The notes under the pieces: generated by a model
Told to the model about the DNA's origin: nothing
The model's database searches: none
Seen by the model: the letters and a program-made list of their open reading frames with translations, nothing else
Translations under genes and position numbers: made by a program
Shown here: piece by piece, positions 1 through 64,000 of the stretch
Position numbering within the stretch: the stretch's first letter is position 1
Layout of the letters: each line of letters opens with the position of its first letter
Source: Varroa destructor
Taxonomy: Eukaryota; Arthropoda; Arachnida; Mesostigmata; Varroidae
DNA length: 64,000 bases
Assembly: GCF_002443255.2 (NCBI RefSeq)
Contig: NW_019211458.1
Span: 15,495,939-15,559,938 of the forward strand
Direction of reading: 5' to 3'

Positions 1-131
1 AAGACGATCGTATTGATTTCACGATAGCAGATATACCATTACTTAGTAACCTCGGTTATATCTCAACTGCGAGCTTTCCCATGCATTGCAAAGTATTTGG
101 GGAAGCTCTCAAGGGTGCCGTTGTCGGGCAG
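1..131 (+). CDS. lin-41: lin-41/TRIM71 exon, start of filamin Ig domain (gene runs off left edge)
   Basis: This is the first visible exon of a TRIM-NHL protein, an E3 ubiquitin ligase and RNA-binding translational repressor. Reading from base 3 gives DDRIDFTIADIPLLSNLGYI and continues to ...GAVVGQ. This is the stretch that joins the coiled coil to the filamin-type immunoglobulin domain in TRIM71/LIN-41/Wech. The exon ends in CAG at 129-131, followed by a consensus GTAAGC donor at 132, so the intron is in phase 0. The 5' end of the exon, and the RING, B-box and coiled-coil exons, lie off the window to the left. The frame has no stop across the exon, and joining it to 378-625 gives an uninterrupted Ig domain. 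Confidence 0.88.
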
Positions 132-377
132 GTAAGCGCTGCATATTGTATATTCTCAGATTGGTTAGGTTAAACAAAGTCTATAGTAGAGAAAATCGCT
201 GTTGAAATGTCAGGTTTTTAGTTTCGACAATAGCTATCATTTTACTGTTTACGCAGAAGATCTTTTCCTGACATGTCAGATTTCTAAATGCCTATAGCAA
301 AACAACAAACAAAGTGGCCATTTCTTTGTATGGCAATTTATTTTTCTACAACGTTACCTTATCACTTGTATGAGCAG

Positions 378-625
378 ACTGCAACGTTTAAGGTTGAAGC
401 CTACAATCACCTGTCAGAGAAGACGATAGTCGGGGGTGAACACTTCATCGCGGCAATCACGACTCCACAAGGCTTCACCCAACGGGTCGACGCCAGCGAC
501 CATCGTGATGGAAGTTATTCATTCAGTTATAGACCGTGTATCGAAGGTCTGCACCATATGGTTGTAACGCTTCGGGGTGCTCCAGTTGCGCAATCCCCAT
601 ACAGTATCAACGTACGTTTAGGCAG
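378..625 (+). CDS. lin-41: lin-41/TRIM71 exon, filamin-type Ig domain
   Basis: This exon opens after an AG at 376-377 that is preceded by a pyrimidine-rich tract. It continues in phase 0 as TATFKVEAYNHLSEKTIVGG. It holds the body of the filamin/ABP280 repeat: AITTPQGF, then DHRDGSYSFSYRP and QSPYSINV, the typical closing strands of filamin repeats in TRIM71. In the family this domain lies between the coiled coil and the NHL propeller and helps RNA recognition. The exon ends after two bases of a split codon (AG at 624-625), with a GTGTGT donor at 626. The next exon supplies G to make Arg, giving G-R-S-Y as in TRIM71. An ATG at 288 lies upstream of the acceptor and is intronic. Confidence 0.93.
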
Positions 626-634
626 GTGTGTATT

Positions 635-687
635 GCCGCATAAAGACGGCTATTGAACGGCACGTTAAATACCCGTCTTTATGCGGC
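635..687 (+). repeat. Intronic inverted repeat, 15-bp perfect arms
   Basis: Positions 635-649 and 673-687 are exact reverse complements (left arm GCCGCATAAAGACGG) separated by 23 nt. The hairpin starts 10 nt after the 5' splice site of lin-41 intron 2 (donor at 626), so in the pre-mRNA it would fold next to that splice site. Its function is unknown. It could be a small foldback insertion. Confidence 0.8.
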
Positions 688-993
688 TTTAAGCGTGTTC
701 TGTGGCTTCGTTACTGTTCGAACTAGAAGAAACATTACGCGGCGTTTACGGCAGGGTCTGTGTGGTTGAATGACACGAAGAGTGAAAATCAAACTTCACT
801 GCAGATGCAATAACTTCGCTCGCCGATGATCCTTTACTTGTCGTTTATACAAAGCTGATTATATAGAGTAATGTGTTTCAAGTATAGCGATCAACTCGTA
901 AGTTAACTCAAATGTTTCGAATTTTTCTTTTCTATATATTGTATAATACTTGTTTGTATTATGCAATTGCTGATTATACCGTTACTGTTCTAG

Positions 994-1141
994 GTCATAT
1001 GAGAATCTTCCGAGTGAACGACCGATTGTGGTGTTTGGGGGTGAGGGTGAGAGAGAAGGTAAATTGTGTCGACCATGGGGAGTCTGCGTTGATCATCAGG
1101 GTCGCATCGTCGTTGCTGACAGATCTAATAACCGGATGCAG
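994..1141 (+). CDS. lin-41: lin-41/TRIM71 exon, NHL repeat 1
   Basis: The acceptor is TTCTAG, ending at 993. The first base completes the Arg codon split from the previous exon, followed by [20 protein letters not shown] and then [20 protein letters not shown] and [30 protein letters not shown] is the first NHL blade of TRIM71, almost residue for residue. The exon ends in CAG at 1139-1141 with a GTGAGG donor, in phase 0. Open frames in the other two frames here are shadows. Confidence 0.96.
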
Positions 1142-2488
1142 GTGAGGAGAATGCAAAAAAATCACGTCTTTTTTTTTTTATCAAGAATACCGACGGTAAA
1201 AAGCCAAACAGGAAGATAAAGGACACGAATGCACATATCGAAAAGGGCTTGCCCCTGACGTAGTACGTATGATAAATGGTGCATAACAGCACATTGCCAG
1301 CAATCGTCACTGACTCAATAACCGCTTTGGCAAATATAAACATCTTTAAAATGAAACTTAAGCGACATTTGTCCAGCATTGTGCTACAAAAAAACTACAC
1401 TATCTACTGCGGCAAATCGATTGTATTGTGCCAAAGTATCATACGTAAATAGATTTCCAAAAGGTTTAGGGCGTCACATCGTATCTAGCCAGTGGAATGC
1501 GTCTAAGACGAAGGACAATAACACAGGCGGTCGTGATTATTTCAAATAACTTCCGAATCAAGGGTGCTCTTGTTGCGTTGAACTCAGGATTTTTTTTCTC
1601 TAAACAAAAAAGTTTGACCGTACTAAACAAAGCTCTGTGATACATGTCGGCAGCGTGAAACGTACGAAGTGCTTAAAGTATATTTCTTAGGTATCGAAAC
1701 GGAGCATATATTAATGCGGTGAAGTCCATTCGAACATGAGAAAATTTAGTATCTCAGCAGCGTACAAAAAGAACAAGTCTACAAAAGGTATCAACGAACT
1801 TTGCTTCATCGATCGCAACTGGGTCCTTTTACAGCTTAACTTCGTGGTGACGAACTGACGCGCTTTGTAGACAATGCTGACCTCCCAATGATTTCTCCCA
1901 GAACTCAGACTCACGTTGCTTGTCTCGTTAGTGGTACCACACTCATGAGCTGCGCTCTCCTCTTCTATCTGTTGAGGTCAGAGAACGAGTGCATGGGTTA
2001 TCCTCGCTCACAGATGCTATGTTATGATCAACGGAGCGGACCAGGTCACATCCCACACCCCCGAGGAAACTGACGAGCAGCTTGACCTCAAACTAGAACC
2101 TAACCGTATTAACGGCTCTGCGCCTATATATCTGATGCTTGCTATCGTTTGTGCAGGAAGGGACTGAAAAAAAGGCTGTTGTTGATATAGACGAATCAAA
2201 CAATCCTGTCCCATTGAAACGGTACATAACCACTGACATATAGTCTAGTTACCCTTAAGTAAAATGCTCAGTTTATGTGTCGAATATTAACCGTGTCATA
2301 TTGAAATATCTGGTTCTCTCCAGAATTCCGAATAGTGTATCTGTAGTGATGATTATTACTAGCAGCATTCTATAGAATCATCGTAGGGATTGCCTGCACG
2401 TTACTCAACGTCTACTGGTTACATCACATGAAATAGATTAGGCTCTGTTGTCTGAGACAGCTATGAGTGACTTGCGCATTTGTTGCAG

Positions 2489-2629
2489 ATTTTTAACCCG
2501 GACGGTTCTTTCCACCTGAGTTTTGGGACTCCGGGCTCTCAGGCGGGCCAGTTTGATAGGCCAGCTGGGGTAACTATTGACTCTTCAGGGCGAATTATTG
2601 TTGCTGATAAGGACAACCACCGCATACAA
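2489..2629 (+). CDS. lin-41: lin-41/TRIM71 exon, NHL repeat 2
   Basis: The acceptor TTGTTGCAG ends at 2488. The exon has 47 codons reading [20 protein letters not shown], then [20 protein letters not shown] and KDNHRIQ. It closes at a GTAAGA donor (2630) in phase 0. [22 protein letters not shown] is the second NHL blade, and the order of blades matches TRIM71. No stop or frameshift is present. Confidence 0.96.
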
Positions 2630-2791
2630 GTAAGACATACGTCGTGTAGTTTCGGCTTTACTTCGATTTACCTTTAGTTATATGCTTCCTACTGACTATA
2701 AAATGTTTTCTGGTAGAGAAGCTGTTTTTACATTTAGTTGGTATAAAAGAAGCTGCCTAGGACTTCGACGCTGCTCCTGCCAAAATGGATA

Positions 2792-2811
2792 TCCTCCTCC
2801 TCCTCCTCCTT
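2792..2811 (+). repeat. (CCT)n microsatellite in lin-41 intron 4
   Basis: An uninterrupted run of CCT triplets sits upstream of the intron's 3' splice site. It adds pyrimidine content but lies about 50 nt before the acceptor AG. Confidence 0.9.
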
Positions 2812-2861
2812 TTATACTAAAGAAAACCTGATGGCCGTTTCAAATCATGTATTTGTTTCAG

Positions 2862-3102
2862 ATATTTTCGGGTAGAGGAGACTTCATAACCAAGTTCGGC
2901 GAACGAGGTTCGAAGCTCGGCCAGTTCAATTATCCATGGGACGTTGCGGTAAATGCCGATAATCAAATACTGGTGTCGGACACACGAAATCATCGAGTGC
3001 AGCTTTTCTCACCAGAGGGCGCCTTCATCAATAAGTACGGTTTCGAGGGAGCACTCTGGAAACAGTTTGACTCGCCTAGAGGAGTCGCCTTCGATCTTCA
3101 GG
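2862..3102 (+). CDS. lin-41: lin-41/TRIM71 exon, NHL repeat 3 and first half of repeat 4
   Basis: The acceptor TTTGTTTCAG ends at 2861. The frame gives [20 protein letters not shown], then [29 protein letters not shown] and [31 protein letters not shown] and [20 protein letters not shown] are signatures of the TRIM71 propeller. The exon ends one base into a codon (G at 3102) at a GTATGA donor. The remaining two bases come from the exon at 4694. Across the join the protein reads ...DLQG then [11 protein letters not shown], as expected in blade 4. Confidence 0.96.
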
Positions 3103-3430
3103 GTATGAGGCAAACGAACCAAACAATAGTAAAATCGATAATCTCTCGATCGCGTATTTTCCACCAATAACTCCTACGGAGAATAAACAAGTAGAAAATA
3201 TCGCGCAGTTGTTGTTATTGCCTGTAGGGTGTCTAGAGACAGTCGGAAGACATTCTATATCATTATTTTAAGTGAACACGAAAATGAAGTTAGACTTCTA
3301 CATTTTTTATCTCTTATATCATTTAACAATCACCTCTTAACGAGCTGAAATCAAGGATTTTCTGTTATCCTAGTTTCTGAACCAACCAGGTGGTTGTCTT
3401 CTATTATTTCCAAGTGCATTTCACGATAGT

Positions 3431-3450
3431 TGCTGCTGCTGCTGCTGCTG
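3431..3450 (+). repeat. (TGC)n microsatellite in lin-41 intron 5
   Basis: A short triplet run (TGC repeated) in the long last intron. Confidence 0.85.
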
Positions 3451-4487
3451 TAAATCGCCGCACGATGTACCCAAATTAATTACACTTAACGAAGCCATTA
3501 TATTTCGGTTATGGCTTCACGTAAAGGGCGCTTTCTCTCGCTGGCACTTTAGTTGTCGTGGGTCCGGCAAAGATCATACTAGAAGCTTCCGTTGGCGCTA
3601 TGGCTGTACATGTTTCTCATAAGCTAACAATACCAGCCGTTCATTTTTAAAACTTCAAGAATCTTTTATGTACGCAGTACATATATAAAATAAGAGACTG
3701 GCCTTGAAATTGCTTATAGCACAAGTGGGAAGGTCGACGTCGCTGGTCCATAGGTGAATTTACTCATCAGAAAGGACAATAGCTGTTCCAGCAGCTTCTG
3801 TTTACTAGAACGTCGCTAATCAGGCCCATTACGGAACGCGATAACGACAGAGAGAAGGGCTCCAGAGAGTCATGAAGTTCGGCAGAAACAGCTGGCCAAC
3901 ATTTTCATTTATGATGATAGAAACTTTTTTAAAGGCCGAATTGTCCATTTCACGGGAATCGCACAGAATCCGTAGACGGTCGTCGTTGACCGTTTGTAGT
4001 TAGTGGCCACTTTAGCGTCGCGTGTTTAGTTGCTAGCTACATTAGTGGTAATTTGTGACAAAGCGGAAAATCGAACATAACGAATTACGGCCACTGCTTT
4101 AATGTTTTGTGAATTTTTCTTAAAAAGAAAATGCCCAATAATTTAGACAGATTGAAAGTGACCTGATTTGGAGCCCAGTTTTGTAGCTTTCTGATGTGAT
4201 TACAACAGGATTCATACAGTAGCCGAACATTTAGATATCTAACCAAGTTTTTAGCTAAAAGAGCTGAAATCTCATCGTACCAAACCTGGTCAATACAACG
4301 TGGGCCGCATCACAATGAGACTAAATTTCCCTGCAAAAGCGCCTTAATTATAATCACACAGGTTAATCGCAGTTCTGGGGGTAGTTCTGAAATGTTTTTG
4401 GGACAAATTTAGAACTTAACGGTTTTAGAGCTTTACTTCAACAACCAAATAACCATTCTGTTATAGAACATTGACCGGAAAGTGAAC

Positions 4488-4533
4488 GTTTGACAGGGAA
4501 TGAATAGAACGTTCTATTCATTCCCTGTCAAAC
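4488..4533. repeat. Perfect 46-bp palindrome in the last lin-41 intron
   Basis: Positions 4488-4510 and 4511-4533 are exact reverse complements with no spacer (centre ...TAGAAC|GTTCTA...). The symmetry continues imperfectly outward to about 4470 and 4550. It lies in the 1.59-kb intron between donor 3103 and acceptor 4694. In RNA it would form a 20-bp or longer stem with a very small loop, and in DNA a cruciform. It is not part of any recognisable exon. Confidence 0.95.
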
Positions 4534-4693
4534 CTTTGGACCGTCATGGCTATTTGAAAGTCTGATAGCTATGAGCAATTGTACTTTTCATAACTGTATT
4601 TAGCTCTACCTAGATGCGACTATTTGAATAATTTTTCACAATAATAATATTGTAATTAATCTTAGATCGTCTAACAATAACAATCCTTCCCAG

Positions 4694-5025
4694 GTAACAT
4701 GGTCGTCACGGACTTCAACAATCACAGGATTGTCGTCATCCGAAATGATTTTCGATCGGCGCAATTTCTTGGCTTTGAGGGTTCGGGTAGTGGTGAGTTC
4801 ACGAGACCGCAGGGCATTGCAGTCGATTCTGAGGGCCATATCATCGTTTGCGACTCGCGTAACAACAGAGTCCAGGTTTTTCGGCCAGATGGCACATTTC
4901 TGTGTTCCTTCGGACAACCGGGAAGCGACTGCGGTCAAATGGATCGACCCTCAGGAGTAGCCATATCACCTGAAGGTCGTATAGTTATTGTCGATTTTGG
5001 AAACCATCGAGTGCAAATTTTCTAA
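4694..5025 (+). CDS. lin-41: lin-41/TRIM71 terminal exon, NHL repeats 4-6 and stop
   Basis: The acceptor TTCCCAG ends at 4693, and the first two bases complete a Gly codon. The frame reads [20 protein letters not shown] (end of blade 4), then [20 protein letters not shown] and RNNRVQVF (blade 5), then [20 protein letters not shown] and [10 protein letters not shown] (blade 6), ending at TAA 5023-5025. The protein stops right after the last blade strand, as in TRIM71. With the upstream exons all six NHL blades are present and intact. A 100-codon open frame on the opposite strand here is a shadow. Confidence 0.97.
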
Positions 5026-6092
5026 CGAAAAATGTTTTTGAAGAACGCATGAGACAGATTTGGCTAAGAAACTTCACTTGTTGCAAAAATTGGCTCGTAT
5101 CAATTTGTCTCGGAGAAAATCAGTATCGAAAACAGTGATGATAAATCATACGAATCATATCCGAAGTATAGTAATCCCAAACAAAGTTATTTTATCCTAA
5201 AATTGTACATGTAGAAGTACTTGGTGGATAGATATTTGCGCTTTTTTTTTCTCTATTAGTTTATATAACACAGTTTATTGCCTATTTAGATATCTCAATT
5301 TGGAGATAAAATATAAAATGCTTTTTTGCCTTGCCATCATGCTGCTACAGGTCGGTGTATATTTAATATGCACAATTACGATGACAAAGACTAATAAGTC
5401 TATCAACCTAAATGAAGTGTCGAGTAACGTTACAGAATTGCAATTAAGGCTCAATGTGTCGTATAGAACTCAATAATCTCATTATCAATACGGAGGTTCT
5501 AGAAAGCCTTAACCGTTCAGTAATAGATATCACAATGAACAACTCTAGGTGAGTCACAGACTATTTGCTTACTTGCGCCCCACCAAAAAGGGGCATCTGA
5601 TAAATTGCCTAGGAGGCCGACATTTGACTACTTCTGCAAGCATTACATTTTTGCAAACGGAATAGTTTGATAAGTGGAGGGTTCCTTCAAAAACGCAAAA
5701 TCGGCGAACAGAAAATCTTTTAATGGTTTCGAGAAAAAGCGTTAGAAAATACACGATAACTCTAAAAGCAAAGCATATGCCTATATCAAGGTTTTTGCTA
5801 CATGATATAATAACATTATTATTATTATTATGAACCTTCAAAGAGACCACCCTTGATGTCTCGAAGAAGTGGTGAGGGAATATGTCTCAGTCGTTGCCAC
5901 AATTACTGATTCAGGTATGAATCGAAAAGCGGGTGTTGGAACAAGTGACATGAAACAACTTTTATATTATAATAATTAACAAGCTAGACTAAATAGCGGA
6001 GTGTCGACTAGTCATACTAAGAAGGTTTATAGTCGAATTCTTAATTAGGACATTAAGCGGTTATCGGCGAAGAACTTTAGAGTAACGAAAGA

Positions 6093-6094
<2 letters not shown>

Positions 6095-6143
<49 letters not shown>
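6095..6143. repeat. (AT)n microsatellite, 49 bp
   Basis: An uninterrupted AT dinucleotide run inside the inferred lin-41 3' UTR. Confidence 0.97.
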
Positions 6144-6146
<3 letters not shown>

Positions 6147-6593
6147 AACTTAACGTTATTAGATTTTGCCCAAAAGTGTTTCCATCGACTATGCGTCCAA
6201 TCAAAAACTAGTAACCAAAAAAAACACTCGAAAATAACATTGTCCTCTTGGAAAACTGATAGCCGTTTTTCCTCATCATCAGTGAGGTTAAATCGGTAGA
6301 ACAGCATCTAAGTAACGGCGATTCCTATTGTACATACATATGGCATATAGCGCCGATTCTTGATCGTACAACGCGAATGAATGGTACGTCGCATCCATCT
6401 ACACGGGAATAATTAACGTTGTTAGTACATCACTGTTTTTAATTAAAAATGGTGACGGTAATTCATTTATAAGATGATTGGAGTAGTGGAAGGCTGCAGT
6501 CAGGATCTGCAGTTGCGTGTCTTGTCCACATTTTGCACGTTAGCCCCTTTCACTACTTGACCATCTACCTTGTCCAGACCTTACGCCGTAGCA

Positions 6594-6612
6594 TATACAA
6601 CCAATGATCTCA
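6594..6612 (+). promoter_or_regulatory. Possible second let-7 site (imperfect seed)
   Basis: TATACAACC at 6594-6602 is exactly complementary to nine bases of the 3' half of let-7. The CTCA at 6609-6612 pairs with let-7 bases 1-4. In between there are two G:U pairs and two mismatches, so the seed is broken. Worm lin-41 is also known to use imperfect sites, but this one could be chance. Confidence 0.35.
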
Positions 6613-6821
6613 AGTTGCATCAGAGTAGATCGGAGTTCCGGTAAATCTGAACCCCTCTGTCTAATTTACTTTCAGAAGCTGCAAAAACCTAACAGATGAC
6701 CGACCCTTAGGAGGTTGATATAATCTGGCGTGTGTGATCTCTAGTCATGCCCAACAATGTAATGATAGCCCTAGTAATTCCATATATAATATGTAGATGT
6801 TTAAGACAAAAAGAAAGTATA

Positions 6822-6908
6822 GGTGAAGGAGAAAAGTTGATGCTGAAGGAGGCTCGGGGTGCTTATGACGGTACCCAGTGCAAAACCGACTCGGTCACAA
6901 AGTTCCTA
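6822..6908 (+). repeat. Dispersed repeat, copy 1 (pairs with 15493-15579)
   Basis: This 87-nt block aligns without gaps to 15493-15579, with 65 of 87 bases identical by my count. In the frame starting at 6822 both copies stay open for 29 codons and share G-E-K..M...A.GA.D...CK.D...KFL. Several differences are silent third-base changes. It could be a fragment of an old transposon or retrocopied coding sequence. The family was not recognised. It lies between the two let-7 candidate sites. Confidence 0.6.
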
Positions 6909-7660
6909 CGAACGAAAGTTCCTATTAGGTAGAATGATTTCGGCACGAACAAGCTGATGGTTAATGAAACACGTACAGCCGTTTTGCGGCTTTGAACGCT
7001 TTAGTTAATAGGTATACTACTATAATATTATATAATATAATAATGAAAGCTGCTAGAACAACTTAGTTATTGTACTTTACATTATATATTTAGATATATA
7101 AATCTGTATAAAAGGTCGCGGTAAGATGATTCGTTGTATAGTGACATCTGTCAAGAGATAAATACTAGTGAATACAAAATACATAGGTCTTGTGTATAGT
7201 AAGATTATTATTGCTGGAAGTAACGACAACTTTACTCCTAAATAAAAATTGGCTTCAAGCGTAAGTGAAGGAACTATTTACATCTCGATAGGGAAAACAG
7301 TAGCTGAACAGTGATAAGTATGAACTTGACGATGCCACAGAAGGTTTCTACAGCAACTACCAAAGATGGAGAAACAACAAAGTGACAAGACGAAGAATAG
7401 GTCCTGCATAGATTTTCTGGCAACTAAATCGAGAAGAGCATTGTCACTTTTCAACCATAACATTAATACTGCTAATGCTAAATAATGAAAATAGTTGTAA
7501 ATTAGTTCAAGTTCCTACGCTGGTGACGACGGTGATGCTGCCAATGGCCGCAAAATCGCCGGAAATCTAATTTATTGGAAAATTTAACGAATGTAAAAGA
7601 GAAAAGAAGAGAGAAGTGTTAAAACGTATGGTTTAGTATCATCCGTCGCCAAAGGAGCAG

Positions 7661-7682
7661 ACTATACAAAATGGCTACCTCA
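7661..7682 (+). promoter_or_regulatory. let-7 microRNA target site in the lin-41 3' UTR
   Basis: CTACCTCA at 7675-7682 is a full 8-mer match to the let-7 seed. ACTATACAA at 7661-7669 pairs perfectly with nine bases at the let-7 3' end. The five unpaired target bases between them (AATGG) face four microRNA bases, forming a central internal loop. This seed / loop / 3'-pairing layout is that of the known worm lin-41 sites. Its place downstream of a lin-41 coding end, on the sense strand, makes coincidence unlikely. It lies 2.65 kb after the stop codon. Confidence 0.85.
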
Positions 7683-7768
7683 TTATCAAAATATTACACC
7701 TTTTACATACTTCACAAGCTATCTTTCATCTTTTCCGACTCAGATTTAGCTTCCCTGTTTCTAAGCAA

Positions 7769-7782
7769 CCCCCCCCCCCCCC
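7769..7782. repeat. C14 homopolymer
   Basis: Fourteen consecutive C residues, followed by GCCC. Homopolymers of this length are prone to sequencing and replication slippage. Confidence 0.95.
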
Positions 7783-7834
7783 GCCCTTCCATTCGCAGTC
7801 TGTTGACTGAGTTCCTATATTTATAGTATGTAGA

Positions 7835-7839
<5 letters not shown>

Positions 7840-7878
<39 letters not shown>
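7840..7878. repeat. (AT)n microsatellite, 39 bp
   Basis: An uninterrupted TA dinucleotide run. Reading frames that cross it encode only Ile/Tyr repeats and are not genes. Confidence 0.97.
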
Positions 7879-7879
<1 letters not shown>

Positions 7880-8630
7880 GTGTGTAGTAAGTAGAGATCT
7901 CCTTTTTGTCCTGTGCGAGTCTGTATGTATATGTCATATTCCATGATGCGTGTATTACACTACAGTGATATATAGGCGTAAGAATTGCATACCTGTTCCG
8001 TGTGCATGTAAGTGGCGTGTATGCCTGAATCATGTATGTGTCTCGCATCATAAAAGTAACATACATTACTCTAATGAAAAAAAAAAAGCTAAGGATGGTT
8101 ACTGTTAAAAAAAAACTGAGTGAATGGTTGGCAGCCAAACATCGCTTAACACTAAAGCTTTAACAATACCAGGTGTTATTGCTTGTGAAGATGAAATGAC
8201 AAAAAAAGATAAAATGTAACAGAGCATATTTTTTGCTCATTCAAAATCAAACGGCTTTGTCTACCTAATCAAGTCACTGACTAACCAATCAAGTGCCGAT
8301 GTTCATTTTAGAATGACGATAATCACGCATGATTCTACGATAGCGCCAAGACTAACAAGTATTCAAAAGTACCCAAATGAAAGAGTATCTGTTTCCTTTG
8401 ATAGGGAGAGCCCTACTATTGTATCTTGATCCGTCGGCGTAAATCGAGTCTATCGTATACGATAGGCGTCGATCTGTAGGTAGACTGACGTAAGTACTGT
8501 GCCTTTCAGTACATTGAGTTGATATAATTTTTCAGTGGAAAGAGATTGAGATAGCCTGGTGCAGCGCTTCCTATCCCATAATATCGTACTGTGCTAAGCT
8601 GTCGGGACGTTCTGGAGATGAGTTCGTATG

Positions 8631-8634
<4 letters not shown>

Positions 8635-8697
<63 letters not shown>
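8635..8697. repeat. (AT)n microsatellite, 63 bp
   Basis: The longest of three AT tracts within 2.6 kb (also 6095 and 7840). It is a perfect dinucleotide run. Frames crossing it are spurious. Confidence 0.97.
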
Positions 8698-8698
<1 letters not shown>

Positions 8699-8699
8699 C

Positions 8700-11600
8700 T
8701 ATCATTCATGCAGGACACGTCTCCCGACAGATATCAACCGCACAGGTGCTAGATTTTGGCCGCTAAAAATCTGACACAAGTACGAATCTCTCGAAGTATG
8801 ATAGCCGGCTAGCAGAAGGTGACGTAACAGGTAGAACATAAGTCACAGAAAACGTACAGGCAACCCTAACTACAACAATAATTTTAACCACAGCGGCGAC
8901 AGCAAAAGGTACATTGCGAGATTTTTCCTTTGCGTGATCTACCGACAATACGCGCTCTATATTTCTACGAAGCTCTCACCCACAATGGGTGTCTAATCTA
9001 CATTTATACATGTACTAAAAACATAATATATATAATGAAATGGATTGACTGGATGCGTGATTTCCAGATGAGTGATTTCAGGATTCGCCAAACTATCGGA
9101 TCTGTGAATAGTTTTGCTTGAATCAGTGTTCTGCAATTATGGAGAGGGAACCACGACCTCCCGTATAATTTTTAATGGAAGTAGGTGCCGAAGGTAGCAA
9201 CGGAACGGCAGACGAAAATTTCCTTAATATACATTTTTAAAACAATAACTAATGCTCAGGAAAGTAATACTTCTTTTTTAAAAATACATTATTTAAACTA
9301 AGCTCCTGATCTGCCGTGGTCTACCGCAGTAGCATGTGTCGATTATGAGGCCGTGCTTATCTTTTCTCGACAAGGTTTACCTCGTATGAATGGCGTTTAC
9401 GTTTTTTTCTTTCTATCCCGCTGAAGCACTAGGTAATATGAAGCAAGTGGCAAGAGGAGCTGGATTAGGTTCTTCCGTCTTAAAAATACTTATTCCATTG
9501 CAAGCGAGACCGTAGTCAGCTGTCAGTTTATGTACACTTTGAGATCTGGGAAAGACGTTGCAACGACGCATAAATGAATGCAGAAGGCATCATGAGCGCC
9601 ATGCAGTGTCACCGGACAATGGAAATCGGAGATGAACGGTCCATTTTTCTTTTAACTAACTCGTCTTAGGAGCTCAAGAAGCTCAACAGAAAACAAGCAA
9701 CAACCTTGAGACCACAACGCTGTATAGGCAAATGACATATATGTCTATTGATCTTAATGTTATTCTCATGGTAATTTACGAGCACCTTATACAGATGGAA
9801 CGTGTGAAAAAATTTTCTTACCATACCTTAGAAGCAGAAAGGTAGAAAACGATTGGTTCCGTAGTGATATTTTACGCTTGGTATGGATGCCATCTAATGA
9901 TAACTGTAGCATGATCTCTTATAATATCACCGACGTAAATGAATTTTCACTGATTTTATACCTATTAGTTGGGTCGATCGCTATGTGCGATGCGGCGACA
10001 CGAATGCGATCCGCCTTGATCTTGTCTTGGTGTAGAGGTTTGCAGCTCTTCTTTCCCTTCACTCATGTTGTTCATTCATGTTGTTTTTTGCACATACTTA
10101 CCATATTCCGATAAAAACTTAATTCGTTTGTCAATAATTACAAAATTTCCTTAAGTATCTTTTATATATAATAAGGCTGCAACTACTCATTAAGCACGAA
10201 TTAACTGATTTTTAGGGGTCGAGTTAAGTTTCCACTTGCCCAATTTGTGCACACACATCTATGTGACGGGGTGTAACCAATGGTATCTTATATAATACAT
10301 AATTATAGTTTACATGAAAGTGGAGTACCAATCGATATTAACAGAAAAGCTCGCAAACTATAGTATGGAAATGAGAACTACACGGATGATTTCTAACGAG
10401 AGGCACTTCAAGACAAGGCTTCTCCAACAAACGATGTCCAATTCAACATAAACTTGCCCTTATTAAATATGGAAAACTACCCTCTAAAATAAACTTAACG
10501 CTACACGTTTGAGCGGCTAAAAAAAGCATATCTTATAATATTATCAACATAGTTTCACGCCTGATATATACATTGATAGTCACAATTTCACCATATCTGG
10601 GCGCTGACTTGACGCCTCAATATTCCGTAATGTATGTTCACTTTATTTGTTAAAGCTAGACCGTTTTGTGCGATAAGGTTTAATTATTGGATTGAACTGG
10701 GTTAGCCCAGGAGCTCTCCTTTCGCCGTCTTTTTTGTTCTAGCTCATCATTTCAGTCCGGCATACTTTGGGCTGTGGATGTGGAACTCTTTGATTGAACT
10801 AACCATTTAACCAATACACAAGCGTGGACATAGATACTTTGCTAGTATTACCTCGAATGAGTATAGTCATAATATAATATATAACATGATATATATAATA
10901 ATAATAATATGTTGAGCGTTCACCTAAGAATGGCGCTGAACTTAAAATGGTCCCCTAGTGACCGAACGGAACCTGCGCCCACCTTGTAAATGGTGGTTAA
11001 ATAGCACCTGAGTGACTGAATGAACGAATATACTTACAAATTGCGCACCTGTGAAAACACAGTGCACTACAGAATATGAGCAGAAAACAAAATACACAAA
11101 AACAGAATCTATTTAAAAATACAAAGAAAATCAACGTATCTATTAAAAAAATGCGCGTAATAAATGTAACAAACGATACGCGAGCGTATATGTGAAATAA
11201 ACAAACAAAAAAAACTGATATGAATGAAATAAATGCCAAAAATACGTATTGTGGTAATTAACGATTAAGTGTTATTTACTGAAGAAAAAATTATGTATGA
11301 AGATATGTGCTTGCCATTAAAGATATATCTATGCATAAAATTTCTAGCAATTGAAATAGTAATTGTGAATCTTATGCGATTCGAAGCGTTTAATGAACTG
11401 CTGAGATATATCTCTCTCTTTTCGATTATTCAGCGATTTCTAACAGCTTTTTTTTTTTCGCATGCAATGTTTTGTTTTGATCGCACTATTCACCTTCTCA
11501 CTAGGCGTCCTATTCGAGACAAGATGTCACAAGTTGCTTTCATAACTTCTTGAGATCATGTGTGGAACAAAGAGTCCTTCTGTAGTTTTCAACACATCGT

Positions 11601-14600
11601 GAAAGAAAAATTAGGCGCTAGAGGTAAAAAAACAAAAGCTGAAATAATAATTGATTAACCTCATTTTATGCAAACATTCCTTTCTGAGAACCCGAATTTT
11701 CCATCCGTTTTTTTTTTCGTTTTAATGATTCAAAATAGCTTTTGCGAGATTTACACCTAGATTGCTTTCCTGTGTCGAAAACCGATATTCTCGATAAATA
11801 CGGAAAAAGTCCATAAAGGGATAATAGAGTGGAATTGAAAAATACGAGAAGAGCGTATACATATAAAGTATGACCGCAACCAAGAAATACTTAAATAAAA
11901 AACATGGGCCAACCCCACTGTAGTTATCTCCCAAAACAATGCGTCTTACTATATGCTACTATACTAATATATATAAAGAAAGCTGGAGAAAAAATAAGTA
12001 AAACCATAGGACTTCGTAATAGCAGGATATAATAGAAAACACCTTTCTTCTAAAAATTGTTGAGGTTCCCGTGGCCGTTGCTACAATAATATTCCGTATA
12101 TATACTCAGCTTAATCAATTCCATGTGAACTTATTAAAAAATGAGTTATTGTACTTTTAAGGTAATTCTAATGATATTCAAACATATTTAGCATTACGTT
12201 AAGCTTACAAAAACTTTTATTTGTTCTTCTCTTGACAGACATATGTGGAATATTTAAACTGTTAGGTGGAACTTGGGAATGTCTTTTAGAGGCCGATTTT
12301 GAAAAATTTAAACTGACTTTATTAACAGCGGTAGCACCTTTTACCATGTAAGAAAACATTGACCAACAGCAGCTCACTTACATAGACGCAGCGAGTTATA
12401 TATTAGCTTAACTTAACGCCAAAGTCTTTTGCTACAGAAAGAAATGTTCCGGCAGAGCTCGTTCATTGAATGTAAGACGCTTTTAATGTGTCCAGTGAAG
12501 CTGTTGCGCTATGCAACAATGGGTGCTAACGATCAAAAGTAAGGCTGGAATAACTTAGCGGGTCGAAAAGTTCGAGTTGCTTTTGAATTACGCATCGTTA
12601 GCAGACGAAATTTTTGTAAATATTTACATTGGGATTCTGGCTATGAGTAAAAATTGAGCAAAGGGGTCTTCACTTAAACAATACTTTGTTTGCATCCATT
12701 TTAAGAACGTCGATTAGAATGTTGAAGAACACAAACGAGGCGACCACATTTAAGGACTTCGAGCGGAAAAACGACCTGGTTTGCTCTCGAAAATTGTTGA
12801 GTTGGCATGGTTGATGCGTTACTTATCAAATTATTATAGTACGTCTTGAATTGCATGTTATGAAAGGCTAAGAAGAAGAGATGTTATGAAAGATAAATAA
12901 GAAGAGTACAAAATAGATTTGTTATGTGTAATGTTATTATTATTATATTGTTATATTAGCTACCACAAGCAAAATGCCCCCCTTTGGAATGCCATTGCTG
13001 TAAACAAGAAATTTGCGTCATCAGAGCATCTTGTCCTTCCTGGGATTAGTATATCCTTTCCGTGCTTTTTAGTTTTTCAATTTGATTACACCAGCAGTGA
13101 ACTGTCCTTTCGCTAAAGGCCGCTTTCCCCATGTTCCTCCTAACTTTTGGCGAGTGTAACCAGCGCTCTCAGCATTGAAAAGTGCCAAATTTATCATTAT
13201 GCATTGATTTTTGCTATTAAACAGTATCTCTGCTCCTAAACTCATTATTCTCTAATGAGACTGAATCAGTTTGTAGCCAAGGATAACCAATAACCTGAAG
13301 TAAATATTGGATGATCGAAAACAGATTGACGGTTTTTAAGCCAAAATTTAGATAGATATGGTTTATGTATTTCAAAGCAATAAGTTTGCCATTTTAACCG
13401 AGATCTATCTGCCATTTTTTTAAGTAATAAATATCACTTTATTTATGTGGTTCTTGGGAAAAAAATTGTAGCAAATAATTTTTGCGTTCCCTCGTTGAAA
13501 CTAGATTAACGCGATCAGGAGAGTGCTGCAAAGACCAAAGCAGAATAAACGATGAATACATCAAAATTTCCTATCGAACTTCTTTTAGTTTTTTTTTTTA
13601 CAGGTAGCTGAAGACGTATATGATTTGGCATATTTATAGTAACTACGACCCTTTTATTTTATCGATGTTCCAGTCGATATTATTTTTCTATTAGCGTATT
13701 ATATAGTAGAGATCCGAATCGATGGTTCCTCCAGGCGGCAGCGATTTATAATGTGCTATATAAATGAAACGATTCCATCCATGTCCTATCAAACACTTAG
13801 CATCGTCTGCTTTGGCGTCAGTCCTGAGCTTACAAACATCCTTCATCGTGTGGAAAAGCGTTTCGGTATGGAACAATCACTTCGTATAACAGTAAAACAG
13901 ACGGGCTGTCGAAACACGGACTAGACATAGGAAAATATTTAAACGGATAATTAGAACTAGCATTAGCCTACTAAATGCTTATTGTACAACGACTCGAATG
14001 AACAGACGTTATTCGAAATCACAAAATTGAGAAACACTCGTTACCAACTTCAGAAATTGGTACTTCATTGTTAACTCATTGCAAATCAAGCGAAACCGGC
14101 GAAGGGGTGTTTGTAAGCGGTTTTCTCAATCGGATTTTTTTTACATAAAAGACATTTGTCCAGACAGTCCATATTATACAAACGTTATAGTAACCATCGT
14201 AGTCATATGTAGCTTTAGTCATATAAGTTCATTCTTTTTAACGGAATGAGATCAAAAACACGCTGGACCTGAAGCTGCAGGTGTAATCTATTAGAATCCC
14301 GGCTTCGCAAAACAGTCGTCAGACTGGAGGCGTCTGTTTTAAAAAAATATTAGTGCATGGCGGGAAGTTTTCAAAAGATACTATAAATACTCGCAATATA
14401 GCATTAGCGTTTGCATAGTACTTCATGCATGTTAACAAAAAAGTGTCTTTCGTTCTTTCAGCGTGTAATACAGGATAAGGATCATGATGCTTTTTTTTTG
14501 ACAATATGATGCCTTTATAGTTGTATTGAGTAGTTTATGATTTAAAAATAATAAGTAATCTATAATTGGCATTCACTGATTTGAAAGAGACACGCGTCTG

Positions 14601-15490
14601 CAGAAAGACAGCAAAATCAGAGGTTCTAATCAACTTAATTCGTCGTTCCGGTGTCGTGGGAGCTAGTGGTCGTACTTGCGATTGCATACGTTTAATTCTT
14701 TCACAACTGATGACTAATCTTATCTTTTTATTTCATTTATTTCCGAGCTTACAAAGCCCTGCTTCTATATTAAGTAGAAAGAGTTTTTAGAAATAGATGT
14801 AGACTCTTGCTATGTCATCTGCGCATAGTTTTTTAGGGATGAAAAATAGTGTTTGCGGTGGACGTCTAGAGAAGCTAGTCTGTTAGCAGAACCTCGACGA
14901 ACGTCATAAGGCAACCATAAACCATTAGGAATGAGCCTGCTAAAATGTATGTTTAACGAATGTTTTGAACGTCCATCGAGTAACGTGAATCAGTGATTTC
15001 CATACATCTCGATTTCTTGTCCCACGTTAAGGACCCCAGGTAAGTAACAAACTCGAAAGCACCTCCAAGAGCGCGTTCTCTTTGTTGATATCCTTCGCCA
15101 TTATCTTCGAACAAGCCACTAGTGTATTTTTAATGTCTTTCCCAAGCTAAGAGGCAAATCTAGTGCTCATATATTATTATTATTATATGTTAATCGTATT
15201 TGAAAAGGACTCAGAACAGGTTTAGGTGAGGAGAACAGCTGCAGTCAATGGGACAAGTTGTCCTACATGAGCTAACTTCACATGCTAGATTTTTCTAATA
15301 TGGTGTTTAACCTACAATACACTATTTAAACGATATTTTTGCCTATAAAGTACGATTTCATTCGGTTGAATCTTTCAAAAAATAACTAACCTAAAAATTC
15401 GAACAGGCGACAAATTCCGAAAAGGTGGATATGGTTTATAACACGGTAGTTACTACTCTATGATAACTACAAAAGAAGAAAAAGACAATA
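8700..15490. other. Gene-poor interval
   Basis: I see no conserved exon here. The content is A+T-rich unique sequence with short AAT/TATA-type runs (for example near 10895-10910) and scattered poly-T. Open frames are all below 95 codons, mostly lack an ATG, and have the Ile/Phe/Lys-rich composition expected of random A+T-rich DNA. Confidence 0.6.
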
Positions 15491-15492
15491 AT

Positions 15493-15579
15493 CGTAAAGG
15501 AGAGAAGTTTATGATGATGAAGGCTTGGGGTGCTTTTGACGATAGACCATGTAAAAGTGATCCGATCATAAAGTTTCTA
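15493..15579 (+). repeat. Dispersed repeat, copy 2 (pairs with 6822-6908)
   Basis: This is the second copy of the 87-nt block described at 6822, gap-free and about 75% identical. Its frame reads RKGEKFMMMKAWGAFDDRPC and then KSDPIIKFL, and a stop follows about three codons later. I found no splice sites or start that would make it a gene by itself. Confidence 0.6.
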
Positions 15580-15599
15580 TTATATTAGGAATCGTAGCT

Positions 15600-17110
15600 G
15601 AGTCTACCTTTCTGTTTCAAGTTTTACGTCCGATATCGCCATTAACCATTCCACCAGACGGCCGGCTGGCTCCCAATGCGAAATGAAGAATTAGAAATGA
15701 AGGATAGAACCTAGATCACAACGTGACTGGCAGGCAATAGTGTCAGATTAACAATTTTTTTAAATTAGCGCTCAGACACTGTTTCTTCGTCGGCTGATAC
15801 GTGGCCGTTTATGTATTTTGGAAATGAGAATCAAAATCACAAAATGGATGTACGTGTAGATCATAAGATAACCCGTATAGCACAAATATAAACAAACAGG
15901 AGATCATATGGTAACAATATCTGTCTACGAAAACCGAAGAAAAAAATATAGAATTACAGATAAAAAAAAAATCAATGATACTCAATTGTAATTGTCGAAG
16001 ACAGGTTTCGAGGATGAAGGGGTCAGTTTTACTAAAACACACTACACCACCATCAAGGATCGCATTATTTTAACGATAATAATACTAATCCCTTCCATAA
16101 TGGGAGTTTTGACGAAAATCATTTTTTGTTTCTGTTGCGGTATTTTCTCCAGGAAACGGCATAGTTGTGAATTGCTTAGTTGTGAAGTTCTTCTGGCAGT
16201 TAAGAAAAAGATAAAAGCTTGAAAGTTAAGGTAGGTTTTAATTTGACATGCAGAAGTAGCTCAAGATAATGGGTCAGGAATAACTATGTCTAGGAGCACG
16301 CGGTACCTTGCACAGAATAAAGCATTTACATTTACGCAGAATTTTTGAGCAAATCTTTTGAGTTCTATGCTCGTATTGCTTCAGATGACGGGCTTCCAAC
16401 ACGAAATATTTCGTCGTCTTATGGAGTGATTAGCTGTAATGGAACACGAAGGAATGCGATTGGGGTACGTGGAGTGCGACAGGGAATGTTCGATTTGATC
16501 ATCCTAACGAGTGCACTGATGCTACCTAAATTCGACCTGCTACCAAATATACAGGGAAACTGGAACCTTTAAGATGTGTGCGCACCACAAAGTACCCGGA
16601 TTTTGGTCCTGTCTAATGGAGCAATTCGTAGAGTGAGGTTTTGAATACAAATTTCCAGCTTTAGCAGCAAATGTAGTAGACAGCAAACATGGCTGTCAAT
16701 CATGGATACCTGGAACTGTTAAATCTAGAGCAATAGAAAACTAAGCATCGTTAAAATGTGATTTGAAAAAGAATTTAGAATAGATTTATTACAACCAGCG
16801 AGCTTCTTTCAAACATCATAAGAATTCGGGGATAGCACGAGTTTGATACTTCTTCGATAGAGTACTGAAGCGCTATTGAACTTCACCAAATCATTTGTCT
16901 CAAACCCGATCGGCCTGTTTCAAATCATACAACGTCCGCTTCAGAAAGTACACAGGCGCGTTTAGGCAATTGCTATGTACCTCACGTAAAAGTCTACCTT
17001 CCTTTTACCAGTCTTACGACCCTAAGGGGCGCCTGGTCGCGCTGAAATGGCGGCGTGTATCTATGCGAAAACTATGCAATAGACTTTCGTTAACTGGCTT
17101 CGCCTAACCG
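15600..17110. other. No gene seen
   Basis: A+T-rich sequence between the repeat copy at 15493 and the 3' end of the minus-strand kinase-like gene. Only short open frames of unconvincing composition are present. Confidence 0.55.
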
Positions 17111-17114
17111 TGTT

Positions 17115-18338
17115 TTAGAAGCAATCATATTCATCATCATTTATATTTATGGCAGGAGTTTGAAAGCGAAGTTCATCCCTTGATGGTTCGATAAATTCGA
17201 GTGGAACAGGCATATACGGAAATCTGGGAAACAGTATTCTTTGCAGATATAGTGCTTTGAAATCTATTCCAACAAAGAAAACATGCCTTTTCATAGGGCT
17301 TTGTCCCGGTCGCTGGACGCCTAAACGGAACATCGGATCGACCCGAAGTGTCCAATACATGAAGTCTTTGGCTGCATCGCTAACGTCCTTAAAATAATCC
17401 TGCGAAAAACCATCTCCTATGGTCTGCCGTAGCTTTTCTTCGTTATACCTCGAATGCATAACCTGGAGAGGTGACTTACCATAGAGAAGTGCATGGGTCG
17501 TTATGCCCACCGTCCACCAGTCTACTTCTTTGCCGTAATACTTTCTGCACATAATTTCAGGAGCCATATAGTACAGGGTGCCGCGAAAGGTTCTAGTTCT
17601 GCCGTTCGCGCATTCATCCAGACATTTTGCTGCACTAAAATTAGCCAGTTTGATATAGCCGTTACACTGTATCCACATATTGCCTAGTCTGATGTCCCGG
17701 TGAATGATATTAGCAGCGTGGAGATATTCGACAACTAATACGAGTTGAGCTATCCAAAAAACTGTAAGATCTTCTCCTACGTGTTTGCAATTTGTGTAGG
17801 CAAGCAAAGTTCCGCAGGGTGAAAGTTCCATCATAAAGTAGATATACGCATTGTCGTAGAAAGTTTCATATAACGTTAAGATAAAAGGGTAGTCAACAGC
17901 TAAAAGAATATGCTTTTCACGCATTGCTGCTTTGCCATGATTCTGTTCCTTTTTAACTCTTCGTAAAGCGTATGACACGCCATTTTTGTCTCGTTTATCT
18001 ATACATTGAAGTATTGTAGTGTGTCCGCTAAAACCTAGTACCGCTATGAAATCAAATTCGTTACGGTGAAATTGTCCGGACGGTGGTGCTAACCTTGGTG
18101 CTCGCGTCAGCTGCCGGTAACGGGCCGTGAACTCTGCTACCTTGGCCTTTTGGTCATCTTCAAACGGACAGTCATAAATCGACGTACTTCGCTCTCCCAC
18201 TCCTGGCGAAGGTGTAGCCCATAGACATCCTTTATACCAACCAATATTATCGTTACCCACAAAATCCAACACAAGCGCATTTTTCCAGCCTCTTACTATG
18301 GAGAAAATTGTTTTGAATTTTGACACTCTTTCTCCCAT
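17115..18338 (-). CDS. Divergent PKA-catalytic-like protein, predicted pseudokinase
   Basis: A single 407-codon open frame with no introns. The ATG at 18336-18338 is chosen because it is the first in frame; the frame stays open without an ATG back to a stop at 18468-18470. The next figures number residues from an upstream TTG at 18380; subtract 14 to count from the ATG. The A-helix-like VAEFTARYRQ starts at 81 and the kinase domain is about 109-370. EKHILLAVDYPFI, EYLHAANIIHRDI, GYIKLANFSAAK, YMAPE and EVDWWTVG follow cAMP-dependent kinase order, with an AGC-type C-tail after it. The alpha-C Glu155, HRD Asp229, Asn234, activation-loop Thr264 and Asp287 are kept. The VAIK lysine is Arg140, the catalytic-loop lysine is Arg231, DFG is Asn-Phe-Ser (247-249), and only the first glycine of the P-loop remains. 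That predicts little or no phosphotransfer. The missing introns suggest a retrocopy. A broken paralogue lies at 22019-22904. Confidence 0.85.
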   Translation of the reverse strand: MGERVSKFKTIFSIVRGWKNALVLDFVGNDNIGWYKGCLWATPSPGVGERSTSIYDCPFEDDQKAKVAEFTARYRQLTRAPRLAPPSGQFHRNEFDFIAVLGFSGHTTILQCIDKRDKNGVSYALRRVKKEQNHGKAAMREKHILLAVDYPFILTLYETFYDNAYIYFMMELSPCGTLLAYTNCKHVGEDLTVFWIAQLVLVVEYLHAANIIHRDIRLGNMWIQCNGYIKLANFSAAKCLDECANGRTRTFRGTLYYMAPEIMCRKYYGKEVDWWTVGITTHALLYGKSPLQVMHSRYNEEKLRQTIGDGFSQDYFKDVSDAAKDFMYWTLRVDPMFRLGVQRPGQSPMKRHVFFVGIDFKALYLQRILFPRFPYMPVPLEFIEPSRDELRFQTPAININDDEYDCF

Positions 18339-18479
18339 CTTTGTGTGCCCGCTATTGGTACTGTTGGTGACAATGATCAATAGACTGGTCGAACGACATA
18401 CGGATGCTGACGAACTTCCGGTGTGACTGACAGCAGGGTACGACGATGGAATCTCTGGGACATAATTTTAGGTGGGTCT

Positions 18480-20100
18480 TAAACAACCTCGTCATGATCT
18501 TTCCCTCATCATCGTTTCTCTCAGTCAATGGTGACTAGTTAAAGACAGGCGTTGTGTTTCAACAATATAATTGACGACTGTCTCAGCATCACTATCCGTC
18601 CTGATAAGTAAAACAACGCGACTATCTATAGTATGCGCGAAGCCCTTCTAACGTAAAAAAGCTTTTAACATCAAGAGTCGTCACCTGTGTATTTTATCTA
18701 CATTAAAACACAGAATAGCCATGGCAAGTATTTATAGCCAAATAGTACACTCTCTAATCGCTTGACGAAATTGAAGCATTTTGTCTTTAACCTGCAGCAC
18801 TACATAGCTTTAGCCATTGACGTTTCTCTAAACGTTACTACGGGGGTTGTGAGATGCGGGCTAGACTCCGTAGCCGCGCCATGTACGCGGCCCACTCGTT
18901 ATTGAAAAACAACTTTTTGGTAACAATAAATGAAAACAGTTGTCCCTAAGACAAAACCACTAAACTACAATGGAGTCATATATGATTGTCAGCCTTTGTA
19001 TATAGGCCCCTTTTTTATTCAGTCTGTATCTCTATCAGTCTATGGATCCGAAAATACAACGAGTATTCCTCGTACCTAATTAGAATAGCTCACGCTGACT
19101 TCATTCGAAGTATCACAAATACAAGTAGAAGACGTATTCCATAGTAGCTGAATATTATCTGAGGCATGTGTTACCTCTGGTGAAATAATTGCAAAGATAA
19201 TCATAATATATTTAGAAATTCCATATAGTGCATAGGGAGGAGACAACCTACGTGACGAAAAACGGCGAAAAATGTTTAAAAAATCACAATCGCATTTACT
19301 AGAAGTACTATTAATAATGATAGTCCCGCCCTTTTTAAGATAATGATATGGATCTTCCTTACCACGGTAGGGGGGTTACCTAGCTAACCTTCACCCATAG
19401 ATGTACAAACCATAGGTACTTAACTTGTATGTTCGAGAATGAATATAAATAAAATAAGTTATAAAACACAATGCTAACTGTTTATAGAAATGAGTTACAA
19501 ACATGTTTAGCATTGCTCTAGAAATTGCACTGAACTTACAACGTCTGCTAGTGACCGAAGAAAGGTTGCATTTACCCCCTATACTATACTGAAATTTTGC
19601 TTGGATGGCTAAATCTCTGATTGAACATTGATAAATGAGCCATCAAGAAAACAGAAAGGAAACTTAATACAAGAATCTACCCAGAAAAGACAAACGCTAA
19701 ACCAATTAAAGGAAGAGGACCACAGGCTAAGTAGTAAATGACAGTCGAACGCACACATATTTCGAACAAGGATTCAAATAATAAATCTATTCCATTCTAA
19801 CATACAGGCGACAAGGGGCCATGTTGAAGGGCATCATTTCGATGATAGCTTGTACTACTGATATTAACAATCCTATCTTTTCAAACCAAGAATTTGCAGA
19901 CAGATTGCGGAACCTTTCAAAAACAGCGTCAGTGCTTGCTATGGTCGCTTCTGTGTGTAGAATTGGATTGACAAAAAAAACAGTTGCGAAAACTGCATGC
20001 CTGGAAAAAAATACAAACGTGGAATAATCCTATAAATAAATGCCATATTTAACTGTGCAGAGCAAAATAAGTAGGGTTGATTTTTCCCTTTGAAAATCCA
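18480..20100. other. Upstream flank of the kinase-like gene, no gene seen
   Basis: This stretch probably contains the promoter of the minus-strand gene ending at 17115, but I see no clear TATA box or initiator. Only short A+T-rich open frames are present. Confidence 0.5.
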
Positions 20101-20104
20101 CGGT

Positions 20105-20209
20105 CTCGATTGTTTCCTGATAAAAATAATCAAACCTTCTTCCAAGGTCTAATTGTATGCCTATTGGATTGCCGTCAAAAAACTAGATGGTCTAAACTGG
20201 ATCGGATAT
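20105..20209. repeat. 105-bp duplicated segment, copy A
   Basis: It aligns without gaps to 24437-24541, with about 86 of 105 bases identical by my count. It includes the shared core TTGTATGCCTATTGGA. It lies about 1.9 kb upstream of the homologous N-terminal region of the kinase-like frame, and copy B is about 1.5 kb upstream of the corresponding part of the broken paralogue. Differences show no codon bias, and copy A has a stop in the frame left open in copy B, so it is probably non-coding flanking DNA of a segmental duplication. Confidence 0.75.
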
Positions 20210-22010
20210 CTCACATTTGCTTAGAAGAGCTATTAAGCTTTCCCCCCGCTTACACTAGGGTATATTACGGGATTTTTTGTACCTTGTTTGTTTTTTGGAA
20301 CAGAAGACTAAGTTTACGCTGCAGATATTGCAGTGTTATCATCAATCTTTTTCGTCAAACAAAGTCCACACATAAAACAATCATGAGAGCTGTTAAAGCC
20401 ATTTCCGAGATCTCGGTCCAGATGTACATATAATAACGCCAATTTATTTTCCGCCTCACAAAAAATACAGCGTTTTACTTACCTTTTAGCAACAGATGTA
20501 TTTATTGTATATTTAAATTTCTTCCACCTTTCAACCAACTTGCTTGTTCTATAAATCCCATTAACATTCTCAAATCTAAGGTTAATGAACTCATTGTGAT
20601 AAGATCCTTTCATAATAAAACATTCTACTTTATTTGTCCGTGCATGGGAAATGTGTTGATCTGATGCTAAAAAAAGTTCACACTCCGGCTCTCGCAAGGG
20701 CACTTTATAACATTTTCTATGGCTAGTGTGGCATTGTGATGGAGAAAGATGACACTATCTCATCTTGCAGGTCTTTCCTGTTAGACAGTTTTGTTTGCCC
20801 GATGAGAGTTAGCCATATCGAGCTGTCAGTTAAGCCTAAAGACGCAGATAGTAGCCTTTCTTGGATGAAGATCTGGCTTAATTCTAGGCTTAAGTAGGCG
20901 TACGCTTCGAGGCGATTCATTACCTTCTTTGCTTCATATTAAAACGTAGACAGAGTACTTCTCGTTACCTGTAGCGACTCTGCACAGGATCGTGGTACTA
21001 TAATGTTAAAGGATAACGGAGAGCTTATTGTTCCTGTTCTTAACACAGTTTACGAGGCACTCAAACTTATAGGTCAATCTCTTTAAGGGAAAACTGTTGA
21101 TGATAGCCGCATTTCACCTTTTTGGCCAATTCACGAGTTGTCTTCCTTTAAAAGTTCGTTAGGCGATCCCCATCAGTTTCGGATGGTTGACTAGAAGTAC
21201 ATCCTAAAGGTTCAAGACAGTATTTCTGGACTTGAAACACCGCATTTGAATAACCCTTTAGGCAAGGTACCCGTATCATAGACCGAACAAACATTTGGCA
21301 GCTTCTTGCTCCAGAAGCGCCCAGTCTAACGCTTAGTCTGAGACAAAACTAACTGTTGAACTAACGTGCTAACGTTACCACCGACCTATGAATTAAGGTG
21401 GCTACTCGACTTGTTACGTTCAAATGCGACATTTTAACCCCAAAAAAACACTCTCCCCTGGGCTCACAATGAAACAAACTGTCATCGTTTGCAATTCATA
21501 CAAGAGTGTCTTAGATAAAGCTAACGTAAGTTTTCCAGAGAGTCTCAGAGTGGGTTTCTATTGCACTGCTCAAAAGGCCAATGAGAAAGTTAGGCGACCT
21601 CATAAGATTGAGCCGCCTTTTAGACTTAGCAATATTTTTTGGAATGCCATAGGGTCACGCAATTCTGTGGACGACCGGTGCTCGAAATTTAAGTTCTTCT
21701 TTTATCAGTTTCATTCTGAATACGTTATTGTCAGTCGATCAAAAAACGTCTTGTAATATTACATAGGGATAGAAATAGTAAAAGTTAACAGTTTAGCTGT
21801 TTGTAAATCTGAAATTCAGTTACTTCAGCGAGAAAACTTTATATGTCATCAAAAGCAATCTGGGTTACGTAAAAACCCGGGCCTGATACGTTTGGAAAGC
21901 AATATATTGCTAGCCTATTAAAAGAACTATATAATTCTAATCAAATAGAAAATGATGAAAATTTTACAACTAGGTGTACATATTGTATTAAAAAGTTGTA
22001 GGGTGATTTT
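20210..22010. other. Interval between the kinase copies, no confident gene
   Basis: Contains a 110-codon plus-strand frame from an ATG at 21424 and two shorter minus-strand frames (20479-20703, and 20723-20920 with an ATG). None carries a recognisable motif, splice context or duplicate copy, so none is called as a gene. Confidence 0.5.
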
Positions 22011-22018
22011 GACCCGTT

Positions 22019-22904
22019 TTAGAGATCTTTATACTCGTCTTCGTTCTCTGGAGGGGTAGCTTCAAAGGTAAGATAATGCGCTGTGAATTTCTTTAATTGG
22101 CGCAGTGTAGGCACGTAAAGGTGAGAGGTCGGAGGATTGACTCGATATGGATATAACTGTCTGAAATAAATTTTATTAAAAAAATGTACCTTGTTTTACC
22201 GTGCTCACGCCAGGCCGCCGGAGAGCTAGAAGAAACATATGACCAACCATCCGGTATATGAAGCCTTCGCTAGTCGCAAAAAAATCGTTTTTTGAAAAAT
22301 TATTTCTTACTAGCTTTTTAACGCCTGCTTCAGTATAGAGCCTGGGCATAATGTGGAGGGGCAACTTGATATAAGAAAAAGGAATAGGTGGTTATGCTTA
22401 TGGTTCACTAATTCACTTTCGCGCCATAAGAATTTCTGCAAATGACCTGATCTGGCGCCGTATGTCGTTCTGTAGGAAAAAAGAAGCTGGTCTTCTTTAG
22501 CCATTGGTCTAGGCATATTGCCGTATCAAAATCTGCCAAGTTTATATAGCTCTCAGTGCAGATCCAGATATTATCCGGTTTAACGCACCTCAGCAGGGTG
22601 CCAGCTGCGTGATAAAATAGATAAACATTTCTTCGAAAAGCCTCATAAAGCTTTATTATGTAGTAAAGCAGTAGCTGAAAGGATAGTTTTTGCACCATAA
22701 GGTTTTTGCATGTTCACCGTTTGCAAGGCATGTTGCTTAGAAAACTTGGAACACCTTTACCCACTAAAACAATGCTGAGATCGAAATCAGTACGAAAGAG
22801 TTCGGGCGATGGTTGTATTTGCCCCGGTCTTTTTACCGAGCGGTTAACTGGGCTCTTTTGGCTATTTGATAACCATCTTCATGTAGATAGTTGTCAATCG
22901 ATCC
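22019..22904 (-). pseudogene. Decayed paralogue of the PKA-like pseudokinase
   Basis: Segments in shifting frames align along the whole intact copy at 17115-18338. From the 5' side: SIDNYLHEDGYQIAKRAQ near 22904, then PSPELFRTDFDLSIVLVGKG near 22800, IIKLYEAF, KPDNIWICTESYINLADFDT near 22560, CRNSYGAKVN near 22410, RLYTEAGVKKLVRNNFSKND near 22330, and the acidic tail ENEDEYKDL ending at TAA 22019-22021. There are in-frame stops, at least two frameshifts, and deletions of the beta3/alpha-C and hinge regions. HRD has become Arg-Cys-Val, but the KPDN and the Asp-Phe of DFG are kept, unlike the intact copy. No introns are present. It is clearly non-functional as a kinase. Confidence 0.85.
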
Positions 22905-24436
22905 ATCTTGCTACCTTATGGGCAAAATTCTATTTTTCCTACTATTCCTGATAGCAAGGTCAGTCTTATACTTTTTTATTTCCAATAAGGGGATTTTTCT
23001 TACTGATTTCAACACTTGTTCCTATGTATGCTCACGCGCTACAGATACATGTTATAGTCGCTCCTTATGCCGCTGCTTATCCACAAGGCTGACTGAGCAG
23101 GTCATAATAATTAGGAAATGATGATGGGATTACAGATTGGCAGAGTTTGGATACAATAGAAAAACCACAGGGAAAAAGTTTCCAGTATGGTTCTTGGGAG
23201 ATGTAAGCTTAAATCACCGTTTCTATCATCAGTGACTATCATGATACAAACGCATTACTGCAGCCCGAAGAATCAGTTCCATGTTCCGGTCTTCGGAGAT
23301 TTTGCTTCAGCTCGTCTAGAGTTGATGGTAGGGTACGTTTATACTAAACGAGTAATGTGGGCCGATTAGAATCCTATGACACGGGACGATAAACGGAACG
23401 CACTTGCGGCTATGTGGCTTGACAAATGTCTCACTACGAACGCGGGCGTCGACGGTCTAGTATAAATTCAACAATGTTTGCTCGTCTGCGCTCTATTTAG
23501 ATGACCCGTTCGCTGTAAACGATTTCCTCGAAAACACTGGAATGAATTAGTACAGATGTTTTCCTTGCACGAAGGGATAATTTTCGAACATTTCTAAAAA
23601 CAGACTCCCTAAACCATCACAAAGATTGCGCTTAAGTTATGAGATTGTGCTCGTTAAGGCGCCAATATGCTTTAGCGCACCTAAGTCAAGATTGAGCGAT
23701 TGTGCCTTCAGTTCAAAGCAGATTCAGTTTGCCTAGGAGCTTTATGTTTTACAACGACGGACGCTTAAACTGTTTAAAATAGTGTTGTTGTCCTACCTGC
23801 TAAGTCTTGAATGCATGGTAACGATTAATGCCAGAGATGTATTTCTTAACTATAAAAAGAGCAAGCTAAAACACTTATTTATATCCTTCTCGGGCATTAT
23901 CCGTACTAGACAGACGCACCGCGCGCCATGCAAATGTTACTCTATACCTGTCCTGCTCTAGCCTAAAGAGCGTTAAGGCTCGCTCTGTCTGAATATGAAT
24001 TCTGAACCCAACTTTGTTGCTGCTCTGTTGCATTAAGCTCACTGTCCCGCCTTGTTGTAGTCCTTACCGTACTATTTAATTACATTACTTCAGCTACTGC
24101 GTTACCTTGCTCCAATTGCCCAGTTCCAAACCAAGACCTAAGCATGCGGGGCCGAGAATTTAATGGGTCAGAGTCTCACAGTGTCACACAAATGCTTTAA
24201 CAGTGATGTCTGGTGTGCATAATCCCTGAGGAGTGTCGTACCCCTCTCTTTAATTATCTCACAACCCTACCGTATCCCAAGTTATTGTTGCGCTAGCCTT
24301 GATTTGTTCTTCATTCGCACCATTTTCTTCTTCAAAACCGAAGCTTCTACAAAACGCCATATGAATATTAAGCGCTTGAGAAATGAGCAAGTAGATGATG
24401 TTTTTCTTTTTTTTGTGAGGCTATTTTTCTAAAGTT

Positions 24437-24541
24437 CTCAATTGTTTCTTAATGAAAATAATAAAATCTTCTGCCAAAGTCTATTTGTATGCCTATTGGA
24501 CCGCCGTCGAAGAACTAGAATGCTTAAACCCGATCGGATAT
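24437..24541. repeat. 105-bp duplicated segment, copy B
   Basis: Partner of 20105-20209, about 82% identical and gap-free. It sits upstream (in the minus-strand sense) of the broken kinase paralogue, as copy A sits upstream of the intact one. This supports a tandem duplication that included at least 1.5 kb of flank. Confidence 0.75.
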
Positions 24542-24559
24542 GGTGCGAATTCTCGTTTT

Positions 24560-27500
24560 TAAGAAAACCGCACCAAAAAGGTTACTTGCTTCTATTTATA
24601 TAAGTAAATGGGGAAATCATAGGTGCTACTTAGTGTGGAACTGTTGCTTCAGAACTACCATCAAATAAATCTATAAACAGCCATCAACAAATAGTGTCAA
24701 AGTCGCTTTCACACATAGCTATGTGTGTACCGATATACCTTACTAACGGCCTGAAAGGTGGTACGATATATCCACATTAGGCTATTATAGGAAGGGGACC
24801 AGGCGAGATAATTGTAAACGAGAAGATACACAAAGCTTGTAGTACTAGTTATTGAAGATTGGCATTGTTATGAGTCGAAGAAGAACACTTCTTAATAGCA
24901 TAGGTTTATTATCTTCTCCTATTTATATTTACAGAAATGACTGGTAGGTAGAGTAGATGTTGAAATTATGTCTTATAGTGCATTTTTCATTAGCGAACAC
25001 GAATTAATTTACTATGTACCTTCAGTAATATAAAGATAATTTGTTTCGCTCTATATATAAGCTTTCCTTACTCACATAAATCAACCAGCCATTATATTTA
25101 CAGAAATTTTGGGAAAATATAAGCCTACAAAATGTATTTTAGACAGTTCTTTGTGCAGAACAGAATGCACTCAGAGCCCAAACAATTATTTCTCTACATG
25201 CTCAAGTCATGATTTTTTATTTTAGAATATCTTTATTGCATCTTCTGACACGCTATATAATTTCAGATTGAAGATTTTTTATCTTTCCTTTTTCTATAAC
25301 AAATAGTTACATATTTAACTAAATGTATTGTCCTTAATAATTTCATAGGTTTCGATTGATGTATTAATTGAATTTCTGGCTCGATACCAATAATTAAATA
25401 TCCTTATATTTTCATTTTATTCTCTTTATAAATTGATTGAATGCCACCAGAACTCATGTATTACATTGTTTTATACTTATAACTCATATATTTTTCACGA
25501 CGTTTTAGGTTTTCCTGAGAGAAATATCCTGCACGAGAATCAATTTCAAATTTGCCGCCTTGACCTTCCAATTGATGTTTATTAGAAAGTCGCTCAGAAC
25601 GCATTTTCACACCATTGTTATTTACAATTTCAGCTAAAACTATCAATGATTTTTAGGTTCATCGTTCAGATTTATCGATTGTCGTCAAGGGAGACTTCTC
25701 TTGTGTAAAGAATCATATCAAATTTTTACCTTTCGGGCCGAAAGCTTATAATTAGACAGATGAACGTATATGCGGTCCAATTCAACCCATCGAAAGCTTT
25801 CGATTGGTACCAGCGAAATATTCCTTTTCATAGACTCCGATGTAAAGATATTTCAGCCCGATGTTACCTAGACGAATAATTCAGTAAAAATTCGGCTTTT
25901 GGCCTTTTTCACTTCATATTTACTTTTATTTCTAAGAGAAAGTATTACATTTCCGCTAGGCTCGTCAAAATCTATTAGATGAAGTAAATTACCGACTTTA
26001 ACAAAATGGTACTTTGTGAAGCAATAGAATATTTCATTTCGTATTTCCCTCTAAAAACTTTTGACAACAACCTGCTTACTTAAACTATTCATAATATTGA
26101 CAATTTCTACAACTTCCCAATTGAAACTGATCAGACAGTGACTCAAAACAGCATTAAAAATGGGCATTGCCACGTGGGCGAGACGAAACCCTCAGTGGAC
26201 TTTTAACCCTTTTCCCACCGAAGTATCCCTTTCAGGCACAGAAATGTGCATTGTGTTTATATTCACTTCGCGAAATCCATTGATCAGCGTCACAACATAG
26301 AACACCATGTTTTCACCCTTCAGGGGATATTTTCAACCTGGAAACGGACACTGAGTTATGTTGGATACGCATATATTGGAAGATGTAGTTCATTTTGGTT
26401 CCGTTCGGCAAATGATCTTGATCGGTATCAAGAGCGACCTCTTTGCATACACCTACATGTAAGTACTCAGCTACCGTTCTGTCAGTGGAAAAATATTTGT
26501 CCTGTATAAGAATGGAAAGTATTTCTTCTTCTATAAGAGTATAAAATATTTTGTCTTGTGTAGCACATGTATAAAACGATGTGCAAAAAAAATATCGCCA
26601 GAAAAGGACAAACATTATTAAAAACGACCACTGGACATTGCCCAGATGAAGATTAAGGTCTACGGCGCGACAAACAAATTGCCCCTAGGAAAAAATTATC
26701 CAATCGACTGCATTTTACGCGCATCCGTAATCGGGTTGACACTCTAGCGATCTGCCACAAAAAACCCAATCCGATTATTCTAAGGGTTGATTTCGGTCGG
26801 AAAAATAGACAAAGAAACACAAAATTTTACTGATATATAGATAAATAACGCTTGGTGAATGCTATATTGTCGAACATCTGTGCTGACACTCCAATAGGAA
26901 TGCTCATCAATGCTACTTGCGCATGCGCTCCGCTATCTGGAAGATACATCCTATATTAACTATAGTCCACTTTTTTTTGTACCTGTTACGTTGGAGCCGG
27001 CGTCACTCTGTATTTATACATACATACATAAGCAAGTTGACGTTCGTCACGTATAAAGTTACTATTTATAGGAATTTCCTAACGACAAAAAACGTTATAT
27101 TCATATTACGACGACAATTTATTATCAACGAATGTACATCGGCGTTATTCCGTCACACTCGATGTAAAAACACATCATATCGACACAAAAACATATCAAC
27201 ACAAATTTCGACCTTAAGGACAGTCGATGTGTCTTCAGGTGCGCAAATAGCTAATTTTAGGGTTCATACTTAACCTTGGCTTTACTACAATCATTTTTTC
27301 ATCGTATGCATACAAGATAAACTCAATTATTTCAAAGGACAGGTAGCCTTTCAAATGTCCGAACACTCTATTTTCGCATAAACTTGTAATTATTAATAAT
27401 AGTTGAAAAATCTAAAACCTAAATTTAATGCTATTTTCGCCGAAATAGCCGAATTATAAAAAATGCCAGTTTTTAGCAGAACCTCTTGTTACCAATCTAA

Positions 27501-28000
27501 CCCTTTTCATCTAAAAAAGATATCGTATTTGGCCTATTCAGGCAAAGTGTGATAATGACATTGTTAAACAAGTTCCACAAACTGGTGTTATTAATCACTC
27601 GCTTACTGTAAATGATATATTAGAATGACTGGTGACCTCTCAATACTATTAAGTTTCTTGATGTTTACCTGATCTTGCGCAACATAGTTTGACCTCTCCG
27701 TTTGTATACAATTATTGCAAATCGTACAGGATATTATTGTAAAAAAACTATTTGTCCACCAAGAATACTCTTTCTACAGACTAGACCATGGATTTTTATT
27801 ATTATTATCGGATGAAAATAATAGGTATATATGGTGTCTTTTTACGAGCGTATCGTATAGTAGCTTTAAGTGTTCATTGCCGGCCTGGGTCTAAGCTTAC
27901 TTAAATGGGCGTCCTGATATTCACCACTACTTGTTCTAGCAAATACAATATCTTAAATGTGCTGATAACTACAAGATGTCCTAAATTACTTTATTAGTCA
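24560..28000. other. A+T-rich interval, no confident gene
   Basis: Base composition is especially A+T-rich between about 24.9 and 26.1 kb. Several minus-strand frames between 25461 and 26615 look protein-like when read across frame shifts. The stop density is not clearly below random and no family was recognised. Confidence 0.5.
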
Positions 28001-28016
28001 TTATTAGTTCTTTCAG

Positions 28017-28204
28017 ACAGTGTTTTAAAGACAGCATGTGACTATAGTCCTAAGGCTGTTGTTGCCGTGCAGGGTTCAGCCTACCTAAAGGAAACGATTG
28101 ATAGCGTGGCGCTCTTCATGCTTCGTGTCGACAGAAATTCAAATGTTCATATGACCGCAAACCTGACGGTTAATGTATCTGTCATACAATCAGTCGAACT
28201 TTGA
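28017..28204 (+). CDS. Candidate terminal exon of an unidentified gene
   Basis: A good acceptor (TTAGTTCTTTCAG ending at 28016) is followed by a 62-codon open frame. It reads SVLKTACDYSPKAVVAVQGS, then AYLKETIDSVALFMLRVDRN, then SNVHMTANLTVNVSVIQSVE, and ends at TGA 28202-28204. The alternating hydrophobic pattern suggests beta strands, and GC content is higher than in the flanks. The spacing faintly recalls the last strands of ML/NPC2-type domains, but the expected cysteine is absent, so I do not assign a family. No matching upstream exon in the right phase was found. Confidence 0.25.
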
Positions 28205-28209
28205 TGCTT

Positions 28210-31200
28210 ACTCATAAATATTATTTTTCGATGTTTTCTGATTAAGGATTTCGAGGCGTATGTATGTTTGTTGATTCTTTGATAGTTTCCAAACTGATTT
28301 GTTTATTCTCTGTATGAAGGCCACAATTAAATAAACATATTAATATTTCTTCGTGGCCGACGCTCGCGATCTCGCAACTTCACACCGTCGAATTTCTCTG
28401 AACACTATTATAAAAATCATGGGGTGCGCGAGTTCGGTTTCGTAATTACGCGGCTTCCGTCTGTGTACGTCTCCGGTTTCCTGTCACCCTCTCCCTATTA
28501 TAGAAAAAGCTTCCTATGAAGAGTATCTTCTTAGAAATGTCTACCTGGGCAATAAACACATCGACTCAGGCAAGTGCAAGGCAATTGTTGTCTGCGTAGC
28601 AGAAGGAATAAACTTCTTTACACCGTGGCAGAAGAAATTTCTATTTCAACAAAAAAAACATAGGTGGATGACCTCCGCCTGTGCAGCAACTGGTTGAAGT
28701 GGCCATCCCCAAATTGTATACAAGGTCATGGAGACATCAACCAGCAGCCGACAGAAGTATACCGAGCGCCGCAAAAATTCCGAAAAGCCTGTGTAGCAAA
28801 AGAATTAGTAACGTACTTCAAGTGCCTAGGCTTAGCAAACGTGGTTTGGACCTACCGAAACGATGAAACCTTATCGAACTATGAGCTTGAAATGCACTTC
28901 CGTCAGACGTAAATTACACGAATTGACGAAGATGCCACAATGGAAGATGATGATGCTGGTGATAACGTTTCACATCTCAAGTTCATACTAAAGTACCACG
29001 AAGCACTAAAACAAGTTTGAAAATTGCAAAGTATTAAGTTACTGTGGCGGAGTATAAGGAGGAAAACAAGTGAAGTTGAGCTATAAACATTATTCCTCGT
29101 TCATATTTCACAGGTTGGAATTAGAGAAATATATTAACGCATCCATTATGGGCAACAGAACGCAGATTGTACCCAGTGCGTCCTGTCTCCAAATTGGCTA
29201 ACACTACCGGAATCTCAAGGGCCACCAGATATCATTTGGATTTATAATTTAGTGAAACATTTGTAAGAATAACTTTATTCGCACAGACTGTAGTATTCCC
29301 CGTTGGCGGCTCTTGAAGCAGCGACCCCCTTTCGACCAAAGACTTGGTCGCTTAAACCATTGCATCGATTTTTCTAAATGCGTTGACCTTTCATGCTGGA
29401 ATTAGCACGGAGAAACCTTTATTTGCCTATTTATAAAAGAAGAATAAATATGCAGCACGCTCGTGCCCTCCTTTTGCACCTGAGTGTGTTAATGGCCTCG
29501 CATCCTCGTTGCGACAGTTCCAACCTCACCTCGTAGTGCGTAGCCTCAGTTTTCTAACGGCCTTAGAGCCCCCAAATTTCTATTCATCATCGTATTGCAC
29601 TTTCTCTTTCTGGGGCTTTTGCTGACCCGATTCGGGAGCTTTGTGTAGTATATCGCCGCCTATCCACCGTACGGCGTACAGCTGGTCTCCTTTCTCCGTC
29701 AAGCTTCCGTTCCTTTCTACTACTCCTTTGCAGCCGAGCTTTTTGCGTCGTTTGCTTCAACACCCATGACCCCATAAATCATCACCTGACGTCGCTATGA
29801 ATACAAACGATTGTCCTCTCTAACATATATCTCTATAATCAAACGAAAGTCGGTTGAACGGATAGCTGGCCGCTTTCCAGGCCTCGTGACTCTGTCGCTT
29901 CCACTGATTTTGTCAGGTATGGGTTTCGTTTCTGGCGTCACTGAATAAAAGATGTCTGCCCAACGAGCTGAGTCATTTCGAGTGCGGGGCTTTCTTGAAC
30001 CATGCAAAAATAAGACCCTGGTCTTTTATGCTGTCAACATTTATCTCAACGCGTTACACCTGTCAACAAGTCAATAAGATGTTCAATTACTGTTTTCTTT
30101 TCAATAACTAAGTGTGATATGGTACTTCTTTCATATTATTTAGATAATGGATTGTCATTTGTCCTAAGAACTTATTCGATGGTGTACTTACTACTTTAGT
30201 TAATAACAACCGCCCTGCTGGAAAATGTGTAGGTTCATACAGGTGAGTGAGTGTCAAAATGTGGTGAATCTAAACGAGCCGCTAAAGAAGATATTATCTA
30301 ACACAGGTATTTTATACAGCGCAAGATCCACATCTTATTCAAGCATTGATGGACTGCGATCGATCATTATACATATTGTTTATTTAAAAGCGCAGTCCTT
30401 TGTTGGAGCTATTAAAAAATAACATGGGATATTGAGGCAACTTCAGTGAATACGAAGTAGCGAAACAAATGTCGTGGTTTTGGAAGAATTTTATATAGAT
30501 TTTACATTAATTAGTAGAATGTCAAATGACTACAGAAGAACCTACCCTAAAAAGAGCACATATAAACAATTCAACTGGCGAAACTGGTCTGTATATTTGG
30601 CTTCTCGACTTGGAATCTCACTGTATATCAAGGTGCAATAGATGAGTGAGCTCGGAGTGCATTTTTTGAAAGATTGATGGTCCCCGTGTTGGTCTAATGG
30701 GTGATATGTATGCGTGCTAGGCTGAAGCGATACGTGGTGACCCATCATATTTCAACTTTTGCCGAAATCAGCGGTTTGGTGGAATGAACCGGACGTAGTG
30801 CTCGATGCCAACAGTGATGACCTTCACTTATGCTGCTCCGACGTAACATGCAGAAAGCACAATTGGTCTTCCAATACATTCCTTGTAAATACAACTAAAT
30901 TACACGAACGTGCGGTAACACTAACAGTGAATGCATGTCTTAATTTTTCATAGTTTCTATTAATATTTTCGTTTCTTAAGGCTTTTTACACGTCCACACA
31001 TCAACGCTGCGGAGAAGTCTGTAAATCTTTCTCTATAATGACTGCGGGTCTGTCCATCGCCAGGACAAATTTATTCGTGTTCATCAATTGGAAAATAATA
31101 ATATCACTATCGATGCTTGATTGGACAGAGAATTCCTCCAAAAAAGCCCCATGTAAATATAATTTAAGGCATGGTTTTTCTATGGATAGTCGAACGATCA

Positions 31201-33290
31201 TATGGAGGAAATTTCCGTTTTATAGATGAAGAGAAAAACATCATATTTTAGGATCAACGTATCCGTCATTTTGTCGTGCACGCCGTTATTGGCACAATGA
31301 ATCGTGCGATGGTTAAATGTAAGCAACCAGTGCTGCATCCTGTTAATGTTGTGACCCGCCTTAACTTACAGTTTAACTGGTCTGTTAATTACTGGAAAAT
31401 AGCAGGCCATAATATAATAGTACGAATAATAATAACCATAATAGATTACATTGACATTCTCAGTATTAACCTAAAACTAGCATTGATCTAAAAGGAAATA
31501 ACATATATAAAACCCGATTTTTACCCAGCAGCTATACTTAGGAAAAACCAATAAGGCATTAGCGTTTTTGGCTGCTTACTAAAAACCGTTGCCAACTGAG
31601 CAACCTTGGAACATGACGGAATAACAATTACAACATATTTACATGTCGTACAGATACGAATGGCCCGTTTCTACATGTGACGTCAAACAAGGCCACCTCG
31701 AACGCCTCTTGCCGCTTTGTCGTGCTGCGAAGAGACATTTCCACGGTTCCTTTGGCGGGCTTTTCCGACGCTTTGTTTTTCTTACCGCCACGAACGTTGC
31801 TGTTGCTAAATGGTTCCATTGCCACGTCATATATTATTTTTCTCTCTATCACGATGAGCTGTTCCTGGCTACTCAATATCAGAAGGCGTCGTGCATCAGA
31901 TTGTCTGACTTAAATTGACGGAGGAGACGCGGCAAACATACTAGAAGGTGAATAATCTGGAGGCGCCCGATTAAAACGACGCGATATTACTTCTAAATAT
32001 TTCTAGGAAAAGACTGATTTGAATGAGCGTTCATGCCTTTGAAGAGAACAGTTGAAACTGTGAGAAAGATTTTATTTAAATAGCTAGTTCCGACGTCTAC
32101 GATATACTAGACGCAGGCACTTTACAAATCAATAATAATCTAGAAAATGTTCTAGCTGAATCATCTGGACGAGCTTATGACGGTAGCTGGAAGAGCAACG
32201 TGTACTTAGTTAATAAGCGCTATTCCGGAATACAAGAAAAACGTACATTGTAATCAATTGATTAAGTAAATTTATTAAAGAACCGAAACCTTTCAGGACC
32301 CATTTCCGGCTAAGCCCACTGCGGCAGTGTATACAGGTACACCACGAGAAGGAAACTTCAAAAAATTACTGCGACCTTTATGCTTCGTACTACTTTTGGC
32401 AACTACTAGTCTTGGCCGTACCGCTCTTGGCAACAGTATCATGGTCAACATAATTTCGAGTTGGGAAGGTACCACTTATACTATGGTGTGGTATAGCAGG
32501 ACGATCTTAAAATGCGTCTTGAGCCCTATGAATCGTACCATTATCTCGAACACAAACAACCTACTTTGCCTACCCGATACAATACCTATATATTCAATAA
32601 TACATGATATTTTTCATATGTGAAACTACTTATGTTGATTGGCTACTATCTCTTGGCTAGCAGTAGTAAATATGTTTAATTACTAAATGCTTTGATTTCA
32701 ATAAAACGATTTTACTTGTTAATCATCCCTAGTGGGTATTACAACATAATCTTAGCCTATCAAGTACTGTGCCGTCGTTTCTTTTATGCTCCCGCCTGTT
32801 TTCTGTCTCTTGGCGCCCATGTGGGGAACTTGCCAGGGTAGTTCTGTATTCTGCGTGCGTTCCCTCTCCCACATGAGAGAGGGAGTCGACTGCCGACTGG
32901 CGTTGGCGAAGCAGTCAACTTTACGAAGCTGGTAGTGCGCGATCGACGATTCAGATGGGTCTAGCACAGTGACGGGTGATGATCGTCCGTGAAAAAGCAT
33001 CCCGTAAAATGAAACCCTACTGAATGGAGAGTTACGCTGTGCCAATCATCAGCGTCTTCGTCTAGTTACGTTCATTCGTCTTCATTGCTTTTTCCCATAT
33101 GGCCCATCGGAGAGGTTTCGAGTGAAAGAAGTTTTCTGGTAGACTCAACAGCATTCGCCGACGGTAAAAACGTAGAGAAACATCATATATGCTACGCGCG
33201 CTGTGCATTTTTGCGGCGTGGAGTACAGACGTGAACTGGTCTAACTATACATTGAAAGCGGTGCCTAAAAAAACTCAACAGTGTCAATTA
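28210..33290. other. Gene-poor interval
   Basis: No recognised exon. Overlapping frames at about 28445-29020, one with an acidic MEDDDAGDNVSHLKF stretch, and at 31628-31918 are open but unassigned. At 32293-32475 (-) a short frame contains GVPVYTAAV, which resembles a histone H2A segment but does not continue as H2A. Confidence 0.5.
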
Positions 33291-33296
33291 TTGAAA

Positions 33297-33345
33297 ATGA
33301 TTCGGATTACACTCCTCATACTCGTGCTCAGCGTTGTCCTACAAG
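33297..33345 (+). CDS. Signal-peptide exon of a putative small secreted cysteine-rich protein
   Basis: ATG at 33297 opens MIRITLLILVLSVVLQ, a basic residue followed by an unbroken hydrophobic core: a textbook secretory signal peptide. It is cut one base into the next codon by an AAG|GTATGA donor at 33346. A phase-1 intron directly after the signal peptide is typical of arthropod secreted peptides. The next good acceptor is at 34527, after a 1182-nt intron. The family is not recognised. Confidence 0.5.
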
Positions 33346-33410
33346 GTATGATTGAGTCAGCGTAGAAATAACGGAAATTATTTAAGCGTTCATTGTTCTT
33401 GATTTAGACA

Positions 33411-33472
33411 GGCGGGCGGGCGGGCGAGCGGGCGGGCGGGCAGGCAGGCAGGCAGGCAAGCAAGCAGGCAAG
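33411..33472 (+). repeat. G-rich (GGGC)n/(GGCA)n tract
   Basis: Six GGG runs between 33414 and 33440, separated by 1-5 bases, followed by GGCA/AGCA repeats. It can form a G-quadruplex on the plus strand. It lies 65 nt after the donor of the signal-peptide exon, so it would be transcribed as G-rich RNA if that gene is real. Confidence 0.9.
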
Positions 33473-34527
33473 AGTGGGTTTTATCTGACAAGTTGTTCTA
33501 TGCGTCACGCATGACTCCTCTGGGGTAGGGTGAAGCACAGGACCCGTTGACACTTCCAAAATACAGGGTCATTATGTATGAGAGAACAGAATAATAACAG
33601 TGTACCTGATTCTCTAAGATTTGCACGCCTTCATATCTATACCGTGTCCAAAATCGCTGCTTTGCCATCATACTTTACGATGTTTTTTTGAGAGTAACCG
33701 GCACATTACGCTAGAATTTAATAACTTCCGGTTCATAAGTCGATAATTACTTTCTGAACTTCGCTAGTACTGGGAAAAAAGTAAGCGGTGCTACTTTCAC
33801 AAAAAGCTGGCAAAGCTTCTACCACTAATATGAAGAAAAGTTCCTTTTACTATAATCTCCAAAACCTTCACTTTAGGTAACAGTATTGGCAATCGCCTTA
33901 ACTCTGTATATGACCAACCCAATCCTTGTCAATACGCTGTACCAGTAGCATGGTCACAGGAAATTTCACTCCTTAAACTACTCTCAAGCTAATACAGATT
34001 GAACAAGCTATAATGCTTCGGAAAAGGTGTTTTTTTACCTCTAACTAATCAAATAACAGCAACAAATTGGGGCCTATCACAACCTAGAGGAATCACGGCA
34101 TAGTCTCAGTGTTGAACTATGGAATTGAACCAGCTAAATGAGATGAGTTCAAGTAATACGGCTCGGATTATGGCATTTATTACCTATTTTTATTTTCGTA
34201 TGGAGGTACGAAGATGGAATCAACTATACGAGAATGAGAGTAATATAACGTTGCATTAGAAGAATACATGCATCAGTAACTTTTGTATTTACTACTGCTC
34301 CACATAAACTTCAGATCGATGTAGTCGCTGATAAATATTTCACAGCTAGAACCTGTTTTCATTGACTTAACGCTCTCTCGTCCTTTGCCGACCTCTAGTT
34401 CGAACTTAAATATCCGTATCGTAATTATATTGTATAAAAAACAGTGGTAAGATATTGCATCATCTAACTGCGCTCTTTGTTCGTGCTGCCATTCTGATAA
34501 ATTTCTGTTTGTCTTTTCTCTTTCAAG

Positions 34528-34566
34528 CTTGCACAGAAGTACCGTGTTCGGACAAAGGAACATGCA
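34528..34566 (+). CDS. Cysteine-rich 39-nt exon of the same putative secreted protein
   Basis: A long pyrimidine tract (TTTGTCTTTTCTCTTTCAAG) ends at 34527, and a GTAAGC donor starts at 34567. The two bases after the acceptor complete the codon split at 33345 (Ala). The frame then reads CTEVPCSDKGTC and leaves one base, again phase 1. The C-x4-C-x5-C spacing matches the first three cysteines of EGF-like modules, but other knotted peptides share it. The likely signal-peptidase site is just before this exon. The small exon size lowers certainty. Confidence 0.4.
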
Positions 34567-34758
34567 GTAAGCGTTAGCAATCGTACTTATCTGCCTGTTT
34601 ATATAATATCTTTATATGAATTATTTAAATTACTGTTATAACGTTAAAGTACTACTTAAAATTATCAACATTTCACCTACTTCAATATATTATTCTAGAT
34701 ACGGCTTAATTGAATACACTTTGTTAATATCGTCGATACTTCTTTGTTACTCCCTTAG

Positions 34759-34796
34759 AGGCTCCGCATGAATGTGGTATGCTGTTATTTTTATAG
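34759..34796 (+). CDS. Possible third exon of the putative secreted protein
   Basis: The acceptor TTACTCCCTTAG ends at 34758. In the phase set by the previous exon it reads KAPHECGMLLFL and then TAG at 34794-34796. Alternatively the internal GTATGC donor at 34777 is used, with splicing onward to a cysteine-containing frame at 35539-35570 (acceptor TTCTTACAG, stop TGA). I cannot choose between these ends without transcript data. Confidence 0.2.
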
Positions 34797-35419
34797 ACGT
34801 GTAAATTTAAGCGATACCGAAAAAACATGTTAGCACTCGTTACAAGACGCCTACGAAGGGCTTTCGTGAACAAACACAGTGTGTTAAAATTCAGTGAAGT
34901 CATGCACTATTTGAGTGACCTAAAGATTTTCAGGATTAGCGTTAAAGAAATATGGTTCCATGTCCTATACACGCCAAATCTGAAATGTTGCCTTAATTAG
35001 TAACTGTTTTCTATGTCTTATTGAGTGTAGTAAGAAAAAATATCCTGGATTCAAGAAACACAACGCACCAGGTGGCGCCTTGTCGATAATACGATTTATC
35101 GTGGCAACAATGGAATTACTACCAGCAATACAAACGGGATCTTCTTGCAACGAAACAGAGCTTTTCGTGAACTCACTCTGACGTACTAACTGTGTACATA
35201 GATCAATGCGTCACGGGGAAAAGTGGCGACTGCCTATTCATGCATTTTGAAAAAGTATTCATAGATTTGATGGACCTTCCTCACTTGACCACTTACAGCA
35301 GTCGCTCGATGCACTACCTTACTTCGATCGAACTAGTTACATGAGGTATACAACATTACACTGTCCGTATCTTATTTTTATCTACTGTGAATATCAAATA
35401 TGAGCCGAACAAGCAAGAA

Positions 35420-35447
35420 ATGCGTTCACTCATTTACGTGAACGCAT
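35420..35447. repeat. Hairpin, 10-bp perfect arms and 8-nt loop
   Basis: ATGCGTTCAC (35420-35429) and GTGAACGCAT (35438-35447) are exact reverse complements around TCATTTAC. No associated gene was seen. Confidence 0.85.
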
Positions 35448-35599
35448 GTATGTTTCCTTCTGCTTATTTATCAATCGTTGATTGTTCATCTAGACCGGCC
35501 GGTTAAGTGAAGTAACGATAATTGTAAAGTTCTTACAGACAGGAAGTGCATCATTTTCTGTTCAAAATGAAGCACCACGGCGACGACAGCGCCATACAA

Positions 35600-38500
35600 A
35601 TCAATACGAACAATCGTATGACATGGCAGAAGCCAAGTTAATATCAACAGTCGCGCCGGGTGGCAAAGTTTCTGTTCTGGCAGTAACGCCACTTTAAAAC
35701 GACGCTGTTCCTGTCGTATCGTAGGCGCCCCAAAGACGCTTGAATGAGATTATTTCTTTTCGAGCTATTGCCGGCGATGCACGCAATATTTTTTGAGAGG
35801 CGCTGTTACTACAGCTCTACAGCCGTGGTAAGTGTCCTTGTTCATTCGCTGTTCACTGCCACTATCAACAATACTGTTGTTTGAGTTGTCTTAACGAAAC
35901 GGGGTCGTGCCGAAGGCGGGCCGTCGAACAACGGTTCGCAATGGCCTGCTCGTTCTCCGCTAGGTGCTGGATCTGTTCATGAATTGGAGAAGCCATAGCA
36001 GCAGCTGATGCTGCCGCCTCTAGCGTCGTTGCCGTCGTCAATAAAACCAGCAATCAATATTTAAGTGCTGATACCTGTTTCTTGCCTATATGCCCACCCT
36101 TTCCTCACCCAAGTTATTCTGTAGCAGCTGCAAAATTTGCAGTCTCAGCTAACAGTCCCGTTGTTTCTGGTGAGCTGTTTGTGGGTCTTTTATTTAACGA
36201 CAGCAGCACTTCCGGGAAAAGGGGAGCGGGGGGCAGCTGAAAGGCAAGAATATATCGAAGCCTCCTTGTCAGGAGGCTGTCCATGCGTGGGATCCTCCAC
36301 AGTTTGTTGAATGTAGAGTTGTCCTTGTTCGTAGAGCTGTTGATGCTACTGTTAACAGAGTTGTTTGAGTAGTTGATTAATTCTGTTAACAGAGTGAGGT
36401 TTTTGGACTTGCCGCATTTAGGTTTAGTCACTGACCTCTGATAATTACGGAAGTTCCATAGCTGCGTGCTAAACTTCTTGACTTACTGAGCGAAGTTAAA
36501 AGTCTACGCGGAAACCAGATGCCGGCAGTCTTTCTCGTATTCTAGACACGTCATATGTATTCAGATGCCCTGTTGAGGTTACACGAGAGTTTTGCTTAAG
36601 CTTCTTGTAACAGCTATGATGTTATATGTCTATGATTTTGCGGCGGCGGTAAAATTGATGATTTATATGAATGATGCAGCTACCGACCTGACATGAAAAT
36701 CATCTCATGCGTTACCGGTACGGTACACCGGATTTCGTGATACTCGAAAAGTTTTTAATAGTTTAGCGAGTGAACTTTAAATTATTTGAATATACATATA
36801 GGTAAAAAAAGGAAATTTCGGACTGATGATTCAAATAAGTTGTGACCCCAACAGCTAGTAGCGTCCGAAAATTAGTACAGCCAGTGAAGCTCGTTGAGGT
36901 TGACGTTTGAAGGCGCTGGTGGGCATTGAGTTGTAACTTTCCAACAAAATAATTTCCGCAAATTTATAAACGATATGACAAATTTCTATATAAAAATTTG
37001 AAAATAGCCGAACTTTTGCTCTCTTACCGCAAACTCGTGCGTGTGTCAACTTTATTATTATTATTATTAATTATTATTTATATTAATTATTGAAATGACA
37101 ATTTACATTTCAACAAGCATTTTACCGATTGCTCCAAGAATGCGGACGATATGGATCAGCTTATTGGCTACCATGACACTGAAAAGTTTATTTTCACATA
37201 CCAAAGTTACATTGACTAACGGTAATAACAATTCGGTAACGTGTGAACTTCTGTTATTGTGTTTTCTGCAGATAATGGTTATCTCCTTGAGAAGTATTCA
37301 GAAAAAAAACATCGCTGTAGCCAGCATGACAGTAGAAATTAAATAGAAAAGCTTCGCTATACAACCTCAATGCAGCCGGTATTTAAACGTCCTAATCAAG
37401 GCTTAATGTGAAAAGTTCACTTTTATGCATATCTGAACATAAATAATCACAGAACCATAAGCTACTTCTGCTGTCTTCGTGCACCTTATGGCTTCTGCAA
37501 CAACACATCGGCAAAAGAAAATCACTTCTCGCCTCATTTTTTTCATTACGCTCGTTCACTATTATAATATGCAGCTTTAGCAAATCCTTAGACTGTGCGT
37601 ACAATCTAAATGCGTCGGCCGACATCCACTCAATGACTATTTTTAAACAATAACAAGCAACAGGAGCCCTGGCAGCGGCATTTGCTTTTTTATTCACGTC
37701 AACGCACGACTATATTAACTCTATCGTTCTATAGATCTCGCGCAATTCCTACCCCTTGGCAAGAATAGCGCCGATTATATAGGCACGGTCATCCATACGC
37801 ACTACGTACACGTCGTGAAAAGTACCTGGCAATCTGTCAGCCCCAGCGAGGACCTTGTGTACCATGCGCCCAGAAATGACAAACGCCCTTGAAGGTAAAC
37901 GCTATATATATAGACAGCTAGGTCCGACATCGATGGCGTGCAATGCTTACTACCACGGTAGGGGTCAAGTCGTAATTAGAAGATTTTGGTCGCAGACATC
38001 CGGCGTGAATACTGCTGTTACAGTGCGTAAGTCATCATGAGCGCCATTTTGTTGCATGAACATGTTTATTTAGTGGGCAGTACCCGCTGGCTAGATGAAG
38101 TCGGTTTACGTGTTAAAAGAGTAATTTGGTCAAGAGATAGATTGGTCTAAAGATGACGGCTTGAGGGGCGGCAGGCAAATGAGCTTTAGAGACTGCATCC
38201 ATCAGTGTAACGCAGTGGCGTTTTTCCATTATGTGCATTCAAAACACGTTTGTATGAAAATAATCTGTGTACGCCTGCGTTCGCATGCAACAATAACTCA
38301 CTGTACTTCGACTGTACAATGATAGGCCTTCACGGCTCACACAGATCGCTTCGCCAATTTCGCGAAAAGACGGTCGCACCCCGAACAAATACGACTTCCT
38401 TTTCTTATAGTTCCGTTCTAATTTTTTCGGGGATGACCGAGGCAGTGCCGGATTGCAGCACGCAACAGGCAAAGCCGTCTTCGGCACTTTGGCGGGGCCT

Positions 38501-41500
38501 CGTAACTATGCTTTATCGTTAAATAGATAAAAACAAGTAGAGACCGTAGTTCGGCTCAAGGTCTTCTGTGGGCATATGTATTGCGTGCATAAAATCGATA
38601 TAATTAGAAATGGGAAAGCTTAATGACTATGTAGCCAAATTAGAGGACTAGAGTAAATTAGCGGGCGCTTTGATACCAAATCAGCGACTCTGGTTCATGC
38701 TGAGCGATCGATAGCAACGATAGGCTAGAGCGACAGAGAAAGGTGTCTAGAGTTATTTTGTTTTTCGCGGCTATTTAGCATTGATTGACGTTGCGGACGA
38801 AGTCAGAAGACATTTGAGGGATAATGTTATTTGCTAAAAATGGTATTAAGTTCAAAACTTTTGTCAACAAGATATGAACTGAGTTCGTGTAACTTAATAA
38901 TCTTTGACGAGCACTTCCCGTTGCGTTTGTCTTCTGCATAAGGTTTTTGTAACTTTCATCCGTTCCATTCAACCTTCCGCGTGTTAAGCTTCAGTTTAAA
39001 AATCCGGGAAAAAGCAAAGTCCATTCAAATTACGAATAGTCTTGTTAAGAGTCTCTCTTTGGAAGGGGATACTTCAGTGTTTTTTCCCACCTAAAACATT
39101 CTATTAAATACATGATTCGAGTGATACGAACCTTTTTTAGAGGTATCAGGGTTGCTCTGACTAAAACTATGATAAACATAACGTTTGCACAAACAGTACA
39201 GATAGAAAATAAACAAATAAGACTCTCAAGTCATCATAATACGAATAGAGAGTTTTGTGAACGAATACAGAATATATCTTTCGTAGTCCCGCCCAAGTTT
39301 ACCAGGGCAATTTTGCTAAATGGAGCAAACAGTTTACTATGAAAGAAAGTCTCTCTACAATATATGAATGAGTTAAATATTGTTAGCATAGATTGTTTTA
39401 TCATGCAGACAAGCTCTATCACGGCACCATATATATTGCCTTTCCCATATTGCTTAGGGGGCAAATTGAAATAATTCCTTGCGGGTCCCGTGATAATCGA
39501 TCAACGATATCACCAACAATCTTGAAGTCGGAATTATGGGTGTTCTTTATCGTACGACCGATGCTACGGCCGTCACCTTTTCACTGTAGAAGCTATCGTG
39601 ACAATCTCGTTTTATGAAATACGTCGAAGAAAAAATCCCAATATATAACGACAAAAATTCAGCGTTTGACTTGGATCGGGTGTTTGTCGCGCGCGGCCAC
39701 TAACGTTAAACTATTGGATTTTAATGATTACCGCAAGCGACGATATCGCACCGATGATTCTCACAGTAACGGTTCCAACAACAATTAACATGGAAGAAAA
39801 AATAACAAATGTAGGAACCAGCTGCAATTTTTAACGTTTTATATAGAACTTACTTTAATAATAGCTGACTAATAGTCAATTTGGATATGAAAGATTATCA
39901 GGGTTAATCGGTAGCGAGGTCAATACCTGTTCCATGAATGCTCGTCGTCGACGATCAAGCGAAATCAGAATCTAAACGTGTACGCTTTTTTGGCGCTTTT
40001 TACTATTAGCAATTAAGTTATTCATTATCAATTATAGTTATTTATAATGGGTAAGATGTTTTGTGACTGGTTATGTTGTAGCGAGATGTCCTGAATGAAA
40101 AACATCCGACGCTCATTTCCACGATCCGCTTATCATGTCCGTTTCCGTACTCTGGAAGCTGAAGACATGGTTATACGATTCAATGAAGAGTCAATTTCTT
40201 CAACTCGTGTTTTTTTTTGTTTGCATTGTGTATTGTTTTCTTCTGTTAGCACCAGCTTTGAACCATTCTCGCCATTTCTCGCGTATTCTTTTCGGAGTGG
40301 CTTCAGTTCTTTTGGAGTCGATAATTATACTACGGCCGTTTTCTTGTTTTTCTTTGTCTGATGTCACGATAAGACAACAAAGATAGTGTATTGAAACTAT
40401 CACGTACGTACTATGAGAACAAAACAATATATCTGAGGTTTCAATAACCCTGACAAATCGCTCCCAGACAGATCTGGCCGAACCTTCCATTAACCGGACA
40501 CCGCAGCCATCGCACCAGGCACGGGAAAAATCTATCAGGCTGTCACACGACGCAGAGTTAAGTTGTTGTTTGTTGTTTCAACGAACCTCCTTCGGATCTA
40601 TTCGACATAACCTCTTATCCTAATATTGACGAAAAAGGAATTCTCGAATCAAGAATATTTTCCCCAAAAGGGACAGCATTCGTTATCTCTGTGATGAAGA
40701 CGTGAAAAACATGAGGAAGAGTGACTGCTACCTCAGCGGCCTATAGTTACGAGTTGAACTGGAAGTTCGCATGATCTTCTCATTTTGTGGTGGGCCCCAA
40801 ATCATATGGCCGTAGCGCATTAGAATAATTACTGATGCGACAACGAAGGCGGATGGTGGCGCAGTTGCCGTTTCGAATCATAAGTATAAATGTATTCTAT
40901 CGCCGTGACTTCATCGGGCGTCCTACTTGTATCCATCGTCACCGCCACCATAACTAGCGTCGCCGCGACTGTGATTTGAATACATCCGTAATGTATGGCG
41001 CTGGTGATTGTCAAGAAAACAATATCTTTGCTTGTTCGCTGGTGGACCATTCTCGATTGAACAACTAACGAACAAGGACAATATGTGCAGGATGTAGGAT
41101 TGTGGCCACACGCAACGTGCCGCTTACCGCATCTCGCTCGCTCATGCCTGCGACGTCTGTCTGTCTGTCGGCGACCAGTTGCCCGTCAGTCACTGTCTTG
41201 CTGTTCGTGTTTCAGACATCAAGCTTCATGAAATATGTGACGCTGTCTGTTCGAAAGACGCTGTAAAGTGTTGCCGTTTCCCCTATCAAGATCAGGAGAC
41301 TTCCCATCGTCGTGTAAATATAATTACCGGTTCCTTCTATTTTTAATGCGCGGACAAATTCTGGAAGATCAGGACTAATTGAAGGTTCTGAATGTTTTCT
41401 TACAAGGCTAACCAAATGAAAAGTTCTTAGTCTTTGCCTGATATATTTAGAGGCTTGTGGTGTCCAACTGCTGTAAAATTGCTACTAGGGCGGAATAACC

Positions 41501-41600
41501 GTTTGAGAACTCCCCGTTTCGAGTTCTACGCCCGGTACCGTTGTCAGCAATTCCATCATACGGTTGGCTAGTTCCCAGCACGAAACAAGCTCTACGAAAC
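35600..41600. other. Gene-poor interval
   Basis: No conserved exon recognised. It contains a (TTA)n run near 37051-37092 and several open frames below 106 codons on both strands without motifs. Many rely on non-ATG starts. Confidence 0.55.
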
Positions 41601-41615
41601 ACACGGGCTGACAAC

Positions 41616-41740
41616 GTTTGTCTACGTGCGGGTTCGAGCCTAGACGACAGTCTAAGAGACGATAGTCTCTTAAACTATCAGGGAAATAGCTTACTCGCTA
41701 AGCTATCGTGGAGACAACCGTTCGAACCTGCAACACAAAC
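41616..41740. repeat. Foldback element with nested hairpins
   Basis: The outer arms are 41616-41637 and 41722-41740; their inner ends GCGGGTTCGA and TCGAACCTGC match as reverse complements at 9 of 10 positions. Inside are two perfect 8-bp hairpins: TAAGAGAC-GATA-GTCTCTTA (41653-41672) and ATAGCTTA-CTCGC-TAAGCTAT (41686-41706). Both arms contain GTTCGA, which resembles a tRNA B box, but the spacing to any A-box-like motif is wrong for a tRNA. It is probably a small foldback or MITE-like repeat, or a tRNA-related SINE remnant. Confidence 0.6.
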
Positions 41741-41764
41741 CTGTAGAACTTCTCACCGTTTGTA

Positions 41765-44590
41765 GCAATAAATATGTCTTCGTTATTCAAAGCTGGCAGT
41801 TAAAAATATAATGACATAACATTTTATGCAATTTTAACATTTACAAATAGAAGTATGTGTACGCGTAGCGGAACTTCACGAAGATGGTGCCGTCTTATAC
41901 AACCACTGAAAACAGATGCATGTATGTCAGACAGTTGAGCCTGTTGTCGGAATGCGCGTAGAGGCTATTAAATTAGTGCACGTCCCTTGCCGCTAACAAT
42001 AAGTAGCGTTAAAGGCCATGTTCGTTACCTTACGAGCTTACATGATTTGGGCGGTAGTCTTTTTCTTTATTGAATTTTCAACGATGCATCATTATGATGA
42101 TTTATTGTTATACAGAGTAAATAGCCGTTTTGATCATTCTATCTTTATCATCGTATTATGTTTTCGCATTGGCCGAATATTGGGTCCCTCTAGGCTGCAA
42201 GAATATCGTTATATTTGACGATCGTCGTCTTGGCGTAGAAAAAAGACCGTGCGAGAGTTATGAGTGCATAAATGTGTGCGTATAAGTGTTTGCGTTCGTC
42301 TGCGTGATCTGAATCAACGCTGATAGACCTCCTAACATGAGTATAGCAATAACTATGCAAAAAATGACTCTAATTCAATAGTAAGAAATCCTTTAGCAGG
42401 GGTGCCACTGTGCCTACGTAGCTGGAGCTCCATAGACGGACACAGATCGTGTGACCCTTAAAGTCATTCATGAAGTAACACATTCTATTGTATTCGATTG
42501 GAATATAAGGGCTGTTCTGAGATTTCTTAAGAGTCTAAGATTTCCTTTTGTTATTAATACACATATTGGATCGGTGTCTTCGTCCTAGTTGAAGCCAAAC
42601 TTCGGCCGATTTCTCAACGACGTACGTGAATCGAGTGGGCCCCCATTAAAGAGACGTGCGTGAGACGAAGGTGAGCTTCACTTTCAGCCAGACATACTAG
42701 CAGCAATACAAATAGTAAAAGAAAATAAATCAAAGTTTGCCGAAGGCAATTTCCGCACGAAATTCAATCCGTCGAGCGACAGCTTCAATTGAAGCTGGTC
42801 AGAATCTCCAAAGTCTTGCCTGTGACTGGTTTTTGCAACTTGCCGTGGGCTTACGATGAACGATCGCATTATATGATGTCCGAATAGGCTTCGTTTAGGA
42901 AGTCCAAAGAAGGATTAGCTTTTTATTTGCTTATGCAGGTTATTTTCTTTCTAATCAAAGATGTACACCGGTGTACAACCAGTTTTCACTCACGGATACA
43001 AATAGATACTATACGCATGTCTGTTTCCTAGCAGATGAATGGCAGTGTATCGTTAATGTTACCGGGGTTGGAAAGGTCCACTTGAGCGATGCTGCGGCGC
43101 ATTTAAAAGCTGTGCACGTACGAATGGAATGAACTAGTGATTTACTTATGGCGTAGTTGATTCTTCCTCGTTGACGTGGTTTCTCGTTCATCTTTGTACG
43201 CGAATTTTTATTTTTGGCTCGTGACTGGTCCAAATGAAGTATTGTGCGTCCGTTTTCCGCTCAAGTGAAAATTAAGTGCGACCGAGGAGCTGCTGCTACT
43301 ACTGCTGATGTTACTACAGGAAAGCTGAAGTCGCCGAATCGTATGAAAATCAGCTAAAAACGTAATTCTTGTTGTAGTATCACAGTCATATTTTGGCGGG
43401 CGGCTTAAATTGCCGATGTCGGCAAGTGATTTGATTGTTCTGAGGTCATCAATGACTGCCGCCAACAATCACGGAAAAGAGATAGATAGCGATCGCTTCT
43501 GCGTTTGCGGATGTTTTAACGGATGGGGGCAACCCCACGTAGGAAGGCAAGGAATTCTGATAAATTTCAACCTTTACCAGCGCGAGGGGTTAAGAGGCGT
43601 GCGGGGCGAGAATAGGTATCTCCTTTTACGTGAACGATGATCATTTCAATAGTGGCTTTTTGACGTTGGGCATACAATCGCATAAATCTTATTTGATTTT
43701 CTCCTGTAATACACTGCCTATGCGCGAAGTCCACATGCGCATTTAAAGGATAATTTACTCTAGAAATCCGAGTGCGATATATAGAACGATGTTGGTTTAT
43801 ATTCAACATTTTGATTACCAAATACCTGCTCAGTTTGATGCATTGAGGGTATGTACACTTGCTGACAAAAAAAAAACTACGAATTTAATAAATTTTATCA
43901 TATTTTTTCGTTGCTCTCGCTGCTACACTGGTCGCTTGGAGAGCACTAACATCTATTTGCCCTTTATATTCTGCACAGTCTTTACCGCGGGGTGAAATAG
44001 CTTAAGCGTCGTCTCGTTCGAGCTTCTTATATCCGGCCATTTGTATTCATCTTATCATCTTTAAGCAGCATTTTCCCTTTATTTATCAGTCACTACATGT
44101 AGTTGAAGGGCGTGCTTGCGTTTGCGCAGTTGACATGTCTATAAATCTAAATAAGTCTAAATTTTAAAATCGTGTTCCATGTTTGTAATCGGCCTATTCA
44201 TTATCGTAGGAGTTTCTAGAGACCATATACTTCTTCCTCCGGATATCTCTGTAAATACTTTGTGGTCCGATGAATAATTGCTTTGTTCATTTGCTCGTGG
44301 GTAATCCATCTCTGATACTGATAATATCAGTATACGTATAGCTGCCATTTAGCACAAATGGTCGCAAGCGATTGTCGTTTGTACACCAGTCGACTTTGCG
44401 GTTGATTGCAGTGCCCGGTCACCCTGAATCAGTCAGCCTGGAATCCTTCGCATGTTCCACTCAATAGATGAACGTATCTAGACGGAAACACGGTGCCTAA
44501 AACACAGAAACGAATGAGACATTTCGCTGTGGCCGATGTTGCGCTATGGTCTTTGCTCGTTATTCATTTGAGTCGAACAATCAAAGTTAC
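41765..44590. other. No gene seen
   Basis: Mixed unique sequence with a poly-serine-coding minus-strand frame (43208-43468) that lacks an ATG and has no recognisable domain. Confidence 0.5.
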
Positions 44591-44594
44591 TCAC

Positions 44595-44851
44595 GACCAA
44601 CAATTCAAAAGTGAGCCCAGCGACGAATAGAAGAACGCACAAAACAGCTGTTCCCATTCCCCAGCGCGACGCAAGAGTGGATAGAGTTACGAAGACGGCT
44701 AGAGGTACCAACGCGTTGAAGCGGAATACAGAAAGACCATCGAAACAGGTGGCAATTGCAGTTGCTCGACTTGGAATTGTGGAAAAAATCGTACGCGCAA
44801 CATCGTAAAGGAAAAGGGCCACTGCCCGGGGAATAGGGGATACGTTTAATG
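44595..44851 (-). CDS. Candidate internal exon of a membrane protein
   Basis: On the minus strand a CAACAAG acceptor (AG just above 44851) and a GTC|GTGAGT donor (at 44594-44589) bound an 86-codon open frame. It contains FLYDVARTIFSTIPSRATAI and then FNALVPLAVFVTL and MGTAVLCVLLFVAGLTFELL, giving two or three predicted membrane-spanning stretches. GC content is higher than in the surroundings. The frame continues past both putative splice sites for a short distance. I do not recognise the family and found no flanking exons. Confidence 0.22.
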
Positions 44852-47799
44852 CTTGTTGGCAAAAAAAGATCTTCACGATCAGGGAAAAGCTAAAGCAAGC
44901 AGGCTATGTCATGATAACGTTGACAAAAAGAAATTCAAAGCAAATGGAGATAAATGACGAAGAAAGTAGGAAATTATTATGATGCTCTCAATGTGTCAGC
45001 TACGCAAAAAAAACAATATGGGTGTCCTTTGGCAACAAAAACGCTTACATATCAAGAAGACGAAGCACCGCATCACAGAAGATGGATTGGAGAATGGCAG
45101 CTTCATAACACTCTAGATCACTTATTATCGTGTTTGTAAATGCTGCAGATTCCGTAACTGCCTAGCAGTTTTTTTTGTTTTATTTATTATTATAAATATG
45201 TGACGTTTTGGTAATTCTGTAGGCAATGTCTGGTCGGTTAATTTTAGATTATACAGCTTGTTATACATGAGTCAGCTTACTTTAATAAAAATCAAACATT
45301 ATTTATTTTTAGTAAACGCTCAATTATTTCGGTCTTAAGGCTGTATTGACTCTAACTCAGTCATCAACTACTATAAATATGCATGAAATTTAGATTTTTC
45401 TGAGATTGTTTATTGCACGACAAAAAAAAGATTCATAAATCACTGAAGCTTGATTTTTCTGAGTCTGCTTTTAATTATTGAGATGATATTTTTACGTGCT
45501 TAAAACAATGTCATAATACGATCCGAATGAAGCTATAGTTTAACTATCTTCGCTAACGTATCAGTGGTAAATGATATACTGACGCGCAGAGGGGTCAGCG
45601 TGATACTTTTTTACTACTCTGTATTTGCGTTGCCGTTCCGGAACAGCTGTTTCGACTATCGGCTGACGCTTTTGTTGTCGCCGTTCGCTAGCAACGTCAC
45701 CGAAGGGTCAATCGTACGATCGTCACATTAGCTGCCTCTTCGCATCTTTATTCTATTCAATTCTATCCACTGTTGCTCACAGCTGTAATTGTGCCATTCA
45801 AAGACGACCCATAACCCATTGGACACCGCTGCCTGTTTACCCCGTTGCTGACGCGTTTATATGTTTATATATATAACAACAATTGCAGCAAAACTGTCCG
45901 CAGTAATGATAATGGTGATTAGCTTGACTACGAGGATATTTTTGTTACACGTAAACTCAGCTGCTTTTGCTGATTCTGCGGTCGCGACTGCTGAGATTCT
46001 CGGAGAGTTTTAAATAGCCAGTGTCGAAATGGGAAACACCGTCAGCGGAAGACGTGGCAGTGCTGTCGCAGGGTGTTCAGCGAACGAAAGTGTCACCGAG
46101 TGATTCCGCTGGTCGATACGCGTCGTTCGGCGACAACAGAGCAAAATTTCCGATGACCAACGCCATTATCATCAGTAAAGGCATCGTTAGTAGCAGCTGA
46201 ACGTCCGAAGAACGTCGGGCAGTAATATTAATCACAACAAACAATAGCAAATGCCCACAACAGCGACGAACACGATACACTAAGCAGTAACTGCGGACTT
46301 TTCCCGTCATATCCGAACGGCTCCCCGCTGTTCTCATAGCCGTTGTGTGGGCATTGCCAATGTCGACGAGGGAACAAGGCGCAAAGTCGTTATTTCCCGT
46401 CGCCGCCGGCCACATGCATACCGCCGTCATCACGATGGCTGCCTTTAAACAATTATTTGAGATAGAGAAAAGTGGGCAAGGATGCCCAATTTACAAAGAG
46501 TAAATCAACTATACGTTCGATAACGATGCAAGCGGCTAGACATGAGAGGAAAAGGCGTACGCATGTAAGATCCTTCGACTGCTACGTTTGCAGTATGACG
46601 ACGCATCTGAAAACAACAAATTCGACAAAAAAAGTCATATGCGGAAGTGTGTAATTTCGCGACACGAAACTTATGGGTCAACTTTCTTTTATTGACGTGC
46701 TGTACGCATGTTTCCTTGGCACACGTGCAAGAATGAAGAGTCCACTGTTATATGCATTTAATCATACAGTGGCCATATCTGCACGTCTTAATTAAGGCGA
46801 TCTGAGGTAAATGATACGCCGTGATCTTACGGTACGTGTTTCTTGTTTGCTTGAATAACAACCGGTACCACATAGTCGTAGCACAAAACGCAAGGCCATT
46901 CAAGCTACTGGCGTAAAAACTCGTTTCTGTTTTTTGTAGAAGCAATCGAGCATGCCATTTTCTCTCAGCGTTCAAAAGTTGCTAAACCTTTGAAACACAG
47001 TTGTAAAAGTTCTTCGCTAAAACGGACATCAAATCCCGTTTTCAACAACACATTAATGTGATCTAAATAACGTGCAAAGTTTACTTTCGAGCTAACCACG
47101 TTATAAGTGTAAAAAACCCGCAATTATTGAAATAATAACTGCAAGCTGTCTATTTTGCTCGTACGAAGTGAACACTTTACAAGATCATATAAGCACTCCC
47201 TCGCCGAAAAATTCGTTGAAGAATTGAAGTATACTGTTTTGATAGGCGTGATTATGAGGGATTGTCGTAGTAAGTGATACGATTTATCTAGCAGAGCCCA
47301 CAAGTCACAGTAACCTGATTTCGTCGCCTTTTATAGCTATATACTCAACTAAGCCAGTAGTTTATCAAATGAACATAAAGTATAACCTTTTTATTCTATA
47401 ATTATAATTTTTATCTATCATGAAGATGAAGAACTTCAGCAATATTCCTTGCTAGAAGCTTAAGGAAGAATTGAATTCTCGAAAAAAAAAAAAAACGAAA
47501 GTCAACCATTGACTTTTCTTCTGAGATGTACTCCGACGTCCGTCTTCTAATATTCAATGAGAACCGAAACAGAAACACATACTTGAAGCTCCCAAATTTA
47601 GAGGTTTTCAGAGACAGTTTTCCGAGTGAACTTGCTTACACAGACTGAAATCACCACCACGAAAATTCGTTCTTTTATAGTGAAAACCTCAGTACGTACC
47701 TCGTTAGCCGTTCACCTGTCGTTCATCTTTGACTAATTGGTGAATGCGATTCGTTGAAAAGTGCCTTTTCAAATTTTAGCGGTTTTTAAGCGTGTGGTA

Positions 47800-47803
<4 letters not shown>

Positions 47804-47865
<62 letters not shown>
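47804..47865. repeat. (TA)n microsatellite, about 62 bp
   Basis: A TA dinucleotide run with one interruption (ACAT) near 47845. Confidence 0.95.
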
Positions 47866-50800
47866 AACTGATATACGAATCAAGCTAATTCGTTTTAATT
47901 AAAGCAATGCGAACTGAATAATGAAAACTACAATCCTGATAATAAATTAACATTTTATGTCTCTATGGATAGGTTAGCAATTAGTTTTTGGAATAGCATT
48001 AAACCTGTGTGCGGAACTTACGCTAAACAGAGTATGGGACTTCAAGCACGGCACTGATCACTCGCACCGGCAGTCTTCTTGCTTTGCGTACTATTATAAC
48101 TCGGCAGCCAATACATAGTAGCTCATATGCCGTAGATAGTAAGCCAATGTTGTTGAGTGTAGCGCTAGCTGATGACCCTGGCTATTATAAAGACTCAACT
48201 TCTACAGGCGCTTCTGCTATTGTCACTTGAAGCCGAACGCACCCGCACTTTGGAGACCACATCGTCGTCGATTTTGGCACGTTGACCATGCAGCTGCAAC
48301 TGTTGCTAGCATGATTTAAGCCAGCGTTTGATGGAACTTATTCTAAGTTAGCTATCTATGCATAATACATTCAACAACTATAATAGCAAGTAGCGAGAAG
48401 TTCAACGGATAATGTCGCAATGTTTGTTACCGCAGTGTGCTGTTGGTAAGGCATATAGTGAATTTGTCAAAGGTACGCTTAGCCGCCTTTGCTAGGCCGG
48501 AGGCGTTTGTGCCTGATCACTGAAAAGCTGAAAGAACCGAGTTTGTACTCACGCGGGATGAACGACTGTAGCGCCACCTGCAGCTGGAAGCGGTCACGAC
48601 AATGCAGTGAATAGCGTCAGCTGAAATTTGTTCTCTCCTACCGACATTCGGCTAGGTCTATTACATTCTGTGTGGTTGCAATTTTATCTGAAGAATGGTT
48701 CGTGTGTCTCTGCACACGTTCTCATGCAATTTTCTTTCGCTCAATGCTAGTCGACTTCTTCCAGCAAAGTTGTGGCGTGGAAGCTGTGACTTTACCTATC
48801 AAGACAGGACTCGAACAACTGGGCCACACCTAGGCCATTGTTGAATAGGCGGGTTACAGTTTAAGCGGAATAATAAGAGGGAGGTGTCATTTAAATACGA
48901 AGTATAGTATGCGTTGAATAATAAAGGTAGAGGTTCTGGCGCCCGTAGTATCCGTCGACTTTATATATGTTACAATAGCCTTAATTAAAACTCATTACAC
49001 AACCGTCAGTATGGTATGGTAGTATAGCTAGTGAGTGAAACAGTCCAAACAAGAGACGTCTTTCGCTCGACGTAATCGTTGCATGTTGGCGTAGTAAGCT
49101 ACGTAATAGGTATTTTAGTTTAGAACAGGGAAAGTGACACGAAATTTCTGTCGTCCAGTCCGACCTACTTTTATGAGTAAAGGCAGAATCGTCGGTCTGA
49201 GTTCGTAAACAGATCTGGGATTCTCTCACACTGTGTCCCTAGCTAAAAAATCTTTAATGTAAACTTCGAAAGACAGCAATAAATCCACAGTCGGTGAACA
49301 TTCACATGCAACTGACGTTTTTATATTTTACTGTAACTTAACTTACTTTACCTAAAGGGGACCCACGTCATCACGTCCTAGATCGATGAAAACTAGCTAT
49401 CCGTATCGTTTGACGCTTTCTAGATTACACTTATGATTCGATGGTTTACAATGAAGAGATAACTTGATAGTCGGTCATGACGGTACGCATTTCCCGCCAC
49501 TGACTATGCCTGCATATCATAGAACAGCTATGTTTTACGATAGTATTCATGGAACAAAGTACATAAACAGGCATAGATTTCTTTTGTCGTCATGTTCGTA
49601 TCTGTTTCGTCAAACTGTTTGATCTCTTGCTGCCCCGTTATCCATTGTGCAACAGACTTTTTCAATGTCTCCTTTTGAACCCTTCCGTTTTTTCACGCCT
49701 TGTAAGAAGAACGCCAACTGAAAAGTCACAAATTTAAGGGAAATCCAAGCGAAGCAGCGTGCTGATCGTTGACAGCGGCAACAAGATTAACGCTGGCGTC
49801 CTAGCAATGCAGCGAAAAAGACGAGCGATTGTCATTTGGTCAAAATCGGCTTTCTCGTGATGTGTCCCTCCATTTCCACAACCAGCCGCATAACACCATT
49901 ACAGCTTCTGCTGCCTAACCTTTGGTGACGCCTCAAAGATTGGCCTCGCCTCTCCTACGCAGCTGCTGAAGGTGCGATCTTCCGCTGCCCATAGCTCAAG
50001 GTAGCTCTAGCCGACATCGGCTCTACTATCAAAAACAAAACGCAAAGGCAAACTGCAATCGAAAAACATACGACTTCTGCATGGTTCGTTGCGGTAGCTG
50101 TTCGTTAAGAGCACCGAACCCTGTTGCTAACTGATCATTTGTTCATAGCGATTGTTGTATTGGCGTTGCTACGGATCCTAACAATGCGAGCATTGCTGAT
50201 GAAGACGAGCAACAGTAGGTACTAAGTTATTGTTCCGATGAGAGACAAAAACGGTTTTTTTTTTTTAAATTAGTATGTGATGGCACAGCGCAACAGTATT
50301 CGAGGCATCGTAATAGTCTCGCGAAAAAGTGGCGACCGACCAAACAAGCAATGGACATTGGCCGGAGCAGCGACAAGCTAAACGAAAATTTGTTTGCCTT
50401 TTTAATTGCTAATCGTTGTTGTCATTACGGCTGTTTTTACTGCCGCTGCTACTGATAAACAGAGCATTAGAACGCCTCCTGTTATATTGACGATTTCTAT
50501 TGTGTGGTACTAGCATTGCTTTGATAGTGTTGCTTGGGATTTACTTATATGACTGCATAGGTAATTATAAGCGTTGTTACTGCCTGACGTTGGGAATCGC
50601 CTGCTGCGTTCTGGCGCTACTGTCGATCTAGAAGAATTGGGGGCGTTGGCGTTGGTCGAAAGGTAACGCAATTTCTTTGAACGCTTCTTCAAAATGTTGA
50701 ACTCTATGTAGAAGCCGGCGAAAAATTCGGCAAAATGACATGGGCCACAGCATGGGCCAATTGTATTGTATCTGTATTAGCTGCGACGAAACAACCGGAG

Positions 50801-53171
50801 GGACAAGAATTGACATATGTCTATATATATGCATAGGTCAGTTCTTGTATTATAATAAAAAAAAATCGGCACCAGCTGGTAGACCGTGTCGGCGAAACAG
50901 AAAAGCCACTTTTATAATAATATAGTGGATTCGACACGTGGAACAAAGACCCCGCAACGACCGTATGAAACTGTCGCTTGTCAGTGATCGTAGTTGATAC
51001 ATTGGAGTGAATACTTCCATTAGGCTGCTATCACTATTCCCATTAGCTCTTTAACAGCGCTCACACAAGCAGCTGAAGTAGCCGTCCGAGCGATATAACA
51101 CTTTGTAAATGCGAATTATACACACGATTCCAGCTATCATAATATCCATGACTATGACTAATGGTAGCTGGGTAAAGGCGTACTCAAAACGTCTGTTTTA
51201 CTTTCTTGAACTAATAAAGACAGCAGTTCCTCTTCTAGCGATGAAGACCTGGGGCAATTGCTCAAGGCCCTCAATATGACGTCATCATAACGTGAAGTGT
51301 ACACTCACATTCCTCTCCCCGTCTCTCTATTATGTGGTATATATACCGAAACACTTGCTTTCTTCCATCTGACACAGTGATTTTCGCTCATCCGTACGGT
51401 TAAGGACGGCCGCTGCTAGCAGCTTAATGCTCGGCTCCTGTTTGCTGGGAGGGAACGACGACGAAGAATCGCCAGCTGAAGCGTTCCGTTGCAGTGCGCT
51501 CTTCGGTTGCGTTCTCCTCTCACAGAAAAAGCGCTAATCCAAGAACAATGTTTGCTCCTTTTCGCGTTCTATAGTGATGAAACAGCCAGTTATTTATAGA
51601 CATTAGCAGCTCCCTTGTTAACCTAGCTCACTTTCTCTGCGGGAGGCATTCAACGCCATCATCGTTTAACCATTGGCCAGCATTGACACCTTTTAAAACG
51701 TAGCGTCCGTGATACGTCTGCTACGTTACATTGACTTAGGCAATGGTTCGTCTTTCCAGTTGTGCTGCAGCAGCTGAAACATCGTGGGCTGTTTGAAGAT
51801 ACGAGTACGAGGAGAATCGGATCGAATCGACATCCGTGGTGTTTGTTAACTGCGTGAACGCATTGTTTGCCGTCATGGTTTTAGTTTGGCGGTATGCCAC
51901 TAAGACGGTACCGAGGCGTCTGCTGTTTGTACGCAGAATTTGGTTATATTCCACTCCACGCGTGGCGCTTCTGCAAATGCTGCCACCAGTCTCGATGCCG
52001 ATGATATTTTGCGCAGATCTCACAGTCGATTGTATCCCACTCAGATGGCGCGTCCCGGCTGCTGGCGTCCGCGTAACCATTACTAATGTCGTTGCCACTA
52101 GAGCAGAAGATGTGTCTACACAGTCGAAGACTCGGAGTCTTACGAACTAGCTCGTTCTGTTTTCAATGGTTTGTGTCTGATCGATTTGTCCGCTGTTTGT
52201 AATTTTGCTCTATTTCTAAATTAGCTGTGCTGGCGGCATTAGAACATCCCACCGCCGCATCCTCCTGCCCCCACAACCCTTCCTGTCGAGAAAGCGAACG
52301 AATAATGAACTATGGATGTCTAAAAATAAATCCCTTCATTCATACGAACTATGTGGTATATGGCTTTGGCGAGACGCGGAGCAGTTAGTCTCTTTCCTGC
52401 TATATATAGTAGAGAGAAAATTTGCAACGTTGCAGAGGCGCAACGATCCCCAAGTGCTGCTACGTAAGTCCGTCAAACGTCCCTGACAATGGCTCATACT
52501 TGCTTGATGTAATATGGCATACACACAAAAATTTACGTACAAATGGACGTTCAGTAGACGAGCATTTGAAGGATGCACTGGAATTATCCCTGCCTAGTCT
52601 ACTAAATGTAGCCGATGCTATGGACTCTACGAGTCCACATCTAATATAGGAGGACGAAAAAGTGAATTATACATTAATTAATTATACAGTATTCTCGACC
52701 CGATGCCTATCTGTTTCAAGGATGCGCCGTCAGTTCCACCTCGCGTCAGTTTCCCGCTATTCTGCTCGTTCTGCAGAACGGGACTCGAATATAGGGGGGA
52801 ACAGATTAATGTAGAAAAAAACTCATTCAGTTTTTTTAGCCGATACATTTCGCTTTTATAAGCCGCCTCCCTTCGACCCGTAAAAGCGGTGCGTCCGTCT
52901 ACTACCACGTTGTTCGGTTCGATTTATCGGTACGGTAAAAGTGGCTCTCCCAGAGCGCCAAAATATTGCTCCGTAGCTATACAAAAGAAACGAATGGATC
53001 GATGCGAATCATAATTATATAATAAGTAAATATTTGCAGAACATGCCCAGTGCTATGGGAATAATAAAGCACAAGTGATTTTAAGCAATGGTTAAGAAAT
53101 AGAAAATAATTTATCGCATGGGCTTCAGTCTCCATCTGTCCTGATAGCATCTACATTAGGTAGTACGAATC

Positions 53172-53207
53172 ATCATCATGATTATGGTACTATTGAGCCA
53201 TGATGAT
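53172..53207. repeat. Hairpin, 9-bp arms
   Basis: ATCATCATG (53172-53180) and CATGATGAT (53199-53207) are exact reverse complements with an 18-nt loop. Confidence 0.75.
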
Positions 53208-53351
53208 CGTATCTAATGACCTATGTAATGCAACGGTTGGTCAAGAGGATGCTTTTCGCTTGTCTAAGAATTGAATTAGCTTCGACAATGAATCAGATAT
53301 AGCGTCCGTCGGAACCAAGAAAAACGCCACTCGCGTGCCTTTTAGTAAGGC

Positions 53352-53384
53352 GGCTGCTGCTGCTGCTACTGCTGCTGCTGCTGT
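53352..53384. repeat. (GCT)n microsatellite
   Basis: GCT triplets interrupted once by ACT. No convincing open reading frame uses them as a polyamino-acid tract. Confidence 0.9.
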
Positions 53385-56300
53385 TATAAGCCACGAATGC
53401 TTAAATTTGTATTGGCTGGTCTTATTGGCATGAAATCACAATCCTGGCCAATTGCACATCGTGCAGTCGTCACAGGCTGAGATTAAGAGGTATGGACCGT
53501 CGCACCCGGCTCAGGACAGCGGCATTGAAAAACGGACAAATTGCTTAGGTATAGCTACTGCTGTGTGTCGGTGCCTAAGACGAAGGCAGCCAGGACAATA
53601 TCGGACAACGGCCAATTGGACAGTCCCAGCTGCAGGTGTCCGTCTCTTAGCCACTGACTGACCGCTCTGTTTTAAGTGTACTGTGTGTGTCTGAGTATGT
53701 ATTCCTATGTGGATACAATTAGTAGCCAGAGCAGTTGGTTGCTTACTGCTGGTTTCCGCATCTTCAAAAGCCTTACTTGTGTTAACTATGGCCGTTTTGG
53801 CCAGTAGTGAAAATGAAGTACATTAGCCAAAGCTGTCGTGACACAATCCCATCAGAAATACACTCTTTGGCGCTGCTGAAGTCGATCACGGCTTCTACCG
53901 ATTGAAGCGGTGCTTCAACAGTGGCTAGTAAGAAAGTCGACCAACTTAAACGCTGGCTATTCGAGCACTGTGTTCTTCTCGTTGCTACGATCATATTTTC
54001 TAGTATGGGGATTGTATTCTACTATTGAACAGGTTCATTCAGTCTCTATTCACTTCGGTCGACAGTGAGCATCGTAGGCATCATGTCACTTCGGCAGTCT
54101 GCTCCACGTTGAACCTGCGTTCGTTAGACCAGGGTGGATTTCGCTTACCCGCGACATTTAAACGAAGTCGAGTATTTGAAGCACAGTAGTAACGGCATAC
54201 TGGCACAGGAGAAACGACAGTGGCTTAACAATCCTTTCTTCACTCGCGTTTCGCGCCCTGGTAACTCTTACCGTCACGCCTATTTTCTGTCCTGATTTTG
54301 GTGTTCACAGATGACCAGACATCGATGCTGGTTTGCTTTGTGTATGCTTCCCACTAACGGGCCGATGAGGGCGAACAGCATAGACCCATCCGTAGACTCG
54401 TCGTTGTTGAGAAATTGGTTCTTTACCAGTCCCGATTGTGGCCGGCTTCTGGCACTCGCGAGAGAAAAAGTAACGATCGATCGTTTTTGTCTCTGTTCCA
54501 GTTTTTCTTCAGGCGACTTCTACTTCGTCTGCTTTGTCGGCTGCGTTCCTGCTGTTGCCAACAATCCTGTTGAAATTGTCCTGCCGGCCGTTTTCCAATA
54601 GCTCGCTGTGTCTATTCAGTACAACGCTGAACGGCTATTGTAGTGCGAAAATCGTGCAAGATGGAACATCCTTAGGCGCTCGATCGACAAGTAACAAGTT
54701 AACACTGAGGATTTTTCGCCGTTGTTGGCCTTGGCGCCAACATGTCCTGTTGTTGCGCACAGTATTTGAGATCGAATACAACGGGGGTCTTACGTAGACT
54801 GCAGCCAAAACACAGTCAAGCATGTAGGAAACCTTTTGTAGGCCCACTGTGGGTTTAAGTCGATACAACGAACACGGACTAACTAGAAGAAGGTAGAAGA
54901 GAAGAGGTCGTTTGTTATGCGACTCACCGTTGCGAGCTTCCGACTGACCAATCAGTATGAGCCTATTGTGATTCTAGCGAGAAATCGAAGTGACAGTTTT
55001 TTATACTATGCTATTTACAGGACATACTGATCTGGACAAAAGCACGGCGCGTTCCTCTGTGTCGTTCGTGGCCGAACGAGTAATTTTTAAACAAGAAAAA
55101 GGACAAGCTATTTGTGTGAGTACTTAGGGTTACAGATATGAAAATAACTGGCATGAAAATGGCTAACTCATCTGAAGGCTGCATTACATCACTGTGACTC
55201 GCGCAGCATCGCTGAAGCCATTGCAGACTCCCAGGTAGAGGTCGAATAGATTGCAATGCGCTATTTTATGCTTGGGTAAAAGTAGTAGATTCCAGCGAAG
55301 ATACTTGCGACCTAATTTTCTAGAACGATTCATTTTCTACTTCATTTTAACATTTTCGAATGTCTGTGATGTGTGGTCCGAAAGTGGTTGTCCTGACCCC
55401 GTTTTGGGACACTGAAGATCAAAGCTGCCTTGTACTGTACCTTTGGTCTCCCATTCGACTTCTTACAAACAATCCAGTTTTGTCACGCGGATAAATAATG
55501 TTGAATGATTGGCATCATTCTTTCTATGCTCGACCGCACGAAAAAGTGTTTCTAGTCTAATAGATAGTCGACGACGGTGACACATAATTACGTCAAGTGC
55601 CCTCAGTTACGCTCAGTGTTACAGTTTTCAGTTAAGTTGATACATTTTCCTAAAGATGAACTATTTTCGGTAGGGGTTCCTAAATCGCTACGGGTACACA
55701 AACGTCAGTAGCAGCGAAAGCTAATAAATCGACGATGGTATAGCGAACCTGTCACAGTATTGCTCAGACAACAGATCTTTTCTTGCATAGCCCGCTTCAC
55801 CTTATACGCCCATGCACTCCTCGTTTATCTGGCGCAATGAAACACTCAAGTAGTTTGGTTTTTGTCCAGGAAATTGTCGCTATTGGTTATACCGGCATTA
55901 CCAGCTTTGACCGTAGCTACGGCGTCACAAATCAGCAGGATAGAATCAATACGATACAAACAACGCAAGTGTCAACAGTTTTCCTTTATTCTCCGCTGTT
56001 CCGGTCTTGCTGTCCTTTGTTCAGTGTTCGAAACTATCAGACAGCTGTTTTCGCTCGCGCTGTAGACGTTTCTAACTTGACATGCCAGGTCCTATACGAA
56101 GCAGGACAAATCCGCCAGCATCAGAGCATCCAGAGAGAGCTACATACTATATATCCATTTTTAACCGTGCATTCCGGTGGTCATCAATTGCTTATATTAT
56201 AAGTAGTTCTGTAGTATTACTACGTATTGAAGGGTGCGATGGGGGAGATCATTCCGAGGGAACAAAAAGCTGAACAACACAAATATCAATAGAAAAGTGG

Positions 56301-56457
56301 CTATTATAGTTGCTTGTCGTTTTTTTTTATACCATTGAAAAAAAAAATGCGTTTACGTCGCACGCCAACCGCCGGTTAAAAATACAAGTAGAGAAGACTG
56401 CATTCTGTCCTTTACTGTCAGAAATTCTGCTATAGCCCTGAGAATATACGACAAACT

Positions 56458-56655
56458 ATGGGTAATGCTTATGGGCGCATTAAGGACGAAATGACCGTAA
56501 AGGGATTTCCTACCTACTGCGATCTATCAGTGAAGCCATATGAAGAAATTGTTTCATCACGGGGATCAGCGTTGTCCGCAGGTTGCCAAGATCCTGCCTT
56601 TGAGGGACATCGGCGCATAATTACTCTGTGTCATCTTGTAGCCTCGATTGGGTGA
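56458..56655 (+). CDS. Hypothetical 65-aa ORF with N-myristoylation-like start
   Basis: A genuine ATG opens MGNAYGRIKDEMTVKGFPTY and runs to TGA at 56653-56655. Gly2 with a small residue at position 6 fits the N-myristoyltransferase consensus. No domain, paralogue or splice site supports it, and chance ORFs of this length are common here. Confidence 0.12.
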   Translation: MGNAYGRIKDEMTVKGFPTYCDLSVKPYEEIVSSRGSALSAGCQDPAFEGHRRIITLCHLVASIG

Positions 56656-59570
56656 CAAGTGTACTTTTAATACTTACTTGATGTCGATATTGATTTTATT
56701 CCCCGAACTCTCACGTTTACGTAAGTATTTAATGGCTTTGAACATTGTTTTATCTTTTTTAGGTTTTTCACAGGCAGCCGTTTAGTAGCCCGTGGTACTG
56801 GTTTGCATCGCAGTGCACTTTTCTTCTTATGAATTTATCAATCATTTATCTACACTCTAACTAAGAAGAGTATATTATTGCCTAATGTATTCATTTGTCA
56901 TTTGTTCTAGCATTGTTTACCGATTCCTGTTATTTTTTCTTAGCAGGATTCGGACGAACGCATTTGCAAGCCGTCTGGGATCCTAACCTGCTAGAAGTCT
57001 GCTTGCGTTAGGCGCGTAACTCACGATTATCTATTCAAGAGTAGCAGGCATTGTAAGAGTAATGCTATCTTGCTAAGGTGCCTTCCTGTACTCGGGCAGT
57101 TTCAAGTTGCCGGGCCTTAAAGTTCCTGCCAGTCCTCGAAGCAGTCGAAGGTTCTACGGCGAATTCCTCGCATTGGTTTTACTTATACTGTCCCAGTCAG
57201 CTTAACTAGCTGGCAAACATTTTTTTCCAATGTCAATTCCCGTGTACGCGTTATTCCCCTAATATTGATTAGAAAATAGCCGTTTGATAGACTGTGCATA
57301 TCAAATAGGCTATGCTCAGGATTTCTACGTTTCGACTTATAATTCAACCTATACGATACTGCTATGACTGTTTGTCATCTTGTCACTTTTTTTAAACGCT
57401 ACCGCGTAGAAAGCGGCGACATTGAATGCTGCGGTGACTGCGGAACGCTCAAATTTATCTGGTTCATACATCCGTTTTACTGCTCCTGCAGTCAGCTGCC
57501 AACATTCCGCTATCGTAAACCACGAAGCGCAGCCGAGGTAATTCCGCTGAAACTGCGCTCCATCTACCACACTTATAATTTCTCGCCTATTTTCGTTATC
57601 ACTGGCGGATAAATCGATGTTGTCGTCGATGACGTTGTTACCATTGTGGTTCCATCGTCTCGAGTTCTAGCTCAGCAGCAAAAGTACACCGATCTATTGT
57701 ACCAATAGAGTAACTGTAGCGGGCAATAGGAGACTGCGTTAGATTGCTAAATTTGTTGGCGAATTTTAAAAGGCTTCGAACGGCTTCAAGCGAACCGTTG
57801 CCGTCATCGCGAAGCCACTCCTCAGGATCACGACCCACTCAGTTGATTGCCAGCTATCTAGCCCAGCGCATTTAGTACCATTCCTTAGCCCCCTCAAGGC
57901 AGCGCAATGCATTTGATAGAAATATGTCACACATAGATACATACGTGGAGCCATTCCCCACGTGCGCAACAGCCAAACGGAGATACAGTTTTGTGAAGCT
58001 CTATCTCGCGTGGAACTCGCGTACACCGAAAACTAGATACAATATAGATAAAAATAAATCTGCTCAATATAACTACGAACATATGTGCCTTGTTACAAAT
58101 AGAATGATTACTACTAGAAGTGTCAGTGCTGAAATGGGAAACGATAACAGCTCTGCTAGTATTAATCCTAGCTAGCGAATGAGTAATAACAACAACAAAA
58201 ATAATACATTTTATGATACACATCAAACAAGAATAAAGGACAACAAAAGGCCGATAGGGCCTTTAGCGCGGTTTCGTGTACGACGTAAACAAATGAAGAT
58301 CGGTGTCATCACTGCACACGGCAGCTGATCCGATCTTAAGTGTGTCCGATCGCTTCACCGTATGAACAGCTGGCGAGAAAATCAGCAGAAGCGCGCGGTC
58401 TATCCGTTTAAACATATCAGTTTTTAGAGACATTGTCACGTCAATGTCCTGCATTAGGCTTAGTCACACAATTCCGAGTAGCGCGTCACCTCATTATTTC
58501 TTGTAGACAGTGGACGATCATTTCAGACGGCATTTGTATAGGTTCGAAATCCTTTCGCATCGTACACCGTTATTAGCCATGGGATAAATGGTATTGTAAG
58601 TTGTGTCAATGTGTAGGCATAACTGGGTAGGTTACGTGCAGTGTACATACTAAGCAGCATTGGGTTGGCGAGAGCACCAGGGTAGCAGGGTATGTTTGTT
58701 CGCTTGTCCAAACTATTCTGTCTTGTCAGGTTCGCGAACGATACGATTATTGGCTAGAAGAAAAACTGAAAAGCTTAACAGTGTTTACGAGCGTTATCCT
58801 AAACTGAAAGATCCCTGCCGCGGAACTCCGCCAAACTTACTAAGTAAGAACATAAGCGACCAAAATAAGAAATAGGTGAAATAGGTTTTCATAGGTAGAC
58901 AGTGATGAAGTGACAAAAAGAGCACGTATCTCTGTATTCATCAAAAAAAAACTTCTAGTAATCAACGTGATGCCCTTGTCCGGGCCAGCTCAAAACTACG
59001 TAGTAAAAGCATTGGAAGTATTGCTGCATGCACTTATCTAGTACTATTGCCACGATGTACAATTATTAAATTCGGATATAGCAGCTTCGTTAATACATGT
59101 CGTCACAGAAGAGGCCATAGAAAGATACGTTGCGTTTGTCGTGACTTGAAGCCCACGATGTCAATCACCGAAAAAGACGGAACCTAATTTTAGTGTGGAA
59201 GCCTTTAGACAACAGGCTTCCTCCGTGAAAATGCGCTATTCTCCCCTCAACGACGCTAAATATATCGATATATATAGATCGGAAAAATGAAAATAAAAAA
59301 TATAATTCTGTTAAGTTCTCTAGGACGATCGGCGCAATACCCTTTACTACAAATGCGAACATGTTTCTGACTACTTATAATAGTAGTATTAGACATAAAT
59401 GAAGAAACAATTGTTGTTACTAGAGACATATTGTACAGCCAGTATCATAACTCAAATTATATAATATATTATAATAATTGTCAAATAATCCTTTTTGCTC
59501 AACATTGTTACTTTAATTTCATCTTATTTTCACTAGAGGAACTTAATGTAAACAATATTGTAATAAACAC

Positions 59571-59894
59571 ATGTATTCGTGTACGGAATCTGTGGGGGAA
59601 TTAGAAGAAACATCATACTTCAGCGTTCGCCGTCTATCCTGGTGGGAAATCTGGCAAAAACTGAACCATCAGTATACTCAAATATGCACACGTAGCGTTT
59701 ACCTTGCACAGTCTGAATCGCTTCTGCAAGATCGTTTTGTTCGCTCCTTTTTGTCCTGGCGTCCGTCTCTCCTGAGTGCGTTCGGCGTGGGCAAATATTT
59801 GACCAACAGAATGATGATTATATACTCAGATAAAAACGTTTTGTCCAGTACTTTTGTATCCGCCGCCATACGTTTACTTTTCGACCGATTCTAA
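59571..59894 (+). CDS. Hypothetical 107-aa ORF
   Basis: An ATG-initiated frame of 107 codons, containing ETSYFSVRRLSWWEIWQKLN and ending near LLFDRF. It is among the longest ATG-started frames outside the assigned genes. It has tryptophan-rich and basic patches, no signal peptide and no recognised domain. It may be chance. Confidence 0.12.
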   Translation: MYSCTESVGELEETSYFSVRRLSWWEIWQKLNHQYTQICTRSVYLAQSESLLQDRFVRSFLSWRPSLLSAFGVGKYLTNRMMIIYSDKNVLSSTFVSAAIRLLFDRF

Positions 59895-61532
59895 TCGATT
59901 TCTTGCTTCCCCTCACCGTCGCTGTCTGATGTCCGGCGACTCATCATCATGGGTACGCATTTCATTTTCTCTTGCTTCATTGTAACGGGCAGCTATACGC
60001 TCATAGGCGATTGCACCTTGTTGAGAACTAGAACCGCCAGTCTGTCATCCAGCCATCAAAAACAACATAACCTTATATAAGGGTATAAATAAAATGATCT
60101 AACTGGATCATATTATTTGTGGTCTATGGCGTTTCGAGCTATAGAAGCAAATAATAAGTATCTTTAGAGCAAACAGCTATCTTTAGATAGTGGAAGATTG
60201 GCAGAATAGTCTGTTTGTCCTTTGAATAGTCATTATTAGGGTGCGGCCTATATTCTGTGCTATTGAATTTTTATCTTACGCTTATGTGTTATTTTTTTAA
60301 TAATTATACATTACGTTTAACAGACATAAATCTGAAATTCTCTAGTCGTTTGATAGATTTCATATTTATCGAAAGATGCGTCTGCTAGCGCCCTAGGCTA
60401 CCCGCGCGCACCGCAGCTCAACTTTTGCTTATCGTCATTGCTGCCGTAATTAGTTTGACGCTCTAGGAATCCTAACCATTATCAGCTAAAAGCATATTGT
60501 GAACTGAGCACTCTACGCTGTCTCCCTATAGGGCCGATCTGCGCTGCTGGCTGATGCCCCGTTGGCCATATACCAAATGTCCAGATATATTTTCTAAAAG
60601 AAAAATATATTTTTTAAATGCTCTGATTTTTATCAGTTTTTTTTTCGAATAATCGTGCCGACTTAGACAAGATCGATCATGGTTGCTATCCGCTTAATTC
60701 CGGACGGTCGTTTTTCCACCAACTGATACTGTCAACCAACTGTGATTAAGTTATCCGCTATCATATGCCTTTTGCGTACTCAAAGGTGATACTTTGCCTG
60801 GTGCGCCTGCCAACGTGTCCGACGAGAGCTGATATGTTGATAGCTATGGGACGCTGAAAATTTTTTTGCAAAATAGCACCTTGAGTATCGGCCGAATAAT
60901 GTAGGTCCATATCGACATTGGTAATCGCGTGTTTCTTGTCTGAATTTAAAATTAAGTTTTGCTATAGACCTTCAACAGTTGCTTCTATCGATTTGCGCTA
61001 GCGGCTACCTCGTGACATTCCCGTATACATAGGTTTTTCCGTACGTCATTTACATCTACGTCAATTAGTGAGACTCATTGCACGTATTAAAAAAGCAAGG
61101 TTTTACGAAGCTCTAGGTAAAAATAGTTTGTGGTCTACTGAAGCGTTTACGAATATAATGTGAGCAGATAATTTTTTTTACTTTCGTCAAGAAAATTTTC
61201 GAATTTCGAATTCTGTAATAATTTCCAGTAATAGAAAAATTGTCCAGTCTTTATAGTCCGGATAAAATATATTTTATATAATATTCCGTTTAGCTCACTT
61301 ACTATCTTCGTTACCCTCAAGCTGTGCGGATGTACGGGTACCTTCACAGTCGATGAGTCATTACACATGCACTTTTTTGTGTTTCTTTTTTTCGGCAAGT
61401 ATAAGATACGAAAATTTGCAGACTTCGCGGCACAATCGTATGACACTACGTGCCAATAAAAATTTTTAAAAAAAAACTTAATTATTGGCTACGAGCGCCA
61501 GCCAGTCGCTTGATGCGCGCAGACTGCTAGCA

Positions 61533-61724
61533 ATGATTACGATACTGCTCGCCGTCATCTTAACAAATGGCCGGAACATAACACAGAAACCAAGCACACA
61601 TCCACTGCCTCAAGGCTTCTATCCATTAAACTCGCCTCAAACGAAAATTAACAATGATGTAAAGACAAATCGGGATTTTTTCAAATCGGAGTCTTTTCAA
61701 GCCCAGTCCCTGTGGGTGCTCTGA
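61533..61724 (+). CDS. Hypothetical 63-aa ORF with a signal-peptide-like start
   Basis: ATG at 61533 gives MITILLAVILTNG, a short hydrophobic leader, then RNITQKPSTHPLPQGFYPLN with a possible N-glycosylation site (NIT) and a charged tail up to TGA 61722-61724. There are no cysteines or dibasic cleavage sites typical of known peptide hormones. It could be a small secreted protein or chance. Confidence 0.18.
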   Translation: MITILLAVILTNGRNITQKPSTHPLPQGFYPLNSPQTKINNDVKTNRDFFKSESFQAQSLWVL

Positions 61725-61799
61725 TACCGGTTCACTAGTTAAAAGCGGATCTGCAGGGATAAACTGCAGCCAATTAGGTTTCGTTTACGAAGAGCTAGT

Positions 61800-64000
61800 A
61801 GCGACACTAGCGGCAGTTCTTCACGCATATAGATCTCCGCGCACGAAGAATATCCGCTGTTTTTGTTGTTTTCGATCTGTTCAAGGTTTCCTTGCGGCCA
61901 GTACAATGGCGTCCAATAACGTGACGAGCACAGTTGCGACCCTTCCCCGTATATACTCGCGAATGTTGCCCGTCGTGCAGCAAAGAGGCGCTTCATAATT
62001 TTCTCCTGGGCTATTCGTGGATATTTTTATTTGGCACTAGAGTGTAGTATAACTGTGGTGTATAGATGAATGGCATGAAGCTTGATTGGGTGCGTGATTA
62101 CGCAAAATATTAGATATTTTTTTAACTAAAATTATGTTTAAGGTACATTGGCTTGAGGTATATATATATATATATAATTTAGGCAAGCATAGTTTAAACT
62201 TCTATTAGTATACTACGCTAATGGCACAAACACTTCGCTTTACCTACAGAACGTAACTAACTATGGTGAAGTACTCCAATACTGGCCAAAGTTGTCGACA
62301 TGGCAAAACTTAGTTAGACATTATACATCTTTAGAAAAACAGTCACCATAACGTTTGCCACCGATACGGGTCCGTTGCGACCAGCCGCAAGGCGCTTTCT
62401 TTCGCTCGCTAGGAGACTGTCCCCACGAGAGACCCCCGATGCGGGAACAACTCATGAAGGGAGAAGCCCTATTCGTGCTTTTCGTTTCTGAACGATTTTC
62501 ACCTGTTGACCAAACTGGATGGGCAGAAGGAAACAGTAGGCTTCACGGCCAGCGCTCTTGGCCGCCGCAGCCGTATTGTCCTCTTCGCCCTGTTTAATTT
62601 GTTGGCTCAGCAGTCGCTCGTTTAAATTAGAAACCTGTCCCATATGTACTGTAATGAAACAAGGCGGCAATTTTCTTTGTAGAAAATGCATAAGCCTTTC
62701 CACTAACGTACAACCACAAGCAACTGGCGCCAATCACCTGCGAAAAATATCAAGTTGGTGAGATAGTAATGGATCAGTCGGTAAGGTCGTCATCTCGTCG
62801 TGTTTATTACTCGACCACTTCCATTACATCAGAGCATCTGCTGCAGTGGCCTGGTGTGTAGCCTTCCTGTCTTGTGATGCTGATGCCTGAGCCCGCTAGG
62901 TCCGTTGCGATCTTTCTACTTCGTATGCGGACGCCAGAGAAGAACGCCTCAGATTCACTCGGAGGCGCAGGCGAGATATTTATACGAAGCTAATTTTTTC
63001 CCTGTTGTTAAAAGTAGCGTCTTTTCCGTAAGTTGTGTGTTGGGTTTTTTTGTTGATGTTTGTTCTTTGTTTTCTCACTGTCGAAAAATCCACTTCGTAT
63101 ATAGATGTATATGTATATAACTGAAGCTTGCGACTTTAGCGGCCGCTGTATTTCATACGAGTCGATGAATGTGTCTAGTCATGCCTAGAAGCGCAACGTT
63201 CGCCATCAAGCGACCGACAGTGCTTTTTAATCGTGTTCTCGACGTCACTAGCTGCTATGGCTGACCAGGATAATGATAATCTATCGCCATAATGAGAGCC
63301 CGTTGCATACATACACATATACAGGGCTTAAACTGCACGCCTAGTGGCCAACGAGACGAAGAAGCCATAAGAGAACTTGCTGACGGCGCTTAGAGACCAC
63401 CGTTGTAACTTGTTTGTTGGGAGACGTGTACCCGATAAAACAGAATACCATGTGTGTGTGTGTTGCTACTGTTATTGCGCGGGTAGTAGGCTGCAGTTGT
63501 AATTTTCTCAGCGGCGTTCGGTCGGTGCCTTCTCGCGCGGAATTTCGTCCTTCCATTTCGACCGCCTCAGCGGCAGGTACTCAAGCCTTATGAGTTTGAT
63601 GATAGTTTACGAGCAGAAAACGTATATACGATATGTTAAACAATCTCAGAACTCGATTCGTCTGTTTTTCGTCCGAATCAACGATTGAAGTAGTGTAGAA
63701 TGATGTAGCGTATGCTCAACCGGTGCGATTCAACTACGAAAATTTTCGACCTTAAAAAGAGCCTTCACAAGAATATGGGTTTTATAGAAATGAGCCTATC
63801 TGTGGGCAACAACTAGAAGCGAATTTGTTTTTTTCGATAACAGCTATATAGGTTTTTATTTAATGTGATATGGGACTTCGTCGTTCAACTGTTTGTCTGT
63901 TTATTTCGCGTCGATCAGGTTTACCATTGGTGTAGTTACGGATCACTCATTGAGGCTCTACATAGACCGGTGTCTATTCTAAGATCAGCAGGAGGGAATA
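61800..64000. other. Right-end interval, no gene seen
   Basis: Short open frames on both strands overlap one another and have no motifs. Apart from a short TA run at 62159, no structured element was recognised. Confidence 0.5.
62159..62176. repeat. Short (TA)n run
   Basis: A nine-unit TA dinucleotide run in non-coding sequence. Confidence 0.9.

What the first reader, a model, noticed from the sequence alone, without database searches (positions are those of the whole stretch)
7661..7682. Textbook let-7 target site downstream of lin-41
Seen: an 8-mer let-7 seed match (CTACCTCA) and a separate 9-nt perfect match to the let-7 3' end (ACTATACAA), joined by a 5-nt internal loop, on the sense strand 2.65 kb after the lin-41 stop. 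Known: lin-41/TRIM71 is the founding let-7 target and its worm sites have this same layout. Inference: the let-7/lin-41 developmental switch is conserved here, and the 3' UTR is at least 2.66 kb long.
Basis: partly seen in the sequence, partly recalled or inferred. Interest (0 to 1): 0.75.

Follow-up and report, generated by a model that had tools for sequence, protein, structure and literature searches.

The report
let-7 microRNA site downstream of lin-41
A bee-parasitic mite genome carries, behind its lin-41 gene, a strong match to the microRNA let-7, very probably part of a developmental switch long known in other animals, so it is an expected feature rather than a surprise.

Summary
In detail: 7661-7682 (+) reads ACTATACAA-AATGG-CTACCTCA, a full let-7 8mer plus nine pairs to let-7 positions 13-21. 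It is the strongest let-7 duplex found on either strand of the window. Shuffles rarely match it: 2 of 20,000 for the pattern, 0 of 1,400 for the energy. The gene is a TRIM71/lin-41 orthologue whose stop ends at 5025; the genome is most likely a Varroa mite's. let-7-5p is reported in V. destructor (PMC8966896, passages).

Two corrections. First, the site does not have the worm layout: worm lin-41 sites have imperfect seeds and pairing from let-7 position 11 (PMC8940178, passages); this one has a perfect seed and pairing from position 13. Second, the 2.66-kb 3' UTR is unproven: an AATAAA at 7241 precedes the site, and the next is at 10488.

Conservation and transcript ends could not be tested. 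Verdict: most likely a real let-7 site, a new instance of a textbook interaction.

The parts
3..5025 (+). C-terminal part of the lin-41/TRIM71 gene: six coding exons (3-131, 378-625, 994-1141, 2489-2629, 2862-3102, 4694-5025), filamin domain plus six NHL stretches; stop codon ends at 5025. The 5' part lies outside the window.
   Evidence: Exons set by hand at AG/GT borders, one open frame of 412 aa; TRIM71 structure 6fpt E 8.1e-156; Tropilaelaps mercedesae TRIM71-like 94% identity over 64% of query; Pfam NHL (6 stretches) and Filamin.
7661..7682 (+). Site 1: canonical let-7 8mer (7675-7682) with 3'-supplementary pairing to let-7 13-21 (7661-7669); linker AATGG, offset +1
   Evidence: -25.8 kcal/mol, best of window; shuffle controls.
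6594..6612 (+). Site 2 (candidate, weaker): 3'-compensatory-like let-7 site; TATACAACC pairs let-7 11-19, seed region GATCTCA with a G:U at position 5 and a mismatch at position 7; offset 0
   Evidence: -19.5 kcal/mol, second best in 5026-10500; such a pattern in 142 of 5,000 shuffles of the stretch, so weak on its own; pairing detail.
7241..7246 (+). Canonical poly(A) signal AATAAA between stop and site 1; if used, the short mRNA keeps site 2 and loses site 1
   Evidence: the 50 bases examined downstream are not G/U-rich (0.48), so its use is uncertain.
10488..10493 (+). Next canonical AATAAA on the + strand beyond site 1 (an ATTAAA lies at 10462)

Best explanation
7661-7682 is a let-7 target site in the distal 3' UTR of the Varroa lin-41/TRIM71 mRNA. 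Argonaute loaded with let-7 would dock through a complete 8mer seed match and be held further by nine pairs to let-7 13-21 across an internal loop of five target and four let-7 nucleotides, leading to translational repression and decay of lin-41 mRNA when let-7 rises in development. Shown here: the sequence, its complementarity beyond chance, and the identity of the gene. Inferred: transcription through the site, let-7 binding, repression and its timing.
For: Exact match. Best let-7 duplex on both strands of the 64-kb window. Shuffle controls 2 of 20,000 and 0 of 1,400. It lies on the sense strand behind a secure TRIM71 orthologue. The three ORFs of at least 100 codons between 5026 and 12000 have no Pfam match (0 of 3); no ORF of 130 codons or more is listed from 12000 up to the kinase ORF at 17115-18467 on the minus strand; genes made of small exons would be missed by this. 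let-7-5p is reported among conserved predicted miRNAs of V. destructor (PMC8966896, passages). let-7 sites in lin-41 3' UTRs are stated to be conserved throughout bilaterians (PMC4382986, abstract and passages).
Against: AATAAA at 7241 could end the mRNA before the site. Local accessibility is only moderate: P(8-nt seed unpaired) 0.07, 69th percentile of 5026-9000; local fold unremarkable, z 0.52, 141 of 200 shuffles fold as well. No relative's 3' UTR could be read, so conservation is untested. The miR-125 6mer TCAGGG does not occur on the + strand between 5026 and 10500 (seed recalled), although miR-125 sites are said to accompany let-7 sites in bilaterian lin-41 (PMC4382986).
Confidence: 0.78

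Rival explanations
1. The site is real in sequence but outside the main lin-41 mRNA: the transcript ends after AATAAA at 7241, so let-7 control, if any, runs through site 2 or other weak sites, and site 1 serves only a long isoform or none.
For: AATAAA at 7241 is the one canonical signal between stop and site 1; the next is at 10488. Accessibility of site 2 is better than that of site 1 (about the 90th against the 69th percentile).
Against: Long lin-41/TRIM71 3' UTRs are common (recalled). The downstream context of 7241 is not G/U-rich. A chance match this good just beyond a transcript end would be a coincidence.
Confidence: 0.14
2. Chance complementarity without function.
For: The seed alone is at chance level in the window.
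Against: Pattern in 2 of 20,000 shuffles; energy not reached in 1,400 shuffles; position behind the best-known let-7 target gene.
Confidence: 0.05
3. The site belongs to another transcript, for example an unannotated non-coding RNA or an antisense gene in the gap 5026-17115.
For: The gap is 12 kb long and untested by RNA data.
Against: No Pfam match in the three ORFs tested, no Rfam match in the window at the gathering threshold, sense orientation relative to lin-41.
Confidence: 0.03

Closest known systems
C. elegans lin-41 3' UTR let-7 complementary sites (the two LCS)
   Same: Same gene family, same microRNA, same strand and 3' location, nine base pairs to the let-7 3' region, a linker offset of +1.
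   Different: Worm sites are 3'-compensatory, with imperfect seeds and pairing from nucleotide 11, 46 nt apart (PMC8940178, passages). Site 1 here has a perfect 8mer and pairing from nucleotide 13. The candidate partner, site 2, is worm-like in its 11-19 pairing but has offset 0, a poor seed, and lies 1070 nt upstream (position 1 to position 1).
Canonical 8mer site with 3'-supplementary pairing (general animal miRNA target class)
   Same: Watson-Crick match to positions 2-8, A opposite position 1, pairing that covers 13-16.
   Different: 3' pairing is long (nine pairs, ten with a G:U).
let-7 sites in vertebrate TRIM71 and other bilaterian lin-41 3' UTRs
   Same: let-7 sites stated to be conserved across bilaterians (PMC4382986, abstract and passages).
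   Different: miR-125 sites, said there to be conserved too, were not found: no TCAGGG between 5026 and 10500 on the + strand (seed recalled).

Membership tests
Canonical let-7 8mer target site | Watson-Crick match to let-7 2-8 plus A opposite nucleotide 1 | tested here: met
   CTACCTCA at 7675-7682
Canonical let-7 8mer target site | Complementarity beyond chance | tested here: met
   2 of 20,000 and 0 of 1,400 shuffles; the seed alone is at chance
Canonical let-7 8mer target site | Lies in the transcribed 3' UTR of the mRNA | not testable with these tools
   No transcript data; AATAAA at 7241 precedes the site
Canonical let-7 8mer target site | Conserved in related species | not testable with these tools
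   By their descriptions the collections open to me hold prokaryote genomes, phages, plasmids and viral contigs, no mite genomes; I ran no collection scan
Canonical let-7 8mer target site | Accessible in the mRNA | tested here: inconclusive
   P(unpaired) of seed 0.07, 69th percentile
Canonical let-7 8mer target site | let-7 present in the species | not tested
   Reported for V. destructor in PMC8966896 (passages); my search for the let-7 gene in the own genome did not complete 8 times
Worm-type 3'-compensatory lin-41 site | Imperfect seed compensated by 3' pairing | tested here: not met
   Site 1 has a perfect seed. Site 2 does have an imperfect seed (G:U and mismatch)
Worm-type 3'-compensatory lin-41 site | 9 bp starting at let-7 nucleotide 11, offset +1 | tested here: not met
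   Site 1 pairs 13-21, offset +1; site 2 pairs 11-19, offset 0; definition from PMC8940178 (passages)
lin-41/TRIM71 orthologue | Filamin plus six NHL repeats, closest to TRIM71 among TRIM-NHL proteins | tested here: met
   TRIM71 chains 449-522 bits against 227 for Thin, 188 for TRIM2 and 125 for Brat; Pfam; among the 120 listed of 5570 matches, most of those with an informative source name are TRIM71 or LIN41. No tree was built.

The most novel reading that the evidence does not exclude
The Varroa lin-41 3' UTR carries two let-7 sites of different class on either side of a poly(A) signal: a proximal worm-type site without a good seed (6594-6612) and a distal canonical 8mer (7661-7682). Alternative polyadenylation at 7241 would then switch the mRNA between weak, 3'-end-dependent and strong, seed-driven let-7 control.
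Probability: 0.1. Interest if true: 0.5.

Novelty: new member of a known kind. Interest (0 to 1): 0.3.

Why it matters
It would add a chelicerate, a major honey-bee parasite, to the animals whose lin-41 carries a let-7 site. The architecture bears on a specific question. In worms the imperfect seeds matter: sites changed to perfect seed pairing cause precocious repression by other let-7 family members (PMC8940178, passage, citing Brancati and Grosshans 2018). A perfect 8mer here suggests that this constraint is absent in mites, perhaps because there is only one let-7. That is an inference: PMC4987109 (passages), which included V. [quoted passage not shown]

Tried and rejected
Rejected: that the seed alone is notable (3 seen, 3.88 expected). 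That the site lies in a repeat: the direct-repeat families found in 5026-11500 (AT microsatellites and weak short pairs) do not cover 7661-7682; of 200 inverted pairs only the 25 longest were shown, none over the site. That it is part of a known structured RNA: no Rfam match in the window at the gathering threshold, local fold z 0.52. That a recognisable coding gene covers it: three ORFs tested, no Pfam match. Site 2 as strong evidence: its pattern occurs in 142 of 5,000 shuffles of the stretch; window-wide the pattern gives 4 hits at 3 loci (site 1, site 2, and one minus-strand locus in two registers) against 1.47 expected per shuffled window; I defined the pattern after seeing the site. Nine places on the two strands, site 1 included, have a stronger let-7 duplex than site 2, and one more ties with it. 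In its favour, a second-best duplex of -19.5 or lower occurred in 4 of 1,000 and 1 of 400 shuffles.

Full report
The site. At 7661-7682 on the + strand the window reads ACTATACAA AATGG CTACCTCA. Against let-7 (sequence recalled) the last eight bases are a complete 8mer: Watson-Crick pairs to positions 2-8 and an A opposite position 1. The first nine pair with positions 13-21, and G7660 can add a G:U to position 22. The predicted duplex has -25.8 kcal/mol, with let-7 nucleotide 9 possibly joining by a G:U. The target linker is one base longer than the let-7 linker, an offset of +1.

Chance. The 7-base seed match is ordinary: 3 in the window, 3.88 expected. The combination is not. A 7mer-m8 seed with at least eight contiguous pairs to let-7 9-22 within ten bases occurred once in the real window, both strands, in 2 of 20,000 shuffles of 5026-7700, and twice in all in 300 shuffles of the whole window. 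Its energy was the best in a scan of the whole window in 4-base steps, both strands; the runner-up was -23.7 on the minus strand. None of 400 shuffled let-7 sequences against 5026-7725 and none of 1,000 shuffles of that stretch against let-7 reached -25.8; the lowest were -25.7 and -25.1 (shuffles were scanned in steps of 5, the real stretch in steps of 2).

The gene. Six exons with AG/GT borders, set by hand, join in one frame of 412 residues ending in a stop at 5025. The protein has a filamin domain and six NHL stretches. It matches TRIM71 structures at 449-522 bits against 227 for Drosophila Thin and 125 for Brat. The closest listed protein is TRIM71-like of the mite Tropilaelaps mercedesae, 94% identical over 64% of the query; only proteins of 0.55-1.75 times the query's length were candidates, so longer TRIM71 models could not appear. 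A kinase ORF at 17115-18467 (minus) is 100% identical over 38% of its length to a Varroa jacobsoni protein, so the window is most likely from Varroa; the species is not settled.

Is the site in the 3' UTR? It starts 2636 bases past the stop. Between stop and site there is one AATAAA, at 7241, and one ATTAAA, at 6442, besides many weaker variants; beyond the site the next of these two kinds are ATTAAA at 10462 and AATAAA at 10488. The 50 bases examined behind 7241 are not G/U-rich (0.48). Local accessibility is moderate (0.07 for the seed, 69th percentile) and the local fold is unremarkable.

A second candidate. The second-best duplex in 5026-10500 is at 6594-6612, TATACAACC AAT GATCTCA, -19.5 kcal/mol. 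It pairs let-7 11-19, the segment used by the worm lin-41 sites, and has a defective seed (G:U at 5, mismatch at 7). On its own it is weak evidence: similar patterns arise in 142 of 5,000 shuffles, nine places in the window, site 1 included, have stronger duplexes, and let-7 binds poorly to 3'-only sites (PMC12529927, passages). It is more accessible than site 1 (about the 90th percentile, measured over 6594-6601 and 6606-6613). As a second site behind the same gene it is worth testing.

Comparison with worms. PMC8940178 (passages) describes both C. elegans lin-41 sites as 3'-compensatory: imperfect seed, nine pairs from nucleotide 11, offset +1, 46 nt apart. It reports that sites changed to perfect seed pairing cause precocious repression by other let-7 family members, and that for let-7, pairing 13-21 helps less than pairing 11-19. 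Deletion of the worm sites shows how much the interaction matters there (PMC6435043, passages).

Literature. let-7-5p is listed among the conserved predicted miRNAs of V. destructor (PMC8966896, passages; its main text has no occurrence of lin-41, TRIM71 or miR-125). PMC4382986 (abstract and passages) states that let-7 and miR-125 sites are conserved in lin-41 across bilaterians; the + strand between 5026 and 10500 has no miR-125 6mer TCAGGG (seed recalled). In the held library no paper contains both lin-41 and Varroa, and the one with TRIM71 and Varroa is, by its title, a honey-bee transcriptome study (listing only). That covers open-licence papers only.

Verdict. The let-7/lin-41 reading is probably right and expected. 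Transcript end and conservation, the two decisive tests, could not be made here.

Noticed in passing
   Followed up: yes
4488-4533: Perfect 46-base palindrome in the last lin-41 intron; origin unknown, perhaps a mobile-element remnant.
   Followed up: partly
635-687: Hairpin with 15-bp perfect arms in the intron just after the filamin exon.
   Followed up: partly
17115-18467 (-): Long uninterrupted protein-kinase ORF (450 codons stop to stop); of 31 proteins matched, only the window's own copy and a V. jacobsoni protein are at 100%, the other 29 at 40% identity or less.
   Followed up: partly
7134-7142 (+): TTGTATAGT, the exact complement of the site-1 3' arm, about 520 bases upstream; probably chance, but it could pair with the site within the mRNA.
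   Followed up: no
40728-40735 (+): A second full let-7 8mer, CTACCTCA, without long 3' pairing; the seed is at chance level in the window.
   Followed up: partly
5026-10500 (+): No miR-125 6mer TCAGGG in the presumed 3' flank, although let-7 and miR-125 sites are both said to be conserved in bilaterian lin-41.
   Followed up: partly
about 6095-6143, 7843-7878, 8635-8698: Long pure AT microsatellites in the presumed 3' UTR.
   Followed up: no
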